A stretch of DNA of 49,962 bases from Pirellula sp. (lineage in GTDB: Bacteria; Planctomycetota; Planctomycetia; Pirellulales; Pirellulaceae): assembly GCA_021300155.1 (NCBI GenBank), contig JAJTID010000062.1:1-49962 (forward strand), written 5' to 3'. The notes beneath the pieces were generated by a model. The model did not search any database and was not told the origin of the DNA. It saw only the letters and a list, made by a program, of their open reading frames with translations. The position numbers were made by a program, and so were the translations under genes. Below, piece after piece: positions 1 to 49,962 of the stretch (position 1 is its first letter; every line of letters begins with the position of its first letter).

Positions 1-226
1 CTTTGACAGTGGATCCTCTCCACTGCTCAGCAAGTTACATCAACGATTGGATTCTATGCAAAGCCACCACGATTTCACTTCACCGTTTACTAGGAATAAA
101 ATTTGCCGTTGTTGCAATTCTCATTGATGCCTGCTTCAATACGTGTCTCTTCGATCGCGTGAACAGCAGCGATTGAGATTTAGATCTAAGATCCACGAAT
201 TACTTCTAGAAATTGGAGCGCAGTTT

Positions 227-874
227 ATGCTTCTACGCGGATTACTTTTTGTAGCGGTGTTTTCTCTGGTCCCATCACAGTCGAACGGTGATGTGATCTT
301 CCAGAACTTGATAACAGGAACAAATCCGAATGCTTTCAATCCCTATACAACAGGCCAAACGTTCGACAGCGGAATCACCGTATCTGGTATTGGTAGAGGA
401 GGAGGCATTAATGGAACAGATACCAATGACAGATATAATGCCACCAGCTGGAATACTTCAGTAATTGACTTAACTGCATATTTCACCTTCACTCTTACGC
501 CCAATACTGGAAACATGATTTCCTATGAGAGTTTTCAATATCAGGGACAGGCTTCAGCGACGGGTCCAACTACATTTGCTTTCAGATCATCGTTGGATGG
601 CTTTTCAGCTAATGTCGGTTCGGCCAATGCAAATGGGACGACGATAAATTTGTCTTCAGCTCAGTTTCAGAATGTTAATTCAGCTACTGAATTTAGACTT
701 TATGGGTGGGGCGCTACTTCAAGCGCAGGTACGTTTAGCGTCAATGAATTCACTTTCACGGGGACAGTCTCCGCCGTTCCCGAGCCTTCGTCAATCGCTC
801 TTCTTTCACTTGTTGGTTTTGGTGGCGTTGTATTGCGTCGATTTAGATGTGGCTGTGTAGGACGATTAAATTGA
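227..874 (+). CDS. PEP-CTERM sorted secreted protein
   Basis: This is a predicted exported protein of about 215 residues. The start chosen is the ATG at 227, which has GGAG eight bases upstream and opens directly into a hydrophobic signal peptide (MLLRGLLFVAVFSLVPSQS). The frame is open upstream to an ATG at 143, but that extension is charged and unlike a signal peptide. The C-terminus carries the sorting signal: VPEPS, then a hydrophobic stretch (about 18 residues), then an Arg-rich tail (VVLRRFRC). The body is rich in Thr, Ser, Gly and Asn, as in many PEP-CTERM proteins, and I see no catalytic motif. PEP-CTERM proteins are processed by exosortase at the cell envelope; no exosortase gene is in the window. 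Function beyond surface or exopolysaccharide association is unknown. Confidence 0.85.
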   Translation: MLLRGLLFVAVFSLVPSQSNGDVIFQNLITGTNPNAFNPYTTGQTFDSGITVSGIGRGGGINGTDTNDRYNATSWNTSVIDLTAYFTFTLTPNTGNMISYESFQYQGQASATGPTTFAFRSSLDGFSANVGSANANGTTINLSSAQFQNVNSATEFRLYGWGATSSAGTFSVNEFTFTGTVSAVPEPSSIALLSLVGFGGVVLRRFRCGCVGRLN

Positions 875-1163
875 GTACAAGCTGGCGTGTTTGGATCGTC
901 AGCTAGCTGCTTTTGTCCGTTGCGTTTGCAAAGGACTTGAGAAACGAACTCCGTGGAGATGGTCCGATTCCTTGCAAGTGTTGGACTTGAGTTCGATGAC
1001 ATTGCAATACGATCGATCCGACACGATCGATCCAACCCAAGTCCAACGAAACGGGCAATTGATGTCTCGATTAATGGAAAATTTCTTCAAAGTATCTTCG
1101 ATGAGAACAAGGTTTTTGAAGGAGACGAGACGTTCATCCCTGGCGCGGCAGATGTCAATTAAA
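875..1163. other. Intergenic stretch without a convincing gene
   Basis: Between the PEP-CTERM gene and the first REPIN-like repeat lie about 290 bases. A short frame (GTG 953 or ATG 959, to a TAA at 1160-1162) would give about 67 residues ending right at the repeat. It could be a gene remnant, but it has no spaced ribosome binding site and no recognisable family. The 12-mer-like sequence ACGATCGATCC occurs twice at about 1010-1033. Confidence 0.4.
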
Positions 1164-1240
1164 GTAGACTGGGACCGTTGTCCCGGCCTTCAATAAACCC
1201 TTGGAAAATCCATACGCTCGGGACGATGGTCCCAAGCTAC
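1164..1240 (+). repeat. REPIN-like inverted repeat, copy 1
   Basis: Left arm GTAGACTGGGACCGTTGTCC and right arm GGGACGATGGTCCCAAGCTAC flank a core containing GGAAAATCC. Each arm is itself a short palindrome, and the two arms are inverted relative to each other. It lies between two convergent genes. Length is 77 bp, matching the other copies. Confidence 0.9.
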
Positions 1241-1331
1241 AGGCCAGCCATACATCAACGCAAAACATTAACGCAAAGTCCCACGCTCACCAGATTGTTG
1301 ATTTAATTGATTTGCCGCTGGCAAAGGAAAC

Positions 1332-1402
1332 ATCACAACCCGACACGTGAGCGAGGAACGTACAATCCAACAGAATCCCTCGCTCACGCGTCGGGTTGGG
1401 AT
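1332..1402. repeat. Second inverted-repeat family, copy A
   Basis: Left arm ATCACAACCCGACACGTGAG, continuing GCGAGG, is mirrored by CCTCGCTCACGCGTCGGGTT at the right end. The arms are about 25 bp with a roughly 21-base core. The same element recurs at 17796-17866. As RNA it would form a long hairpin, and here it sits just past the convergent ends of two genes. Confidence 0.85.
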
Positions 1403-1483
1403 TAAAGCAACAAGCTGTCGCGCTTCGGGTTGAGATCGGGCCGTCAGCCCTATTGGTACCCCAGTCTTTTGGTACCCCAGTCC

Positions 1484-1717
1484 CTACACTTGGCTGAGGA
1501 ACGAGCCGAGGAAGAACATGGTGAAGCCGGCTAAGGCAATCCAGAGCCAGGTGATCAGGCGATTGGGGCATCGGAGTTCGTATTCTTCTGCCAGGCGATG
1601 CACCAATAATTCCGCTTGCGGGATGGTAAGCCCCAGTTCGTCTCGGTAGAGGTCGACTGCTTCCTCAAATTGTCCTTCACGAAGAAGATGAATGGCAAGT
1701 GAATCCAGATTTGACAT
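1484..1717 (-). CDS. Small C-terminally membrane-anchored protein
   Basis: A 77-residue protein with a soluble helical N-terminal half and one C-terminal membrane segment (about residues 57-75, WLWIALAGFTMFFLGSFL). The N-terminal half, with LLREGQFEEAVDLYRDELG, looks like a helical TPR-like or regulatory segment. The start is the ATG at 1717. It stands alone, divergent from the lptD-like gene. I do not recognise a named family. It is probably a real conserved small protein because of the clear domain contrast and lack of a competing frame. Confidence 0.6.
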   Translation of the reverse strand: MSNLDSLAIHLLREGQFEEAVDLYRDELGLTIPQAELLVHRLAEEYELRCPNRLITWLWIALAGFTMFFLGSFLSQV

Positions 1718-1858
1718 GGTGGAGAACGATCCGATAGTGGTCGTTAGTCTGGGCGATTTCGGTGGTCTAGGCTAACTGAGACAAGATTTCTGGTTGTCGG
1801 ATCGAGGATTAGTTCGTATCGGAAAGCGGGATTCTGCATCTTTAGCCAAACCTTCGTC

Positions 1859-1887
1859 TTGAGCCGCTTTTTTCGGAATTCTATACT
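1859..1887 (+). promoter_or_regulatory. Sigma70-type promoter of the lptD-like gene
   Basis: A -35 box TTGAGC (1859-1864) is separated by exactly 17 bases from a -10 box TATACT (1882-1887). Transcription would start near 1894, about 24 bases before the GTG start at 1918. Confidence 0.55.
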
Positions 1888-1917
1888 CCGCTCCGATTGC
1901 ACCAACGCTAGCATGGC

Positions 1918-4900
1918 GTGACGAACCAACTTTCATTCGGAGTGGAACGGATTCCAATTCCTTTAACGCACCTATCGCGAACCGCTCTTTCTTTCACGAA
2001 AAAGCGATCGCTATCAACTCTACCGCACGCGCATTCAGCACGCGTCGTGCTTGCGTGCGCCTTCGTTTTTGCGATTTCCCTTCCTGCTCTCATTCTCCTC
2101 TCGAACACCGCGTCGGCTACCGAGATCGGATTGCCGCTCAGCGATCCGAAGTTCAACGTCAACGTCTTCGCCCGCCAAGGGACCAAACAGCAACAAGGCG
2201 TTTATGAAACCATCACCTTGGTGGGAGGCGTCAAAATCTACCAGGGGAGTGTCAGTGCTACCGCAGAGGAAGCGGTACTCTGGATTGATCGATCGCTCCC
2301 GGAAAGCGTTTATGAACAACAAGCTCGAAAGACTATCGTCGAACTCAAAGGGAATTGCGAAGTCAGTTTGGGTGAAGGCCAAGTTTTGAAAGATGACCAA
2401 TGGATGGGTCGACTGTTCAGCCAAATGGAACCAACAATCCAAGCGGACATTTGGTCCGAACCCATCGGCCCTCCTCCCACCCTCTCCTGGAACAAAACTC
2501 AAAATACGAAGCCCGATGTCCAGACCGCAGTCGCATGGACAGCACGCGATGATGCAGAGCATGTGCGATTGGTCCAGCAATTGATGCCGTTACCCCCATC
2601 CAACACGCCCTCCAGTGGACTATCAAGCCCGTTAAACAATGATCGCAATCAACCGGGCTTGATCATTGGAAATCCTTCTATGGGTGGCACCGTTCTTGAT
2701 GCAGGCACTATGCCATGGACGGATCAAAATCTGCCAGCTCCTTCATCGAATCCGTCAGCCCCCGAATCCGTCCAAGCCTTTCAATTAGGTGTGCCATCCA
2801 TGGGTACGCCTGGTATCGGTGCGCCCGGAACGAGTGTACCGATGGGTAATCCTGCGATTGGCAATCCAGCATCTGGCAACGCACCTCCGAACGCAGTGCT
2901 CGCACCGGCACCGATCTCTACACCTCTTGCGATGAGCGGTGCATCGCCTGTTACACCTCGCAGCGTTGGTGCGAAGACTTTTCAGTTCGTCGGACGCGGC
3001 GGCGTTGAACCGAAAATTGAAATCATCAACCAACCAGAGCGTGGTGTTTCCATCGTGACGATTTCCAATGGAATGCGGCTTCGATTCGGAGACGCATCGG
3101 TGGCGACCTCCGACGGAGTTCTCGATTTAGGAAACGTATTCATCGAAGCGGATCGCGCGGTCATATGGACGTCGGACATGACGCGTTTGTTGAGTGGCAA
3201 TGTCAGCGGTCTGCCAGTCGAAGTTTATGTCGAGGGGAACATTGTGTTCCTGCAAGGGGCCCGCCGTGTCTACGCCGAGAGGATGTACTACAACGTTCAG
3301 TCTGAGTACGGCATGATTCTCAGCGCCGAGATGCTCACCGATGCTCCTCAGTACGAAGGAATTCTTCGACTCAAAGCGGATGTGATTCAACAACGCTCAC
3401 GCGAGAATTTTTTAGCGCATCAAGCTGCCTTGACCAGCAGTCAATTGGGAGTGCCGCGATATTGGTTGCAAGCGGACAAGGTAGAGCTGAAAGATCGCAG
3501 CACGGAAACCAATAGTACTTTGTTTGGAACGCCTGTTCGAGGCAATACCGGCAACCAAACGGGGATGAAGGCGACAGCTCGCCATAACTTTGTCTACCTC
3601 GAAGGGCTTCCAATCTTTTATTGGCCCGTGCTCAATTCCAATATTGATACCTCGAGCTATTACATCACAGGCTTGAACTACAAGAACGATGATATCTTCG
3701 GCAATCAAGTGATGGCGAATTGGGATCTATACCAGCTCTTCGGTATCCCTGGATTTGACGGTACTCGATGGACATTGTCGACGGACTATTTGCAAAAGCG
3801 TGGAATCGGGGTTGGGACACAATTTGATTACAACGTTCCGCAAGCGTTGCTCGGTGGCCCATCCAACGGCTTCGTCGATTTCTGGGGAATTCGAGACAAA
3901 GGGCTCGATGTTCTGGGTGTAGATCGAACGAACCTCACACCGGAAGAAACCACACGAGGTCGGCTCCTTTTTCGACATCGTCAATACTTAACTCCCGATA
4001 CGGAGTTTTGGGCGGAAGCTGGGTGGGTTAGCGATCGCAATTTCCTCGAGCAATACTTTGAGCAAGAGTGGGATACGCAAAAGGATATGGTTACCGCGCT
4101 GCGATTGAGGCAGTATATGGGGAACCAAATGCTAGACCTTTGGGCCCAGACTCGGCTAAATGATTTTCATACAGAAACCGATTGGCTACCGCGGCTTGAA
4201 TATTATTGGTTGGGCCAATCGCTCGGTCAGTACTTTACTTACTATGGTCATACCGACGTTGGATACGCCCGGCAGCGTGTGGCGAGCACTCCACTCAATG
4301 CGGCCGAAGCTGCCAAATTCCAATTGCAACCCCATGAAACGAATGCCGATGGAGTGGTGGCTTATACGAGGCAGGAGATCAATTTGCCGATCGATACGGG
4401 ATTCTCCAAAATCGTCCCGTTCGTCTCCGGAGAAGCAGCCTATTGGGGTGAAGATGTACTCGGCAATAGTTTGGCACGATTGACAGGTCAAGCAGGCTAT
4501 CGATCTTCAACGCCAATCTCGCGAGTATTCCCGAATGTTCAAAACTCATTGTTCAACGTCAATGGACTCGCTCACAAGTTAACGTTCGAGAGTCAGTTTC
4601 TGTACGCAGACACGAATAAAGATCTTGATCAATTGCCGCTTTACAACCCAATTGATGACAACGCGCAAGAGCACTTTCGACGACGCCTCGTCTTCAATAC
4701 GTTTGGTGGCGTTCTGCCTGGCCAATTCGATTCAACCAATTATGCAGCTCGTCAAAGCATGCAACGTTATGTGACCGCGACCAGCAATGAAGTCGTAACC
4801 GATCAACTCCAATCACGAACCGGAATCCATCAGCGTTGGCAAACGAAACGAGGCGTCCCTGGGCGTGAGCGTATCGCTGACCTTGTCGAGTTTGATGTGG

Positions 4901-5409
4901 ATGCGATCTTGTTTGGAAGGAAAGACGAGGACAATTTTGGTGAACTCGTCGGCGGTATCAATTACGACTTTCGCTATCACATCGGCGACCGTGTCACACT
5001 GGTTAGTGACGGCTATTACGACATGTTCGAAAATGGTCTCAAAGCGACAACAATTGGCGGATATGTGTCGAGACCAGGTCGTGGCGACGCTTATCTGGGG
5101 CTAACCAGCTTGGAAGGTCCGATCAGTTCTACGTTGCTGGTCGCTTCGATGAACTATCGAATGAATGAAAAATGGTTGGCGGTTGGCGGAATGACTTACG
5201 ATTTTTCGGATATCGGAAATTTAGGACAGTCGATCTCCTTTACGCGAATTGGTGAATCCTTCTTGATTCGCGTTGGTACGACGTTTGATTACGGTAGAAA
5301 CAATACTTCCTTCCAATTCGCAATCGAACCTCGATTCTTCCAACGAAGAGGCCTTGGGGTTGCTGGCGGACAAGCGGTCGCCCTCGCGGGTGCTAACAGT
5401 TTTGAATAA
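1918..5409 (+). CDS. lptD: LPS-assembly protein LptD/OstA-like outer-membrane protein
   Basis: A 1163-residue outer-membrane protein expected to insert lipopolysaccharide into the outer leaflet. The start is GTG 1918; a hydrophobic export segment lies late, at about residues 43-67 (VVLACAFVFAISLPALILLS), so a downstream start is possible. Order of parts: an OstA/LptA-like segment (about 75-160, with VGGVKIYQGSVSATAEEAVLW), a Pro/Gly/Asn/Ser-rich linker (about 220-345), a second OstA-like segment (about 365-480, with NVFIEADRAVIW and VYVEGNIVF), and then the LptD beta-barrel domain to the C-terminus with alternating aromatic strands. E. coli LptD is near 780 residues, so this is long, mainly from the duplicated N-terminal part and linker. 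The stop overlaps the next gene start (TAATG), indicating coupling. Confidence 0.8.
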   Translation: MTNQLSFGVERIPIPLTHLSRTALSFTKKRSLSTLPHAHSARVVLACAFVFAISLPALILLSNTASATEIGLPLSDPKFNVNVFARQGTKQQQGVYETITLVGGVKIYQGSVSATAEEAVLWIDRSLPESVYEQQARKTIVELKGNCEVSLGEGQVLKDDQWMGRLFSQMEPTIQADIWSEPIGPPPTLSWNKTQNTKPDVQTAVAWTARDDAEHVRLVQQLMPLPPSNTPSSGLSSPLNNDRNQPGLIIGNPSMGGTVLDAGTMPWTDQNLPAPSSNPSAPESVQAFQLGVPSMGTPGIGAPGTSVPMGNPAIGNPASGNAPPNAVLAPAPISTPLAMSGASPVTPRSVGAKTFQFVGRGGVEPKIEIINQPERGVSIVTISNGMRLRFGDASVATSDGVLDLGNVFIEADRAVIWTSDMTRLLSGNVSGLPVEVYVEGNIVFLQGARRVYAERMYYNVQSEYGMILSAEMLTDAPQYEGILRLKADVIQQRSRENFLAHQAALTSSQLGVPRYWLQADKVELKDRSTETNSTLFGTPVRGNTGNQTGMKATARHNFVYLEGLPIFYWPVLNSNIDTSSYYITGLNYKNDDIFGNQVMANWDLYQLFGIPGFDGTRWTLSTDYLQKRGIGVGTQFDYNVPQALLGGPSNGFVDFWGIRDKGLDVLGVDRTNLTPEETTRGRLLFRHRQYLTPDTEFWAEAGWVSDRNFLEQYFEQEWDTQKDMVTALRLRQYMGNQMLDLWAQTRLNDFHTETDWLPRLEYYWLGQSLGQYFTYYGHTDVGYARQRVASTPLNAAEAAKFQLQPHETNADGVVAYTRQEINLPIDTGFSKIVPFVSGEAAYWGEDVLGNSLARLTGQAGYRSSTPISRVFPNVQNSLFNVNGLAHKLTFESQFLYADTNKDLDQLPLYNPIDDNAQEHFRRRLVFNTFGGVLPGQFDSTNYAARQSMQRYVTATSNEVVTDQLQSRTGIHQRWQTKRGVPGRERIADLVEFDVDAILFGRKDEDNFGELVGGINYDFRYHIGDRVTLVSDGYYDMFENGLKATTIGGYVSRPGRGDAYLGLTSLEGPISSTLLVASMNYRMNEKWLAVGGMTYDFSDIGNLGQSISFTRIGESFLIRVGTTFDYGRNNTSFQFAIEPRFFQRRGLGVAGGQAVALAGANSFE

Positions 5410-6911
5410 TGAACACAGACTTATTGAATAGCGTAATCGAGCATGCGAAAGAGATCAGCGTACTCTCTGGGACCATGGCATTGTTGGAATGGGATCAGCA
5501 CACTTATATGCCTGAACGCGCGGGCGAGTTTCGCTCCCAGCAGATTACTTGGTTAAGTGGACTGATCCATCAACGTCACACCAATCCTGTTTACGGAGAG
5601 TCTCTTCGCGAACTGCAACGAGGGCTGGATGAACAATCTGCATGCAGTCCAGAGGCAGCGAACATACGCGGGTTGCTCCGAGACTACGAGAAGAATGTGC
5701 AATTGCCCGAATCGTTGGTCAAGGCGACAGCGTTAGCCACTTCGATTGGACAACAAGTTTGGGTCGAAGCGAAAGCGAAGGATGACTTCGCCATGTTCAA
5801 GCCATGCCTCGAAGAAATCGTTCGATTGCGACGCGAAGAAGCTTCTATTCTGCAAACCCCAGGACGCACAAAGTACGATAGCTTGATCGATCAGTATGAA
5901 GAAGGTGCGGACTCGGAGCAGATCCGAGTTGTTTTCGAGGCTCTTCGACGCGATCTCGTACCGATCGTCCGCGAATCGATCGCTCGCGAAAAGGCAAGGC
6001 CAACGAAGTTGTCGTTAGGAAAGGCCTTTCCGATCGAATCGCAACGAAGGTTGTCGCAATGGGTTGCGCAGAAGATCGGCTTTGATTTTGAACGGGGACG
6101 GTTGGACGAAACCGAACATCCATTCTGTACAACCCTAGGCCCTCATGATCATCGCATTTTGACTCGCTATTTTGAGGACTCCTACAGCAGTGGACTTTAC
6201 GGAGTTCTCCATGAGGCAGGACACGGACTTTATGAACAAGGCACTCCGGCGGACATGCACGGATTGCCAGCGGGTTCGGCAGCATCGTTGGGAGTCCATG
6301 AGTCACAATCGAGGTTGTGGGAAAACATGGTCGGCCGGTCCGTTGGGTTTTGGAAGTGGCTGTTGCCCACGGCTCAAACGTATCTACCTGCACTGGCCGG
6401 TCTCTCCGTGGAGCAGATCGTTTCCGATCTCAATCGAGTCGAACAAAGTTTGATCCGCATCGAAGCCGACGAAGCCACCTACAATCTCCACATCTTCGTC
6501 CGATTCGAGATCGAGAAAGAGTTGATCGATGGAGATCTCAAGGTTTCGGATTTGCCCGAACTTTGGAGGTCGCGTTATCAAGAGTACCTGGGTATCGCAC
6601 CAGACACCGATACGATGGGTGTGATGCAAGACGTGCATTGGTCAGCAGGGCTCATCGGCTATTTTCCAACCTATACGTTGGGAAATCTATACGCAGCGCA
6701 ACTCATGGAAACCGCAACGCGTCAGCTTGGTGATCTCGACACCATGTTTGCACAAGGGGAGTTTGGTCCGTTGCTCGATTGGTTAAAGACCAATGTGCAT
6801 ACCAAGGGACGAAGTATGTTGCCTCATGAACTCATGTTGCAAGTGAACGGAGCTCCACTCGACGCGAAACCGTTCTTGAGCTACCTTCAGAGAAAATTGT
6901 TGAGCAAATAG
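5409..6911 (+). CDS. M32-family metallocarboxypeptidase (Taq type)
   Basis: A 500-residue cytosolic zinc carboxypeptidase that removes C-terminal residues from peptides. The length matches the M32 family (about 500). The zinc-binding HEAGH is at residues 268-272 within LHEAGHGLYEQG, and the downstream helix with ESQSRLWENMVGRS supplies the third ligand Glu. The C-terminal part with DVHWSAGLIGYFPTYTLGN is also characteristic of the family. The ATG overlaps the stop of the lptD-like gene by one base, so translation is probably coupled, although no functional link between the two is obvious. There is no signal peptide. Confidence 0.93.
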   Translation: MNTDLLNSVIEHAKEISVLSGTMALLEWDQHTYMPERAGEFRSQQITWLSGLIHQRHTNPVYGESLRELQRGLDEQSACSPEAANIRGLLRDYEKNVQLPESLVKATALATSIGQQVWVEAKAKDDFAMFKPCLEEIVRLRREEASILQTPGRTKYDSLIDQYEEGADSEQIRVVFEALRRDLVPIVRESIAREKARPTKLSLGKAFPIESQRRLSQWVAQKIGFDFERGRLDETEHPFCTTLGPHDHRILTRYFEDSYSSGLYGVLHEAGHGLYEQGTPADMHGLPAGSAASLGVHESQSRLWENMVGRSVGFWKWLLPTAQTYLPALAGLSVEQIVSDLNRVEQSLIRIEADEATYNLHIFVRFEIEKELIDGDLKVSDLPELWRSRYQEYLGIAPDTDTMGVMQDVHWSAGLIGYFPTYTLGNLYAAQLMETATRQLGDLDTMFAQGEFGPLLDWLKTNVHTKGRSMLPHELMLQVNGAPLDAKPFLSYLQRKLLSK

Positions 6912-6996
6912 CATCCTGCGTTCCCAAACTGTGCTTCTAAACTACGCTCTTCAATAGCTCCACGAAACAAGTTCTGAAAGATCACGAGTACTTCGA

Positions 6997-7560
6997 TTGG
7001 CAACACCAGATTTTTCGGAACTTTGGGGCGAAGCGTCTGCGCTTTGGGATCAACTGGAGCGAGCCCGTGGATTTGAGGCATATGTGCCTGCCGACTATCC
7101 GTTGGTGTTGCAAAGTCTTATAGAATTGCAGGGGAAAGCATCCACGTTTCTCGAATGGGGGTCGGGGCTCGGAGTCGTGACGCTCATGGCGAGCGCCCTG
7201 GGATTCGAAGCGTACGGACTAGAAGTTGCACCGGAGTTGGTAGAACATGCGGAACGGTTGGCGAAACGCTATGCACCTAACGCCGTATTCGCGACGGGTA
7301 GTTTTGTGCCGAATGGATATGTTTGGGATCCAGAAATGGGCGAAGATGGCTTGCGTACCGATTTCGATGCATCGGATGGCTACGATGATTTGGGGATGGA
7401 TCTACAGGACTTTGATATTGTTTATGCTTATCCGTGGCCAGATGAGCACCATGTCTTTCGCGACATCATGAAACATCACGCTGCCGACCGTGCATTGTTG
7501 CTAACATTTGATGTTCGAGAAGGAACAGCACTTCATCGCAACCGAAAACCACGAAGATAG
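6997..7560 (+). CDS. Class I SAM-dependent methyltransferase-like protein
   Basis: A 187-residue protein with a Rossmann SAM-binding core. Motif I is FLEWGSGLGVVTLMAS, followed by the acidic end of strand two, YGLEVAPELVEHAERL. Later, DFDIVYAYPWPDEH has the look of a motif IV, where catalytic or substrate residues usually sit. The start is a TTG at 6997, since no ATG precedes the conserved region; the ribosome binding site is weak. It follows the carboxypeptidase by 85 bases in the same direction. The substrate is unknown. Confidence 0.7.
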   Translation: MATPDFSELWGEASALWDQLERARGFEAYVPADYPLVLQSLIELQGKASTFLEWGSGLGVVTLMASALGFEAYGLEVAPELVEHAERLAKRYAPNAVFATGSFVPNGYVWDPEMGEDGLRTDFDASDGYDDLGMDLQDFDIVYAYPWPDEHHVFRDIMKHHAADRALLLTFDVREGTALHRNRKPRR

Positions 7561-7627
7561 CATACGAGAGCAATGCATGAAGAGCGAGAATTGCTTCGCT
7601 GAGGGAACGAGGACCGTCGTCAACAAA

Positions 7628-8179
7628 TCACAGTTCGGATTCTAAGGTACGCTCCAGGTCGTCGAGTTCCTGTAGTATTTGCTTTTCATGGCGATGCGTC
7701 GACTTTGGTTCGACTAGTTCTGCGAACTCGAAATCGATGACCGAGAAACGGCCCATCCCATGATGATAGAGGACATTGCGCGAGGCGCGATCGCCGTGAA
7801 TCACACCGTAGGCTTCCAGTTCCTGAAAAACGGACTCTAGCTTACGATCAGATATATGTTGCACATGTTCCCCAACGGTGGTTGTGACGATGCAAAGAGT
7901 TTCTTCATCATAGGAGAGAAGTTTGGGAACAAAATCGCACCCAGATCGGTTTAGGTGCTGGAGTACTTTGACTTCATTTGCAAATCGTTCTTCCTTGTTC
8001 GGGCCCGAAAAGTATTTGCTAATCGAACCGTTCGAGGAACGTGTGACTCTTGCTCTCTGAGTGTTTTTGAGAAGTTGCATACGATCGGTGAACAATAAGA
8101 GGGATCGAATTGATTCGTACAGTGTTGGGATAAAGTCCAAGCTGATTTCCTGCGGCAATCCAATGCGAATAGAACCCAA
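7628..8179 (-). CDS. Small protein-kinase-like protein (lipid/sugar or RIO-like kinase fold)
   Basis: A 183-residue protein that keeps the core of the kinase fold. Visible residues are a candidate ATP lysine (K55 in SKYFSG), the helix-C-type glutamate (E69 in ANEVKVL), the catalytic loop H128-G-D130 with N135 (HGDRASRNVLY) and a metal-binding D149 in IDFEF. The usual DFG is therefore DFE, and the C-lobe is short. This pattern resembles Kdo/heptose kinases and small RIO/Bud32-like kinases more than signalling Ser/Thr kinases. The start is TTG at 8179. The gene is convergent with the methyltransferase. The substrate cannot be told from sequence. Confidence 0.65.
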   Translation of the reverse strand: MGSIRIGLPQEISLDFIPTLYESIRSLLLFTDRMQLLKNTQRARVTRSSNGSISKYFSGPNKEERFANEVKVLQHLNRSGCDFVPKLLSYDEETLCIVTTTVGEHVQHISDRKLESVFQELEAYGVIHGDRASRNVLYHHGMGRFSVIDFEFAELVEPKSTHRHEKQILQELDDLERTLESEL

Positions 8180-8483
8180 AGCGAATTGGACTGGTAACGG
8201 GAACCCTAGTTCACAAATTCTCCTTACGAACAGTAATGCTTCTGCTAAACCATCCGTGGAGGATGTTTTTGCGTGCGAGATGCACCGATCGTAACGATTG
8301 AGTCGGGTTTTCCGTTAGGTAAAGGTAGTCCATCAACAAGCCCGTACGCAGCGGTTTGAGGGCTGAGATGGTAAGATTTCATCTGTCACTCGATTGTCTA
8401 ATAAACCGCCCTTTGGTTCCTCGACTCGGCCCAGCTGAACTAACTGGAATGGACCTTACTTGACGCAACCAACCAAAGTCAAA
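8180..8483. other. Intergenic stretch between divergent genes
   Basis: About 300 bases upstream of the kinase-like gene contain no convincing open frame and no clear promoter pair. It ends at REPIN-like copy 2, which lies in the divergent gap and so probably does not act as a terminator here. Confidence 0.4.
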
Positions 8484-8559
8484 GTAGGCCGGGACGATTG
8501 TCCCGACGTCAACAACTCCTTAGAAAATCCATCCGCTTGGGACAATGGTCCTAAGCTAC
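8484..8559 (+). repeat. REPIN-like inverted repeat, copy 2
   Basis: Left arm GTAGGCCGGGACGATTGTCC, core with GAAAATCC, right arm GGGACAATGGTCCTAAGCTAC; 76 bp. An extra fragment of the right arm (CCATGGTCCCAAGCG, 8567-8581) follows immediately and contains the probable ATG of the next gene. Confidence 0.9.
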
Positions 8560-8568
8560 GGTGAAACC

Positions 8569-8991
8569 ATGGTCCCAAGCGAGCATTTATCGAAAACCCA
8601 TAGGATTACGAGTTTCATCGGCTCGGTGGTTCTTGGGTTTGGGTTGTTGGTAGCGATGTGGCTTCAACCGGATGGTCGAGGGCATGGGACCCATCAGCAA
8701 TTAGGTCTGCCACCCTGCACGTTTAAGTTTTTGTTGCGCATTCCTTGTCCCGCGTGTGGAATGACAACCTCGTGGGCATTAGCAGTTCGTGGTGACTGGA
8801 AATCTGCGATTCAAGCGAATTCGGGTGGCTTTCTTCTTTTCTTGATTACGACGGTTAGCATGCCTGTATTGTTGGCAACTTCGATTCGTGGAAGATTGCC
8901 GTGGTCCGGCTTGCGTTTTCTCGGGCCAATTCTCCTGACCAGCGCGTTACTATTGGCATTGATCCAATGGACGTTCCGTATCACCCTGTAA
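8569..8991 (+). CDS. DUF2752 integral membrane protein
   Basis: A protein of about 140 residues with three likely membrane segments (near the N-terminus, the middle and the C-terminus). It carries the DUF2752 signature: a first Cys in LPPCTFKFLL, then IPCPACGMTTS, which is the conserved CPxCGxT(T/R) loop. DUF2752 proteins are small membrane proteins of unknown function. The frame is open from an ATG at 8545, but that lies inside the REPIN-like repeat; the ATG at 8569 is also within a repeat-arm fragment. Either way the repeat supplies the translation start region, which is unusual. Confidence 0.8.
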   Translation: MVPSEHLSKTHRITSFIGSVVLGFGLLVAMWLQPDGRGHGTHQQLGLPPCTFKFLLRIPCPACGMTTSWALAVRGDWKSAIQANSGGFLLFLITTVSMPVLLATSIRGRLPWSGLRFLGPILLTSALLLALIQWTFRITL

Positions 8992-9032
8992 GCAATTTGG
9001 GTTAGAATACAAAATAGCCAATAGATTTCGAA

Positions 9033-9109
9033 TCAGGCCGGAACTATTTTCCCGGTCTACAGTAACTCATTGGAGACTCCAGAAGCTCGGGATGACGGTC
9101 CCAAGCTAC
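9033..9109 (+). repeat. REPIN-like inverted repeat, copy 3 (divergent)
   Basis: This is the same 77-bp architecture with a degraded left arm (CCGGAACTATTTTCCCGG) and a better kept right arm (GGGATGACGGTCCCAAGCTAC). It lies between the DUF2752 gene and the esterase gene. Confidence 0.85.
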
Positions 9110-9146
9110 GGTCCATCCTTCCCACCCTCCCATCCCGATCGATATT

Positions 9147-10721
9147 ATGAAACTTCAGACAATTGCGATTGCTTTATTTACTGGCGCCGCGTGTTCCTCA
9201 TCATTGTTCACCATGGTGCGGGCGCAAGAGTCCATCGATGGGATGCCATTGATGTTTTCCGATGATTTTGAAAAGGGGCGAGGCAATTGGGAAACGACCG
9301 ACGATGCATCGTGGGTTCTTGAGGTAAACGACGGTAATGCGTCCTTTGGGCTCAACAAGCGAATCAGCAACTATACGCCGAAAGTCAGAAGCCCGCACAA
9401 TATTGCTTTGCTTCGCAATATTCAAGTTAGCGATTTCGCACTGACGTTTCGAGTCAAGAGCACGAAAGACACCGGCAATCATCGCGATTGCTGTGCATTC
9501 TTCTGTCATCAAGATGCCGAGCATTTCTATTATGTGCACTTGGGAGCGAAACCAGACCCTGCAAGTGGGCAGATCATGATCGTCAACGGCGAACCGCGAC
9601 GCCCCTTAACGGACAACAAGAAGAACGTCGCGTGGGATGATCAATGGCACACGGTCAAGGTCGTTCGCAAGAGCAGCTCAGGCACGATCGATGTCTATTT
9701 TGACGATATGTCTACACCGCATTTGTCCGTGACCGATAAAACGTTTGGCAAAGGACGGATCGGCATCGGATCGTTTGATGACATGAACCGATTCGATGAT
9801 GTTCGTTTGTACTATGGTGATAAGCAAACTGCGAAAGCATCGCCCCCAGCTAGGCAAACACCGACGGTCGCAGATTACGCGTATGGCACGGACTCACCTC
9901 GCCAGCGATTGGATTTTTGGAAGGCCAAATCCGACAAACCAACACCCGTTGTTGTGTTGATCCATGGCGGAGGCTGGGTCAATGGCGACAAAACGGGCTA
10001 CGGTGACAAATCGTTTCAAGCGTATCTCGATGCTGGTATTTCGGTTGCGGCCATCAACTATCGCTTTATTGCGCAAGCGATGGAACAGAAAGTGGAACCA
10101 CCCGTGAAGGCTTGCGTTCACGATGCAGCTCGCGCATTGCAAACGATTCGCTCGAAAGCATCCGAATGGAATATCGATCCCAACCGCATCGGTGCAACCG
10201 GGAGTTCCGCCGGTGCGTGTACTTCTCTGTGGCTGGCATTGCATGATGATTTGGCGGACCCCAAGAGTTCCGATCTTATCGCCCGCCAATCTTCTCGACC
10301 GACGTGTATTGCAGTGACTGGCGCCCAAACTTCATTGGATCCCATTCAGCTTCGAAAATGGATTTCGAATTCGATCTATGGGGGCCATGCATTTGGTTTT
10401 GCCGAGAAAGGGCGAAGCCGTCCGCAGGAGTTTGATCTATTGCTCGCGAACTACGAAAAAGTCTTGCCGTGGATCAAGGAGTATTCGCCGATCGAGCTTG
10501 TATCGAAGGACGATCCTCCCATGTTTTTAGAGTATCCAAACCAGAAGACAAAACCAATCCTCGGTGGTGAAGAAAAAGACCCCACGCATTCGGCGATCTA
10601 CGGCATCCAGTTCCAAGCCAAATGCAAAGAGATCGGAGTACCATGCGAGTTGGTATTTCCCGGCAATCCAGGTGCAATGCACCAGTCGACAAGTGCATTT
10701 CTAATCGACCATTTGAAGTGA
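9147..10721 (+). CDS. Secreted LamG-like domain / alpha-beta hydrolase (BD-FAE-type esterase) fusion
   Basis: A 524-residue exported enzyme. A signal peptide (MKLQTIAIALFTGAACSSS, ending near VRAQ) is followed by a concanavalin/DUF1080-like beta-sandwich (about 35-225; FSDDFEKGRGNWET, WHTVKVVRK, GRIGIGSFDD). A carbohydrate-esterase-like alpha/beta hydrolase domain follows (about 245-524). Hydrolase motifs are the oxyanion HGGGW, the nucleophile elbow GSSAG, and a C-terminal His in the MHQST context. Enzymes of this kind usually deacylate polysaccharides or small esters, and the sandwich domain would bind glycans; both roles are inferred. It is followed after 12 bases by the DUF4159 gene. A single-domain relative lies at 46776-47630. 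Confidence 0.8.
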   Translation: MKLQTIAIALFTGAACSSSLFTMVRAQESIDGMPLMFSDDFEKGRGNWETTDDASWVLEVNDGNASFGLNKRISNYTPKVRSPHNIALLRNIQVSDFALTFRVKSTKDTGNHRDCCAFFCHQDAEHFYYVHLGAKPDPASGQIMIVNGEPRRPLTDNKKNVAWDDQWHTVKVVRKSSSGTIDVYFDDMSTPHLSVTDKTFGKGRIGIGSFDDMNRFDDVRLYYGDKQTAKASPPARQTPTVADYAYGTDSPRQRLDFWKAKSDKPTPVVVLIHGGGWVNGDKTGYGDKSFQAYLDAGISVAAINYRFIAQAMEQKVEPPVKACVHDAARALQTIRSKASEWNIDPNRIGATGSSAGACTSLWLALHDDLADPKSSDLIARQSSRPTCIAVTGAQTSLDPIQLRKWISNSIYGGHAFGFAEKGRSRPQEFDLLLANYEKVLPWIKEYSPIELVSKDDPPMFLEYPNQKTKPILGGEEKDPTHSAIYGIQFQAKCKEIGVPCELVFPGNPGAMHQSTSAFLIDHLK

Positions 10722-10733
10722 AAGAATTAGTCC

Positions 10734-13073
10734 ATGTACGCCTCAACCATCGCTAGAGTATTTGGAGTCGCGCTGCTTTGCGTGGCTTTCGTGATGCAAG
10801 ATCGCATTGCTGTCGCTCAACAAAGAGCAGTGACGGCAACTCAAGTGGACGATTCCATCAAGCGTTGCGTGGCGTATTTGTATTCTGAACAAGCAGAAAA
10901 CGGGCCAGTCAAAGGTGGTTGGAACGGACACAATGGATATGGTTGTGGAAACACCGCCTTGGTGACGTTGGCGTTGTTGAGTGCAGGTGAGAAGCCGTCG
11001 GACGTTCGCATCAAAAAGGCTCTCGACTTGATACGAAGAACGGTACCTACGCAAACGTATGACATTTCTTTGCATTGCATGGTATTGTGCATGGCCGAGC
11101 CAAACCGAGATTTGGCCTCGATTCGAAAAGATGTCGATATGCTTGTCCAATCCCAGTCGGAGTCTGGTGGGTGGGGGTACTCTAAAGACGACAGAACACC
11201 AGACGAGTCCAATGCGCAGTTCGCCGTGCTGGCTTTATGGGAGGCTGGCAAGCTCGGAATTCCAGTGCCGGAAGAGTGCTTGAAGAAAGCCTATCGATAC
11301 TGGGTAGGAACGCATAACGGAGCGGGCTGGGGTTATCGCGAGATGAATCGAAACTCGACCGGAAGTATGACATGTGCAGGAATCGCATCGATGCTCATCC
11401 TCATGGACTCGTTTGACAATTTGGATGCTCAGATCAAGAACGGCCAGTTGCAATGCTGCGGTTCGATCGACTCGAACCGTGAGGACCGAGTGTCTCGAGG
11501 TTTGAACTGGCTCGCGGCCAATTTTTCGGTGCAGGGAAATCCTGGTTCGGCTAGTTGGGGATTCTATTATCTGTATGCACTAGAGCGTGTCGGTCGACTG
11601 ACCGGCCAGCGATACATCGGAGCGCACGATTGGTACCGCGAAGGTGCCACCCACATTGTTGCATCCCAGACGTTGGATGCGATTCGCGGTGGAACTCAGG
11701 AAGATCCTATTTTGGCAACTGCGATGAGTCTTTTGTTCTTGAGTAAAGGAAAACGGCAGGTAGTGATCGGGCACTTGCAACATGGGAGTGGAGAGGATTG
11801 GCAAATCCATCGCCGGGCAGTTCAAAATTTGACAGGACAAATCGAGAAAGTATGGAAACGAGAATTGTCGTGGCAGTCGGTTCGCCTCAAGGATGCAACA
11901 TTGGAAGCGTTGCTGGAAACTCCCATACTGTTCATTAGCGGTTCTCAAGAGTTTCGATTGACACCCGAGCAACGCAAGATGCTCAAGGAATATGTAGAGA
12001 ATGGAAACCTTATTTTTGCGGAAGCTTGCAACGGAGACGGTTGCAACGGGGATACGTTTGATAAGTCGTTTCGGGCCGAGATGGAGCAGATCTTCGAGAA
12101 ACCATTCAGCAAACTCTCACCCGCGCACGTGGTTTGGGCAGCGGAGGCCAAGATTGATCCGAATGCGATGCCAGAAGGCTTTTGGCTGTATGGCATCGAC
12201 GCATGTTGCAAAACAAGCGTGATTTACTCGCCGATCAGTTTGTCATGCCGTTGGGAACTGGCTCGCCCCTGGGGCAATCCTTTCAAGAGCAACGAAGCGC
12301 TCAAGGCGGACATCGATAATGCGGTGAAGATTGGCGTAAACGTCGCGGCCTATGCGACAGGTCGCGAACTCAAGAACAAACTAGATGCGGTTGAGATATT
12401 GCAAGCTCCGAAGAATTATCAATCGCTAGAACGAGGGGCACTGAAGCTGCCAAAGATTCAGCATGCCGGCGGCGCCGATGAAGCGTCGAGGGCTGTCGTG
12501 AATTTGCTCGATTTCTATAGCCAGAAAACCAGGGCCTTGATCGATCGAGATGTGCCGTTGCTGTCGATGAACAGCGAAGAGATCGAAAAGTTTCCACTGC
12601 TGTACATTCATGGTCGGACCAAATTTGTATTTAGCGAATCCGAACGAGCAGGGCTAAGGAAGCACTTTGAGAACGGGGGGTTTGTCATCGGGGATTCCAT
12701 CTGCGCTTCGAAAGATTTCTCAAATTCACTGCGCGACGAGTTTCTCAAAGCGATTCCAGATGCGAAGTGGCGGACACTGGACGCGAATCACTCGTTCATG
12801 ACCCCTGACGGGAATGGTTTCGACAAATTCGATGTTCGAAATGTCGTGCTGGTGGACCCGAATTTGGCTTCGGGCGATCTGGTCCGCTCCAAGCGTCCAG
12901 GTCCCCCTGAAATCGAAGCATTAGAGTGGAACGGCCGGATCGTCATGCTCTTCTCCCCAAACGACCTTAGCTGTGCCATGGAATCTAAACACTCGCTTCA
13001 ATGCCGAGGCTATGTTCGTAAGGACGCTTTTGCGGTCGCAGTCAACATGATCCTCTTTAGTCTTTCGCAGTGA
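10734..13073 (+). CDS. Secreted DUF4159 protein with prenyltransferase-like repeats
   Basis: A 779-residue exported protein. A signal peptide (about residues 1-28) precedes an alpha-toroid region resembling prenyltransferase/squalene-cyclase repeats (about 35-350; GCGNTALVTLALLSAG, SGGWGYSKDDRTPDESNAQF). Two DUF4159-like modules follow: the first near 388-560 (LLETPILFISGSQEF, ENGNLIFAEACNGD) and the second near 595-779 (FPLLYIHGRTKFVFSE, ENGGFVIGDSIC). The first DUF4159 module is Cys-rich. The family is widespread in planctomycetes and often encoded near MoxR/vWA genes, but none are here. Function is unknown. It is likely co-transcribed with the esterase upstream (12-bp gap). Confidence 0.8.
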   Translation: MYASTIARVFGVALLCVAFVMQDRIAVAQQRAVTATQVDDSIKRCVAYLYSEQAENGPVKGGWNGHNGYGCGNTALVTLALLSAGEKPSDVRIKKALDLIRRTVPTQTYDISLHCMVLCMAEPNRDLASIRKDVDMLVQSQSESGGWGYSKDDRTPDESNAQFAVLALWEAGKLGIPVPEECLKKAYRYWVGTHNGAGWGYREMNRNSTGSMTCAGIASMLILMDSFDNLDAQIKNGQLQCCGSIDSNREDRVSRGLNWLAANFSVQGNPGSASWGFYYLYALERVGRLTGQRYIGAHDWYREGATHIVASQTLDAIRGGTQEDPILATAMSLLFLSKGKRQVVIGHLQHGSGEDWQIHRRAVQNLTGQIEKVWKRELSWQSVRLKDATLEALLETPILFISGSQEFRLTPEQRKMLKEYVENGNLIFAEACNGDGCNGDTFDKSFRAEMEQIFEKPFSKLSPAHVVWAAEAKIDPNAMPEGFWLYGIDACCKTSVIYSPISLSCRWELARPWGNPFKSNEALKADIDNAVKIGVNVAAYATGRELKNKLDAVEILQAPKNYQSLERGALKLPKIQHAGGADEASRAVVNLLDFYSQKTRALIDRDVPLLSMNSEEIEKFPLLYIHGRTKFVFSESERAGLRKHFENGGFVIGDSICASKDFSNSLRDEFLKAIPDAKWRTLDANHSFMTPDGNGFDKFDVRNVVLVDPNLASGDLVRSKRPGPPEIEALEWNGRIVMLFSPNDLSCAMESKHSLQCRGYVRKDAFAVAVNMILFSLSQ

Positions 13074-13094
13074 TTTGACGCAGCTGGAAAACAC

Positions 13095-13171
13095 GTAGGC
13101 TGGGACCATTGTCCCGGCCGTCAATAACTTCATTGAAAATCCATCCGCTCGGGACAATGGTCCCAAGCTAC
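13095..13171 (+). repeat. REPIN-like inverted repeat, copy 4 (near consensus)
   Basis: Left arm GTAGGCTGGGACCATTGTCC, core with TTGAAAATCC, right arm GGGACAATGGTCCCAAGCTA(C). This is the cleanest forward copy and lies 22 bases after the stop of the DUF4159 gene. Confidence 0.93.
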
Positions 13172-13253
13172 GGTCAAGACATCGTTTTTGTCGGCAGTGT
13201 CCGATTTCTGTGAAGAAACACCGTAAGTTCCGCGAAGGTTCACTTGAAGGGGA

Positions 13254-13341
13254 ATTGATACACCATTGCGCGATTTCGACCAGCAATTTAGACAACGCAG
13301 CTTGTCAAAAATAGGCTGATTGATACACTACTTGCGACATT
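13254..13341 (+). promoter_or_regulatory. Paired direct repeat upstream of sufR, candidate operator
   Basis: ATTGATACAC is followed by a short spacer and TTGCG at 13254-13270, and the same occurs at 13319-13336. The copies start 65 bases apart, about six helical turns. The second copy overlaps the predicted -10 box. Placement fits autoregulation by the SufR repressor, but the sites are direct repeats and do not match a SufR operator that I can recall with certainty. Confidence 0.45.
13302..13329 (+). promoter_or_regulatory. Sigma70-type promoter of the suf operon
   Basis: A -35 box TTGTCA (13302-13307) is separated by 16 bases from a -10 box TACACT (13324-13329). It lies 40-80 bases ahead of the possible sufR starts at 13371 and 13410. 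Confidence 0.45.
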
Positions 13342-13370
13342 GGGAGGGGAGAACCCTTCTGGAACCTGAA

Positions 13371-14108
13371 ATGATAGCTAAGCAAATAAGCTTGCAGAAC
13401 AGTGTAGTGATGGAACAAGCGGCGCACAGAGAAGAAATACCGATCCGGCCAGTCGATCAACTGGTTTTGGACCTGTTGCGCCGCGAGGAAGGCCTTTCTA
13501 TTCAGGATTTGATGGATAGGCTGGAAGTCACTGCGACTGCCATTCGGCAAAGGATCGATCGGTTGGTGGATTCGGGTTACATCGAGCGTCGCAAGCAAGG
13601 CGCTGGCCGTGGCCGTCCATCGTTTACGTATTTCCTAACAGACAAGGGCTGGAGGCAAGCGGGGGTTACCTATAGCGAGCTTGCCATTTCCTTGTGGGGT
13701 GTCATTCAATCCATCGAGTCGACCGAGGTGAAATCACAATTGATTAACCGAGTTGCGGACCGGATGGGTGTAATGTTTCGCACCATGTTGCCCGATGCCC
13801 CGCTCGAAGAACGGATGCGAATTCTGGCTGGGCTGCTCAATAATCGTAAAGTCCCTTCTCGTGTTTGTGGCAGTGAATTGTTGCCAATTTTGGAAGTTCA
13901 AGCTTGCCCGTATCCTGACTTGGTGAACGATCGCTCGGATCGCTCGGTCTGTGAACTGGAGCAAAAGGCATTGAGCGCCGCACTCGGGCATCCCGTCGAA
14001 CTGTCACAATGCCGCTTGGATGGACATGCATGTTGTCAGTTTACTGCGACTCGGCAACCAGTCGTTCAAACACAACCGAACCCTATATCACTTCCTTCAA
14101 CCGTATAA
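13371..14108 (+). CDS. sufR: SufR-like iron-sulfur-responsive repressor of the suf operon
   Basis: A transcription factor of about 245 residues. It has a winged helix-turn-helix near the N-terminus (LSIQDLMDRLEVTATAIRQ, then GAGRGRPSFTYFLTDKG) and a C-terminal cluster of cysteines. These include ACPYPDL, VCELE, QCRLDGHACCQF, spaced like the [4Fe-4S] ligands of SufR. In cyanobacteria and actinobacteria SufR represses suf genes when its cluster is loaded. The position immediately upstream of sufCBD supports the same role. The frame is open from TTG 13320, which sits within the predicted promoter; ATG 13371 (GGA eight to ten bases upstream) is preferred, with ATG 13410 as an alternative. Confidence 0.85.
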   Translation: MIAKQISLQNSVVMEQAAHREEIPIRPVDQLVLDLLRREEGLSIQDLMDRLEVTATAIRQRIDRLVDSGYIERRKQGAGRGRPSFTYFLTDKGWRQAGVTYSELAISLWGVIQSIESTEVKSQLINRVADRMGVMFRTMLPDAPLEERMRILAGLLNNRKVPSRVCGSELLPILEVQACPYPDLVNDRSDRSVCELEQKALSAALGHPVELSQCRLDGHACCQFTATRQPVVQTQPNPISLPSTV

Positions 14109-14148
14109 CTCGTTTTCATCGCTTCCATAGCAAATAGAACTAAAGAGA

Positions 14149-14970
14149 ATGTCTCATACACTTAAGATTGAAAATCTCCATGTCTCTGTCGAAGGAAAGG
14201 CAATTCTTCGCGGAGTGAATCTCACACTAAACTACGGCGAAACGCACGCGTTGATGGGCCCGAACGGTTCAGGAAAGAGCACTCTAGGATTGGCGATCGC
14301 TGGCCATCCGAACTATGAGATTACCGAGGGTTCGATCACACTCGATGGTGTTGATATCACCGAATGGGAAGCGGATCAACGTGCTCGCGCTGGTATTTTC
14401 ATGGCATTCCAGCGTCCTGTCGCTATCCCTGGTGTAAAGACAGCCGATTTTTTGCGACACGCAGCGACAAACGTTCGACGTCCTGATCGTAAAGAAGGGG
14501 AAGATCTGATTCCGATGCGCGAGTTTCGCAAGGAACTCAAATCCAAAATGGAACAACTCAAGATCGATCCCGAGTTCGCTCGCCGTTACGTGAACGATGG
14601 ATTCTCGGGTGGTGAAATGAAGCGGTCCGAAATTTTGACGATGGCTATGCTCTCGCCCAAGTTTTCGATTTTGGATGAGACCGACAGTGGTCTAGACGCG
14701 GATGCTGTGCGGTTGGCGAGTGCTTCGATTGCGGAAATCGGCAAAGACAAAATGGGCCTTTTGATCATTACGCACCACGACAAATTGCTGGAACACAACC
14801 CACCACAGTACACGCACGTGATGCTGGGAGGCAGAATCGTGGAAACAGGTGGAGCAGAGTTGGCACGTGAGCTTCACGATCACGGCTACGAGCGCATCCG
14901 AGCGACCTACCCAGATGCAGACGCAGCCAACCAACAGATGATTGCTAAAGAAGAAACCATTGCTGTTTAA
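14149..14970 (+). CDS. sufC: Fe-S cluster assembly ATPase SufC
   Basis: A 273-residue cytosolic ABC-type ATPase that powers the SufBCD scaffold during iron-sulfur cluster assembly. Walker A is GPNGSGKST (37-45), the signature is FSGGEMKR (152-159), and Walker B follows as FSILDETDSGLDADA, with Glu-Thr-Asp-Ser-Gly-Leu-Asp typical of SufC. The H-loop histidine is in IITHHDKLL. Length is close to the usual 250-265. AAGAGA precedes the ATG. It is followed by sufB after 52 bases and is part of the operon starting at sufR. Confidence 0.97.
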   Translation: MSHTLKIENLHVSVEGKAILRGVNLTLNYGETHALMGPNGSGKSTLGLAIAGHPNYEITEGSITLDGVDITEWEADQRARAGIFMAFQRPVAIPGVKTADFLRHAATNVRRPDRKEGEDLIPMREFRKELKSKMEQLKIDPEFARRYVNDGFSGGEMKRSEILTMAMLSPKFSILDETDSGLDADAVRLASASIAEIGKDKMGLLIITHHDKLLEHNPPQYTHVMLGGRIVETGGAELARELHDHGYERIRATYPDADAANQQMIAKEETIAV

Positions 14971-15022
14971 AACGCAGACACATTCAATCAACGATCTAAA
15001 TTAATTTACCAAGAAGATAATC

Positions 15023-16432
15023 ATGTCAACAGACTTAGCTGCTTCCACGGACGAGTTCGGCGAAATCAACAAGTACGATTTTCGCACGGAAAGCAAAGCC
15101 GTATTCAAGGCCCGCAAAGGAATCGACGCGGAAATCGTTAACCAAATCTCCGAGATGAAGGGCGAGCCCGAGTGGATGCGTCAGTACCGTCTCAAGGCAT
15201 TGGATATATTCCATGCCAAGCCGATGCCGACATGGGGTGGCGATATTGATATCGATTTTCAGGACATCTTCTACTACCTCAAGCCGACCGATAAACAAGG
15301 CCGCACTTGGGACGAAGTGCCTCAAGAAATCAAAGACACTTTCGAGAAGCTTGGTATTCCAGAAGCAGAACGCAAGTTTCTTTCGGGCGTGAAGGCTCAA
15401 TTCGAAAGCGAAGTGGTCTATGGTTCCTTGAAAGATGACCTTGCAAACCAAGGTGTGATCTTCACAGACACCGACACTGCGATCAAAGAACATCCTGATT
15501 TGGTCCGCGAGTATTTCGGAACGATCATCCCATCGACGGACAATAAATTTGCAGCACTTAACTCGGCCGTATGGTCGGGCGGTTCCTTCATCTACGTTCC
15601 GAAAGGAGTGAAGATTGAGTTCCCGCTGCAAGCGTATTTTCGCATCAACGCGGAGAACATGGGACAATTCGAACGCACGTTGATCATCGTTGACGAAGGT
15701 GCGAGCATTCACTACGTGGAAGGTTGCACGGCTCCGATGTATTCCTCGGAATCATTGCACTCAGCAGTGGTTGAGATCATTTGCAAACGCGGAAGCCGAT
15801 GCCGCTATACCACGATTCAAAATTGGGCGAACAACATCTACAACTTGGTTACCAAGCGAGCTGTGGCCTACGCAGATGCGACCATGGAGTGGGTGGATGG
15901 CAATTTGGGCAGCAAACTGACGATGAAGTACCCAGCCGTCTACATGATGGAACCAGGTGCACGCGGTGAGATTCTTTCGATCGCTTTCGCATCCAAAGGT
16001 CAACACCAAGACGCAGGCGCAAAGTTGGTTCACTGTGCTCCGAATACCACCGGCCAAATCATAAGCAAATCGATTTCCAAGAATGGTGGTCGAAGCAGTT
16101 ATCGCGGGTTGGTCAAAGTCGAGAAGGATGCCAAGAAGTCGAAGTGCAACGTGGTTTGCGACGCATTGATCTTGGACCCCAAGAGCCGCAGCGATACCTA
16201 TCCTTACATCGAGATCCTAGAGCAAGATGTCAGCGTAGGCCACGAAGCAAGCGTCTCGCGAATTGGCGAAGAGCAAATGTTTTACTTGATGAGCCGAGGC
16301 CTGTCGGAAGCCGAAGCGAGCACGATGATCGTTAACGGATTCATCGAGCCATTGGTCAAGGAACTCCCAATGGAATATGCCGTCGAAATGAACCGGCTGA
16401 TCCAGTTGCAGATGGAAGGATCGGTGGGTTAA
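15023..16432 (+). CDS. sufB: Fe-S cluster scaffold protein SufB
   Basis: A 469-residue protein; the usual length is 465-495. It forms the SufBC2D scaffold on which clusters are built from persulfide sulfur. Family hallmarks are [10 protein letters not shown] near the N-terminus, [12 protein letters not shown], the beta-helix region with EGCTAPMYS, and the C-terminal block [19 protein letters not shown] followed by CDALILDP and [15 protein letters not shown]. The Cys in the CDALIL context corresponds to the region needed for cluster assembly in E. coli SufB. AGAAGAT lies upstream of the ATG. It is one base from sufD. Confidence 0.97.
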
Positions 16433-16433
16433 C

Positions 16434-17759
16434 ATGAGTGCGGTTGCTGACCAAAATGTAGGTCTAGGCAAATTCGATCGACATGGCTTCGATGATTTCC
16501 TAGCAAAGCGCATCGATCCAACTTGGTTGTCCGATGCACGCAAAGCGGCTTATGCCGAGTTTGAAACGATGGGTTGGCCCAACCCACGAAGCGAAAATTG
16601 GATGCGTTCCGATTTGCGTGGCTTCCGAATCGAAAAATACTCGATTGCACATGAGACTGAAACGCAAACGAAACTCGACGCACCAGTTCATTTGCTGGAA
16701 GGTGTCGAGATCGCAGGTTCCGTTCGCTCCGCAAATGGGATCGTTATCTCGGAAGAACTAGACGAATCGCTCAAGGCCAAAGGGGTTCTGTTTGGCTCGC
16801 TATCTCGATTGAGTCGTGAGAAACCAGAACTCGTGAAGAAGTATCTTCACACGCTGATCGATTCATCGGCAGATCGATTCGCTGCATTGCAGGTGGCGAT
16901 GTGGTCCGACGGATATTTGCTATATGTTCCGCGCAATGTCATCATCGAAAAGCCATTGCACATTCATGCATCCATGACGGAGGGCGGTTCCGATTTGTCG
17001 CATACGCTCGTCATCTTGGAAGAAGGTGCCGAAGCTACAGTCCTAACCGAATGCAGCAGCGTCACAGAGCAAGGAAGTGGAATGTTTTGCGGCGGTGTGG
17101 AATTGATCTTGGGAGCCCGCTCGAACTTGCGTGACGTGAGTTTGCAAGACTGGGGGCAGAAGGTATGGCACTTCGCTCACAAACGAGCCAGTGTTGGACA
17201 AGATGCAACCCTGCAATGGACACTTGCTGCGATGGGCTCTCGCTTTGCTCAAGTAGATCAACAAGTAGAGATGGTCGCTCCAGGGGCGAGAAGCTTTGTG
17301 AACGGAGTGATGTTCACTCGAGATCGTCAGCATTTGACTTACAATACGATTCAGCGTCACTGTGCACCGCATTGCACCAGCGACTTTTTGTACAAGTCGG
17401 TGCTTCAAGACCGTTCGCGAACGGTTTGGAGAGGGATGATCAAAGTCGATGAAGGAGCGGACAAAACAGATGGTTATCAACGAAATGATAATCTGATGCT
17501 CAGCGATGCAGCTCGAGCCGACTCCATTCCAGGTTTGGAGATCAAAGCAGACGATGTGCGATGCACTCACGGCAGTACGAGTGGACGTGTCGACGAAGAG
17601 TTGATCTTCTACGCTCGATCGAGAGGATTCACTCGCCAAGAAGCGATCTTGATGATCGTCACCGGGTTCTTCCAGCAGATCTTCGATCGGATCACGATCG
17701 AGTCCGTACGAGAAGCCCTCGGAAAAGCGATCGCGCGACAAGTTCGACAGTACGAGTAG
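16434..17759 (+). CDS. sufD: Fe-S cluster assembly protein SufD
   Basis: A 441-residue paralogue and partner of SufB in the SufBC2D complex. The SufB/SufD beta-helix core is recognisable (GYLLYVPRNVIIEKPLHI, then VLTECSSV, LRDVSLQDWG). The C-terminal block has SVLQDRSRTVWRGMIKV, NDNLMLSDAARADSIPGLEIKADDV and CTHGSTSGRVDEELIFY; the His in CTHGS matches the conserved SufD histidine at the SufB-SufD interface. The ATG lies one base after the sufB stop, so translation is tightly coupled. An inverted repeat follows the gene and may end or attenuate transcription. Confidence 0.96.
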   Translation: MSAVADQNVGLGKFDRHGFDDFLAKRIDPTWLSDARKAAYAEFETMGWPNPRSENWMRSDLRGFRIEKYSIAHETETQTKLDAPVHLLEGVEIAGSVRSANGIVISEELDESLKAKGVLFGSLSRLSREKPELVKKYLHTLIDSSADRFAALQVAMWSDGYLLYVPRNVIIEKPLHIHASMTEGGSDLSHTLVILEEGAEATVLTECSSVTEQGSGMFCGGVELILGARSNLRDVSLQDWGQKVWHFAHKRASVGQDATLQWTLAAMGSRFAQVDQQVEMVAPGARSFVNGVMFTRDRQHLTYNTIQRHCAPHCTSDFLYKSVLQDRSRTVWRGMIKVDEGADKTDGYQRNDNLMLSDAARADSIPGLEIKADDVRCTHGSTSGRVDEELIFYARSRGFTRQEAILMIVTGFFQQIFDRITIESVREALGKAIARQVRQYE

Positions 17760-17795
17760 TCCGCACGATTTGTCGTTCGATCTTGCCCAGACGGT

Positions 17796-17866
17796 ATCAC
17801 AACCCGAAGCGTGAGCGAGGGACGGAGAATCCCACAGAGAGCCTCGCTCACGCCTCGGGTTGTGAT
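17796..17866. repeat. Second inverted-repeat family, copy B
   Basis: Arms of about 25 bp, beginning ATCACAACCCGAAGCGTGAG and ending CGCCTCGGGTTGTGAT, are nearly perfectly complementary around a 21-base core. It lies within the suf operon between sufD and the Rieske gene, where its RNA hairpin could act as a terminator, attenuator or mRNA-stabilising element. Confidence 0.9.
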
Positions 17867-17943
17867 CAAAAAACCTGGCTCGTGATCAAGAGATTGCAGC
17901 CGTTCATTTACTTGAGAATCCCAAACCCTAGAATTTCCTTATT

Positions 17944-18252
17944 GTGTTTCATTTTGTTTGCGACATAGCTAGCCTCACACCCAACCTCCCCAAGACGATG
18001 GAAGTCGATGACCGATTTGTGGTCGTCACACTCATCGAAGGCGAAGTTTACTGCATCGAAGATTTGTGTACGCATGATGGTGGCACACTTGGCGATGGCG
18101 AAGTGGAAGGTAACTGTATCGCTTGCCCGCGTCACGGTGCAAAATTTGATTTGCGTACGGGAAATGCATTAACCATGCCTGCCACCGAAGCCACCTTGTC
18201 GCATGAGGTAAAGGTAGAAGATGGCAAGGTTTTCGTACAATTGGCAAACTAG
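17944..18252 (+). CDS. Rieske-type [2Fe-2S] ferredoxin in the suf operon
   Basis: A 102-residue soluble electron carrier. Cluster ligands are C42 and H44 in CTHDGG and C61 and H64 in CPRHGAKF, with the standard 16-residue gap. The fold matches biphenyl-dioxygenase-type Rieske ferredoxins. The start is GTG 17944, because the sequence right after it (FVCDIASL) is the conserved first strand. Rieske ferredoxins are often found in suf operons and may supply electrons for cluster assembly or simply be a client; this is inferred. sufT follows after 35 bases. Confidence 0.9.
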   Translation: MFHFVCDIASLTPNLPKTMEVDDRFVVVTLIEGEVYCIEDLCTHDGGTLGDGEVEGNCIACPRHGAKFDLRTGNALTMPATEATLSHEVKVEDGKVFVQLAN

Positions 18253-18287
18253 ATTTATTCCATCAATATCTGATCGATCCCAAAATT

Positions 18288-18602
18288 ATGATTACTGAAG
18301 ACCACGTTCGAGAGCAACTGAAACTAGTCATCGACCCCGAGCTTTTCGTCAACATTGTTGATCTCGGATTGATTTACGTCGTCGACATCCAGCCTGGTGA
18401 AAACGACAAACTGAACGTCAATGTGGAAATGACCATGACCAGTCCGATGTGCCCCGCGGGTCCACAACTCGTGGCGAACAGTCGGCAAGTCATCGAAGCT
18501 ATCGAAGGTGTCGGCGCCGTCGATATCAAGGTCGTGATGGATCCACCATGGACTCCTGAACGAATGACAGAAGACGCTCGCGATCAGTTAGGAATATTCT
18601 AA
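18288..18602 (+). CDS. sufT: SufT / MIP18-family (DUF59) Fe-S maturation protein
   Basis: A 104-residue single-domain protein of the DUF59/MIP18 family. Hallmarks are VIDPELFVNIVDLGLIY near the N-terminus, MTMTSPMCPAGPQL with its conserved Cys, and VVMDPPWTPERMT near the end. SufT proteins help deliver clusters to some target proteins and are regularly found in SUF operons of bacteria without the ISC system. The ATG is 35 bases after the Rieske gene, and the sufE/sufS gene begins five bases after its stop. Confidence 0.95.
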   Translation: MITEDHVREQLKLVIDPELFVNIVDLGLIYVVDIQPGENDKLNVNVEMTMTSPMCPAGPQLVANSRQVIEAIEGVGAVDIKVVMDPPWTPERMTEDARDQLGIF

Positions 18603-18607
18603 AGTTC

Positions 18608-20284
18608 ATGTCCGTTCTCTTGGAAGAACTCATTGAAGAGTTTCAGGATCTGGAGACGCCGGAAGAGCGTATACAGTTCTTGATCGAATTGGGACAGTCA
18701 TTACCAGAATTCCCTAAAGAGTTTTGCACGGAAGAGTTTCGTGTCGTCGGTTGCCAAAGCATGGTCTGGGTCGTTCCTGAATGGGACGGAAAGACGTTTC
18801 AGTTTCAGGCGACGAGCGACGCTCCGATGGTCCGTGGACTTGCAGCAGTGCTGGTATCTGCTTATTCGGGATGCACTGCGCAGGAAGTGGTCGATCTTCC
18901 GATCGAGAAGATTTTCGAGGGACTAAAACTGAAAAGCTTTTTGTCTCCGCTTCGCAGCAACGGATTGAACTCGATGATCAAGCAGATCCGCGAGTACGCT
19001 GCGGGGAAGCTTGCCAGAGTCGCACCAACCTCGCGAGTGGCTGTCAAGAATAGCACCGATTACGGACCTATATCTGGCCATCTTGCAGATATCCGAAGCG
19101 ATTTTCCAGTGCTAATCGGGCATCATAGTTCAGGTTTGCCAGTGGCATATCTGGATAATGCGGCATCATCGCAACGCCCGCAAGTGGTGATCGACGCGAT
19201 GAACTCGGTTTATCAGCAGCACTATGCAAATGTCCATCGTTCCGGTCATGAATGGGCCGGGATGACGACCGAGAAAGTCGAAGCGAGTCGCGTTGCTGTT
19301 CAGCAGTACATCAACGCTTCTTCTCCCGACGAAATCATATTCACCGCAGGAACAACCGCTTCGGTGAATCTAGTTGCTCAGACGTGGGGACGATCGAACC
19401 TGAAGTCTGGCGATGAGATACTGTTGACCGAAATGGAACACCATTCGAACATCGTCCCTTGGCAACAACTCTGTGCTGAACTCGGGTGCGTCATTCGTTG
19501 GATTCCAATTCGCGATGACTATACGCTCGACATGGATGCTTTTCATCGTTTGTTGAATGAGAAGACACGCATTGTCGCGTGCACTGCGGTCTCCAATGTG
19601 TTGGGTACGATCATTCCGATTCGAGAGATCTGCGAAGGAGCTCATCGATGGAATGCCGTTGTTTTGGTCGATGCAGCCCAAGCGGTACCGCACGGCATGT
19701 TGGATGTTATCGAATGGGACGCGGATTTCGTAGTCTTCAGCGGGCATAAGATGTTAGCCAGCACCGGAGTTGGTGTTTGTTATGGCAAGCGTGCGTTGCT
19801 CGAGAAGATGCCGAGTTGGCAAGGGGGCGGAAACATGATCAAGTCGGTGACCTTCGATGGATTCACCGAAGCGGGTCTGCCTCACAAGTTTGAAGCGGGC
19901 ACACCAGCCATTGTAGAGATCATCTCTCTGAAGAGTGCTATCGAGTATTTGGCAACGATTGGATCAGAGCGGATACTAGAGCATGAGAATCTTCTTGCCG
20001 AACGAGCGATCGAGGGATTGTCGACGATTCCCGGGATCCGAATTTTTTCGCCACCGCGAGCAAAGAAGTGTGGCATCGTGTCTTTTGCGATAGATGGTAT
20101 TCATGGTGAACAAATCGCCAGGTTATTGGACGCTCGCGGCATCGCGATTCGAGTGGGGCATCACTGTGCGATGCCATTGCATTCAAAGCTTGGGGTGCCA
20201 GTCACCTGTCGCGCAAGCTTTTATTTTTACAATTCGATCGAAGAAGTCGACCGATTTGTTGCCGCTGTAAAAGATGTCGTGTAG
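18608..20284 (+). CDS. sufS: SufE-SufS fusion: cysteine desulfurase with its sulfur acceptor
   Basis: A 558-residue bifunctional protein. Residues 1-140 are a full SufE domain (LIEEFQDLETPEERIQFLIELG, acceptor Cys49 in VVGCQSMVW, and LSPLRSNGLNSM). After a short linker (about 141-160), residues 165-558 are a SufS-type group II cysteine desulfurase. It shows LDNAASSQRP, the HHSN loop, the PLP lysine K381 in FSGHKMLAS, the catalytic Cys520 in RVGHHCAMP, and CRASFYFYN. SufS takes sulfur from cysteine as a persulfide and SufE passes it to SufB; here both steps are on one chain, so transfer would be intramolecular or within the dimer. It ends the operon and is five bases from sufT. All key residues are present. 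Confidence 0.95.
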   Translation: MSVLLEELIEEFQDLETPEERIQFLIELGQSLPEFPKEFCTEEFRVVGCQSMVWVVPEWDGKTFQFQATSDAPMVRGLAAVLVSAYSGCTAQEVVDLPIEKIFEGLKLKSFLSPLRSNGLNSMIKQIREYAAGKLARVAPTSRVAVKNSTDYGPISGHLADIRSDFPVLIGHHSSGLPVAYLDNAASSQRPQVVIDAMNSVYQQHYANVHRSGHEWAGMTTEKVEASRVAVQQYINASSPDEIIFTAGTTASVNLVAQTWGRSNLKSGDEILLTEMEHHSNIVPWQQLCAELGCVIRWIPIRDDYTLDMDAFHRLLNEKTRIVACTAVSNVLGTIIPIREICEGAHRWNAVVLVDAAQAVPHGMLDVIEWDADFVVFSGHKMLASTGVGVCYGKRALLEKMPSWQGGGNMIKSVTFDGFTEAGLPHKFEAGTPAIVEIISLKSAIEYLATIGSERILEHENLLAERAIEGLSTIPGIRIFSPPRAKKCGIVSFAIDGIHGEQIARLLDARGIAIRVGHHCAMPLHSKLGVPVTCRASFYFYNSIEEVDRFVAAVKDVV

Positions 20285-20317
20285 TTGCCCCAAGCATTCC
20301 GGTAATTCACCTCCGTC

Positions 20318-22819
20318 TTAGAATAGAAACGTTTGTGTTTTCGGTAGCGATGGTCGATCCAATTTACTCAGAACTCTGCCTGCGGCAGCGCAACCACTGA
20401 GAAAGGCCCCTTCAACTCTAGAGCCACCAGCCCAGTCGCCACATGCGATAACTGTCGAGCGATGTTGGAAACAATTCGTTGGTACGGCTGTGGAAATTGG
20501 TATCGAATATCGCCAACGGTGCGCCATTGCGATCGTCGGTATCTGCGGTTTCTGTCCAGTGACACGGAAGTATTCTTCTAGCAGCGTATCCATCACGAAC
20601 TCTTGATCCTTTTCGTAGCACTGGGCAGACCAATCGGGTGCAGCATGGATCACTAAAGACTCGCCTTTCGAGTATCGGCCAGGCTTCGTATGGCTTCGAG
20701 CAATCCAACGGACGGCGCCACCGTTGACGAATGCTCCATTCCAATCGCTCGGCAACTGTTCTTCAAATTGAAACATCGCACACCAGCACGGATCGTATCG
20801 GACCGATGCAAGCTGCGATGAAAGAACTGCATCAAACGGGACCAACGACGACGCTTGCGGTGCGGGAATCGCCAAGATCACTTGATCGAAAACGCCCAAA
20901 TCTAAACCATCTGCGGCCATGAGACGCAATCGACTTCCGTCAGGTTCAATGGCGATTACTTGATGATTCAATCGCATTTCTGCATTTTTTAGCAGATGCT
21001 TCGCAATCGAGGTCATGCCCGGAGTGCCGACAAATCGTTCGACCGATGGACGCACGTGGCAATGCCATGAAGGTTCTGCGCTATTCTCATCTCGGTCATA
21101 TGCAACAACGGTCCCCTCCCAAAGTGCCGCTACACCTTGCTCGACCCATGACTGAACGTATCTTCGAAACACAGGATGTCGCACCGTGAAGTACTGCGCT
21201 CCATGATCGAAAGCATGTTCATCGAGATGTCGAGTCGACATGCGTCCACCCATCCCTCGACTCTTGTCGAAAACTGTTACTTGCAGTCCATGGTCAGCAA
21301 GTGTTCGTGCTGCCATCGCACCAGAGATTCCTGCTCCTACCACGGCGATCGTCGGAGGATTTGGTGCTCGATTGCGTTGGATGAGTTGCTTATACTTTTC
21401 GACATTTAGTCGTTGCGCATGTTCATTTGTCGGGCGTGGCCGAATCGTTCCTTGAATTGAAGTCTCTGGCTCAAAGGGACGATCAAATTGCCCCAGACAC
21501 CAGAGAATACCTCCATAGGAACCTGGGTCTCGACCATCGAGCGCATAACGATGGTTCAAGTCGAGCATGTACTTTAACGCACATTGCGGGCTTGGGGTCC
21601 AATTCAAGATAGCTTTGCCCCACGTCATCCTAATATTGTTGTGCAATTCTCCATGCATCAATAACGACTTCTGCGCGACGTTCCACAATGGGTCATCGGA
21701 CTCGCCGCGCGCAAGTTGCTCCCAGGAATAGAGCTTTGCTCGCCGATCCTTCGCGTGTAACTCTAGGGTTTTTCGAGCCCAATCTGGGATAGCGGACCAA
21801 TGATCATGATCGCTGCGATAATGGCAAAATGCATAAGCCAACTCTCTCCAAATCAAGAGCTCGTCTAGGTACTTCTCTGGGCCTTCTCCTTTTTGCTGAG
21901 ATGCTTCGCGTGCGATCCGCATGGGCGAGACCATCCCATAATGCAAATAGGCGGACATCCGACTCGTACCATTGATCAACGGACTGTTCCGAGTCTTTGC
22001 ATATTTGCTTAGCCCTGACTGGCAAAATCGATTCCACCGACTGTAACCGGCGGTCGATCCTCCTTCGGTATCGACGACCGGTCCAACGGTATGATCGATA
22101 TCACATTGAGCAATCCAATCCGCAATACTCGTGAGATTAAGATCGATAGACTTGAATGGTAACGAATCGATGTCAAATGCTCGAACATTTCCTTTCCAAA
22201 GAGGCCATTCATTAGGAACGCGATCTTTGTATTGCCGCTGTGTTGCTTGCCGAAACTCGAATGCTCTCGTGTAGGCCTGGCCAATCGATCGCATCGGAAC
22301 CACGCAAGCAGTGTCTACGGCTACGATGGGAGTTCTGCATTGTCGACATAGAGCTCGAAGGAATGTTGATGAAGGTCGCGTTGGCATATCTTCAGTCACA
22401 GTAACCGACGATGCATCTGCTAACTGCCGTAGATAATCCCCTTGGGTGTCTGATCGTTCCAAGTAGAAAGCATAGGAAATCCCGATTTCAGACATTCTGC
22501 GCTGCACATCTCGAGCACCTTCGAGTATGAACGTATGATGTCGGTCCGAAGCGAAAGGATAACGCTGCGATAAACCGTGGTATACGAGCAATGGTAAATC
22601 CAATTTGATTGCCAAGTGTCGAGCCACATCGAGAGCCGGGTTCTCATCGACTCGAACAGCAGTTCGCATCCAATACAGTACAAAACCAGGTTGGCTGCTG
22701 GAATTACTTGCGGAATGATCAACGGTGCTCTTGCCTGCCGTTCCTGCCGTAACGACGCGTATTCGTTCGTACAAGTGAATAGGAACGTTCTCGAAGCTGA
22801 GTAATTCGGCAATGGACAT
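20318..22819 (-). CDS. Class II CPD photolyase fused to a renalase-like FAD oxidoreductase
   Basis: An 833-residue two-flavin fusion. Residues about 40-470 are a class II DNA photolyase (LYWMRTAVRVDENPALDVA, YLDELLIWRELAYAFCHY, IPDWARKTLELHA, DPLWNVAQ, and the FAD-site block LDGRDPGSYGGILWCLG with DRPF). Such enzymes repair cyclobutane pyrimidine dimers using light. Residues about 485-833 form an NAD(P)/FAD-binding amine-oxidase-like domain resembling renalase, with the dinucleotide motif VVGAGISGAMAARTL, KSRGMGGRMSTR, HGAQYFTVR, and the C-terminal FAD block ACGDWAGGSRVEGAFLSG. Both halves look complete and in frame. The renalase-like part could oxidise NAD(P)H isomers or keep flavin reduced; this is inference. 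The gene converges on the suf operon with 33 bases between stops. Confidence 0.9.
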   Translation of the reverse strand: MSIAELLSFENVPIHLYERIRVVTAGTAGKSTVDHSASNSSSQPGFVLYWMRTAVRVDENPALDVARHLAIKLDLPLLVYHGLSQRYPFASDRHHTFILEGARDVQRRMSEIGISYAFYLERSDTQGDYLRQLADASSVTVTEDMPTRPSSTFLRALCRQCRTPIVAVDTACVVPMRSIGQAYTRAFEFRQATQRQYKDRVPNEWPLWKGNVRAFDIDSLPFKSIDLNLTSIADWIAQCDIDHTVGPVVDTEGGSTAGYSRWNRFCQSGLSKYAKTRNSPLINGTSRMSAYLHYGMVSPMRIAREASQQKGEGPEKYLDELLIWRELAYAFCHYRSDHDHWSAIPDWARKTLELHAKDRRAKLYSWEQLARGESDDPLWNVAQKSLLMHGELHNNIRMTWGKAILNWTPSPQCALKYMLDLNHRYALDGRDPGSYGGILWCLGQFDRPFEPETSIQGTIRPRPTNEHAQRLNVEKYKQLIQRNRAPNPPTIAVVGAGISGAMAARTLADHGLQVTVFDKSRGMGGRMSTRHLDEHAFDHGAQYFTVRHPVFRRYVQSWVEQGVAALWEGTVVAYDRDENSAEPSWHCHVRPSVERFVGTPGMTSIAKHLLKNAEMRLNHQVIAIEPDGSRLRLMAADGLDLGVFDQVILAIPAPQASSLVPFDAVLSSQLASVRYDPCWCAMFQFEEQLPSDWNGAFVNGGAVRWIARSHTKPGRYSKGESLVIHAAPDWSAQCYEKDQEFVMDTLLEEYFRVTGQKPQIPTIAMAHRWRYSIPISTAVPTNCFQHRSTVIACGDWAGGSRVEGAFLSGCAAAGRVLSKLDRPSLPKTQTFLF

Positions 22820-22940
22820 GGTTTTGATTTATTGATTCGACAACGTGAGCAAGGGATGATTCACTGGGTCCGTCGTCTAATGTACACGGATCGCTCATCA
22901 TTGTAATGAGCCTGGCGAGTGCGATTTATTTCGGGCTCGC

Positions 22941-23843
22941 TTAACGCGTACCGATGTAGTTTCCCGTCGACTGGGATCGAAAAAACTGGAGATAGTTGTC
23001 TCGCCACTCGCTTCGAGATTTGGCGGGAAGTCGCCGACTCAACAGACCGGCTGCTGCGCCAGTTCGCAAGTCCTCGATATAAGCCCGTAGCGCATTCTTC
23101 GATTCTTCGTTGTGATTGAGCAAAAATGCGACGATGCTCCACGCATCGCGATACTCTTTAGGGCTAAGTGTCGTTGCGTTTTGGTTCTGTTCGAAGTCTT
23201 CGATTTGGACCACTTGGCCATATCGAAGCTGAGACTCGACTGCATGTCTGTGCGTTGGATGCGATCCCTTTTCGGTGCTCTCCACTTCAAAGTATTCTGC
23301 GAGTCCTTCATCGAGCCACAATGGAAGCTTGATTCCGCTGGCATGCAACAACGCATGGGTGCATTCGTGACGAGCATCGGTCAACCAGTCGGAGTGCATA
23401 TAGGTAAAGACCAGGCCAGGCCCTCGATTCTGAACAAACAACGCACGCCGCTTCGGCAGGCCTGGAAAATTCTTCTTCAAGTAGTGATCAAACTCCGTTT
23501 CATTGGCTAACACCACCAATCGAATGTTGGCATTCTCGAGCTTGATCGCTAATGCCTGCTCGATCTCAATGGGAAGCGTTGTTAGTCGATGTGTCCATGT
23601 TGCCAATTGCTGGTCGGTCGTGGTGGTATGGACCTGAAGCCACCCCGCGGACCAGGAAGCAGGCCAAGAGGGATTAGACTTCTCGGGTGCAGCAGAAGCC
23701 TGAACGAACGAGGCGCGATCCACTGCGGCCTGCTCTTGTCCCATAGCGTGTGAGGAACACACGACTGCGAACGAGAGTGCAATTCCGCTCAGTACAGTTG
23801 GATACGGAACTTGATGCGGGAGTATTATCCCGGTCGTCAACAA
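22941..23843 (-). CDS. Secreted gluzincin-type peptidase (DUF1570-like)
   Basis: A protein of about 300 residues with a hydrophobic export segment ending near SSHAMGQEQ. The zinc-peptidase signature is HECTH (in TDARHECTHALLHAS), followed by WLDEGLAEYFE with the third ligand Glu, as in DUF1570/peptidase MA-like proteins of planctomycetes. The substrate is unknown. The frame is open to ATG 23921, but that extension is encoded by the inverted repeat. TTG codons at 23843 and 23840 lie in the repeat and would give a good signal peptide, whereas the first non-repeat ATG (23744) would remove it. The repeat therefore seems to overlap the 5' end of the gene. Confidence 0.7.
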   Translation of the reverse strand: MLTTGIILPHQVPYPTVLSGIALSFAVVCSSHAMGQEQAAVDRASFVQASAAPEKSNPSWPASWSAGWLQVHTTTTDQQLATWTHRLTTLPIEIEQALAIKLENANIRLVVLANETEFDHYLKKNFPGLPKRRALFVQNRGPGLVFTYMHSDWLTDARHECTHALLHASGIKLPLWLDEGLAEYFEVESTEKGSHPTHRHAVESQLRYGQVVQIEDFEQNQNATTLSPKEYRDAWSIVAFLLNHNEESKNALRAYIEDLRTGAAAGLLSRRLPAKSRSEWRDNYLQFFRSQSTGNYIGTR

Positions 23844-23887
23844 TTCCCTGGAAAATCCATTAGCTCGGGACAATGGTCCCAAGCTAC
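23811..23887 (+). repeat. REPIN-like inverted repeat, copy 5
   Basis: A degraded left arm (GGGAGTATTATCCCGG), core with TGGAAAATCC, and an intact right arm (GGGACAATGGTCCCAAGCTA(C)); 77 bp. It covers the 5' end of the gluzincin gene on the opposite strand. Confidence 0.9.
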
Positions 23888-23925
23888 AGTATTTCCGACG
23901 CGGCGTATCGTACTCCGGCATCCAA

Positions 23926-24702
23926 CTACTTTCTGGCGAAGAACTCTTTGGCCGCGACTATTTTGTAGTCTTTTACCATGCCAGCCACTCGTGCAATCTC
24001 TTTGTTGTCATCGATGCTTAATGAATAATTGACGATAAGCTTGGAGACGATCTCCTGGGTTCCGGATTTCACTCTGGTGGTCCGTTTGGTCTCTAACGGC
24101 AAGAGCGTTTCGTTCTTCAATTGCTCGTTGAGCTTCAGACGCAATTGGGGTGGTTTGTACGGGGGGAAGACGGCCGACAATTTGGTTGTCCAATCGGCAA
24201 ATTCGATGTAACGAACGGCAACGATCGGCACTTGAGGCGTCTGTGTCTTCGACCGGTATTGAACGACAGAGTCGCCGACGACGAGGTTTCCTTCCTCGGT
24301 TGTTATCGTTGGAGGTTGTTCGGAAGGCGATTGTGTCAGCGTTTCTTGCAGCATGGACTCGATCTTCGTTAGCTCAATCTCTGTCATGACCCTTCGCGAA
24401 GCACTGAATGCTTGGATCACACCGAGACTGGAGTCAACAACTACAACATCGCCGGAAGCGATATCGATCTCGATCGATTTGTTGCCTGTAAACAACGTTT
24501 TGAATTGAGCGATCGGTGGCTTGGATTGGTCCGCATAGATGTCCGCATCAACTCGAAAGCCAATATCGTTGGCGGATGCGTTTCGTGTGACGCTCGCTAG
24601 TTGCAGTTCTTGCCCCGAGAGTGGATTGCTTTCCAGCCAAGGGATCATGATGATAAGGAGAGCGAGAACCGTTTTCCAAAAATCGATAGACCGCGAGTTC
24701 AT
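23926..24702 (-). CDS. Secreted protein of unknown function
   Basis: A protein of about 258 residues with an N-terminal hydrophobic segment (FWKTVLALLIIMIPWL) acting as signal peptide or anchor. It is followed by a mostly beta region with VDADIYADQSKPPIAQFKTL and FTGNKSIEIDIASGDVVVVD, then a helical segment (about 105-130) and a charged C-terminal region (KLNEQLKNETLLPLETKR). The ATG at 24702 has GAG upstream; a TTG at 24714 would add four residues. I do not recognise the family. It lies between the lipoprotein gene (24 bases upstream) and the gluzincin gene, in the same direction, so the three may be co-transcribed and act at the envelope. Confidence 0.65.
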   Translation of the reverse strand: MNSRSIDFWKTVLALLIIMIPWLESNPLSGQELQLASVTRNASANDIGFRVDADIYADQSKPPIAQFKTLFTGNKSIEIDIASGDVVVVDSSLGVIQAFSASRRVMTEIELTKIESMLQETLTQSPSEQPPTITTEEGNLVVGDSVVQYRSKTQTPQVPIVAVRYIEFADWTTKLSAVFPPYKPPQLRLKLNEQLKNETLLPLETKRTTRVKSGTQEIVSKLIVNYSLSIDDNKEIARVAGMVKDYKIVAAKEFFARK

Positions 24703-24726
24703 GATGAGGCTCAAAGAAAGAACGGA

Positions 24727-25416
24727 CTAAAAGGACCCAACAGAGGAAATCGCCGCGTCGATAGCAACATCCGTGGTCGGGTCGTACGGATAGAAGATTC
24801 TGGCGATACGATTTGCAAGGGTTGTCAAGTAAATGCGCTGGAAGGTTGCCTCGTCATAGTCCGTGACCGGCGCACCCGTTTGTGGGTAAACGAACTCTGG
24901 AAGCGATTTGCGGAAAACCGGACCTTTGCCTTCGCCTGACTTGTACACTGTAACCGTCGACGAGCTTCGTCCTTTGTACAACGTTTTGCCTTCCTTCAAC
25001 TTCAGATCCGATACGTCCACATTGACGACATAGTCTGCACCCGAACGCGAACCGATGACCGCTGGATCCACTTGGCCGAGTTGAACGTCCTGAACGAGTC
25101 TATCCACTTCGTCTGGTGAAACCATTTGGATTTTCTTAACCTTGCCGCTCAGAAGCATCGTTATGTTTCTGGCCATCAGCAAGCATGTCGCATCGGAAGC
25201 GTGAACTCCGTTGGTACTTACGAGAACAGCGACCTTTTTCTCTTCCAATTCCTTGAACTCGGCAGGAGCGTCGTTCCCTTTGATCATGTAGATCATATTT
25301 GCCATCATGCGAACACAACCCGCGTTGGCGGTGAGCATCAGCATGGCAACGCAACAGAGCAGTAGCCGCGGGGTATACGTGGTCAAAAGGGCCGATCGAT
25401 CCGTGATCTTGTTCAT
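24727..25416 (-). CDS. Predicted lipoprotein of unknown function
   Basis: A protein of about 229 residues. The start chosen (ATG 25416, GGA upstream) opens into a signal peptide ending in the lipobox-like LTANAGC, where the Cys would be lipidated. The mature part has VAVLVSTNGVHASDATCLLMARNI, a repeated helix-strand pattern with VQDVQLGQVDPAVIG and GADYVVNVDVSDLKL, and resembles lipoproteins that read out an oligomeric peptidase or secretion context, but no family can be named. The frame is open to an ATG at 25560, whose product would be an implausible basic extension. A secreted protein is encoded 24 bases downstream on the same strand. Confidence 0.7.
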   Translation of the reverse strand: MNKITDRSALLTTYTPRLLLCCVAMLMLTANAGCVRMMANMIYMIKGNDAPAEFKELEEKKVAVLVSTNGVHASDATCLLMARNITMLLSGKVKKIQMVSPDEVDRLVQDVQLGQVDPAVIGSRSGADYVVNVDVSDLKLKEGKTLYKGRSSSTVTVYKSGEGKGPVFRKSLPEFVYPQTGAPVTDYDEATFQRIYLTTLANRIARIFYPYDPTTDVAIDAAISSVGSF

Positions 25417-25503
25417 GCAGGCATCCGGTCCTGTCAAAGTTTGGTGGGTTCGTCTAGCAAAGACCCGTCGCTTATAGAGAGTTCGCAGTCCTAAGGCTAG
25501 ATG

Positions 25504-25614
25504 GAAGTTTGAAGTTTGAAGAGGGAAGAGGAGCTGTACATCGTATTGGATTGCAAGCAATTCCTAGTTCCAACTTCAAACTTCTCAATTCCTAATTCCT
25601 AATTCCTAATTCTT
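25504..25614. repeat. Heptanucleotide tandem repeats in the gap between two genes
   Basis: GAAGTTT is repeated about 2.5 times at 25504-25521, with its inverted copy CTTCAAACTTC at 25574-25584. AATTCCT is repeated three times at 25587-25607, followed by a decayed fourth unit to 25614. The TAG stop of the large hydrolase gene on the minus strand lies inside the second array (25606-25608). As the unit is seven bases, TAG falls in all three frames. Confidence 0.8.
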
Positions 25615-27666
25615 GACCTGCCATACTTCATCGAAAAAGTCGGCGGCGGCTACTTTGCCTGGCCAACGCTTGCCGGCTGGAGTCCGGATATCGATGATTG
25701 CCCAGTCGGGTAGCTTGGGAACCTGCCTCGCATTGTTCAAGTAGTCGTACTCACGATACGTGAACGAGCTATTGAGCACGACATACTTTTTCGAGTTCAG
25801 CGGGTTCGGGTAAATCAAGACGGGGACATGCGTCTCTGATCCAAAGCTCTGTCCACCCATCTCGACTTTGCTAGCATCCCACTTCATAGGAAGCCTGTTC
25901 AAGATCTCGGCAATCTTTGGATTGCTCTTCGGATCGCCCCATAGCACGATGTTGTTCGATTCGATATCGCTCTCTTGGAGTTGATCCGTCGAGATCACTC
26001 GAACATCGCCACGCATTTGACGGTGCCATTCTCGGACGGCTCGATCGAATTCTGATTCGACCCATTGATCGACCGCTGGATGTAGTCCTGCCCCCGATGG
26101 CTTGATGAACAAAAACGAAGACATAAAGGCATCGTCGATGGGACCTTGGAGATCTTTTTGTTTCACAAGCCCCATCGGTTCATCCAACGGAGAGCGAACG
26201 GACCAACGCTCGGACTGGCCGTTCACGGTGCGTTCGAATGAAACGTGCCATGAACCGTCAGACCGTTTGCTCACCGGATGCAAACCATGCAGGTCGCCTT
26301 GGATCAAAACTTGGATATGTTCATAGTTCGTGGGAATCTCTCCGATATCGAAATCGAGAGAAAATGCATTCACGCCGTGCGCTTCGATCATAATCTTGGG
26401 AACGAAAGCATCTAGCGATAGCAAAGTCGTAACCGACGCTGGCTTCCAGTGTTCCTCGAGTCGATCCATTGTGAGCCAATGGCAGCGATTGTATTTCAAT
26501 GAGTAAGTTGCGAACCAAATTTTCTTTCGAACATCCTGGCTTTTCGAATAGTAGATCCGATCTAGACGGCGTTCGATTTCTTTACCGGCGATGGGGTCTA
26601 CTTTGTGGGCTGTCTTGGGAGCGACAATGTGAGTCAGCTCGAACGATTGGTTCATTGGCAAATTCCAACAAGCTTCCGCCATGACGTCTGCCGCTTGTTT
26701 CTGCCGATCGATCTCACCGCTGTAAGCAATGGTTGGAAGATTGCGCAGATTCAATGCCCAGTAAGGACAATCATAAAGATTCCAAAGAGTCTTTTCATAC
26801 GAAGCCGGAGCCAACGACTCCGATTGAAAGACATTCAGGAATTTCGGCGTCTCTGAAAAACCGGCACCTGGATTGGCTGCAAACCACCGATCAGGGTAAT
26901 GGACGGCCAAATGCCACGCCGCAGCGCCCCCCATCGAAAAACCGCGAATGGCGACTCCCTTAGGATCCATTTCATACTCGGCAATCGCATGCTCCAGCGC
27001 TTCGAGGGTATCGACTTCGCCAGCCAGTTTGTTCGCATTGCAATAGCGTCCAAAGGGATGAATCATGAGGACGCCAGGAGCAGGCTGCGGATCTTTGCTC
27101 ACAAGTCGTTGGGCCAAGAATTGCATCTCTAACCCCTTTTCACTGCGTCCTCTGCACCAAACATCCGTTCGCCCTTGAAGGTTCGAGGTCGTGCTATTCA
27201 ATCGGACGACTCCATAAGGTTGAACCGAGCCATCAATTCGAGATCGAAAGCCTCGAACAGTGGTGATGTCCCGTTGGTCGTTCGGTTTCAACCAATCTGG
27301 TTTCTCTTCCAACAAAAGTTGCATACGCCGGCGTCCCTCGGCCAAGACACGTTTTGCGCCTTCGAAGTCTTTGGGTTCATAGAAGCCGTCCTCGGTCAAT
27401 GCAATTCGTATCGCTTTCTCAAAGATCTCAACGTCGGGCAGATACTTGAGGACCAACGCAGATTTGCTTTTCCGCAACACATTGAGCCTGGTCTGCAGAT
27501 CGCTTAGTCCGCTGTCGAGTTCTTCGCGAAGCTCATTTGAAATTGTGATGCCTGGTGGTGGGACAGCACGGACGGCTTCTTCTTTGTTGTCTGCTGGTCC
27601 ATCCGCATAGGTCACGAGATTCGAAAGCAATAGAAATGCAGCAACGATGAAGAGAGAGGATCTCAT
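25606..27666 (-). CDS. Secreted alpha/beta hydrolase, prolyl-oligopeptidase-like
   Basis: An exported protein of about 686 residues. The start chosen (ATG 27666, AAAGG eight bases upstream) gives a clean signal peptide (MRSSLFIVAAFLLLSNLV). A helical region (about 45-130) precedes the alpha/beta hydrolase core, where the nucleophile elbow is GFSMGGAAAWH, an acidic residue lies in YSGEIDRQKQA, and a histidine in KTAHKVDPIAG. A C-terminal beta-rich region (about 430-686) has no clear motif. Similar large secreted hydrolases are common in planctomycetes, often tied to polysaccharide or ester degradation. An upstream in-frame ATG (27774) would add an unlikely N-terminus. Confidence 0.75.
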   Translation of the reverse strand: MRSSLFIVAAFLLLSNLVTYADGPADNKEEAVRAVPPPGITISNELREELDSGLSDLQTRLNVLRKSKSALVLKYLPDVEIFEKAIRIALTEDGFYEPKDFEGAKRVLAEGRRRMQLLLEEKPDWLKPNDQRDITTVRGFRSRIDGSVQPYGVVRLNSTTSNLQGRTDVWCRGRSEKGLEMQFLAQRLVSKDPQPAPGVLMIHPFGRYCNANKLAGEVDTLEALEHAIAEYEMDPKGVAIRGFSMGGAAAWHLAVHYPDRWFAANPGAGFSETPKFLNVFQSESLAPASYEKTLWNLYDCPYWALNLRNLPTIAYSGEIDRQKQAADVMAEACWNLPMNQSFELTHIVAPKTAHKVDPIAGKEIERRLDRIYYSKSQDVRKKIWFATYSLKYNRCHWLTMDRLEEHWKPASVTTLLSLDAFVPKIMIEAHGVNAFSLDFDIGEIPTNYEHIQVLIQGDLHGLHPVSKRSDGSWHVSFERTVNGQSERWSVRSPLDEPMGLVKQKDLQGPIDDAFMSSFLFIKPSGAGLHPAVDQWVESEFDRAVREWHRQMRGDVRVISTDQLQESDIESNNIVLWGDPKSNPKIAEILNRLPMKWDASKVEMGGQSFGSETHVPVLIYPNPLNSKKYVVLNSSFTYREYDYLNNARQVPKLPDWAIIDIRTPAGKRWPGKVAAADFFDEVWQVKN

Positions 27667-27766
27667 GACATAGCCTTTGTGGCAGAAGGAGAACGGAGGC
27701 AGGTAGTAGGAACACAACTTCATGCAGTTCCCGTCGATCGAGTTCATTATGGCTAGTGGAAATGAA

Positions 27767-27790
27767 AATCGCACCTAGAGAGGTGCGATT
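27767..27790 (-). terminator. Terminator-like hairpin downstream of enolase
   Basis: A perfect 10-bp stem, AATCGCACCT / AGGTGCGATT, encloses a four-base AGAG loop. Read on the minus strand after the enolase gene it is followed by TTTTC, so it can serve as an intrinsic terminator between eno and the downstream hydrolase gene. Confidence 0.65.
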
Positions 27791-27829
27791 ATTTCAACAG
27801 ACACGGCCGACAAAAGTCACGTAATAAAC

Positions 27830-27906
27830 GTAGCTCGGGACCATTGTCCCGAGCTGCTGGATTTTCCAAGGAGTTATTTTCGGCCGGGACAATGGTCCCA
27901 GCCTAC
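27830..27906 (-). repeat. REPIN-like inverted repeat, copy 6 (reverse orientation)
   Basis: The same 77-bp element is inverted: GTAGCTCGGGACCATTGTCC at the left, core GGATTTTCC, and GGGACAATGGTCCCAGCCTA(C) at the right. It lies between the eno stop and the terminator-like hairpin. Confidence 0.92.
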
Positions 27907-27968
27907 ATTGACTTTTATCGGTTGTGTCTCGAGATATAGTTAGGTCAGTGCCAATGCAACCGTTCCGA

Positions 27969-29249
<1,281 letters not shown>

Positions 29250-29408
29250 CTACCTGCCAAATGCTCAAAAAAAGAGGATCCGGAGGGGTGATGCACGAAC
29301 TCACCTCGAGCTAACCACAACCCTCACTAAAATGTTTTGCGAATTGTGGCCGAAAGACGACGTTTTGGATACGTCAAAACCGCCGTTGAGAGAACGAGTT
29401 CGAGCGAC

Positions 29409-29482
29409 GTAGGCTGCACCATCGTCCCGGCCGTTGAGAACTCGTTAAAATCCAACGGCTCGGGACGATGGTCCCAAGCTAC
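29409..29482 (+). repeat. REPIN-like inverted repeat, copy 7
   Basis: Left arm GTAGGCTGCACCATCGTCCC (one base short of the palindrome), shortened core TTAAAATCC, right arm GGGACGATGGTCCCAAGCTA(C); 74 bp. It lies between the cytochrome c peroxidase stop and eno. Confidence 0.88.
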
Positions 29483-29524
29483 ATACGAAAGTTCCAGGTG
29501 GCGACCGCCTTGGACAAGATACAA

Positions 29525-30754
29525 CTACTCGGGAAGACGGCCGGTTTCCACTTTGGGCAACGGACCTGTCAAAGCCTTCATGAACTCGACAAGGTCGGCC
29601 TTGTCCTGAGCGGTGAGGTCCAGCTTCTTGATTTTGTCGCTCAAGTAAGGATTTGCGTGTCCACCCTTGGCATACCAATCGACCACTTCTTCCAACGTTT
29701 TCTGGCTACCATCGTGCATGTATGGACCGGTTTGTGCAATGTTACGAACGGTTGGAGTCTTAAAGGCCCCTTTGTCCTTTTCGACTTTCGTTTCAGCAAA
29801 ACGGCCTAGATCCGGCGCGGCCGCATCCATACCAACGCCAATATTGTGATAAAGCTCATCCGTAAAGTTCACACCGACGTGGCAAGCGGAACAATTCGAT
29901 TTGGCGCTGAAGAATAGGTCCCGTCCTCGTTTCGCGGAATCGCTCATCGGGTTGGCAGCGGATGCTTCTTTTGCCTTGGTGAATTTGCTATACAGCTCGG
30001 GATCGTCTTTCTTCAGCGTTTCAAGATCTGAAAGCTCTTCGGGGAAGGCTGCCATCATTTGACGGACAGGTTCGTAAAGATCATACGGACTAGGACCGGT
30101 AACGATCGCACGTTCGAACGAAGCAATGGCCTTACCAATGTCGTCGATGTTCGGTGCTCTTCCGAAAACCTTCTCGAATTGCATCCGGTATCCGCTATTC
30201 GCGGTTACGAACTTGACGACAGATGCATGTGTGTTTCCCATTTCGATCGGGTTAGCGATCGGCCCGACCGCTTGGGCCTCAAGCGTCCCGGCCCGGCCAT
30301 CCCAAAACTGTCCCTTGCTGAGGATTCGGTTGAAGGAAACAGGCGAGTTCCTACCGCCCAATTGACCACGGACGCCAACTCCGAATTGCGTGTTTGCACC
30401 ATACCCCGTCGCTGGGCTATGGCAATCGGCGCAACTAACGGTGTTGTCTACCGAGAGACGCTTGTCGAAGTAAAGTTGTCGGCCTAACTCAATTTTGGCC
30501 AGTGTCAAAGGGTTGTCTTCAGGTACAAAAACGGCACTCGAGCCAGCCTTCAAATTGTCGGGCAGTACCGGAGACAGTGGTTTATGGTTTGCAGGTTCGT
30601 CGAGGAACCTCTTAATGTCAGCGACGGAGAGCTTACTTCCGCCAGGGATTCCCTTGGTTATCTCAGCTTTGCCGAGCTGAATCGCATCTGCCGCGTGGCT
30701 GAGAGCGCCAGTGGTGAAAACGACAAACGTGCCAAAAAACCATTTTCGTAGCAT
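29525..30754 (-). CDS. Di-haem cytochrome c peroxidase (MauG/CcpA family)
   Basis: A periplasmic protein of about 409 residues with a signal peptide (MLRKWFFGTFVVFTTGALSHA). Two c-type haem motifs are visible: CADCH at about 108-112 and CSACH at about 288-292. Peroxidase hallmarks include FDKRLSVDNTVSC before the first haem, GQFWDGRAGTLE, PYDLYEPVR and the C-terminal block FKTPTVRNIAQTGPYMHDGSQKTLEEVVDWY. Such enzymes reduce H2O2 with electrons from cytochrome c. Start ATG 30754 has GAGAG upstream; an earlier ATG (30793) would spoil the signal peptide. It is longer than the usual 330-350 because of an insert between the domains. Confidence 0.93.
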   Translation of the reverse strand: MLRKWFFGTFVVFTTGALSHAADAIQLGKAEITKGIPGGSKLSVADIKRFLDEPANHKPLSPVLPDNLKAGSSAVFVPEDNPLTLAKIELGRQLYFDKRLSVDNTVSCADCHSPATGYGANTQFGVGVRGQLGGRNSPVSFNRILSKGQFWDGRAGTLEAQAVGPIANPIEMGNTHASVVKFVTANSGYRMQFEKVFGRAPNIDDIGKAIASFERAIVTGPSPYDLYEPVRQMMAAFPEELSDLETLKKDDPELYSKFTKAKEASAANPMSDSAKRGRDLFFSAKSNCSACHVGVNFTDELYHNIGVGMDAAAPDLGRFAETKVEKDKGAFKTPTVRNIAQTGPYMHDGSQKTLEEVVDWYAKGGHANPYLSDKIKKLDLTAQDKADLVEFMKALTGPLPKVETGRLPE

Positions 30755-30845
30755 TACAAATCTCTCAGGTGGAAAACTTGCGGGAGTACACAAACACAGA
30801 ATCTAAACGGGATTCCGCTATTTGACCTCCCATTGTACTGCAATG

Positions 30846-31235
30846 TCAACGGTTTTTTAACGAGATCTTCGCTAACTCCGACGTACTGCCGGTCATGGTT
30901 TGCCCCAGCAGAAGTCGGGAGGGATTGTAGACCACTCCGGATTCTGGGTTCAGGCGGTAGTAGCCCCCGAAGGGTGTTGGATGAATCCTGCTTTTCGTGA
31001 GTCCCGCTCGATAAAGATCAATGAGATGCAGGTCCGGGCTTTTTCCTTGCGATTCTGCGTAAGTTCCGACGAGTTCGTTTAGACGGTTCAGATGCTTTTG
31101 GTCTTGTGACAGAAGGTACTGATTCCAGCTAATCAATGCCGTCTGACTGGCAAAAAACAACCCGACAACCACAGCCGCAGTACAACGGAGTGTGCAAATG
31201 AGTCTTTCAGCTCGTAGATATGCTGTTTTTTCCAT
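30846..31235 (-). CDS. Small membrane-anchored extracytoplasmic protein
   Basis: A protein of about 129 residues with one N-terminal membrane segment (CTAAVVVGLFFASQTAL) and a periplasmic domain. The domain carries HLNRLNELVGTYAESQGKSP and the end motif PFGGYYRLNPESGVVYN. The latter resembles the Gly-Gly-Tyr ending seen in pseudopilin-like planctomycete proteins with the layout of a helix plus a small sheet. The start chosen is ATG 31235; the frame is open to 31310, where the extension is Arg/Lys-rich. It is divergent from the ThiF-like gene. No function can be named. Confidence 0.6.
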   Translation of the reverse strand: MEKTAYLRAERLICTLRCTAAVVVGLFFASQTALISWNQYLLSQDQKHLNRLNELVGTYAESQGKSPDLHLIDLYRAGLTKSRIHPTPFGGYYRLNPESGVVYNPSRLLLGQTMTGSTSELAKISLKNR

Positions 31236-31550
31236 AACTAATTTAGGTCGCGGTCTACTTCGTTTGCGAGAATTGCCTCGTTGGATGCAGAAGCTGTCCT
31301 CTAGTTCCAACCTTAGTCCGCATCTTCACCATTAGACAGGACGCAATGGAATTCGCAGCAACTTTCTACGCACGTTTTTGGCGAATCGGACAATCGTGAC
31401 GGTTGTGTGGGCTGAAAGGAATGGACATACTCGTCGGATCTCGGTTCGGTTAGACTCTGCAAGTCGAAGTTGAAGCCATCCGATTCATGCATGGTGAATT
31501 CCTTGCGGCGTTCGGTCTATCCTCTTTCTCACCCATAAAATCTCATTCCG
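31236..31550. other. Intergenic region between divergent genes
   Basis: About 315 bases without a convincing open frame lie between the small membrane protein and the ThiF-like gene. It should hold two divergent promoters, but I see no clear -35/-10 pair, no repeat and no structured element. Confidence 0.4.
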
Positions 31551-32342
31551 ATGCGTGAATCTACTACCGACGGTTTGCCAAGTTTGACGGACATCGAGCG
31601 GTCCGTTTACGAATGGCAAATGTGGATTCGCGATTTCGGAGATGTCGCGCAACGAAAGTTAAAAGGCGCGTCCGTTTTGGTATCGCGAGTTGGCGGAGTC
31701 GGCGGTGCGGTCGCGTATGAGTTGGCTGCAGCTGGAGTCGGTAAACTGGTACTGGCGCACGGTGGGAATCTGAAGCCTAGCGACTTGAACCGCCAGCTCT
31801 TGATGACTCACGACTGGATTGGCAAACCTCGCATCGAAAGTATTCAACGTCGGCTGCAAGAGCTGAATCCACGGCTAGAGATCATCGCTATCGATACCAA
31901 CATCCATGATGACAACGCGGCTGCGATCGTGAAACAAGCCGACCTTGTTGTTGACTGTGCGCCGATGTTTCACGAGCGATTCGCTATGAACCAACAAGCG
32001 GTCTTGCAAGGCAAACCCCTCGTCGAGTGCTCGATGTACGAACTCGAAGCGCAGATATTCTCAGTGCTTCCCGGAGCCTCACCATGTTTGCGATGTTTAT
32101 TTCCTGAACCGCCGCCCAATTGGAAGCGGCAGTTTCCAGTGCTTGGTGCAGTATCTGGCATGGTCGGATGTCTAGGGGCGACCGAAGCGATCAAGCTTAT
32201 CACAGGAATCGGCAAGCCATTGATTGGTCGTTTGCTCAAGTGCGATTTACGCGACATGAGTTTTAGAACATACTCGGCCAAACGGGTCGCGAGTTGCGTC
32301 GCCTGCGGGCACCTATCGTCTTCGGGTTCTCAAAATCCCTAA
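31551..32342 (+). CDS. ThiF/MoeB/HesA-family E1-like protein
   Basis: A 263-residue adenylation-domain protein of the E1 superfamily that activates the C-terminus of ubiquitin-like sulfur carriers. The Gly-rich loop is RVGGVGG, the Arg is in DLNRQLLM, the Lys in IGKPRIES, and two zinc-type CxxC pairs occur as CLRC and CVAC. Two acidic positions usual in MoeB/ThiF differ: the strand-two DxD is replaced by AHGGN, and the DCTDN block reads DCAPMF. I recall a subfamily with this LAH(A/G)GN variant, so it may be a coherent group with altered chemistry, not decay. No sulfur-carrier gene is adjacent. Confidence 0.8.
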   Translation: MRESTTDGLPSLTDIERSVYEWQMWIRDFGDVAQRKLKGASVLVSRVGGVGGAVAYELAAAGVGKLVLAHGGNLKPSDLNRQLLMTHDWIGKPRIESIQRRLQELNPRLEIIAIDTNIHDDNAAAIVKQADLVVDCAPMFHERFAMNQQAVLQGKPLVECSMYELEAQIFSVLPGASPCLRCLFPEPPPNWKRQFPVLGAVSGMVGCLGATEAIKLITGIGKPLIGRLLKCDLRDMSFRTYSAKRVASCVACGHLSSSGSQNP

Positions 32343-32381
32343 TGCGTACAAATGTGCAGGTTGGCAACCTGAGCCCATTTG

Positions 32382-32416
32382 GTAATCGACAACAGAATAG
32401 TAATCGACAATAGAGT
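32382..32416. repeat. Short tandem repeat, 18-bp unit
   Basis: GTAATCGACAACAGAATA is followed directly by GTAATCGACAATAGAG. It lies between the convergent ends of the ThiF-like and UXS genes. A small hairpin AGGTTGGCAACCT lies just upstream (32358-32370). Confidence 0.5.
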
Positions 32417-32418
32417 CG

Positions 32419-33402
32419 TTAAACAAAGTTAGGGGTCGGTGGTCGGTAGTGATCGAAGTCGATCGAACGGAACCAATCGATCGTTTGTTGCAGTCCCTGC
32501 TGAAGAGGAATCTTCGGTTCCCATTCAAGATGTTTCTTTGCCAATGTAATGTCAGGTTGACGACGAGTCGGATCGTCGGGCGGCAACGGGCGTTTTTCAA
32601 GCTTCACATTCGCTCCGGTGAGTTGAATGACCAGTTCCGCTAGCTCCCGGATAGTAAACTCACCTGGGTTGCCAATATTGACTGGACCGATGAACCCGTC
32701 TTCGTTGTTCATCAATCGGAAGATGCCCTCGACCAAATCATCTCGGTAGCAAAACGATCGAGTCTGTTCCCCTTCTCCAAAGATCGTGATCGGCTGACCT
32801 TGAATCGCTTGTCGGATAAAGTTGGAAACGACTCGTCCATCATACGGATGCATGCGAGGCCCGTATGTATTGAAGATACGAACGATTCGCACATCCACTT
32901 TGTTCATGCGGTGATAGTCCATGAACAGAGTCTCCGCAACTCGCTTTCCTTCGTCGTAACAGGAACGAAGACCGATCGTGTTCACATTCCCCCAATACGA
33001 TTCCGGCTGTGGGTGAATGAGAGGATCGCCGTAAATCTCGCTGGTGCTAGCTAACAAGATTCGTGCGCCACATCGTTTCGCCATGCCAAGCATGTTGATC
33101 GATCCCATCACCGAAGTCTTGATCGTTTTGATTGGGTTGAATTGGTAATGCCCTGGCGCGGCTGGGCAGGCCATGTGGTAGATCTGGTCCACTTCCAAAA
33201 AAATAGGAACCGTAACGTCGTGGCGGATCAATTCAAAATTCGGACGGCCGAGCAAATGCGCGACATTCGATTTTTGAGCGGTGAAAAAATTATCGAGGCA
33301 AATGACATCATGCCCCTCGTTCACTAACCGCTCGCACATGTGCGAACCAAGGAAACCGGCACCACCTGTAACAAGAACTCTTCGTAGTTTAGTCACTTGC
33401 AC
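32419..33402 (-). CDS. uxs: UDP-glucuronate decarboxylase (UDP-xylose synthase)
   Basis: A 327-residue NAD-dependent short-chain dehydrogenase/epimerase that converts UDP-glucuronate to UDP-xylose for surface glycans. The NAD loop is [11 protein letters not shown] (12-22), the catalytic Tyr/Lys pair lies in [11 protein letters not shown], and the family-specific stretch [21 protein letters not shown] marks it as UXS and not Gal[22 protein letters not shown] and [16 protein letters not shown] are further hallmarks. The start is GTG 33402; a second in-frame GTG at 33396 is better spaced from the G7 run upstream. It is divergent from the Cys-repeat protein gene. Confidence 0.95.
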
Positions 33403-33554
33403 CCCCCCGAGAGGGACCTATCTGGCCAAAACGGATCGTAATACTTTTGTTGATTATGGACGCTCCTATTCGTACAATTGAGTCGTGAGTTGGATTAGTC
33501 CCTTCGAATAAACCAATTCTCAGCCGAATGCGTAGATAATCGGATGTGTAGCGA

Positions 33555-33563
33555 TGCTATAAC
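33555..33563 (+). promoter_or_regulatory. Extended -10 promoter of the Cys-repeat protein gene
   Basis: TGCTATAAC fits an extended -10 box (TG, one base, TATAAC), about 57 bases before the ATG. An alternative full promoter, TTGATT (33450-33455) with a 17-base spacer and TACAAT (33473-33478), lies further upstream. Confidence 0.4.
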
Positions 33564-33619
33564 CTGTATCAGATGCTCTGATCAGGGTTGTTTCAGGTCT
33601 TAAATTTGGAGAAGAGTGG

Positions 33620-34282
33620 ATGAAGTCATTGAAGATTGGCTTGGTAGCGATGGCGTTGGTTTCCGGCAGCTACTGCGTGTCCGTTAACAACTTTGTTTCT
33701 GCAGAAGAGAAATGTGATGGCAAATGTGCTGCATCGGCTGCCAAATGCCCAGTCACCGAAGGATTGGCGAAACTACCAAAGCTAGCTTACACAGTTGGGG
33801 ACGAGGCTCTTTGCTGTGAAGAATCCGCAAAGGCACTTGCATCAAGCTCGGGCAAGAAGCTTGTTTACACGGTCGGCAAGGAAAAGTTCGAGTGTCCCAC
33901 AAAGGCATTCACGAGCTTGGTAGAGCAAACTGAGAAGTTCGTTGCTGACTTTAGTACCCCTCACACATGCAGTGTTTCGGGAACAACAACAGTCGCTGGC
34001 GAATCCATGACTTGCTCGGTTAAGGCTGGCGAAGTCGCTGCAAAAATGAAGAAAGCGATGGACTCCGTTGCGGTTTCCTACAAGGTTGGTGATAAGTCTT
34101 GCCAATGTCCAACAGAAGCAAAGACGATTGCCGCTGAAAAGAAGTTGAAGACCGTTTTCGTTGTGGACAAAGAAGAAACCGAATGCGAGCAAACAGCTCG
34201 ATTGAATTTAGCTCGTGCGAAATACAAAGCTGCACTTCTCGCCATGAATCCACCGGCAAAAGAAGAAGCAAAGACGAACTAG
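33620..34282 (+). CDS. Secreted Cys-rich protein with about five internal repeats
   Basis: A 220-residue exported protein (signal peptide about 1-28, MKSLKIGLVAMALVSGSYCV, ending near VSA). After a Cys-rich leader (C32, C36, C43), a module of about 25 residues recurs. The units are near 54-79 (YTVGDEALCCEESAKALA), 80-105 (YTVGKEKFECPTKAFTSL), 121-147 (TVAGESMTCSVKAGEVA), 151-175 (YKVGDKSCQCPTEAKTIA) and 176-202 (FVVDKEETECEQTARLNL). The consensus is Y-x-V-G-(D/K)-(E/K)-x-x-x-C-x-x-x-A. GGAG precedes the ATG. The paired or single cysteines in a reduced-looking pattern suggest metal binding or thiol chemistry in the periplasm, but this is inference; I do not know the family. A hairpin follows the stop. 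Confidence 0.8.
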   Translation: MKSLKIGLVAMALVSGSYCVSVNNFVSAEEKCDGKCAASAAKCPVTEGLAKLPKLAYTVGDEALCCEESAKALASSSGKKLVYTVGKEKFECPTKAFTSLVEQTEKFVADFSTPHTCSVSGTTTVAGESMTCSVKAGEVAAKMKKAMDSVAVSYKVGDKSCQCPTEAKTIAAEKKLKTVFVVDKEETECEQTARLNLARAKYKAALLAMNPPAKEEAKTN

Positions 34283-34301
34283 TTTCCATCGTATTCGAAT
34301 C

Positions 34302-34328
34302 GATTGTCGATCGGCTCGATCGACAATC
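34302..34328 (+). terminator. Long perfect hairpin after the Cys-repeat gene
   Basis: A perfect 12-bp stem, GATTGTCGATCG / CGATCGACAATC, encloses a three-base GCT loop and begins 20 bases past the stop. It is followed by an A-rich stretch and not a T-run, so it is a terminator candidate or a 3' mRNA-stabilising hairpin. Confidence 0.55.
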
Positions 34329-34385
34329 AACGGAAAAACAAATCACGGCTGTAGTCATAAACTGCGGCCGTTTTTTGCTGGCACA

Positions 34386-34425
34386 GCCGCTTAGAGACAC
34401 GCTGTGCCGCCTAGAGACACGCTGT
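34386..34425. repeat. Tandem duplication of a 20-bp unit
   Basis: GCCGCTTAGAGACACGCTGT is followed at once by GCCGCCTAGAGACACGCTGT. It abuts REPIN-like copy 8. Confidence 0.85.
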
Positions 34426-34429
34426 GAAC

Positions 34430-34505
34430 GTAGCTTGGGACCATTGTCCCGAGCTGCTGGATTTTCCAAGGAGTTTTTTCAATCGGGACATTGGTCCTAG
34501 CCTAC
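34430..34505 (-). repeat. REPIN-like inverted repeat, copy 8 (reverse orientation)
   Basis: GTAGCTTGGGACCATTGTCC at the left, core GGATTTTCC, and CGGGACATTGGTCCTAGCC(TAC) at the right; 76 bp. It shares nearly all of its left half and core with copy 6. Confidence 0.92.
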
Positions 34506-34616
34506 GTGCTCTTTTGTCGACGATGACGTATTCTCGCTTCATTTCCAAGGAGCACACGTAGAAAGCCGCACCTTCGATGCTAGAATGTGCCAGGACTTCT
34601 AACACAGGAAACTACA

Positions 34617-35297
34617 TTGACCGCTATTCCGTCCGATTCTAGGGATCATTTTCGCAACGCCCCGCCGACTTCAGAACCGAGAACTACTTTGTGCCGAGCG
34701 ACGGGGCATACGATCGCGTTAGCTGCCAAATTGGTAAGTGGTTTTACGGTCCGATGGTTAGGTGCGGAACCCAATACTAGGCAGCGCGTTTATTTTGCAA
34801 ACCATACGAGTCATTTGGATGCGGTCGTACTGTGGTCCTGTTTACCAAAAGACCTTCGACAAATCACTAGGCCCGTCGCAGCACAGGATTATTGGGGAAA
34901 CTCTCCTTTTCGACGGTTTCTGGCTAGGTCCTTCAACGCCATCTTGATCGATCGAAAACAGATTAAGGTGCATCAAAGCCCGGTGGACGTGATGATGCGA
35001 GAGATTGGGGACATTTATTCATTGATAGTATTCCCTGAGGGCGGACGTGCTGCGGACGGAGAAATGGGAGAATTCAAAAGCGGGCTTTACTACTTAGCGA
35101 AGAAACGGCCTGATTTGGAATTGATCCCGGTTTATATGGATAACCTCAATCGAATCCTACCTCGCGGCGAGGTGATGCCTGTTCCGCTATTGAGCTCAAT
35201 CACGGTCGGCCATCCTGTCTTTTTGGAGCCGGGTGAGCCCAAAACAGAGTTTTTATCTCGTGCCTCACGAGCCGTGAAAATCTTGAAGGAACGCTAA
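34617..35297 (+). CDS. plsC: 1-acyl-sn-glycerol-3-phosphate acyltransferase (PlsC family)
   Basis: A membrane-associated acyltransferase of about 226 residues that adds the second acyl chain in phospholipid synthesis. The catalytic HX4D is in NHTSHLDAVV and the substrate-binding block is VFPEGGRAADGEMGEFKSG. ILIDRK lies between them, as in the family. The start chosen is the TTG at 34617, which has AGGAAA about six bases upstream; a GTG at 34587 has no visible site. No strong N-terminal membrane helix is apparent beyond a short hydrophobic patch (TIALAAKLVSGF). The acyl donor cannot be told. Confidence 0.85.
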   Translation: MTAIPSDSRDHFRNAPPTSEPRTTLCRATGHTIALAAKLVSGFTVRWLGAEPNTRQRVYFANHTSHLDAVVLWSCLPKDLRQITRPVAAQDYWGNSPFRRFLARSFNAILIDRKQIKVHQSPVDVMMREIGDIYSLIVFPEGGRAADGEMGEFKSGLYYLAKKRPDLELIPVYMDNLNRILPRGEVMPVPLLSSITVGHPVFLEPGEPKTEFLSRASRAVKILKER

Positions 35298-35558
35298 TCG
35301 CTCACATGTGCCGCCAGAGCACGTATTGTGTCTTTCTTCTCATTGACTGCTGCCCGGCTGACAACCATGGAGTCGTCACGGACTGCTCACCTGGGTTGGT
35401 TCCGTCCCTTAGCCGAGCGAAAACGAAAATTCCGACGAAAATGCCTTCTTAATTCACCTTGCGACGGGCTAAGGCGTAAAATTGCGTGTTTGATCAGGTA
35501 GTTGACCACAAGTTCTTGGGTGCGTAATTAAATATGCGTAACATAGGGGAATTAGGCT
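35298..35558. other. Intergenic region
   Basis: About 260 bases between plsC and the GYF_2 gene contain no convincing gene. An AT-rich stretch (35525-35550, TAATTAAATATGCGTAAC) just upstream of the GYF_2 gene probably holds its promoter, although no good -35/-10 pair stands out. Confidence 0.35.
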
Positions 35559-35786
35559 ATGTCTGCAGACTGGTTCTTTATGAAGAGAGGTTTCTTTGGT
35601 AGCAAGAATGTAGGGCCGATTACTGAATCGGATTTCCTGCATAACATCGAGAAAGGTTTGATTAAACCTGAGACGCTCGTTTGTAGTACAACGAAAACGC
35701 ATGGACACTGGATTCATTTGCGGGACATTCGAGCGGGTATGCAGGTTTGGGACAAGACGCACCCAACGGACAAGAAAGCGGTTTGA
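35559..35786 (+). CDS. Small GYF_2 (DUF4339-like) domain protein
   Basis: A 75-residue single-domain protein. WFFMKRGFFGSKNVGPITESDFLHNIEKGLI matches the GYF_2/DUF4339 layout: an aromatic start, a turn, then G-P-(I/V)-(S/T) and a helix with Leu/Ile, ending in a Trp-rich strand (HGHWIHLRDI). These domains usually bind peptides and are often appended to membrane proteins in planctomycetes; here the domain stands alone. The ribosome binding site is GGGGAATTAGG before the ATG. It precedes the large unknown gene by 80 bases in the same direction. Confidence 0.75.
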   Translation: MSADWFFMKRGFFGSKNVGPITESDFLHNIEKGLIKPETLVCSTTKTHGHWIHLRDIRAGMQVWDKTHPTDKKAV

Positions 35787-35866
35787 GAACGCTCGACCTA
35801 CTTCCGAGAAATCACCCTTCCATCTACCATTACGTGAATTAAGCACGCATGGTGAGGGAGTGACGG

Positions 35867-38800
35867 GTGACTAACGACGGTAATGCAGATCGACGCGACG
35901 AAGATCTAGTCCAGGTACTCGGCTATCTCAATTTTTCGTCGGGCAAATCGGACCCGAAGTCACTCACTGCTCTCAATCGACTTTATAGTTGGGCGCTCGC
36001 AGGTGCCCCGAAACAATATAGCCCATACACGGGGCTACCTCCTTGGTTGACGCTACAACAGTGGTTGCAAGATCGTCTCGGTCGATTGCGCGATGAGAAG
36101 GAGATCTTTCGAGAAAGCGATCAGGCCAGCCAAGTCATACAGCTCGTGTGGCTCTACCTGCTACCAGAATATCTGGATTTTCATAGCGACCTTTTGTTTC
36201 ACCAAGAACCGGAAGGATTGTTCAACGGATTGTTTTTGGGGCGTGCGATCGAATGCATGTTGCAACAGGGTCCGCCGTGGAACGAAGTCGACAGATTGGT
36301 TTCGGGTTCAATCGAGCAACTCAATGACTACGTAGGGTTTCGTCCGGTCGCTGTTTTGGAAGGGCGACGACTCGAGCCCTACTCGCGTGAATGGCTCCGT
36401 CCCATTCCACTCTACATCCGCGATGTCGGTGTGGCTTTCGGTCCGTACTATGACATCGTCTCGAGAACATTGGAGATTCTGCGCAGCGCTTCCCCTCAGA
36501 TACTTCGCGATGCACAGTTCGATCCAGACAATCTCGACGAGATAGCGATGGATCCGCGGGCTTATGACTTCGACCATCCCGTGAACAAACGCCCCAATTA
36601 CTATTTTGGACAATGGGATCCAAACTTGATGGATTCCCAATCGAACTATCGACGGTTCGTATTGCAACAAGTGACGTTGAACGCGCTGTTGGCAAGAGTT
36701 AGTCAAGAGAAAGAGTTGCCGAGAGACCAACTGTTGACGGAAGCGTCCGTAGTGCTGGCCGGTACCATGTTGATGGCATCGGGGATTTCGGGTGGAAGCC
36801 CAAACGCGTTTTCTTCGACAACAACTCTTGTTCAGTTACTAGCGCATATCGCAAACTATCGCGATCAATTCTACTCAGACTTTCTGGAGAGAATCACAGG
36901 TCCGCATGCGGATCGGTTGAGGAGTGAAGCGGCTATTCGGCGTCAACCGCTCGGCGGTGCCCGACAACAGCTCAATACGAATCTTGCGCGTCTTCGAGCT
37001 TCACAAGTCGAGCACGTACAGTTGGCTCGTATCTTTGCTCGCATGGGGAGTGCGAACGCCGCCAAAGAAGAGTCGGATGACGTTCAAGTTCCATCGGCTC
37101 GCATACTCTGCCGCATCGATTGTTTGCTCACGATTGGGAATCAGTTTCTCAGGCGAGGAGAACTGGATAAGGCAGTAGAGATTCCCGATCAAATCTTCGA
37201 TTGGATCGAACGCGGTATTCAGTGTGGTGCGTTGGTCGATCCGTGGAACATTCTCGGCTTTTCAGGGAACTTCCCACGCTTTGTAGGTTCCGACGCTACG
37301 GTCAGCGATGAGCGAATCGAAGAGCTTGTTCAAATCATGGAACAGTTGTTTGGTTTGATGTCTCGGCTTTGGCGCGAAGCGGCCGCGACCAATCAGGAGT
37401 TGCTCTGCGAGCGTACCGAACAGCGATTTCGAACCATTGCCAATTGGTGGAGAAAATACGCACCTCACCAAGTTACAGATGTCGCCGCGACGGACCCACA
37501 GGACGTGTTGGACTCATCGCAATTGGTTGCGCGAGCGCTTCGATTGTGGCACCAGGGAGGAGCGGCAGCAGGTGATATTCGCTTTTGGACGCCTCACGCG
37601 GAACTGTTCGATTCCCCCAAGGCCTATGCGCTCGTCATCGAAGCATTGCTAGATCGCGCGGACTTTGTTGGGGCGATGGCCTTGATTGTGCATTGGCTTA
37701 GTCAAGCGGAACGCGTGGGCCTGCAAAGTGGAAATACCTCCTACTCCGACTTGGCTCGCAATTGGCTCGAACAGCTTATCGAATCCCAGAGCGCTTCGAG
37801 TATCGACGAAGCAGATGGAACTAATGGAAAATCCTGTTGGCCCACGATCGAGAAGTTCTTTGATTATCTCGAGGCCAACGGCGAATCCTATTGGGCGGTA
37901 CCTGAATTTCGTTTAGGAGATTCGCTTTCACCGAAGAAGCCCAAAAAGAATGACAATCTGTTCGTCGCTGGTTCCAACGATGCGGAGGATGAAGATCCAA
38001 CGTCCTCGATCTACGGTGCGGCATATGAAGATGTGACTTATGAAGACACCACAGACGATGGGAACGATGCTCCTATTTTTGAGCAGGATGAAGGAACGCC
38101 GGAAGAATTGATCGCCGAATCGAAGCGTCTCAACGAGCACCTTACGTTCTTGGTCGCGTTAGCGCAAATGTGGAAGTTGGTCTCTCAGTCGCTTCACTCG
38201 ATCAAACATCGCGATCCGCAAACGGCTTCGGCCGAGCAAGAGCGGATGGTCGCGGCACTGAAACGTTGGAGTGAACAGTGCCTATCGAATCGCCATGGAC
38301 TCATCCAATTGCTTGATCAAATTCAAGCGTACAAGATCGCGAGGGGTGGCACCGACACCGACTCGATGGGCCGATACGATCGCAAACGTGTGGTCAAGGA
38401 ATCGCTGATGGAGCGGGTGCTCTCCGCAGCCGTAGAGACAGCGGATGCGGGAAGACTTTTGATCGGCGCCGTGCTGGCGCTCGCGGACGATCGTGATCAT
38501 TTCGGCGAGCGACTCAGCCAAATGCCAAAGGATGAGTTGTTAACCATCGAGTTGTTTGGCAATTTGATGGCTGGCCGACGAAGTCGCGTGGAGGATTCCT
38601 TTCCGGACTTTGTTTCGGTCATTCGCGATCAGAAATTGCTCTATGTGTCCCTGGCGCGTGGGGGAGATCCTCGCGAAATACTGACGGCTCGTGTCCGTCG
38701 TCGGGCATTGTCCCATTTGCTGACATGGTTGCCGAGGCAAGGGTTGTTTTACCAAGCGTGCCGATTGGTCGATACGGCGCGGCACATGGAGCATACAAAC

Positions 38801-40066
38801 CCTGTTGGTCACGGTGCGGTGACTGAGTTCGATGACTTGTTTCAGATCGCATTCAAGTCGATGGTACGCTGCTTGGTTCGAAACGCATACCATTGGCACG
38901 CAGATCCTAAAGCGAGCAGCACCAAAGAGAGCAAATCGAACAGAGAGGGAAAAACGGCTAAAGAAGGCAAGGGCACCAGGAAGAAAAGATTACCTCCGCC
39001 GTCCCATTGGGACAAATTGGAGCTCGATGCGTTGGTCGATTTGAATCCCCCGGAGCCCGACCAAGAACAGTTGGTACCATTGCTAGAACAACTGACTGAA
39101 ATCCTGTTGGGGAGTTGGCTATCCCATTCACGCACGCTTCGATTGAGCGTGTTGGAAACCATCGACGGTTCCGGCTCTTGGAAGAATTTGTGTGACTTCA
39201 TTCAACGGTACGGCAAGGGTCTTCTAACGCAGGGTTTCTTGAAACTTTCCAATGTGCGGGCCATATTGCATCAGGGAGTTGGCAACTACCTTCAGCATGC
39301 AATGGAGAATCGCGACATCGAAGAATTGAGTCCACTGCTCGATGCACTCTCGGCCGGCATAATCGCACCCGAGGAGGCACAACGCTGGCTATCTGTCGTC
39401 TTTGAAGCAATCATTGATCATTACGGAGAGTACAAGGACTATAACAGCACGACGACGCAGTCCGATCGGGGCGAGATGCTGTTTATGTTCCTCGATTTCT
39501 TGCGATTGCGAGTTCGATACGATCGGGTTTGCTGGAATCTCAAGCCAGTGTTTTGGGCGCATGAGGTATTGGTACATTCCGGTTGCCAGAATTCCGCTCA
39601 ACAGTGGAGACGCGCATTGGCGGAACGCGTCGCCAGAGAATCAGACCAGTACTTGGAACGGCTCTCAAAATTGCAAGAGATGTACGCCATGAAGATGCCA
39701 ACCGTAGCGGACCGGCTCAATGAACGATTTGTCAAGCCGATGACGATCGATAGGATGCGCGCACTCATTCGGCCAGCAATACGTCAGTTGCGAGCCAACG
39801 ACGAGGAAGAAAGCCATGCTTTCGAATTGTTAGTCCAGGAAGCCCACTTGATGATGCGCGAGCCGACTGGTGTCGGACTCGACATTCCTGCTTGGTTGGT
39901 CATGCTCGAAGATGAAGTGGAGCGTGTGTTGCAAAACAATCGAGTAATCCCACAAGTGCAACGTCTAGAGAGATCCGTGCCAGCCATTGTGATTCCGTTC
40001 ACGCAGATACAGTCCCAGCTCAACGCAGTGATGGCACACAATCGAACTCTTCGTGGCCCAACATGA
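35867..40066 (+). CDS. Very large planctomycete-type protein of unknown function
   Basis: A 1399-residue, mostly helical, apparently soluble protein; I see no signal peptide or membrane segment. The start is GTG 35867. Features in order: a Trp/Tyr-rich N-terminal region (about 20-260, with PPWLTLQQWLQDRLGRLRDE and YYFGQWDPNLMDSQ), a Gly/Ser/Thr stretch near 305 (MASGISGGSPNAFSSTTT), an acidic disordered insert (about 690-745, with NDAEDEDPTSS and EDTTDDGNDAP), and a Lys/Arg-rich linker (about 1012-1042, with KESKSNREGKTAKEGKGT). The helical segments resemble TPR-like or HEAT-like arrays but I cannot assign a repeat. It reads as one unbroken frame and has the codon character of its neighbours, so it is real. 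Function is unknown. Confidence 0.8.
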   Translation: MTNDGNADRRDEDLVQVLGYLNFSSGKSDPKSLTALNRLYSWALAGAPKQYSPYTGLPPWLTLQQWLQDRLGRLRDEKEIFRESDQASQVIQLVWLYLLPEYLDFHSDLLFHQEPEGLFNGLFLGRAIECMLQQGPPWNEVDRLVSGSIEQLNDYVGFRPVAVLEGRRLEPYSREWLRPIPLYIRDVGVAFGPYYDIVSRTLEILRSASPQILRDAQFDPDNLDEIAMDPRAYDFDHPVNKRPNYYFGQWDPNLMDSQSNYRRFVLQQVTLNALLARVSQEKELPRDQLLTEASVVLAGTMLMASGISGGSPNAFSSTTTLVQLLAHIANYRDQFYSDFLERITGPHADRLRSEAAIRRQPLGGARQQLNTNLARLRASQVEHVQLARIFARMGSANAAKEESDDVQVPSARILCRIDCLLTIGNQFLRRGELDKAVEIPDQIFDWIERGIQCGALVDPWNILGFSGNFPRFVGSDATVSDERIEELVQIMEQLFGLMSRLWREAAATNQELLCERTEQRFRTIANWWRKYAPHQVTDVAATDPQDVLDSSQLVARALRLWHQGGAAAGDIRFWTPHAELFDSPKAYALVIEALLDRADFVGAMALIVHWLSQAERVGLQSGNTSYSDLARNWLEQLIESQSASSIDEADGTNGKSCWPTIEKFFDYLEANGESYWAVPEFRLGDSLSPKKPKKNDNLFVAGSNDAEDEDPTSSIYGAAYEDVTYEDTTDDGNDAPIFEQDEGTPEELIAESKRLNEHLTFLVALAQMWKLVSQSLHSIKHRDPQTASAEQERMVAALKRWSEQCLSNRHGLIQLLDQIQAYKIARGGTDTDSMGRYDRKRVVKESLMERVLSAAVETADAGRLLIGAVLALADDRDHFGERLSQMPKDELLTIELFGNLMAGRRSRVEDSFPDFVSVIRDQKLLYVSLARGGDPREILTARVRRRALSHLLTWLPRQGLFYQACRLVDTARHMEHTNPVGHGAVTEFDDLFQIAFKSMVRCLVRNAYHWHADPKASSTKESKSNREGKTAKEGKGTRKKRLPPPSHWDKLELDALVDLNPPEPDQEQLVPLLEQLTEILLGSWLSHSRTLRLSVLETIDGSGSWKNLCDFIQRYGKGLLTQGFLKLSNVRAILHQGVGNYLQHAMENRDIEELSPLLDALSAGIIAPEEAQRWLSVVFEAIIDHYGEYKDYNSTTTQSDRGEMLFMFLDFLRLRVRYDRVCWNLKPVFWAHEVLVHSGCQNSAQQWRRALAERVARESDQYLERLSKLQEMYAMKMPTVADRLNERFVKPMTIDRMRALIRPAIRQLRANDEEESHAFELLVQEAHLMMREPTGVGLDIPAWLVMLEDEVERVLQNNRVIPQVQRLERSVPAIVIPFTQIQSQLNAVMAHNRTLRGPT

Positions 40067-40124
40067 CCCCGGTGCCCATCACTGATTGCGTCCGTCATTT
40101 ACTCATGATGCCACATCTCCTGGA

Positions 40125-40679
40125 ATGAGCATGGAACCATTAGAAATTGAATGCAAGTTTTTGGTCACGGATCGCGAGTCCCTTACGAAAGGGATTCTCT
40201 CGTGGGGCGGAGTCTTTCTTCAAAATGAAACGCATTGCGATACCTATCTCCGACATCCATCGCGCGACTTTCGAGTTACAGACGAAGCGTTACGCATCCG
40301 TGAACTCAATGGGAAGCCGTTGATAACTTACAAAGGGCCGCGACTGCCTGGTCCGGTGAAGATACGACCCGAGATTGAATTGCCATTGGTACCCCATACT
40401 GTCGAATCCTGGCTAAGTATTTGGCAACATCTTGGCTTCGAGATTGTTGCGCGTGTATCCAAGGTTCGGTCGGTCTACAAGATCGCGACGCATGAGCGAG
40501 AACTCACCATCACGATGGATTGCGTCGAAGGGGTCGGCGAGTATGCCGAAATCGAGCGGGTCATCGAAGACCCTGCAGCGATTGAGAATGCAAAGAATGA
40601 TATACTCGAACTCGCAGCGCAGTTAGGTTTGGGGCAAATGGAAAAACGGAGCTACCTGAGTCTTTTATTGGGGCAGTAG
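40125..40679 (+). CDS. CYTH-domain protein (CyaB / class IV adenylate-cyclase-like)
   Basis: A protein of about 184 residues of the CYTH (CyaB-thiamine triphosphatase) superfamily. The N-terminal ExExK motif is EIECKF, with the following charged tunnel residues in RIRELNGKPLITYKGP, RPEIELPL, and a C-terminal RSYLSLLL. CYTH enzymes act on triphosphates: ATP to cAMP, thiamine triphosphate or inorganic triphosphate; which one is unclear. The frame is open to TTG 40086. ATG 40125 or ATG 40131 (GGA upstream) fit better because the family motif starts about eight residues later. Confidence 0.85.
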   Translation: MSMEPLEIECKFLVTDRESLTKGILSWGGVFLQNETHCDTYLRHPSRDFRVTDEALRIRELNGKPLITYKGPRLPGPVKIRPEIELPLVPHTVESWLSIWQHLGFEIVARVSKVRSVYKIATHERELTITMDCVEGVGEYAEIERVIEDPAAIENAKNDILELAAQLGLGQMEKRSYLSLLLGQ

Positions 40680-40726
40680 CTTCTGTTTCGTTTGCTTTCT
40701 CCATCGAGCCCCCCTAGAATCCAACC

Positions 40727-41557
40727 ATGTTTCAAACACTATATCTTGGGAAATTGTCGGGAATTCGTCTCTACATCCACTGGACCTTTTGGTGGTTACT
40801 CATCTATGTTTTTCTGAGCCAAATCGGATCTGGTCTGTCGCAAACCTTGGGCCTGATCGGGTTCGTTCTGGCCGTTTTCGGTTGTGTTTTCTTGCATGAA
40901 CTAGGGCATGCCTTCTCTGGACGGTGGTTCGGTGTTCAAACGCAAGACATAACGATGATGCCCATCGGCGGATTGGCGAGGATGGGTACTCCCACCACGC
41001 CGTTAGCAGAATTGGTGATTGCCGCTTGTGGGCCACTCGTCAATGTGGTGATCGCCATGGTCCTGGCATTGGGTTTCGCCGTAAAAGCCAATTTGGGGGG
41101 GCCAATCGAGCTCAGCAATATGGGGTTTGTCGAGCAGCTTCTCATTGCCAATGTCGGATTGGTCATCTTCAATCTGTTGCCCGTTTATCCGATGGATGGT
41201 GGCCGTATCGTCAGGGCAATATTAAAGTTCTTTGTACCGAGCGAAAAGGCTGTCTATTGGACAGCGAGGCTTGGTCAGGTATTGGCAGGAATATTCTTCC
41301 TGTATGGTCTGTTCTATTCCTGGCAGATAGCGTTTATCTTCGCAATCATGTTTGTGGTTTGCTCCGCCGAGATCTTTCAGGCGAAAGTGAAGAAAGCCTT
41401 TATGGAGGGCCAGTTTCCTGGGGGCTTTTCCCCCAACTCAAGCCCCCAACCTCAAAGTGGTCCATTCGGAGGATTTGGTGGTTTTGACTCAGGAAAAGCA
41501 TCACCAGGCGATTCTGGAGAGGTTATTGACGCTGAAGAAGTTCGCCGCGTTCAATAA
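40727..41557 (+). CDS. M50-family site-2-type intramembrane metalloprotease
   Basis: A 276-residue membrane protein with about six membrane segments. The zinc motif HELGH is at 57-61 (FLHELGHAFSGRWFGV), and the second metal-binding block is NLLPVYPMDGGRIVRAIL with D157. These residues lie in membrane helices as in S2P/SpoIVFB-like proteases, which cut membrane-bound regulators. The lack of a PDZ domain and the short length suggest the SpoIVFB-like subgroup. A Pro/Ser/Gly-rich cytosolic tail (about 230-276) ends the protein. It lies 47 bases after the CYTH gene and 49 before the photolyase-family gene, all in one direction. Confidence 0.93.
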   Translation: MFQTLYLGKLSGIRLYIHWTFWWLLIYVFLSQIGSGLSQTLGLIGFVLAVFGCVFLHELGHAFSGRWFGVQTQDITMMPIGGLARMGTPTTPLAELVIAACGPLVNVVIAMVLALGFAVKANLGGPIELSNMGFVEQLLIANVGLVIFNLLPVYPMDGGRIVRAILKFFVPSEKAVYWTARLGQVLAGIFFLYGLFYSWQIAFIFAIMFVVCSAEIFQAKVKKAFMEGQFPGGFSPNSSPQPQSGPFGGFGGFDSGKASPGDSGEVIDAEEVRRVQ

Positions 41558-41606
41558 CCTCTGTAACTTATCAGTCAACGTTTTCCTTTCCCCAGAATAG
41601 CCTCGC

Positions 41607-43175
41607 ATGGCGAAAACAAGAAGTAAGAAAAAGACGCCCATCACGGCAGACCGGGCAATTGAGGGCACGACAACCCAGCCTTACTTGGCTGATGCTTCAG
41701 CCCAACTGAATGGGCGAGTTGCGGTTGTTTATCCACACCAACTGTTTCATGCTTCAGAGTTGATCGCCAATAATTCGATTGTCTACTTAGTCGAAGATCC
41801 CTTGTTCTTCCGTCAGTATACTTTTCATCGACAAAAGCTAATGCTTCATCGTTCGAGCATGAAGCGGTTTGCCGATGAGCTTGCGACCAAGCAAAAGAAA
41901 ATCGTCCGTTATGTTGAAGCCGCAGAGCTCAAGAGATCGGGGGATATTGTCAACCGATGGAAGAAGGATCGAGTGAAGGCAGTCCAACTCTACGATCTCG
42001 AAGATGATTGGCTTCGACGACGCTTGACCGTCGCATGCCAACAACACTCTATTGAATTGGACGTTTTGCCGAGCCTCAACTTTGTTACACCGACGGACTC
42101 GATCGAAGCGTTCGTTGGAGCCAAGAAGAAACTTTTCTTCACGCAGTTCTATATTGAACAAAGGAAAAGACTAGGATGTCTGCTCGAAGAAGACGGAACT
42201 CCCGTGGGTGGGAAATGGAGTTTTGATACAGAGAATCGAAAGAAGCTTCCCAAGAATGTATCGATTCCAAAAACTAGCTTCGCCAAAGTCGATTCGTTTG
42301 CTGAAGAGGCTAGGATCTATGTGAGTTCGCATTTTCCTGATAGCTTGGGTGTGGATAGCGATTTGATCTATCCAACGAGCCGACGCGAGGCCATTCGCTG
42401 GTTGGAAGACTTTCTCGAAGAGCGTTTGACGTTATTTGGAGACTATGAAGATGCCATCGATCCCAACGAAGCGATTTTGTTTCACTCTTGTCTGACTCCG
42501 ATGCTCAACATTGGTCTCCTTTCGCCGCGCGACATCATCGATCGTTCGATGGCCTATTCCGATCGGGTGCCCCTAAACTCGCTCGAAGGCTTCGTTCGGC
42601 AAGTGATCGGTTGGCGAGAATTCGTGCGAGCTGTCTATCGAACGCGCGGCGTGCAACAGCGAACAACCAACTATTGGAAACATAATCGCCCTATTCCTGG
42701 TTCCTTCTACGATGGCACGACTGGAATTGAACCGGTAGATATCGTGATTCGTCGCGTACTGGAAATGGGATACTGTCATCATATCGAACGATTGATGATT
42801 CTAGGGAACTTTATGCTTTTATGCGATTTCGATCCGGACGAGGTTTACCGTTGGTTTATGGAAATGTTTATCGACGCGTACGATTGGGTGATGGTTCCGA
42901 ACATCTATGGCATGAGCCAACACGCGGACGGTGGATTGATGACTACGAAACCGTACATTAGCGGATCGAGTTACGTGCTGAGGATGAGCAGCTTCAAGAA
43001 AGGGCCTTGGTGCGAGATCTGGGATGCACTCTACTGGCGTTTCATGAGCAAGCATCGCAAGTTCTTCGAGGGGAATGCACGAATGGGAGTCATGGTGAGC
43101 CAACTCGACAAAATGGGCAGTAAGTTGGACAAACACACGGCCATCGCCGAGTCATTTCTACTGAAGTTGAAGTGA
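41607..43175 (+). CDS. Photolyase/cryptochrome-family protein related to bacterial (6-4) photolyases
   Basis: A 522-residue flavoprotein of the photolyase-related group that includes Agrobacterium PhrB. Hallmarks are VVYPHQLF near the N-terminus, EDPLFFRQYTFHRQKLMLHRSSMK, the FAD-binding region YCHHIERLMILGNFMLL, DAYDWVMVPNIYGMSQHADGG, and TTKPYISGSSYVLRM. PhrB-type enzymes carry a [4Fe-4S] cluster, but the cluster cysteines seem largely absent: after the SGSSY block the sequence is FKKGPWCEIWDALYW, with one Cys only. I recall a related subgroup with this pattern, which probably lacks the cluster. It could be a photolyase or light sensor. A Lys-rich N-terminal tail (about 1-10) is odd. Confidence 0.9.
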   Translation: MAKTRSKKKTPITADRAIEGTTTQPYLADASAQLNGRVAVVYPHQLFHASELIANNSIVYLVEDPLFFRQYTFHRQKLMLHRSSMKRFADELATKQKKIVRYVEAAELKRSGDIVNRWKKDRVKAVQLYDLEDDWLRRRLTVACQQHSIELDVLPSLNFVTPTDSIEAFVGAKKKLFFTQFYIEQRKRLGCLLEEDGTPVGGKWSFDTENRKKLPKNVSIPKTSFAKVDSFAEEARIYVSSHFPDSLGVDSDLIYPTSRREAIRWLEDFLEERLTLFGDYEDAIDPNEAILFHSCLTPMLNIGLLSPRDIIDRSMAYSDRVPLNSLEGFVRQVIGWREFVRAVYRTRGVQQRTTNYWKHNRPIPGSFYDGTTGIEPVDIVIRRVLEMGYCHHIERLMILGNFMLLCDFDPDEVYRWFMEMFIDAYDWVMVPNIYGMSQHADGGLMTTKPYISGSSYVLRMSSFKKGPWCEIWDALYWRFMSKHRKFFEGNARMGVMVSQLDKMGSKLDKHTAIAESFLLKLK

Positions 43176-43259
43176 CGGCGCACACGAGATGAAATTGATC
43201 GAATACAGAAAGGTACCGCTCATTACCCACGAACCCGAGCGAGCCTTTTGTCGTGTCGG

Positions 43260-44348
43260 TTAGGTAGACGCGGGAGTAATCGATGGCGGAGTGGCAGGGG
43301 GGGTGGCTGGTGCTGGCCCATGTGGTTTTGCTTTGGGGGCGAATACCAGTACCGTTACTGCTCCAACAATACCGATCAACAGAGCACCGATGAAGTAAGG
43401 GTTGATCTGCGACAGTGTACCTTTGACGGTCATCGAGGTGAACGTATTCACGACAGGTGCGAACCCAAAGACCAATGGCATCACGAACACTGGCTTGCCA
43501 CCATAGTTGAACGCCAAGATGATTCCCATCGCTCCCATCGCGCCTGCTGTACCTGCAAAGATTGACCACATCATGCCAGGCAAGACATCACGCCAATCGA
43601 GTTTGAACCCATCATCCGGAGACGCCATCAAGATCATCACCGGTACAGCAACAGCGATGATGAAATAAGCGATACCCACGCAGCAAAAAGGACGTAAACG
43701 AGATCCGCCCATCTTGGTTTGCCCAATATGCAACACAGGACCATATGCCCCCCAGCAAACTACCGCCAGCAGTATCGAAGCGCCGATAGCAAACGGGTTC
43801 GATGTATCCTTTACTTCGATTTTGGCTTCGTCTCCTGACTTCGCTTGTTCTGTGTCGGCTTTCACTTCTGCTGCAACTGGCTTCGCAGGTTTTGGTTTGT
43901 TCATCAGAACGCCGACAGCCCCGACTGCAACCAACACCAGTCCTAGTAGAAACAATGGCTTGATCTGTGAGAACGACTTATTGATCCAAGAGGTAACCAA
44001 TGTGTTTACCACGGGAGCTCCACCGAAAACAATCGGCATCACATAGATTGGGTCGCCTTTGAACGCAACCGCCAGTGTCACGCCGAGGGCACCAAGTGCC
44101 CCGACTGTTCCCGCAAGCAGAGAAAGGATTGTTCCGTAGACAGACCAATGGCCTTTTTCACTTTTGCTCCCTAACCAAATCGCAGGAACCAAGACAGCGA
44201 TAAGGAAATAAGCAATACCGACGCCGATAAAGGCCCGAAGAGAACTATGACCCAATCGATCAGTCCCCTCGTGCAACAATATTCCGTACACTCCCCAACT
44301 TAGTGCAGTCATGGCCGTGAACAACAAAACCAACGGGAGCTTAATCAT
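43260..44348 (-). CDS. Internally duplicated 10-helix membrane protein (EamA/DMT-like)
   Basis: A 362-residue membrane protein whose two halves are clearly homologous. TALSWGVYGILLHEGTDRLG matches VCWGAYGPVLHIGQTKMGG, VGIAYFLIAVLVPAI matches VGIAYFIIAVAVPVM, and GTVGALGALGVTLA matches GTAGAMGAMGIILA. About five membrane segments occur per half, joined by a charged linker (about 155-185, PAKPVAAEVKADTEQAKSG), and the C-terminus is Pro/Thr/Ala-rich. This layout resembles the duplicated EamA/drug-metabolite transporter fold or the RhaT type, but no substrate motif is recognised. It is preceded on the same strand by an unknown gene and is probably co-transcribed. Confidence 0.75.
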   Translation of the reverse strand: MIKLPLVLLFTAMTALSWGVYGILLHEGTDRLGHSSLRAFIGVGIAYFLIAVLVPAIWLGSKSEKGHWSVYGTILSLLAGTVGALGALGVTLAVAFKGDPIYVMPIVFGGAPVVNTLVTSWINKSFSQIKPLFLLGLVLVAVGAVGVLMNKPKPAKPVAAEVKADTEQAKSGDEAKIEVKDTSNPFAIGASILLAVVCWGAYGPVLHIGQTKMGGSRLRPFCCVGIAYFIIAVAVPVMILMASPDDGFKLDWRDVLPGMMWSIFAGTAGAMGAMGIILAFNYGGKPVFVMPLVFGFAPVVNTFTSMTVKGTLSQINPYFIGALLIGIVGAVTVLVFAPKAKPHGPAPATPPATPPSITPAST

Positions 44349-44392
44349 TTCGCGATCGTCGTATGGGGAACGGAACAGGCGACCGCAGTAGT

Positions 44393-45136
44393 TTATCTCG
44401 CTGCAATCGCGTTTTGAAGTGGCTTAAGGATATGTTCCACAACGTAGTTGTCCATGAGATCACGCATCAAACCATCCAAACGAGCCAATTCTTCTGGGAA
44501 TTTTTCATCAGGCGTCAACGATTCGAAGCGTCGAACGGTCACATAAACGCTCAAAAGCTCTTCGTTGTATTCGCCCGATTTGGTCTGATAAACCGTCGTC
44601 CTCGGCTCAACATTGATCCTCGCGTGAGTTCGAAAAGTGTCGTCTAACGAGATTTGGAGCGAGGGATCGTAACTCATCAAGTGTGAACCGGGACGTTTTG
44701 CTATCGCCTCAAACGCGGCAGGAACACCCATGGCGTCGGCCAAAATCTGATTGTGATTGCCACGGCAATTGTAGTCGAATCCATACATCAAGCCGATAGA
44801 CTCGCAATCCAGTTTGCTAATGGATAACAGATACGGAACCATATCTAGGATCTGTGCATGCTGTTCCATCGCTTCCTCAAGAGTATTTGGATTGACGATC
44901 CCACTGCAGATTCGCCTAGGCTCGACGGAAGCCCAGCGATAAGCACCGTGAGACTTGTCTTCCTCAAGAATAAACTCACCCTTTTCACGCTGGTAAAAAT
45001 GTCCCATCTTTGGATACCGGCGTTGCAATTGCTCGAAGTAGTGCAACACAGTCTCGCGTTGACTAGGAAGATCCATTTCCGTATGGAGATGAGTGTTGAC
45101 ATAAAAATCGTCGCTCAAAGATGCATACGGGTTCAT
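44393..45136 (-). CDS. Conserved protein of unknown function
   Basis: A protein of about 247 residues, soluble, with no signal peptide. It begins NPYASLSDDFYVNTHLHTEMDLP and contains RRYPKMGHFYQREKGEFILEED, GLMYGFDYNCRGNHNQI and RINVEPRTTVYQTKSG. I recognise no catalytic motif; the tone is that of planctomycete-type conserved hypotheticals. The start chosen is ATG 45136 (GAGC upstream); a TTG at 45148 would add four residues. The membrane-protein gene follows after 44 bases on the same strand. A promoter is visible upstream. Confidence 0.65.
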   Translation of the reverse strand: MNPYASLSDDFYVNTHLHTEMDLPSQRETVLHYFEQLQRRYPKMGHFYQREKGEFILEEDKSHGAYRWASVEPRRICSGIVNPNTLEEAMEQHAQILDMVPYLLSISKLDCESIGLMYGFDYNCRGNHNQILADAMGVPAAFEAIAKRPGSHLMSYDPSLQISLDDTFRTHARINVEPRTTVYQTKSGEYNEELLSVYVTVRRFESLTPDEKFPEELARLDGLMRDLMDNYVVEHILKPLQNAIAAR

Positions 45137-45215
45137 GATGCTGCTCAAATCGAAAAAGGGTCACAAGCCTACTGAAAATTCGACGAACACACCGAGTAGA
45201 CTCTTGGATGCGATT

Positions 45216-45243
45216 AGTATAGCGCCCAATCGCGTTGAATCAA
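45216..45243 (-). promoter_or_regulatory. Sigma70-type promoter for the 45136 gene
   Basis: Read on the minus strand, TTGATT (45243-45238) and TATACT (45221-45216) are separated by 16 bases. The -35 box overlaps the stop of the metallo-beta-lactamase gene. Confidence 0.4.
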
Positions 45244-46010
45244 AGGCGTTCTAAGTCAATCGTAAGACCATCGGTTGCCATCATGATTTGACTAGGCGTT
45301 TTGCGTAGATTGCGCGATGTTGCATGATCGATGCCTACGGGATCACTGGAATCCGTTAAAGGATTGAAATGACCCAACAACAACCTTGCAATCTTGTGCT
45401 TGTGCGCAGCTTCCAATACTTCACCCGCCCAGCTATGACCAGTTTTGACGGCTAATTCCCGATAATCGTCTGAAAAGTTGCATTCATGAATCAGCCAATC
45501 GACACCTTGGATCACATTCCAATAGCTGGAATTTAACGAACAAGTGGTATCGGTAACATAGGCAAGCGAGGTTGATTGCCAATCCAGTTTGAACCCAACA
45601 CTTCCGCCCGGATGCTCTAAAGGGAACCATGTTACTGATGTCTCTTCCACTCGAAACGTTGTTCCTAAATCTTCGAGCGAATGCCAATGAAAAGGCGGAA
45701 CCACTGGGAAGAGAAGCGGGTGAAACAAATGTTGCTGAATGGCCGCAATCTTTGCCGCTTCAGCATATACATGAATGTGCTTCAAAGGAGTCGTCGCGAG
45801 GAAGTCCAACACAAAGGTCAATCCGAACACATGGTCCAAATGCGCATGCGATAGCAGCACATGAAGCGTGTCGCTTGTCAGCAACTTCCCAACACGAAAG
45901 AAACCACTCCCTGCATCGAGAACTACGTTCGATTCGGGAATCGCATAGCAACTCGTATGACGAGATTCGTTCGGGTGGTAGCCTGCTGTCCCTAGGCAGT
46001 GCAATTTCAT
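45240..46010 (-). CDS. Metallo-beta-lactamase-fold hydrolase (RNase Z-like)
   Basis: A cytosolic protein of about 256 residues. The first metal motif is SHAHLDH (HxHxDH type), followed by conserved His residues in LEHPGGS and LLLGHFNP, and an Asp in YVTDTTCS. It resembles ribonuclease Z/ElaC-like or related phosphodiesterases that lack the exosite arm. The start chosen is the ATG at 46010, which has GAGGAAG about six bases upstream; the earlier ATG (46031) would add MDTRKNR. Substrate, RNA or a small phosphodiester, is not evident. It is divergent from the NUDIX gene, with about 100 bases between. Confidence 0.85.
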   Translation of the reverse strand: MKLHCLGTAGYHPNESRHTSCYAIPESNVVLDAGSGFFRVGKLLTSDTLHVLLSHAHLDHVFGLTFVLDFLATTPLKHIHVYAEAAKIAAIQQHLFHPLLFPVVPPFHWHSLEDLGTTFRVEETSVTWFPLEHPGGSVGFKLDWQSTSLAYVTDTTCSLNSSYWNVIQGVDWLIHECNFSDDYRELAVKTGHSWAGEVLEAAHKHKIARLLLGHFNPLTDSSDPVGIDHATSRNLRKTPSQIMMATDGLTIDLERL

Positions 46011-46110
46011 CCGATTCTTCCTCGTGTCCATTTTCTCGAGTTGTAGTCCATCACACGACCATTAAACTAGTCGATATCATACAACATCGCGAAGCAATGG
46101 AAGGCCCCCA

Positions 46111-46572
46111 ATGCGACCTCAACTCTATTCAAGCGGCTTTTTAGTCTTCCGCAAGTCCCATGAAAACCTGGGACTTCCTCAACAAAGGACTACGTTAGAA
46201 TTCCTTCTTATGCAACATGAGGAGAGATGGGACTTACCGAAAGGACATCTAGATCTCGGCGAATCGAAAAAACAAGCCGCGATCCGAGAACTAGCAGAAG
46301 AAACCGGCATTCAAGAAAACGCCATCCAGATGGATCCGGACTTCGTATTCACCAGTCAATACTGGGTGAATTACGATGGGAAACGAAGACTAAAAGAGCT
46401 TACCGTATATCTCGCCTTGTTGATCCGAGGATCGGAAATCACACCCACTGAACATCTGGGATTCAGGTGGTTTCCTTTTGCACCACCCCATTCGATCCAA
46501 TCAGAAACGATTGATCCGCTGCTGGAAAAGGTCGCAGTGCATTTTGAGAGCCATCCCTGGGCTGAGGGATAG
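46111..46572 (+). CDS. NUDIX hydrolase (diadenosine tetraphosphatase-like)
   Basis: A 153-residue enzyme with a complete NUDIX box: GHLDLGESKKQAAIRELAEE and then TGI. The preceding MQHEERWDLPKGHLD and later VYLALLIRGSE are typical of the Ap4A hydrolase/NUDT2 subgroup, which cleaves dinucleoside polyphosphates. GGAAGG precedes the ATG by seven bases. It stands alone, divergent from the metallo-beta-lactamase gene. Substrate preference is inferred only from subgroup likeness. Confidence 0.92.
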   Translation: MRPQLYSSGFLVFRKSHENLGLPQQRTTLEFLLMQHEERWDLPKGHLDLGESKKQAAIRELAEETGIQENAIQMDPDFVFTSQYWVNYDGKRRLKELTVYLALLIRGSEITPTEHLGFRWFPFAPPHSIQSETIDPLLEKVAVHFESHPWAEG

Positions 46573-46775
46573 GTCTCGGGCTGAAGCAAAGAATTGCGAT
46601 TCGCTCGAGGGTTCGCGGATAAACTAGACCGCTAGCCACATCCTCTGTGGGAATTGATTCGATTTACTGATCCCTTCCTGCTATACTAAAGATCCCGCCT
46701 CTTCATGCCCACCAAGTCCGTATCCGCTTACTTCATTGTAAAGCCATCTACGTCTAGAACTTCGCTGGATCCATT

Positions 46776-47630
46776 ATGAAACTATTTGCTGCTTTGCTGG
46801 TCGCAATGATAACTTCGTCGTCTTTGGTAATGGCTCAGGTTGCAAAGCTTGACATCCCTTATGGTGACTCGTCGATCGACCGACAAGTGTTGGATATCTA
46901 CGCACCTAAAGATGCAAAGAAGCTTCCTGTTGTTTTTTGGATTCACGGTGGCGGATGGGTCACTGGCGACAAAGCAAGCGTGCAAAGCAAGCCGCAATGG
47001 TTCCTGCAACAAGGATGCGTATTCGTTTCTACAAACTATCGACTGTTGCCGAAAGTTGAAATGGAAACGATAGTTCGTGATGTTGCCAAGTCCTTAGGTT
47101 GGGTTCATAAGAATATCGAAACGTACGGTGGCGATCCGAATCGCATCTTTGTGATGGGACACTCGGCAGGTGCACAGCTTGCCGCGTTGATTTGTACCGA
47201 CGAACGATATCTCCAAGCAGAAGGTGTTCCGTTTTCGGTCCTTCAAGGATGCGTACCTGTGGATGGTGATACATTCGATATTCCTGCCATCATTGAAACA
47301 GCAGAAACGCGAAGACGAGTTCACAAGCAACCGCAGGCAAATTTCGGGCATCGCGAGAAATTTGGAAACTCACCCGACAAGCACGTACTGTTTTCGGCCG
47401 TAACGCACGTAGCTAAAGGCAAGGGGATTCCTCCATTTTTGATTTTTCATGTGAGCGGTCATCCGGATACTTCCGCCCAGGCTCAGCGACTAAATTCTGT
47501 TTTGAATGAGTCTGGCGTCTCTTCCAAATTGTATGGAGCCAAAGATTCGGACCATAGCAAAATCAACAATGATATCGGGGTGCCTAACGATCCTGGAACT
47601 GCGTTGCTATTGGATTTCATCAAACACTGA
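46776..47630 (+). CDS. Secreted alpha/beta hydrolase (BD-FAE-type esterase)
   Basis: A 284-residue exported esterase with a signal peptide ([20 protein letters not shown]). Motifs are the oxyanion loop [13 protein letters not shown], the nucleophile elbow [24 protein letters not shown] with the acidic residue, and a C-terminal His in [11 protein letters not shown]. It is a single-domain relative of the C-terminal half of the protein at 9147-10721 (shared HGGGW(V)xGDK and NYR blocks). It probably deacylates small esters or glycans in the periplasm. Its stop (TGA 47628-47630) lies only a few codons before the start of homology of the truncated haloperoxidase fragment. Confidence 0.9.
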
Positions 47631-47695
47631 AGTCGATTCCAGACAATGAAGCGCGACGTCAAGGACTCGAACTTGGTAGATCCGTCGCGGACGCT

Positions 47696-48553
47696 ATGCT
47701 CGCGCGACGTGCAAACGATGGATCCAGCGTAACCCTTCATCCGCAATTTGGCTCTTCGCCTGGAGAATGGAAGCCGTTAGCTCCCGTCTTTGAAGCGGTT
47801 TTACCTCAATGGCCCAATGTGAGTCCGTTTGTTGCTGCTGCATCCGGTTTTCCTGTGGAACCACCACCAGCCCTCACTTCATCGGCCTATGCCCAAGCGG
47901 TCGATGAAGTGATGCGGCTCGGTAGTATCAACAGCACCCAACGAACGAGTGATCAGACCGAGATCGCCAAATTCTGGGCGGACGGGAGCGGAACGGCGAG
48001 TCCCCCTGGACACTGGAACCAAATCACCTCCGATGTTTTGGCTACCAAGCAAATGAGCTTGATCGAAGAGCTTCGTACGATGGCTCTAGTGAACATTGCC
48101 ATGGCGGACTCTGGGATTGCAAGCTGGAAAGCGAAGTACGACCATAATCTATGGCGCCCGATCGACGCAATCCGAGGTGCGGACGTCGACTCCAATCCTG
48201 CAACCAATCTCGATTCGAACTGGACGCCACTAATAAATACACCTCCGTTCCCTGCGTATGTTTCCGGTCACAGTACCTTTAGCAGTGCAGCTAGCGCAGT
48301 TCTAACAAACCTCTTTGGTCCAAACGTGAGCTTTGCAAGTCAAGCGGACACGGCGGCAGGTTGGCTGCCAGTAGCGGCTGAACGATCACCGAAAGTGCGA
48401 ACGTTCAACAGTTTTGGCCAAGCGGCAGAGGAAGCGGGCCTAAGCCGCATCTATGGAGGTATTCACTTCAATTTCGACAATACCGAAGGAGCCGAACTTG
48501 GCTCGGGCATCGGCAGCTATGTAGTTAACAACGCATTGAAAAAGCGTTTTTAG
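47696..48553 (+). CDS. N-terminally truncated vanadium-dependent haloperoxidase (PAP2 fold)
   Basis: The longest frame gives 285 residues, the C-terminal two thirds of a vanadium haloperoxidase-type protein. The vanadate-site residues are all present: K147 and R154 (KYDHNLWRPIDAIR), S190-G191-H192 (YVSGHSTF), R251 and H257 (SRIYGGIHFNF). Homology continues upstream of the ATG in the same frame (SIPDNEARRQGLELGRSVADA, encoded from about 47633) to a stop at 47585-47587. The usual N-terminal helices of the family are missing, and the region before overlaps the end of the esterase gene. It may be a pseudogene left by a deletion. Function of the remnant is uncertain. Confidence 0.75.
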   Translation: MLARRANDGSSVTLHPQFGSSPGEWKPLAPVFEAVLPQWPNVSPFVAAASGFPVEPPPALTSSAYAQAVDEVMRLGSINSTQRTSDQTEIAKFWADGSGTASPPGHWNQITSDVLATKQMSLIEELRTMALVNIAMADSGIASWKAKYDHNLWRPIDAIRGADVDSNPATNLDSNWTPLINTPPFPAYVSGHSTFSSAASAVLTNLFGPNVSFASQADTAAGWLPVAAERSPKVRTFNSFGQAAEEAGLSRIYGGIHFNFDNTEGAELGSGIGSYVVNNALKKRF

Positions 48554-48836
48554 CCAAAGACGTGGATCGCTCCGCCTATCCCTCCACCCTGCTGACGTGT
48601 CGCTTAAACCATGTTGTCGGAAATCGCCCAGATAGATACGAACCGCGAGTCGTTAAGCGGCGACCGAAGTCCCATAAGCTTATGACCAAACCTCGGCATG
48701 ATTACAAACCAGGAAAGTCATAGGGTTTTCAAAGGATTAAGTGCCATTCGTTCCTGACACGTTCCTGACACCTTTATGGCTCTCAGGATGTAGTCCGTCG
48801 CTGGCACCCCTTTTTCTCTTTCTTAACTTAGACGCC
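48554..48836. other. Intergenic region with a tandem 11-bp repeat
   Basis: About 280 bases without a convincing gene. GTTCCTGACAC occurs twice in a row (48750-48771), followed by CTTTATGG. It separates the haloperoxidase remnant from the toxin/immunity locus and may mark the edge of an acquired segment. Confidence 0.5.
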
Positions 48837-49208
48837 CTACTTACCGTTGGGGGGGATATGTACGGCTCCACCGAAATACTCGTTCGCAATAGCTCGTACC
48901 CTTCGCCAATCTTCATTCGATAGATCTTTAGCCAACGTAACTGAACTTTTGTCTGTAGCTACATAAAACAATTCATTCCACGGCGAAACCGAAGCCAGTT
49001 TCGCGAATTCTTGATACACATGCGGTGTTGGTCGAAGTTCAATTCTCTTTTCTTTTGAATCTTGCCAAAGGAAGCCACAAACAAAGCTCGGCAGATCAAA
49101 TCCCGATTCATAAGAGACGTCTATCCACTGTCCCCACCGTGTGCGAGGATCTTCACCAAAACTGCTCAATATTCTACGAATTGCATCTTCTAGTTCGCTA
49201 CTTACCAT
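48837..49208 (-). CDS. Candidate immunity protein of a polymorphic toxin
   Basis: A small protein of about 123 residues, soluble and fairly acidic, with no signal peptide (MVSSELEDAIRRILSSFGED, GQWIDVSYESGFDLPSF, PWNELFYVATDKSS). The start is ATG 49208, which overlaps the stop of the upstream toxin-like frame by seven bases (ATGGTAA), giving translational coupling. A small gene immediately downstream of, and overlapping, a C-terminal toxin domain is the typical immunity-gene arrangement. I do not recognise the family. An earlier ATG (49370) would place an Arg-rich N-terminus inside the toxin frame and is rejected. Confidence 0.55.
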   Translation of the reverse strand: MVSSELEDAIRRILSSFGEDPRTRWGQWIDVSYESGFDLPSFVCGFLWQDSKEKRIELRPTPHVYQEFAKLASVSPWNELFYVATDKSSVTLAKDLSNEDWRRVRAIANEYFGGAVHIPPNGK

Positions 49209-49849
49209 GATGGCTCCGCTGCGTTGTAATTTCGAAGAATGTGTTCTACAAGCTCGTCTCGAGTGGCGAAATGGGGAACGCCGTCTACCCAGGCAGCGGT
49301 TCGGTACCCTCGCATTTCTCGTCGGAACACTTGTTCCGGCGTCATACTTCCAATGTCTTTTGCATACCATCTAGTTCCCATCTTGGTAAAAATTCCGTTT
49401 ACTCCAAAGTCAACAGCGTGTTGGCCTTCGTGCGCAAAGTCGCGCAAAATCGAACTCCCTCTTGACCTGCACAAATGTATGCTATTTGCTATATCCGTGA
49501 AGGCTTTCGCACTATCGTCTACCGAGTAATTCCTGGAACGCAAATAGGCAAGCATTTTTTTGGGAGTGTCATGAAATATAACCGTATTCGGAAGAGCGTC
49601 GAATCTGTCTGCGATTCTCCGAAGCTCGGTCGAACCCTGACCATTAACATTCCGCAGAGCTTTTGTCAGGTCTTCCACATCGCCCCAGAAATCACCTGTG
49701 ATGTCGACTTTGTCACTAATTGACGCGGCGCCGACATGCCCCCCCCCGCGATGCGTTATCTGTTTGCTGAAGCACCTGCTTACCGCGGATAACATATCCA
49801 AAGCCTGCGCTAACTTCCACGACAAACATCGCCAGGTCGGTGCTGACAA
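49202..49849 (-). CDS. Zincin-type toxin domain (C-terminal tip of a polymorphic toxin), frameshifted from its trunk
   Basis: The frame is open for 215 residues, but only the part after the G9 tract (about 49740 downward) looks like protein: GHVGAASISDKVDITGDFWG, then LPNTVIFHDTPKKMLAYLRS. The HEGQH motif (49432-49418, in RDFAHEGQHAVDF) is a zincin signature, and EMRGYRTAAW some 37 residues later offers a third ligand Glu. This E-R-x-Y ending resembles metallopeptidase toxin domains of polymorphic toxins. It lacks its own signal peptide or good start, and its natural N-terminal part is in another frame at 49716-49962. The candidate immunity gene overlaps its stop. Target unknown. Confidence 0.55.
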   Translation of the reverse strand: MSAPTWRCLSWKLAQALDMLSAVSRCFSKQITHRGGGHVGAASISDKVDITGDFWGDVEDLTKALRNVNGQGSTELRRIADRFDALPNTVIFHDTPKKMLAYLRSRNYSVDDSAKAFTDIANSIHLCRSRGSSILRDFAHEGQHAVDFGVNGIFTKMGTRWYAKDIGSMTPEQVFRREMRGYRTAAWVDGVPHFATRDELVEHILRNYNAAEPSW

Positions 49850-49962
49850 CTAAGTTGTCCGTCAGCGTCCTCGGATCGTTTGAAATGTAACCAGTGATTT
49901 GATCGAGACCTTGAGTCAAGAGTGATCGCTGGCGATCGTTGATCGCAGCTTCGATATCGTCC
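49716..49962 (-). CDS. Trunk fragment upstream of the toxin domain (partial, cut by window end)
   Basis: The frame is open from the window edge and ends at TAG 49718-49716 (GLDQITGYISNDPRTLTD, then STDLAMFVVEVSAGFGYVIRG). It would run into the toxin domain at 49202-49849 if the G9 tract had eight G (minus-strand coding), giving SRGGHVGAASIS. The N-terminal part of the protein lies outside the window, so neither its nature nor its export route can be seen. Confidence 0.5.
   Translation of the reverse strand, partial: DDIEAAINDRQRSLLTQGLDQITGYISNDPRTLTDNLVVSTDLAMFVVEVSAGFGYVIRGKQVLQQTDNASRGGACRRRVN
49739..49747. repeat. Nine-base C (G on the coding strand) homopolymer at the toxin frame break
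   Basis: Nine C in a row lie exactly where the trunk frame and the toxin frame overlap. Removing one base joins the frames. Slippage, phase variation or sequencing error are all possible. Confidence 0.85.

What the first reader, a model, noticed from the sequence alone, without database searches (positions are those of the whole stretch)
20318..22819. Photolyase fused to a renalase-like FAD oxidoreductase
One uninterrupted 833-codon frame encodes a complete class II photolyase (blocks such as YLDELLIWRELAY and LDGRDPGSYGGIL) and a complete renalase-like dinucleotide-binding oxidoreductase (VVGAGISGAMAARTL, ACGDWAGGSR). A photolyase needs its FAD fully reduced, so a covalently attached NAD(P)H/FAD domain could act as a built-in reductant or remove inactive flavin states. 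The fused domain could also recognise a damaged cofactor.
Basis: partly seen in the sequence, partly recalled or inferred. Interest (0 to 1): 0.75.

Follow-up and report, generated by a model that had tools for sequence, protein, structure and literature searches.

The report
Photolyase-renalase fusion with clamp-like tail
A conserved planctomycete protein joins a light-driven DNA repair enzyme to an enzyme type that cleans up damaged NAD(P)H, and many relatives end in a short peptide like those that dock onto the DNA replication clamp, which suggests a photolyase recruited to the replication machinery.

Summary
The fusion is real. One 833-codon frame on the MINUS strand (22819 to 20318) encodes a class II photolyase (residues ~38-478) and a complete bacterial-type renalase (~490-820). 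It is not an assembly artefact: 22 of 22 extracted relatives are single fused frames. In Pirellulaceae, 125 of 241 genomes match at E<=1e-100. Marine archaea carry it too.

The proposed NAD(P)H reductant role is not supported. Human renalase is inactive on normal 1,4-NAD(P)H and oxidises the 1,2 and 1,6 isomers (PMC7660482). Fourteen archaeal fusions have lost the GGR motif of the second half (0 of 14 keep it), yet their photolyase key residues are intact (14 of 14).

Outside the finding: 33 of 71 bacterial fusions end in Q-x-x-[LM]-F, a beta-clamp-like peptide, against 0 of 29 separate renalases, 4 of 34 separate class II photolyases, and 1 of 209 background frames, the window gene itself. 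Archaeal versions end in PIP-like peptides resembling FEN1 tails of the same class.

Best reading: a photolyase with a cofactor-cleaning module and a clamp-docking tail. All three functions are inferred, none measured.

The parts
20318..22819 (-). whole fused gene, 833 codons, ATG at 22819, stop at 20318-20320
21386..22708 (-). class II photolyase half, residues ~38-478
   Evidence: TIGR00591 328 bits, E 1e-97; MmCPDII E ~2e-58
21500..21685 (-). photolyase catalytic segment, residues 379-440: W379, W400, W407, N422, W440 (aligned to MmCPDII W360/W381/W388/N403/W421) and the fused-type signature N395/T399
   Evidence: alignment, conservation; MmCPDII residue numbers and roles are recalled
21353..21451 (-). 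short linker, residues 457-489, with R460, R462, R470 invariant in 23 of 23
20360..21352 (-). renalase-like FAD domain, residues ~490-820 (GAGISG, GGRMST, DHGAQYF, H725, W769, ACGDWAGGSRVEGAFLSG)
20321..20335 (-). C-terminal QTFLF, residues 829-833: candidate sliding-clamp-binding peptide at the extreme C-terminus, low model confidence (likely disordered)
   Evidence: residues 821-833 pLDDT under 50, block means 33 and 26

Best explanation
The protein is a light-driven CPD photolyase of a distinct class II subfamily that carries two C-terminal additions. (1) A renalase-type FAD oxidase, which most likely oxidises the inhibitory 1,2- and 1,6-dihydro isomers of NAD(P)H, formed by radical or photochemical reduction, back to NAD(P)+ using O2. 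(2) In many members, a disordered C-terminal peptide (Q-x-x-L-F in bacteria; Q-x-x-L-F-like or Q-x-x-L-x-x-W in archaea) that docks the protein on the sliding clamp (beta-clamp or PCNA), so that repair is focused on DNA being replicated. The fusion bundles two repairs of light damage, of DNA and of the nicotinamide cofactor. Shown: the fused frame, its conservation, intact key residues of both halves in bacteria, tail enrichment, loss of the FAD motifs in a set of archaeal members. Inferred: all three activities, clamp binding, and the isomers as substrate.
For: Photolyase: W379, W400, N422 in 71 of 71 bacterial and 39 of 39 archaeal fused proteins; W407 in 67 of 71 and 38 of 39. 7 of 23 fused-gene genomes show no second class II photolyase at E<=1e-10, so the fused one may be their only one. 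Renalase: 33-34% identity and TM 0.94-0.95 to bacterial renalase chains whose titles name NADH, NADPH and NAD+ complexes; H725 in 61 of 71 and W769 in 68 of 71, against 23 of 29 and 29 of 29 in separate renalases. The renalase reaction, and the inactivity of the human enzyme on 1,4-NAD(P)H: PMC7660482 and PMC8534055 (passages). Light link: separate renalases on Pseudomonadota plasmids have a photolyase-family gene within 7 kb in 5 of 10 loci opened, of 81 matching records (three genera). Clamp: Q..[LM]F in the last 12 residues in 33 of 71 bacterial fusions, 0 of 29 separate renalases, 4 of 34 separate class II photolyases, 1 of 209 background frames, the window gene itself. For the 70 without the window (32 hits), 1000 shuffles of the last 40 residues give mean 0.14, maximum 2, and shuffles of the last 12 alone mean 0.73, maximum 5. 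13 of 71 meet the stricter beta-clamp definition of PMC11139829 (passages; counts). FEN1-like proteins of the same archaeal class end in QTSLFSF or a close variant in 11 of 12 loci read. The tail is kept in 13 of the 14 archaeal proteins with a decayed renalase half that were measured.
Against: No activity or binding was measured. 38 of 71 bacterial fusions lack the Q..[LM]F tail, including most of those from outside Pirellulaceae. The window tail QTFLF has Thr where the clamp consensus prefers an aliphatic residue. [LM]F in the last 10 residues occurs in 16 of 34 separate class II photolyases too, against 39 of 70 fusions, so the ending is not exclusive to fusions. Archaeal tails often end in L, V, I or M instead of F; the strict Q..[LM]F is met by 11 of 38. 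In planctomycetes only 1 of 20 separate renalases lies near a photolyase detectable with this protein. In the 16 archaeal renalase halves compared, D538 is replaced in all, and Q542 and Y543 are not kept among the commonest residues, so the same reaction is doubtful there. L118, a further short archaeal form left out of the 14, also lacks the tail.
Confidence: 0.5

Rival explanations
1. The renalase-like half is a dedicated reductase: it takes hydride from NAD(P)H and passes electrons to the photolyase FAD to keep it fully reduced.
For: Covalent linkage with a short linker holding three invariant Arg; renalase crystal entries name NADH and NADPH complexes (titles of 4zcc and 5krq).
Against: Human renalase is inactive on 1,4-NAD(P)H (PMC7660482, passages). 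Archaeal fusions that lost the FAD motifs keep the photolyase key residues. 16 of 23 fused-gene genomes also have a separate class II photolyase without this domain.
Confidence: 0.12
2. The renalase half is only a structural spacer or a domain in decay; the function is photolyase plus tail, and the conserved renalase residues are leftover.
For: Decay in a set of archaeal members with the tail mostly kept; far fewer invariant positions in the second half than in the first across 23 fused proteins.
Against: In bacteria the renalase signature is kept about as well as in separate renalases: D538 71 of 71, G525-R526 71 of 71, W769 68 of 71, H725 61 of 71.
Confidence: 0.15
3. The fused protein is a light sensor or cryptochrome-like regulator, not a repair enzyme.
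For: 16 of 23 fused-gene genomes also have a separate class II photolyase; N395/T399 replace Tyr/Leu(Val) of the separate enzymes in the catalytic segment.
Against: W379, W400 and N422 are invariant and W407 and W440 nearly so (67 and 68 of 71); 7 of 23 genomes have no other class II photolyase found; a clamp-like tail fits repair better than signalling.
Confidence: 0.12
4. The C-terminal QxxLF is not a clamp motif but a degron or a packing peptide shared by descent.
For: Related sequences share tails; at 55% identity only 8 of 23 clusters have any member with the motif.
Against: Q and LF recur while flanks, middle letters and distance from the domain vary; the motif is nearly absent elsewhere in the proteins (1 of 4772 windows); archaeal members carry PIP-like forms like those of FEN1 in the same class.
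Confidence: 0.25

Closest known systems
Class II CPD photolyase (Methanosarcina mazei MmCPDII, 2xry/8oet; plant 3umv)
   Same: Whole-domain similarity, fold, key tryptophans, N403 equivalent and W421 equivalent align (residue numbers recalled).
   Different: Separate branch from 34 separate class II photolyases (33 planctomycete, 1 archaeal; SH-aLRT 100, quick tree); N395/T399 instead of Tyr/Leu(Val); extra C-terminal domain and tail.
Bacterial renalase (3kkj from P. syringae by its title; 4zcc/4zcd/5krq, organism recalled as P. phaseolicola)
   Same: 33-34% identity over the whole domain, TM 0.94-0.95, FAD motifs, H725 and W769.
   Different: Fused to a photolyase; 0 of 29 separate renalases end in the QxxLF peptide.
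Human renalase (3qj4)
   Same: Same fold, TM 0.81; its known substrates are 1,2-/1,6-NAD(P)H (PMC7660482).
   Different: Only 22-23% identical, single domain.
beta-clamp-binding motifs and PCNA-binding (PIP) boxes
   Same: Q-x-x-L-F at a likely disordered C-terminus; QLDLF and QLELF in some relatives, QLDLF being the consensus peptide in PMC11139829; PIP-like Q-x-x-L-x-x-W in some archaeal members.
   Different: Position 2 is often not aliphatic; two literature searches listed no photolyase with such a motif.

Membership tests
Class II CPD photolyase | class II profile match over the whole domain | tested here: met
   TIGR00591 over 38-478, E 1e-97, but 328 bits is below the curated cut-off 550; the separate class II enzyme of the same genome also falls below it (354 bits, stretch trimmed by me)
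Class II CPD photolyase | electron-transfer tryptophans and the Asn at flavin N5 | tested here: met
   W379, W400, N422 in 71 of 71; W407 in 67 of 71; roles and MmCPDII numbers recalled
Class II CPD photolyase | light-dependent CPD repair | not testable with these tools
   needs purified protein or complementation
Renalase | full-length similarity and fold | tested here: met
   E 2e-55 over residues ~491-820, TM 0.95
Renalase | FAD and active-site residues | tested here: met
   GxGxxG, GGR, DHGAQY, H725, W769 and GDW are present in the window protein; active-site roles recalled
Renalase | oxidation of 1,2-/1,6-NAD(P)H, not of 1,4-NAD(P)H | not testable with these tools
   biochemistry needed
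beta-clamp client (clamp-binding motif) | Q-aliphatic-x-[L/M]-[F/L] or the hexamer form | tested here: inconclusive
   the window's QTFLF fails at position 2 only; 13 of 71 fused bacterial proteins meet it fully; tail of low confidence in the model
beta-clamp client (clamp-binding motif) | binds the clamp | not testable with these tools
   needs a binding assay
NAD(P)H:flavin reductase partner of photolyase | uses 1,4-NAD(P)H to reduce another flavin | not testable with these tools
   known human renalase chemistry argues against it (PMC7660482)

The most novel reading that the evidence does not exclude
A clamp-riding photolyase that is powered by cofactor waste: its renalase half takes hydride from light-damaged 1,2-/1,6-NAD(P)H and, instead of giving the electrons to O2, passes them to the photolyase FAD. 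Removing a metabolic poison would then charge DNA repair at the replication fork, and the docking peptide would be of the beta-clamp or PCNA type according to the domain of life.
Probability: 0.06. Interest if true: 0.88.

Novelty: new variant of a known kind. Interest (0 to 1): 0.62.

Why it matters
Photolyases are usually pictured as free-roaming enzymes that find dimers by diffusion (general knowledge, no call). A sliding-clamp peptide on a photolyase family would link photoreactivation to replication, and it is cheap to test. The fusion, together with photolyase neighbours of renalase in some Pseudomonadota, also gives bacterial renalase a biological setting: defence against light damage, with nicotinamide isomers as the likely lesion. 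The archaeal members that lost the flavin motifs but mostly kept the tail are a natural experiment that separates the two additions.

Tried and rejected
Assembly error or chance: rejected, 22 of 22 relatives fused. Mobile or viral origin: plasmids 81 records match, none covers 80% of the query; phages 2 weak photolyase hits; viral contigs none. Conserved neighbourhood: eight window neighbour frames have no tblastn match (E<=1e-8) in seven relatives' loci L008-L014 (L011 starts close to the gene, so one flank is short). Renalase-photolyase adjacency in planctomycetes: 1 of 20 (G365), and that photolyase has HNY, the separate type; the probe was the fused photolyase half, so remote photolyase classes may be missed. 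Origin of the fusion: renalase halves of fused and separate proteins mix in the quick tree (8 changes), one fused clade is not rejected (AU p 0.327); one fusion event is possible, not shown. Inter-flavin distance: not obtained (only ten sequences in that alignment). Pol IV as a bacterial clamp control: 9 of 13 genomes had a match; RQLDLL is seen in L216 (window genome) and RQLHLL in L215, the other 7 of 9 show no such motif in the last 40 residues printed, so this control is weak.

Rows dropped: of 76 bacterial fused rows, 6 with identical ends (70, plus the window = 71); of 40 archaeal rows, 2 open at a contig end (38; these still include a photolyase-only protein L119, a piece L114 and one with masked letters L068); of 31 separate-renalase loci, L077 gave no row under my filter and one was a duplicate (29); of 35 separate photolyases, one duplicate (34). 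The 14 short archaeal forms leave out L118, whose masked letters defeated my cut. In tree rows, those covering under 60% of a half were left out, so only 16 of the archaeal renalase halves are.

Full report
What is there. The finding's frame is real but lies on the minus strand, ATG at 22819 and stop at 20318-20320. It encodes 833 residues. Residues 38-478 match the class II photolyase profile (TIGR00591, 328 bits, E 1e-97, below the curated cut-off of 550), and residues ~490-820 match bacterial renalase by sequence (3kkj, 4zcc, E ~1e-54). A model built from ten sequences has mean pLDDT 73. Foldseek puts its second half on bacterial renalase at TM 0.94-0.95 and its first half on class II photolyases at 0.66-0.70 with rmsd ~8 A. 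Residues 385-486 are mostly at pLDDT 30-50, so the distance between the flavins was not measured.

It is a family. Nine fused relatives came from the genome collection (the tenth hit, L017, is a short Rossmann match): six Pirellulaceae-type records, one Phycisphaerales and two archaea. In 392 planctomycete genomes, 14 (the window's included) show a hit across both halves. In the window's family, 125 of 241 genomes match at E<=1e-100 (some of these hits are cut by contig ends or cover one half). In the class of the Phycisphaerales member it is rare, 8 of 248. In the class of archaeon G392, 89 of 145 genomes match at E<=1e-15, fused and separate photolyases together. All 22 relatives extracted are single open frames. 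In a quick tree the photolyase halves of 71 bacterial and 39 archaeal fused proteins lie on one side of a branch against 34 separate class II photolyases (SH-aLRT 100; the program warns of a long-branch join between two fused rows and the separate set). The archaeal ones form one clade (100). The renalase halves do not resolve as neatly, but one fused clade is not rejected (AU p 0.327).

The photolyase half looks active. The positions aligned to the MmCPDII electron-transfer tryptophans and the flavin-contacting Asn are W379 and W400 (71 of 71 bacterial fused, 39 of 39 archaeal), W407 (67 of 71, 38 of 39) and N422 (all) (MmCPDII roles and numbers are recalled). Two positions distinguish the fused subfamily from the separate enzymes: N395 (65 of 71; 39 of 39) against Tyr (34 of 34), and T399 (69 of 71; 39 of 39) against Leu or Val (31 and 3 of 34). 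16 of 23 fused-gene genomes have a second, separate class II photolyase; 7 of 23 have none at E<=1e-10.

The renalase half looks like a working renalase in bacteria. G525-R526 and D538 are kept in 71 of 71, W769 in 68 and H725 in 61, rates like those of separate renalases (W769 29 of 29, H725 23 of 29). [quoted passage not shown] the reaction also in PMC8534055, passages). A bacterial renalase with 2- and 6-dihydro-NAD(P) oxidase activity is known to me here only as a cited title (Hoag 2015, seen). A simple NAD(P)H-to-photolyase reductase is therefore unlikely.

A light setting for renalase. Ten Pseudomonadota plasmid loci with a separate renalase were opened, of 81 records that match either half. 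A photolyase-family gene lies within 7 kb in 5 of 10: directly downstream and overlapping in two Asticcacaulis loci (PF03441), beside folE in Novosphingobium (PF04244), and about 5 kb off in two Burkholderia loci (an annotated photolyase; a tblastn match E 7e-7). That is three genera. Two more loci have folE (Sphingobium; Rhizobium with a ChrR-type anti-sigma factor) and one has bacteriorhodopsin with a retinal-forming dioxygenase; Paracoccus and Sphingomonas showed none of these. In Pseudomonas a light-regulated phrB cluster holds a FAD-dependent oxidoreductase (PMC9758184, passages), but I did not establish that it is a renalase. In planctomycetes separate renalases are not near such photolyases (1 of 20).

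The C-terminal tail. Reading the ends of the fused proteins showed QTFLF (window), QGLLF, QLTLF, QLQLF, QASLF, QLDLF, QLELF and so on. Q..[LM]F within the last 12 residues occurs in 32 of 70 unique bacterial fusions (33 of 71 with the window). Shuffles of the last 40 residues give mean 0.14 and maximum 2 in 1000; shuffles of the last 12 alone give mean 0.73 and maximum 5; internal windows 1 of 4772. Controls: separate renalases 0 of 29, separate class II photolyases 4 of 34, long frames from 20 planctomycete loci and the window 1 of 209, that one being this gene. The looser [LM]F in the last 10 residues is found in 39 of 70 fusions but also in 16 of 34 separate class II photolyases and 0 of 29 renalases. 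The beta-clamp review PMC11139829 (passages) gives Q-aliphatic-x-[L/M]-[F/L] and a hexamer form; 13 of 71 meet this fully, the window does not at position 2. By clusters of 60% identity, 14 of 37 have a member with the motif. In archaea 31 of 38 end in Q-x-x-hydrophobic-hydrophobic or Q-x-x-hydrophobic-x-x-aromatic/His forms; the strict Q..[LM]F is met by 11 of 38. FEN1 is a PIP-box protein (PMC7776575, passages). A FEN1 search in 14 archaeal genomes matched 12, all below the profile's curated cut-off though at E 1e-77 or better. Of these 12, nine end in QTSLFSF(DG) or QPSLFDF, two in KPTLFDF, and one was not read correctly. Residues 821-833 of the window protein are at pLDDT under 50.

A natural experiment. 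In 14 archaeal proteins of 613-678 residues the renalase half has shrunk to 149-204 residues. GxGxx[GA] is left in 2 of 14 and GGR in 0 of 14, while 19 of 19 long archaeal forms keep both. The remnant is still related to the long form (profile comparison 98% probability over the first 109 columns, which include the linker). 13 of 14 end in Q-x-[KR]-L-[FVI]; L107 does not, nor does L118, a fifteenth short form left out of the set. W379, W400, W407, N422 and W440 are intact in 14 of 14. So these photolyases seem to manage without the second flavin, and the tail appears to have a value of its own.

Literature. No paper in the held library contains both 'photolyase' and 'renalase'. Searches on class II photolyase fusions, photolyase with amine oxidase, fusion protein or marine group II, photolyase with sliding clamp, clamp-binding motif, PIP box or dnaN and photolyase with Rhodopirellula listed nothing that by title and abstract start describes this protein or a photolyase-clamp contact; only the listed papers were seen. 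A survey of fusions in Archaea (PMC11237513) does not mention photolyase (text search). Most subscription papers are not held, so this is not proof of absence.

Verdict. The fusion is a widespread family with two known halves, and it is probably in databases under automatic names (not checked). What is new here is the renalase assignment with its known chemistry, the distinct photolyase subfamily shared by planctomycetes and marine archaea, and above all the clamp-like tail with its archaeal counterpart.

Noticed in passing
window 18608-20284 (+): One 558-codon frame reads by eye as SufE fused to a SufS cysteine desulfurase, downstream of a SufD-like frame, a Rieske-type frame and a DUF59-like frame (16434-18602); names recalled from the sequence, no family search run.
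   Followed up: no
L041, L044, L183, L185 (separate planctomycete class II photolyases): These end in QG[AQS]LFD, so a clamp-like tail may have arisen on separate class II photolyases too; 16 of 34 have [LM]F in the last 10 residues.
   Followed up: partly
L102-L118 (archaea of the class of G392): In 14 measured members the renalase half has decayed to a 149-204 residue remnant mostly without FAD motifs, while 13 of 14 keep the terminal Qx[KR]L[FVI].
   Followed up: yes
L074:8095-9741 (-): A 548-codon frame without a Pfam match lies between a Burkholderia plasmid renalase and a MerR regulator, with no gene listed in the plasmid table.
   Followed up: no
G707 and G693: These Pirellulaceae genomes carry two hits each to the fused protein at E<=1e-100 in different places, possibly paralogues.
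   Followed up: no
L072, L074, L076, L078, L080: A DUF3429 gene recurs next to or near separate renalases in alpha- and betaproteobacterial plasmids, an unexplained partner of these clusters.
   Followed up: no
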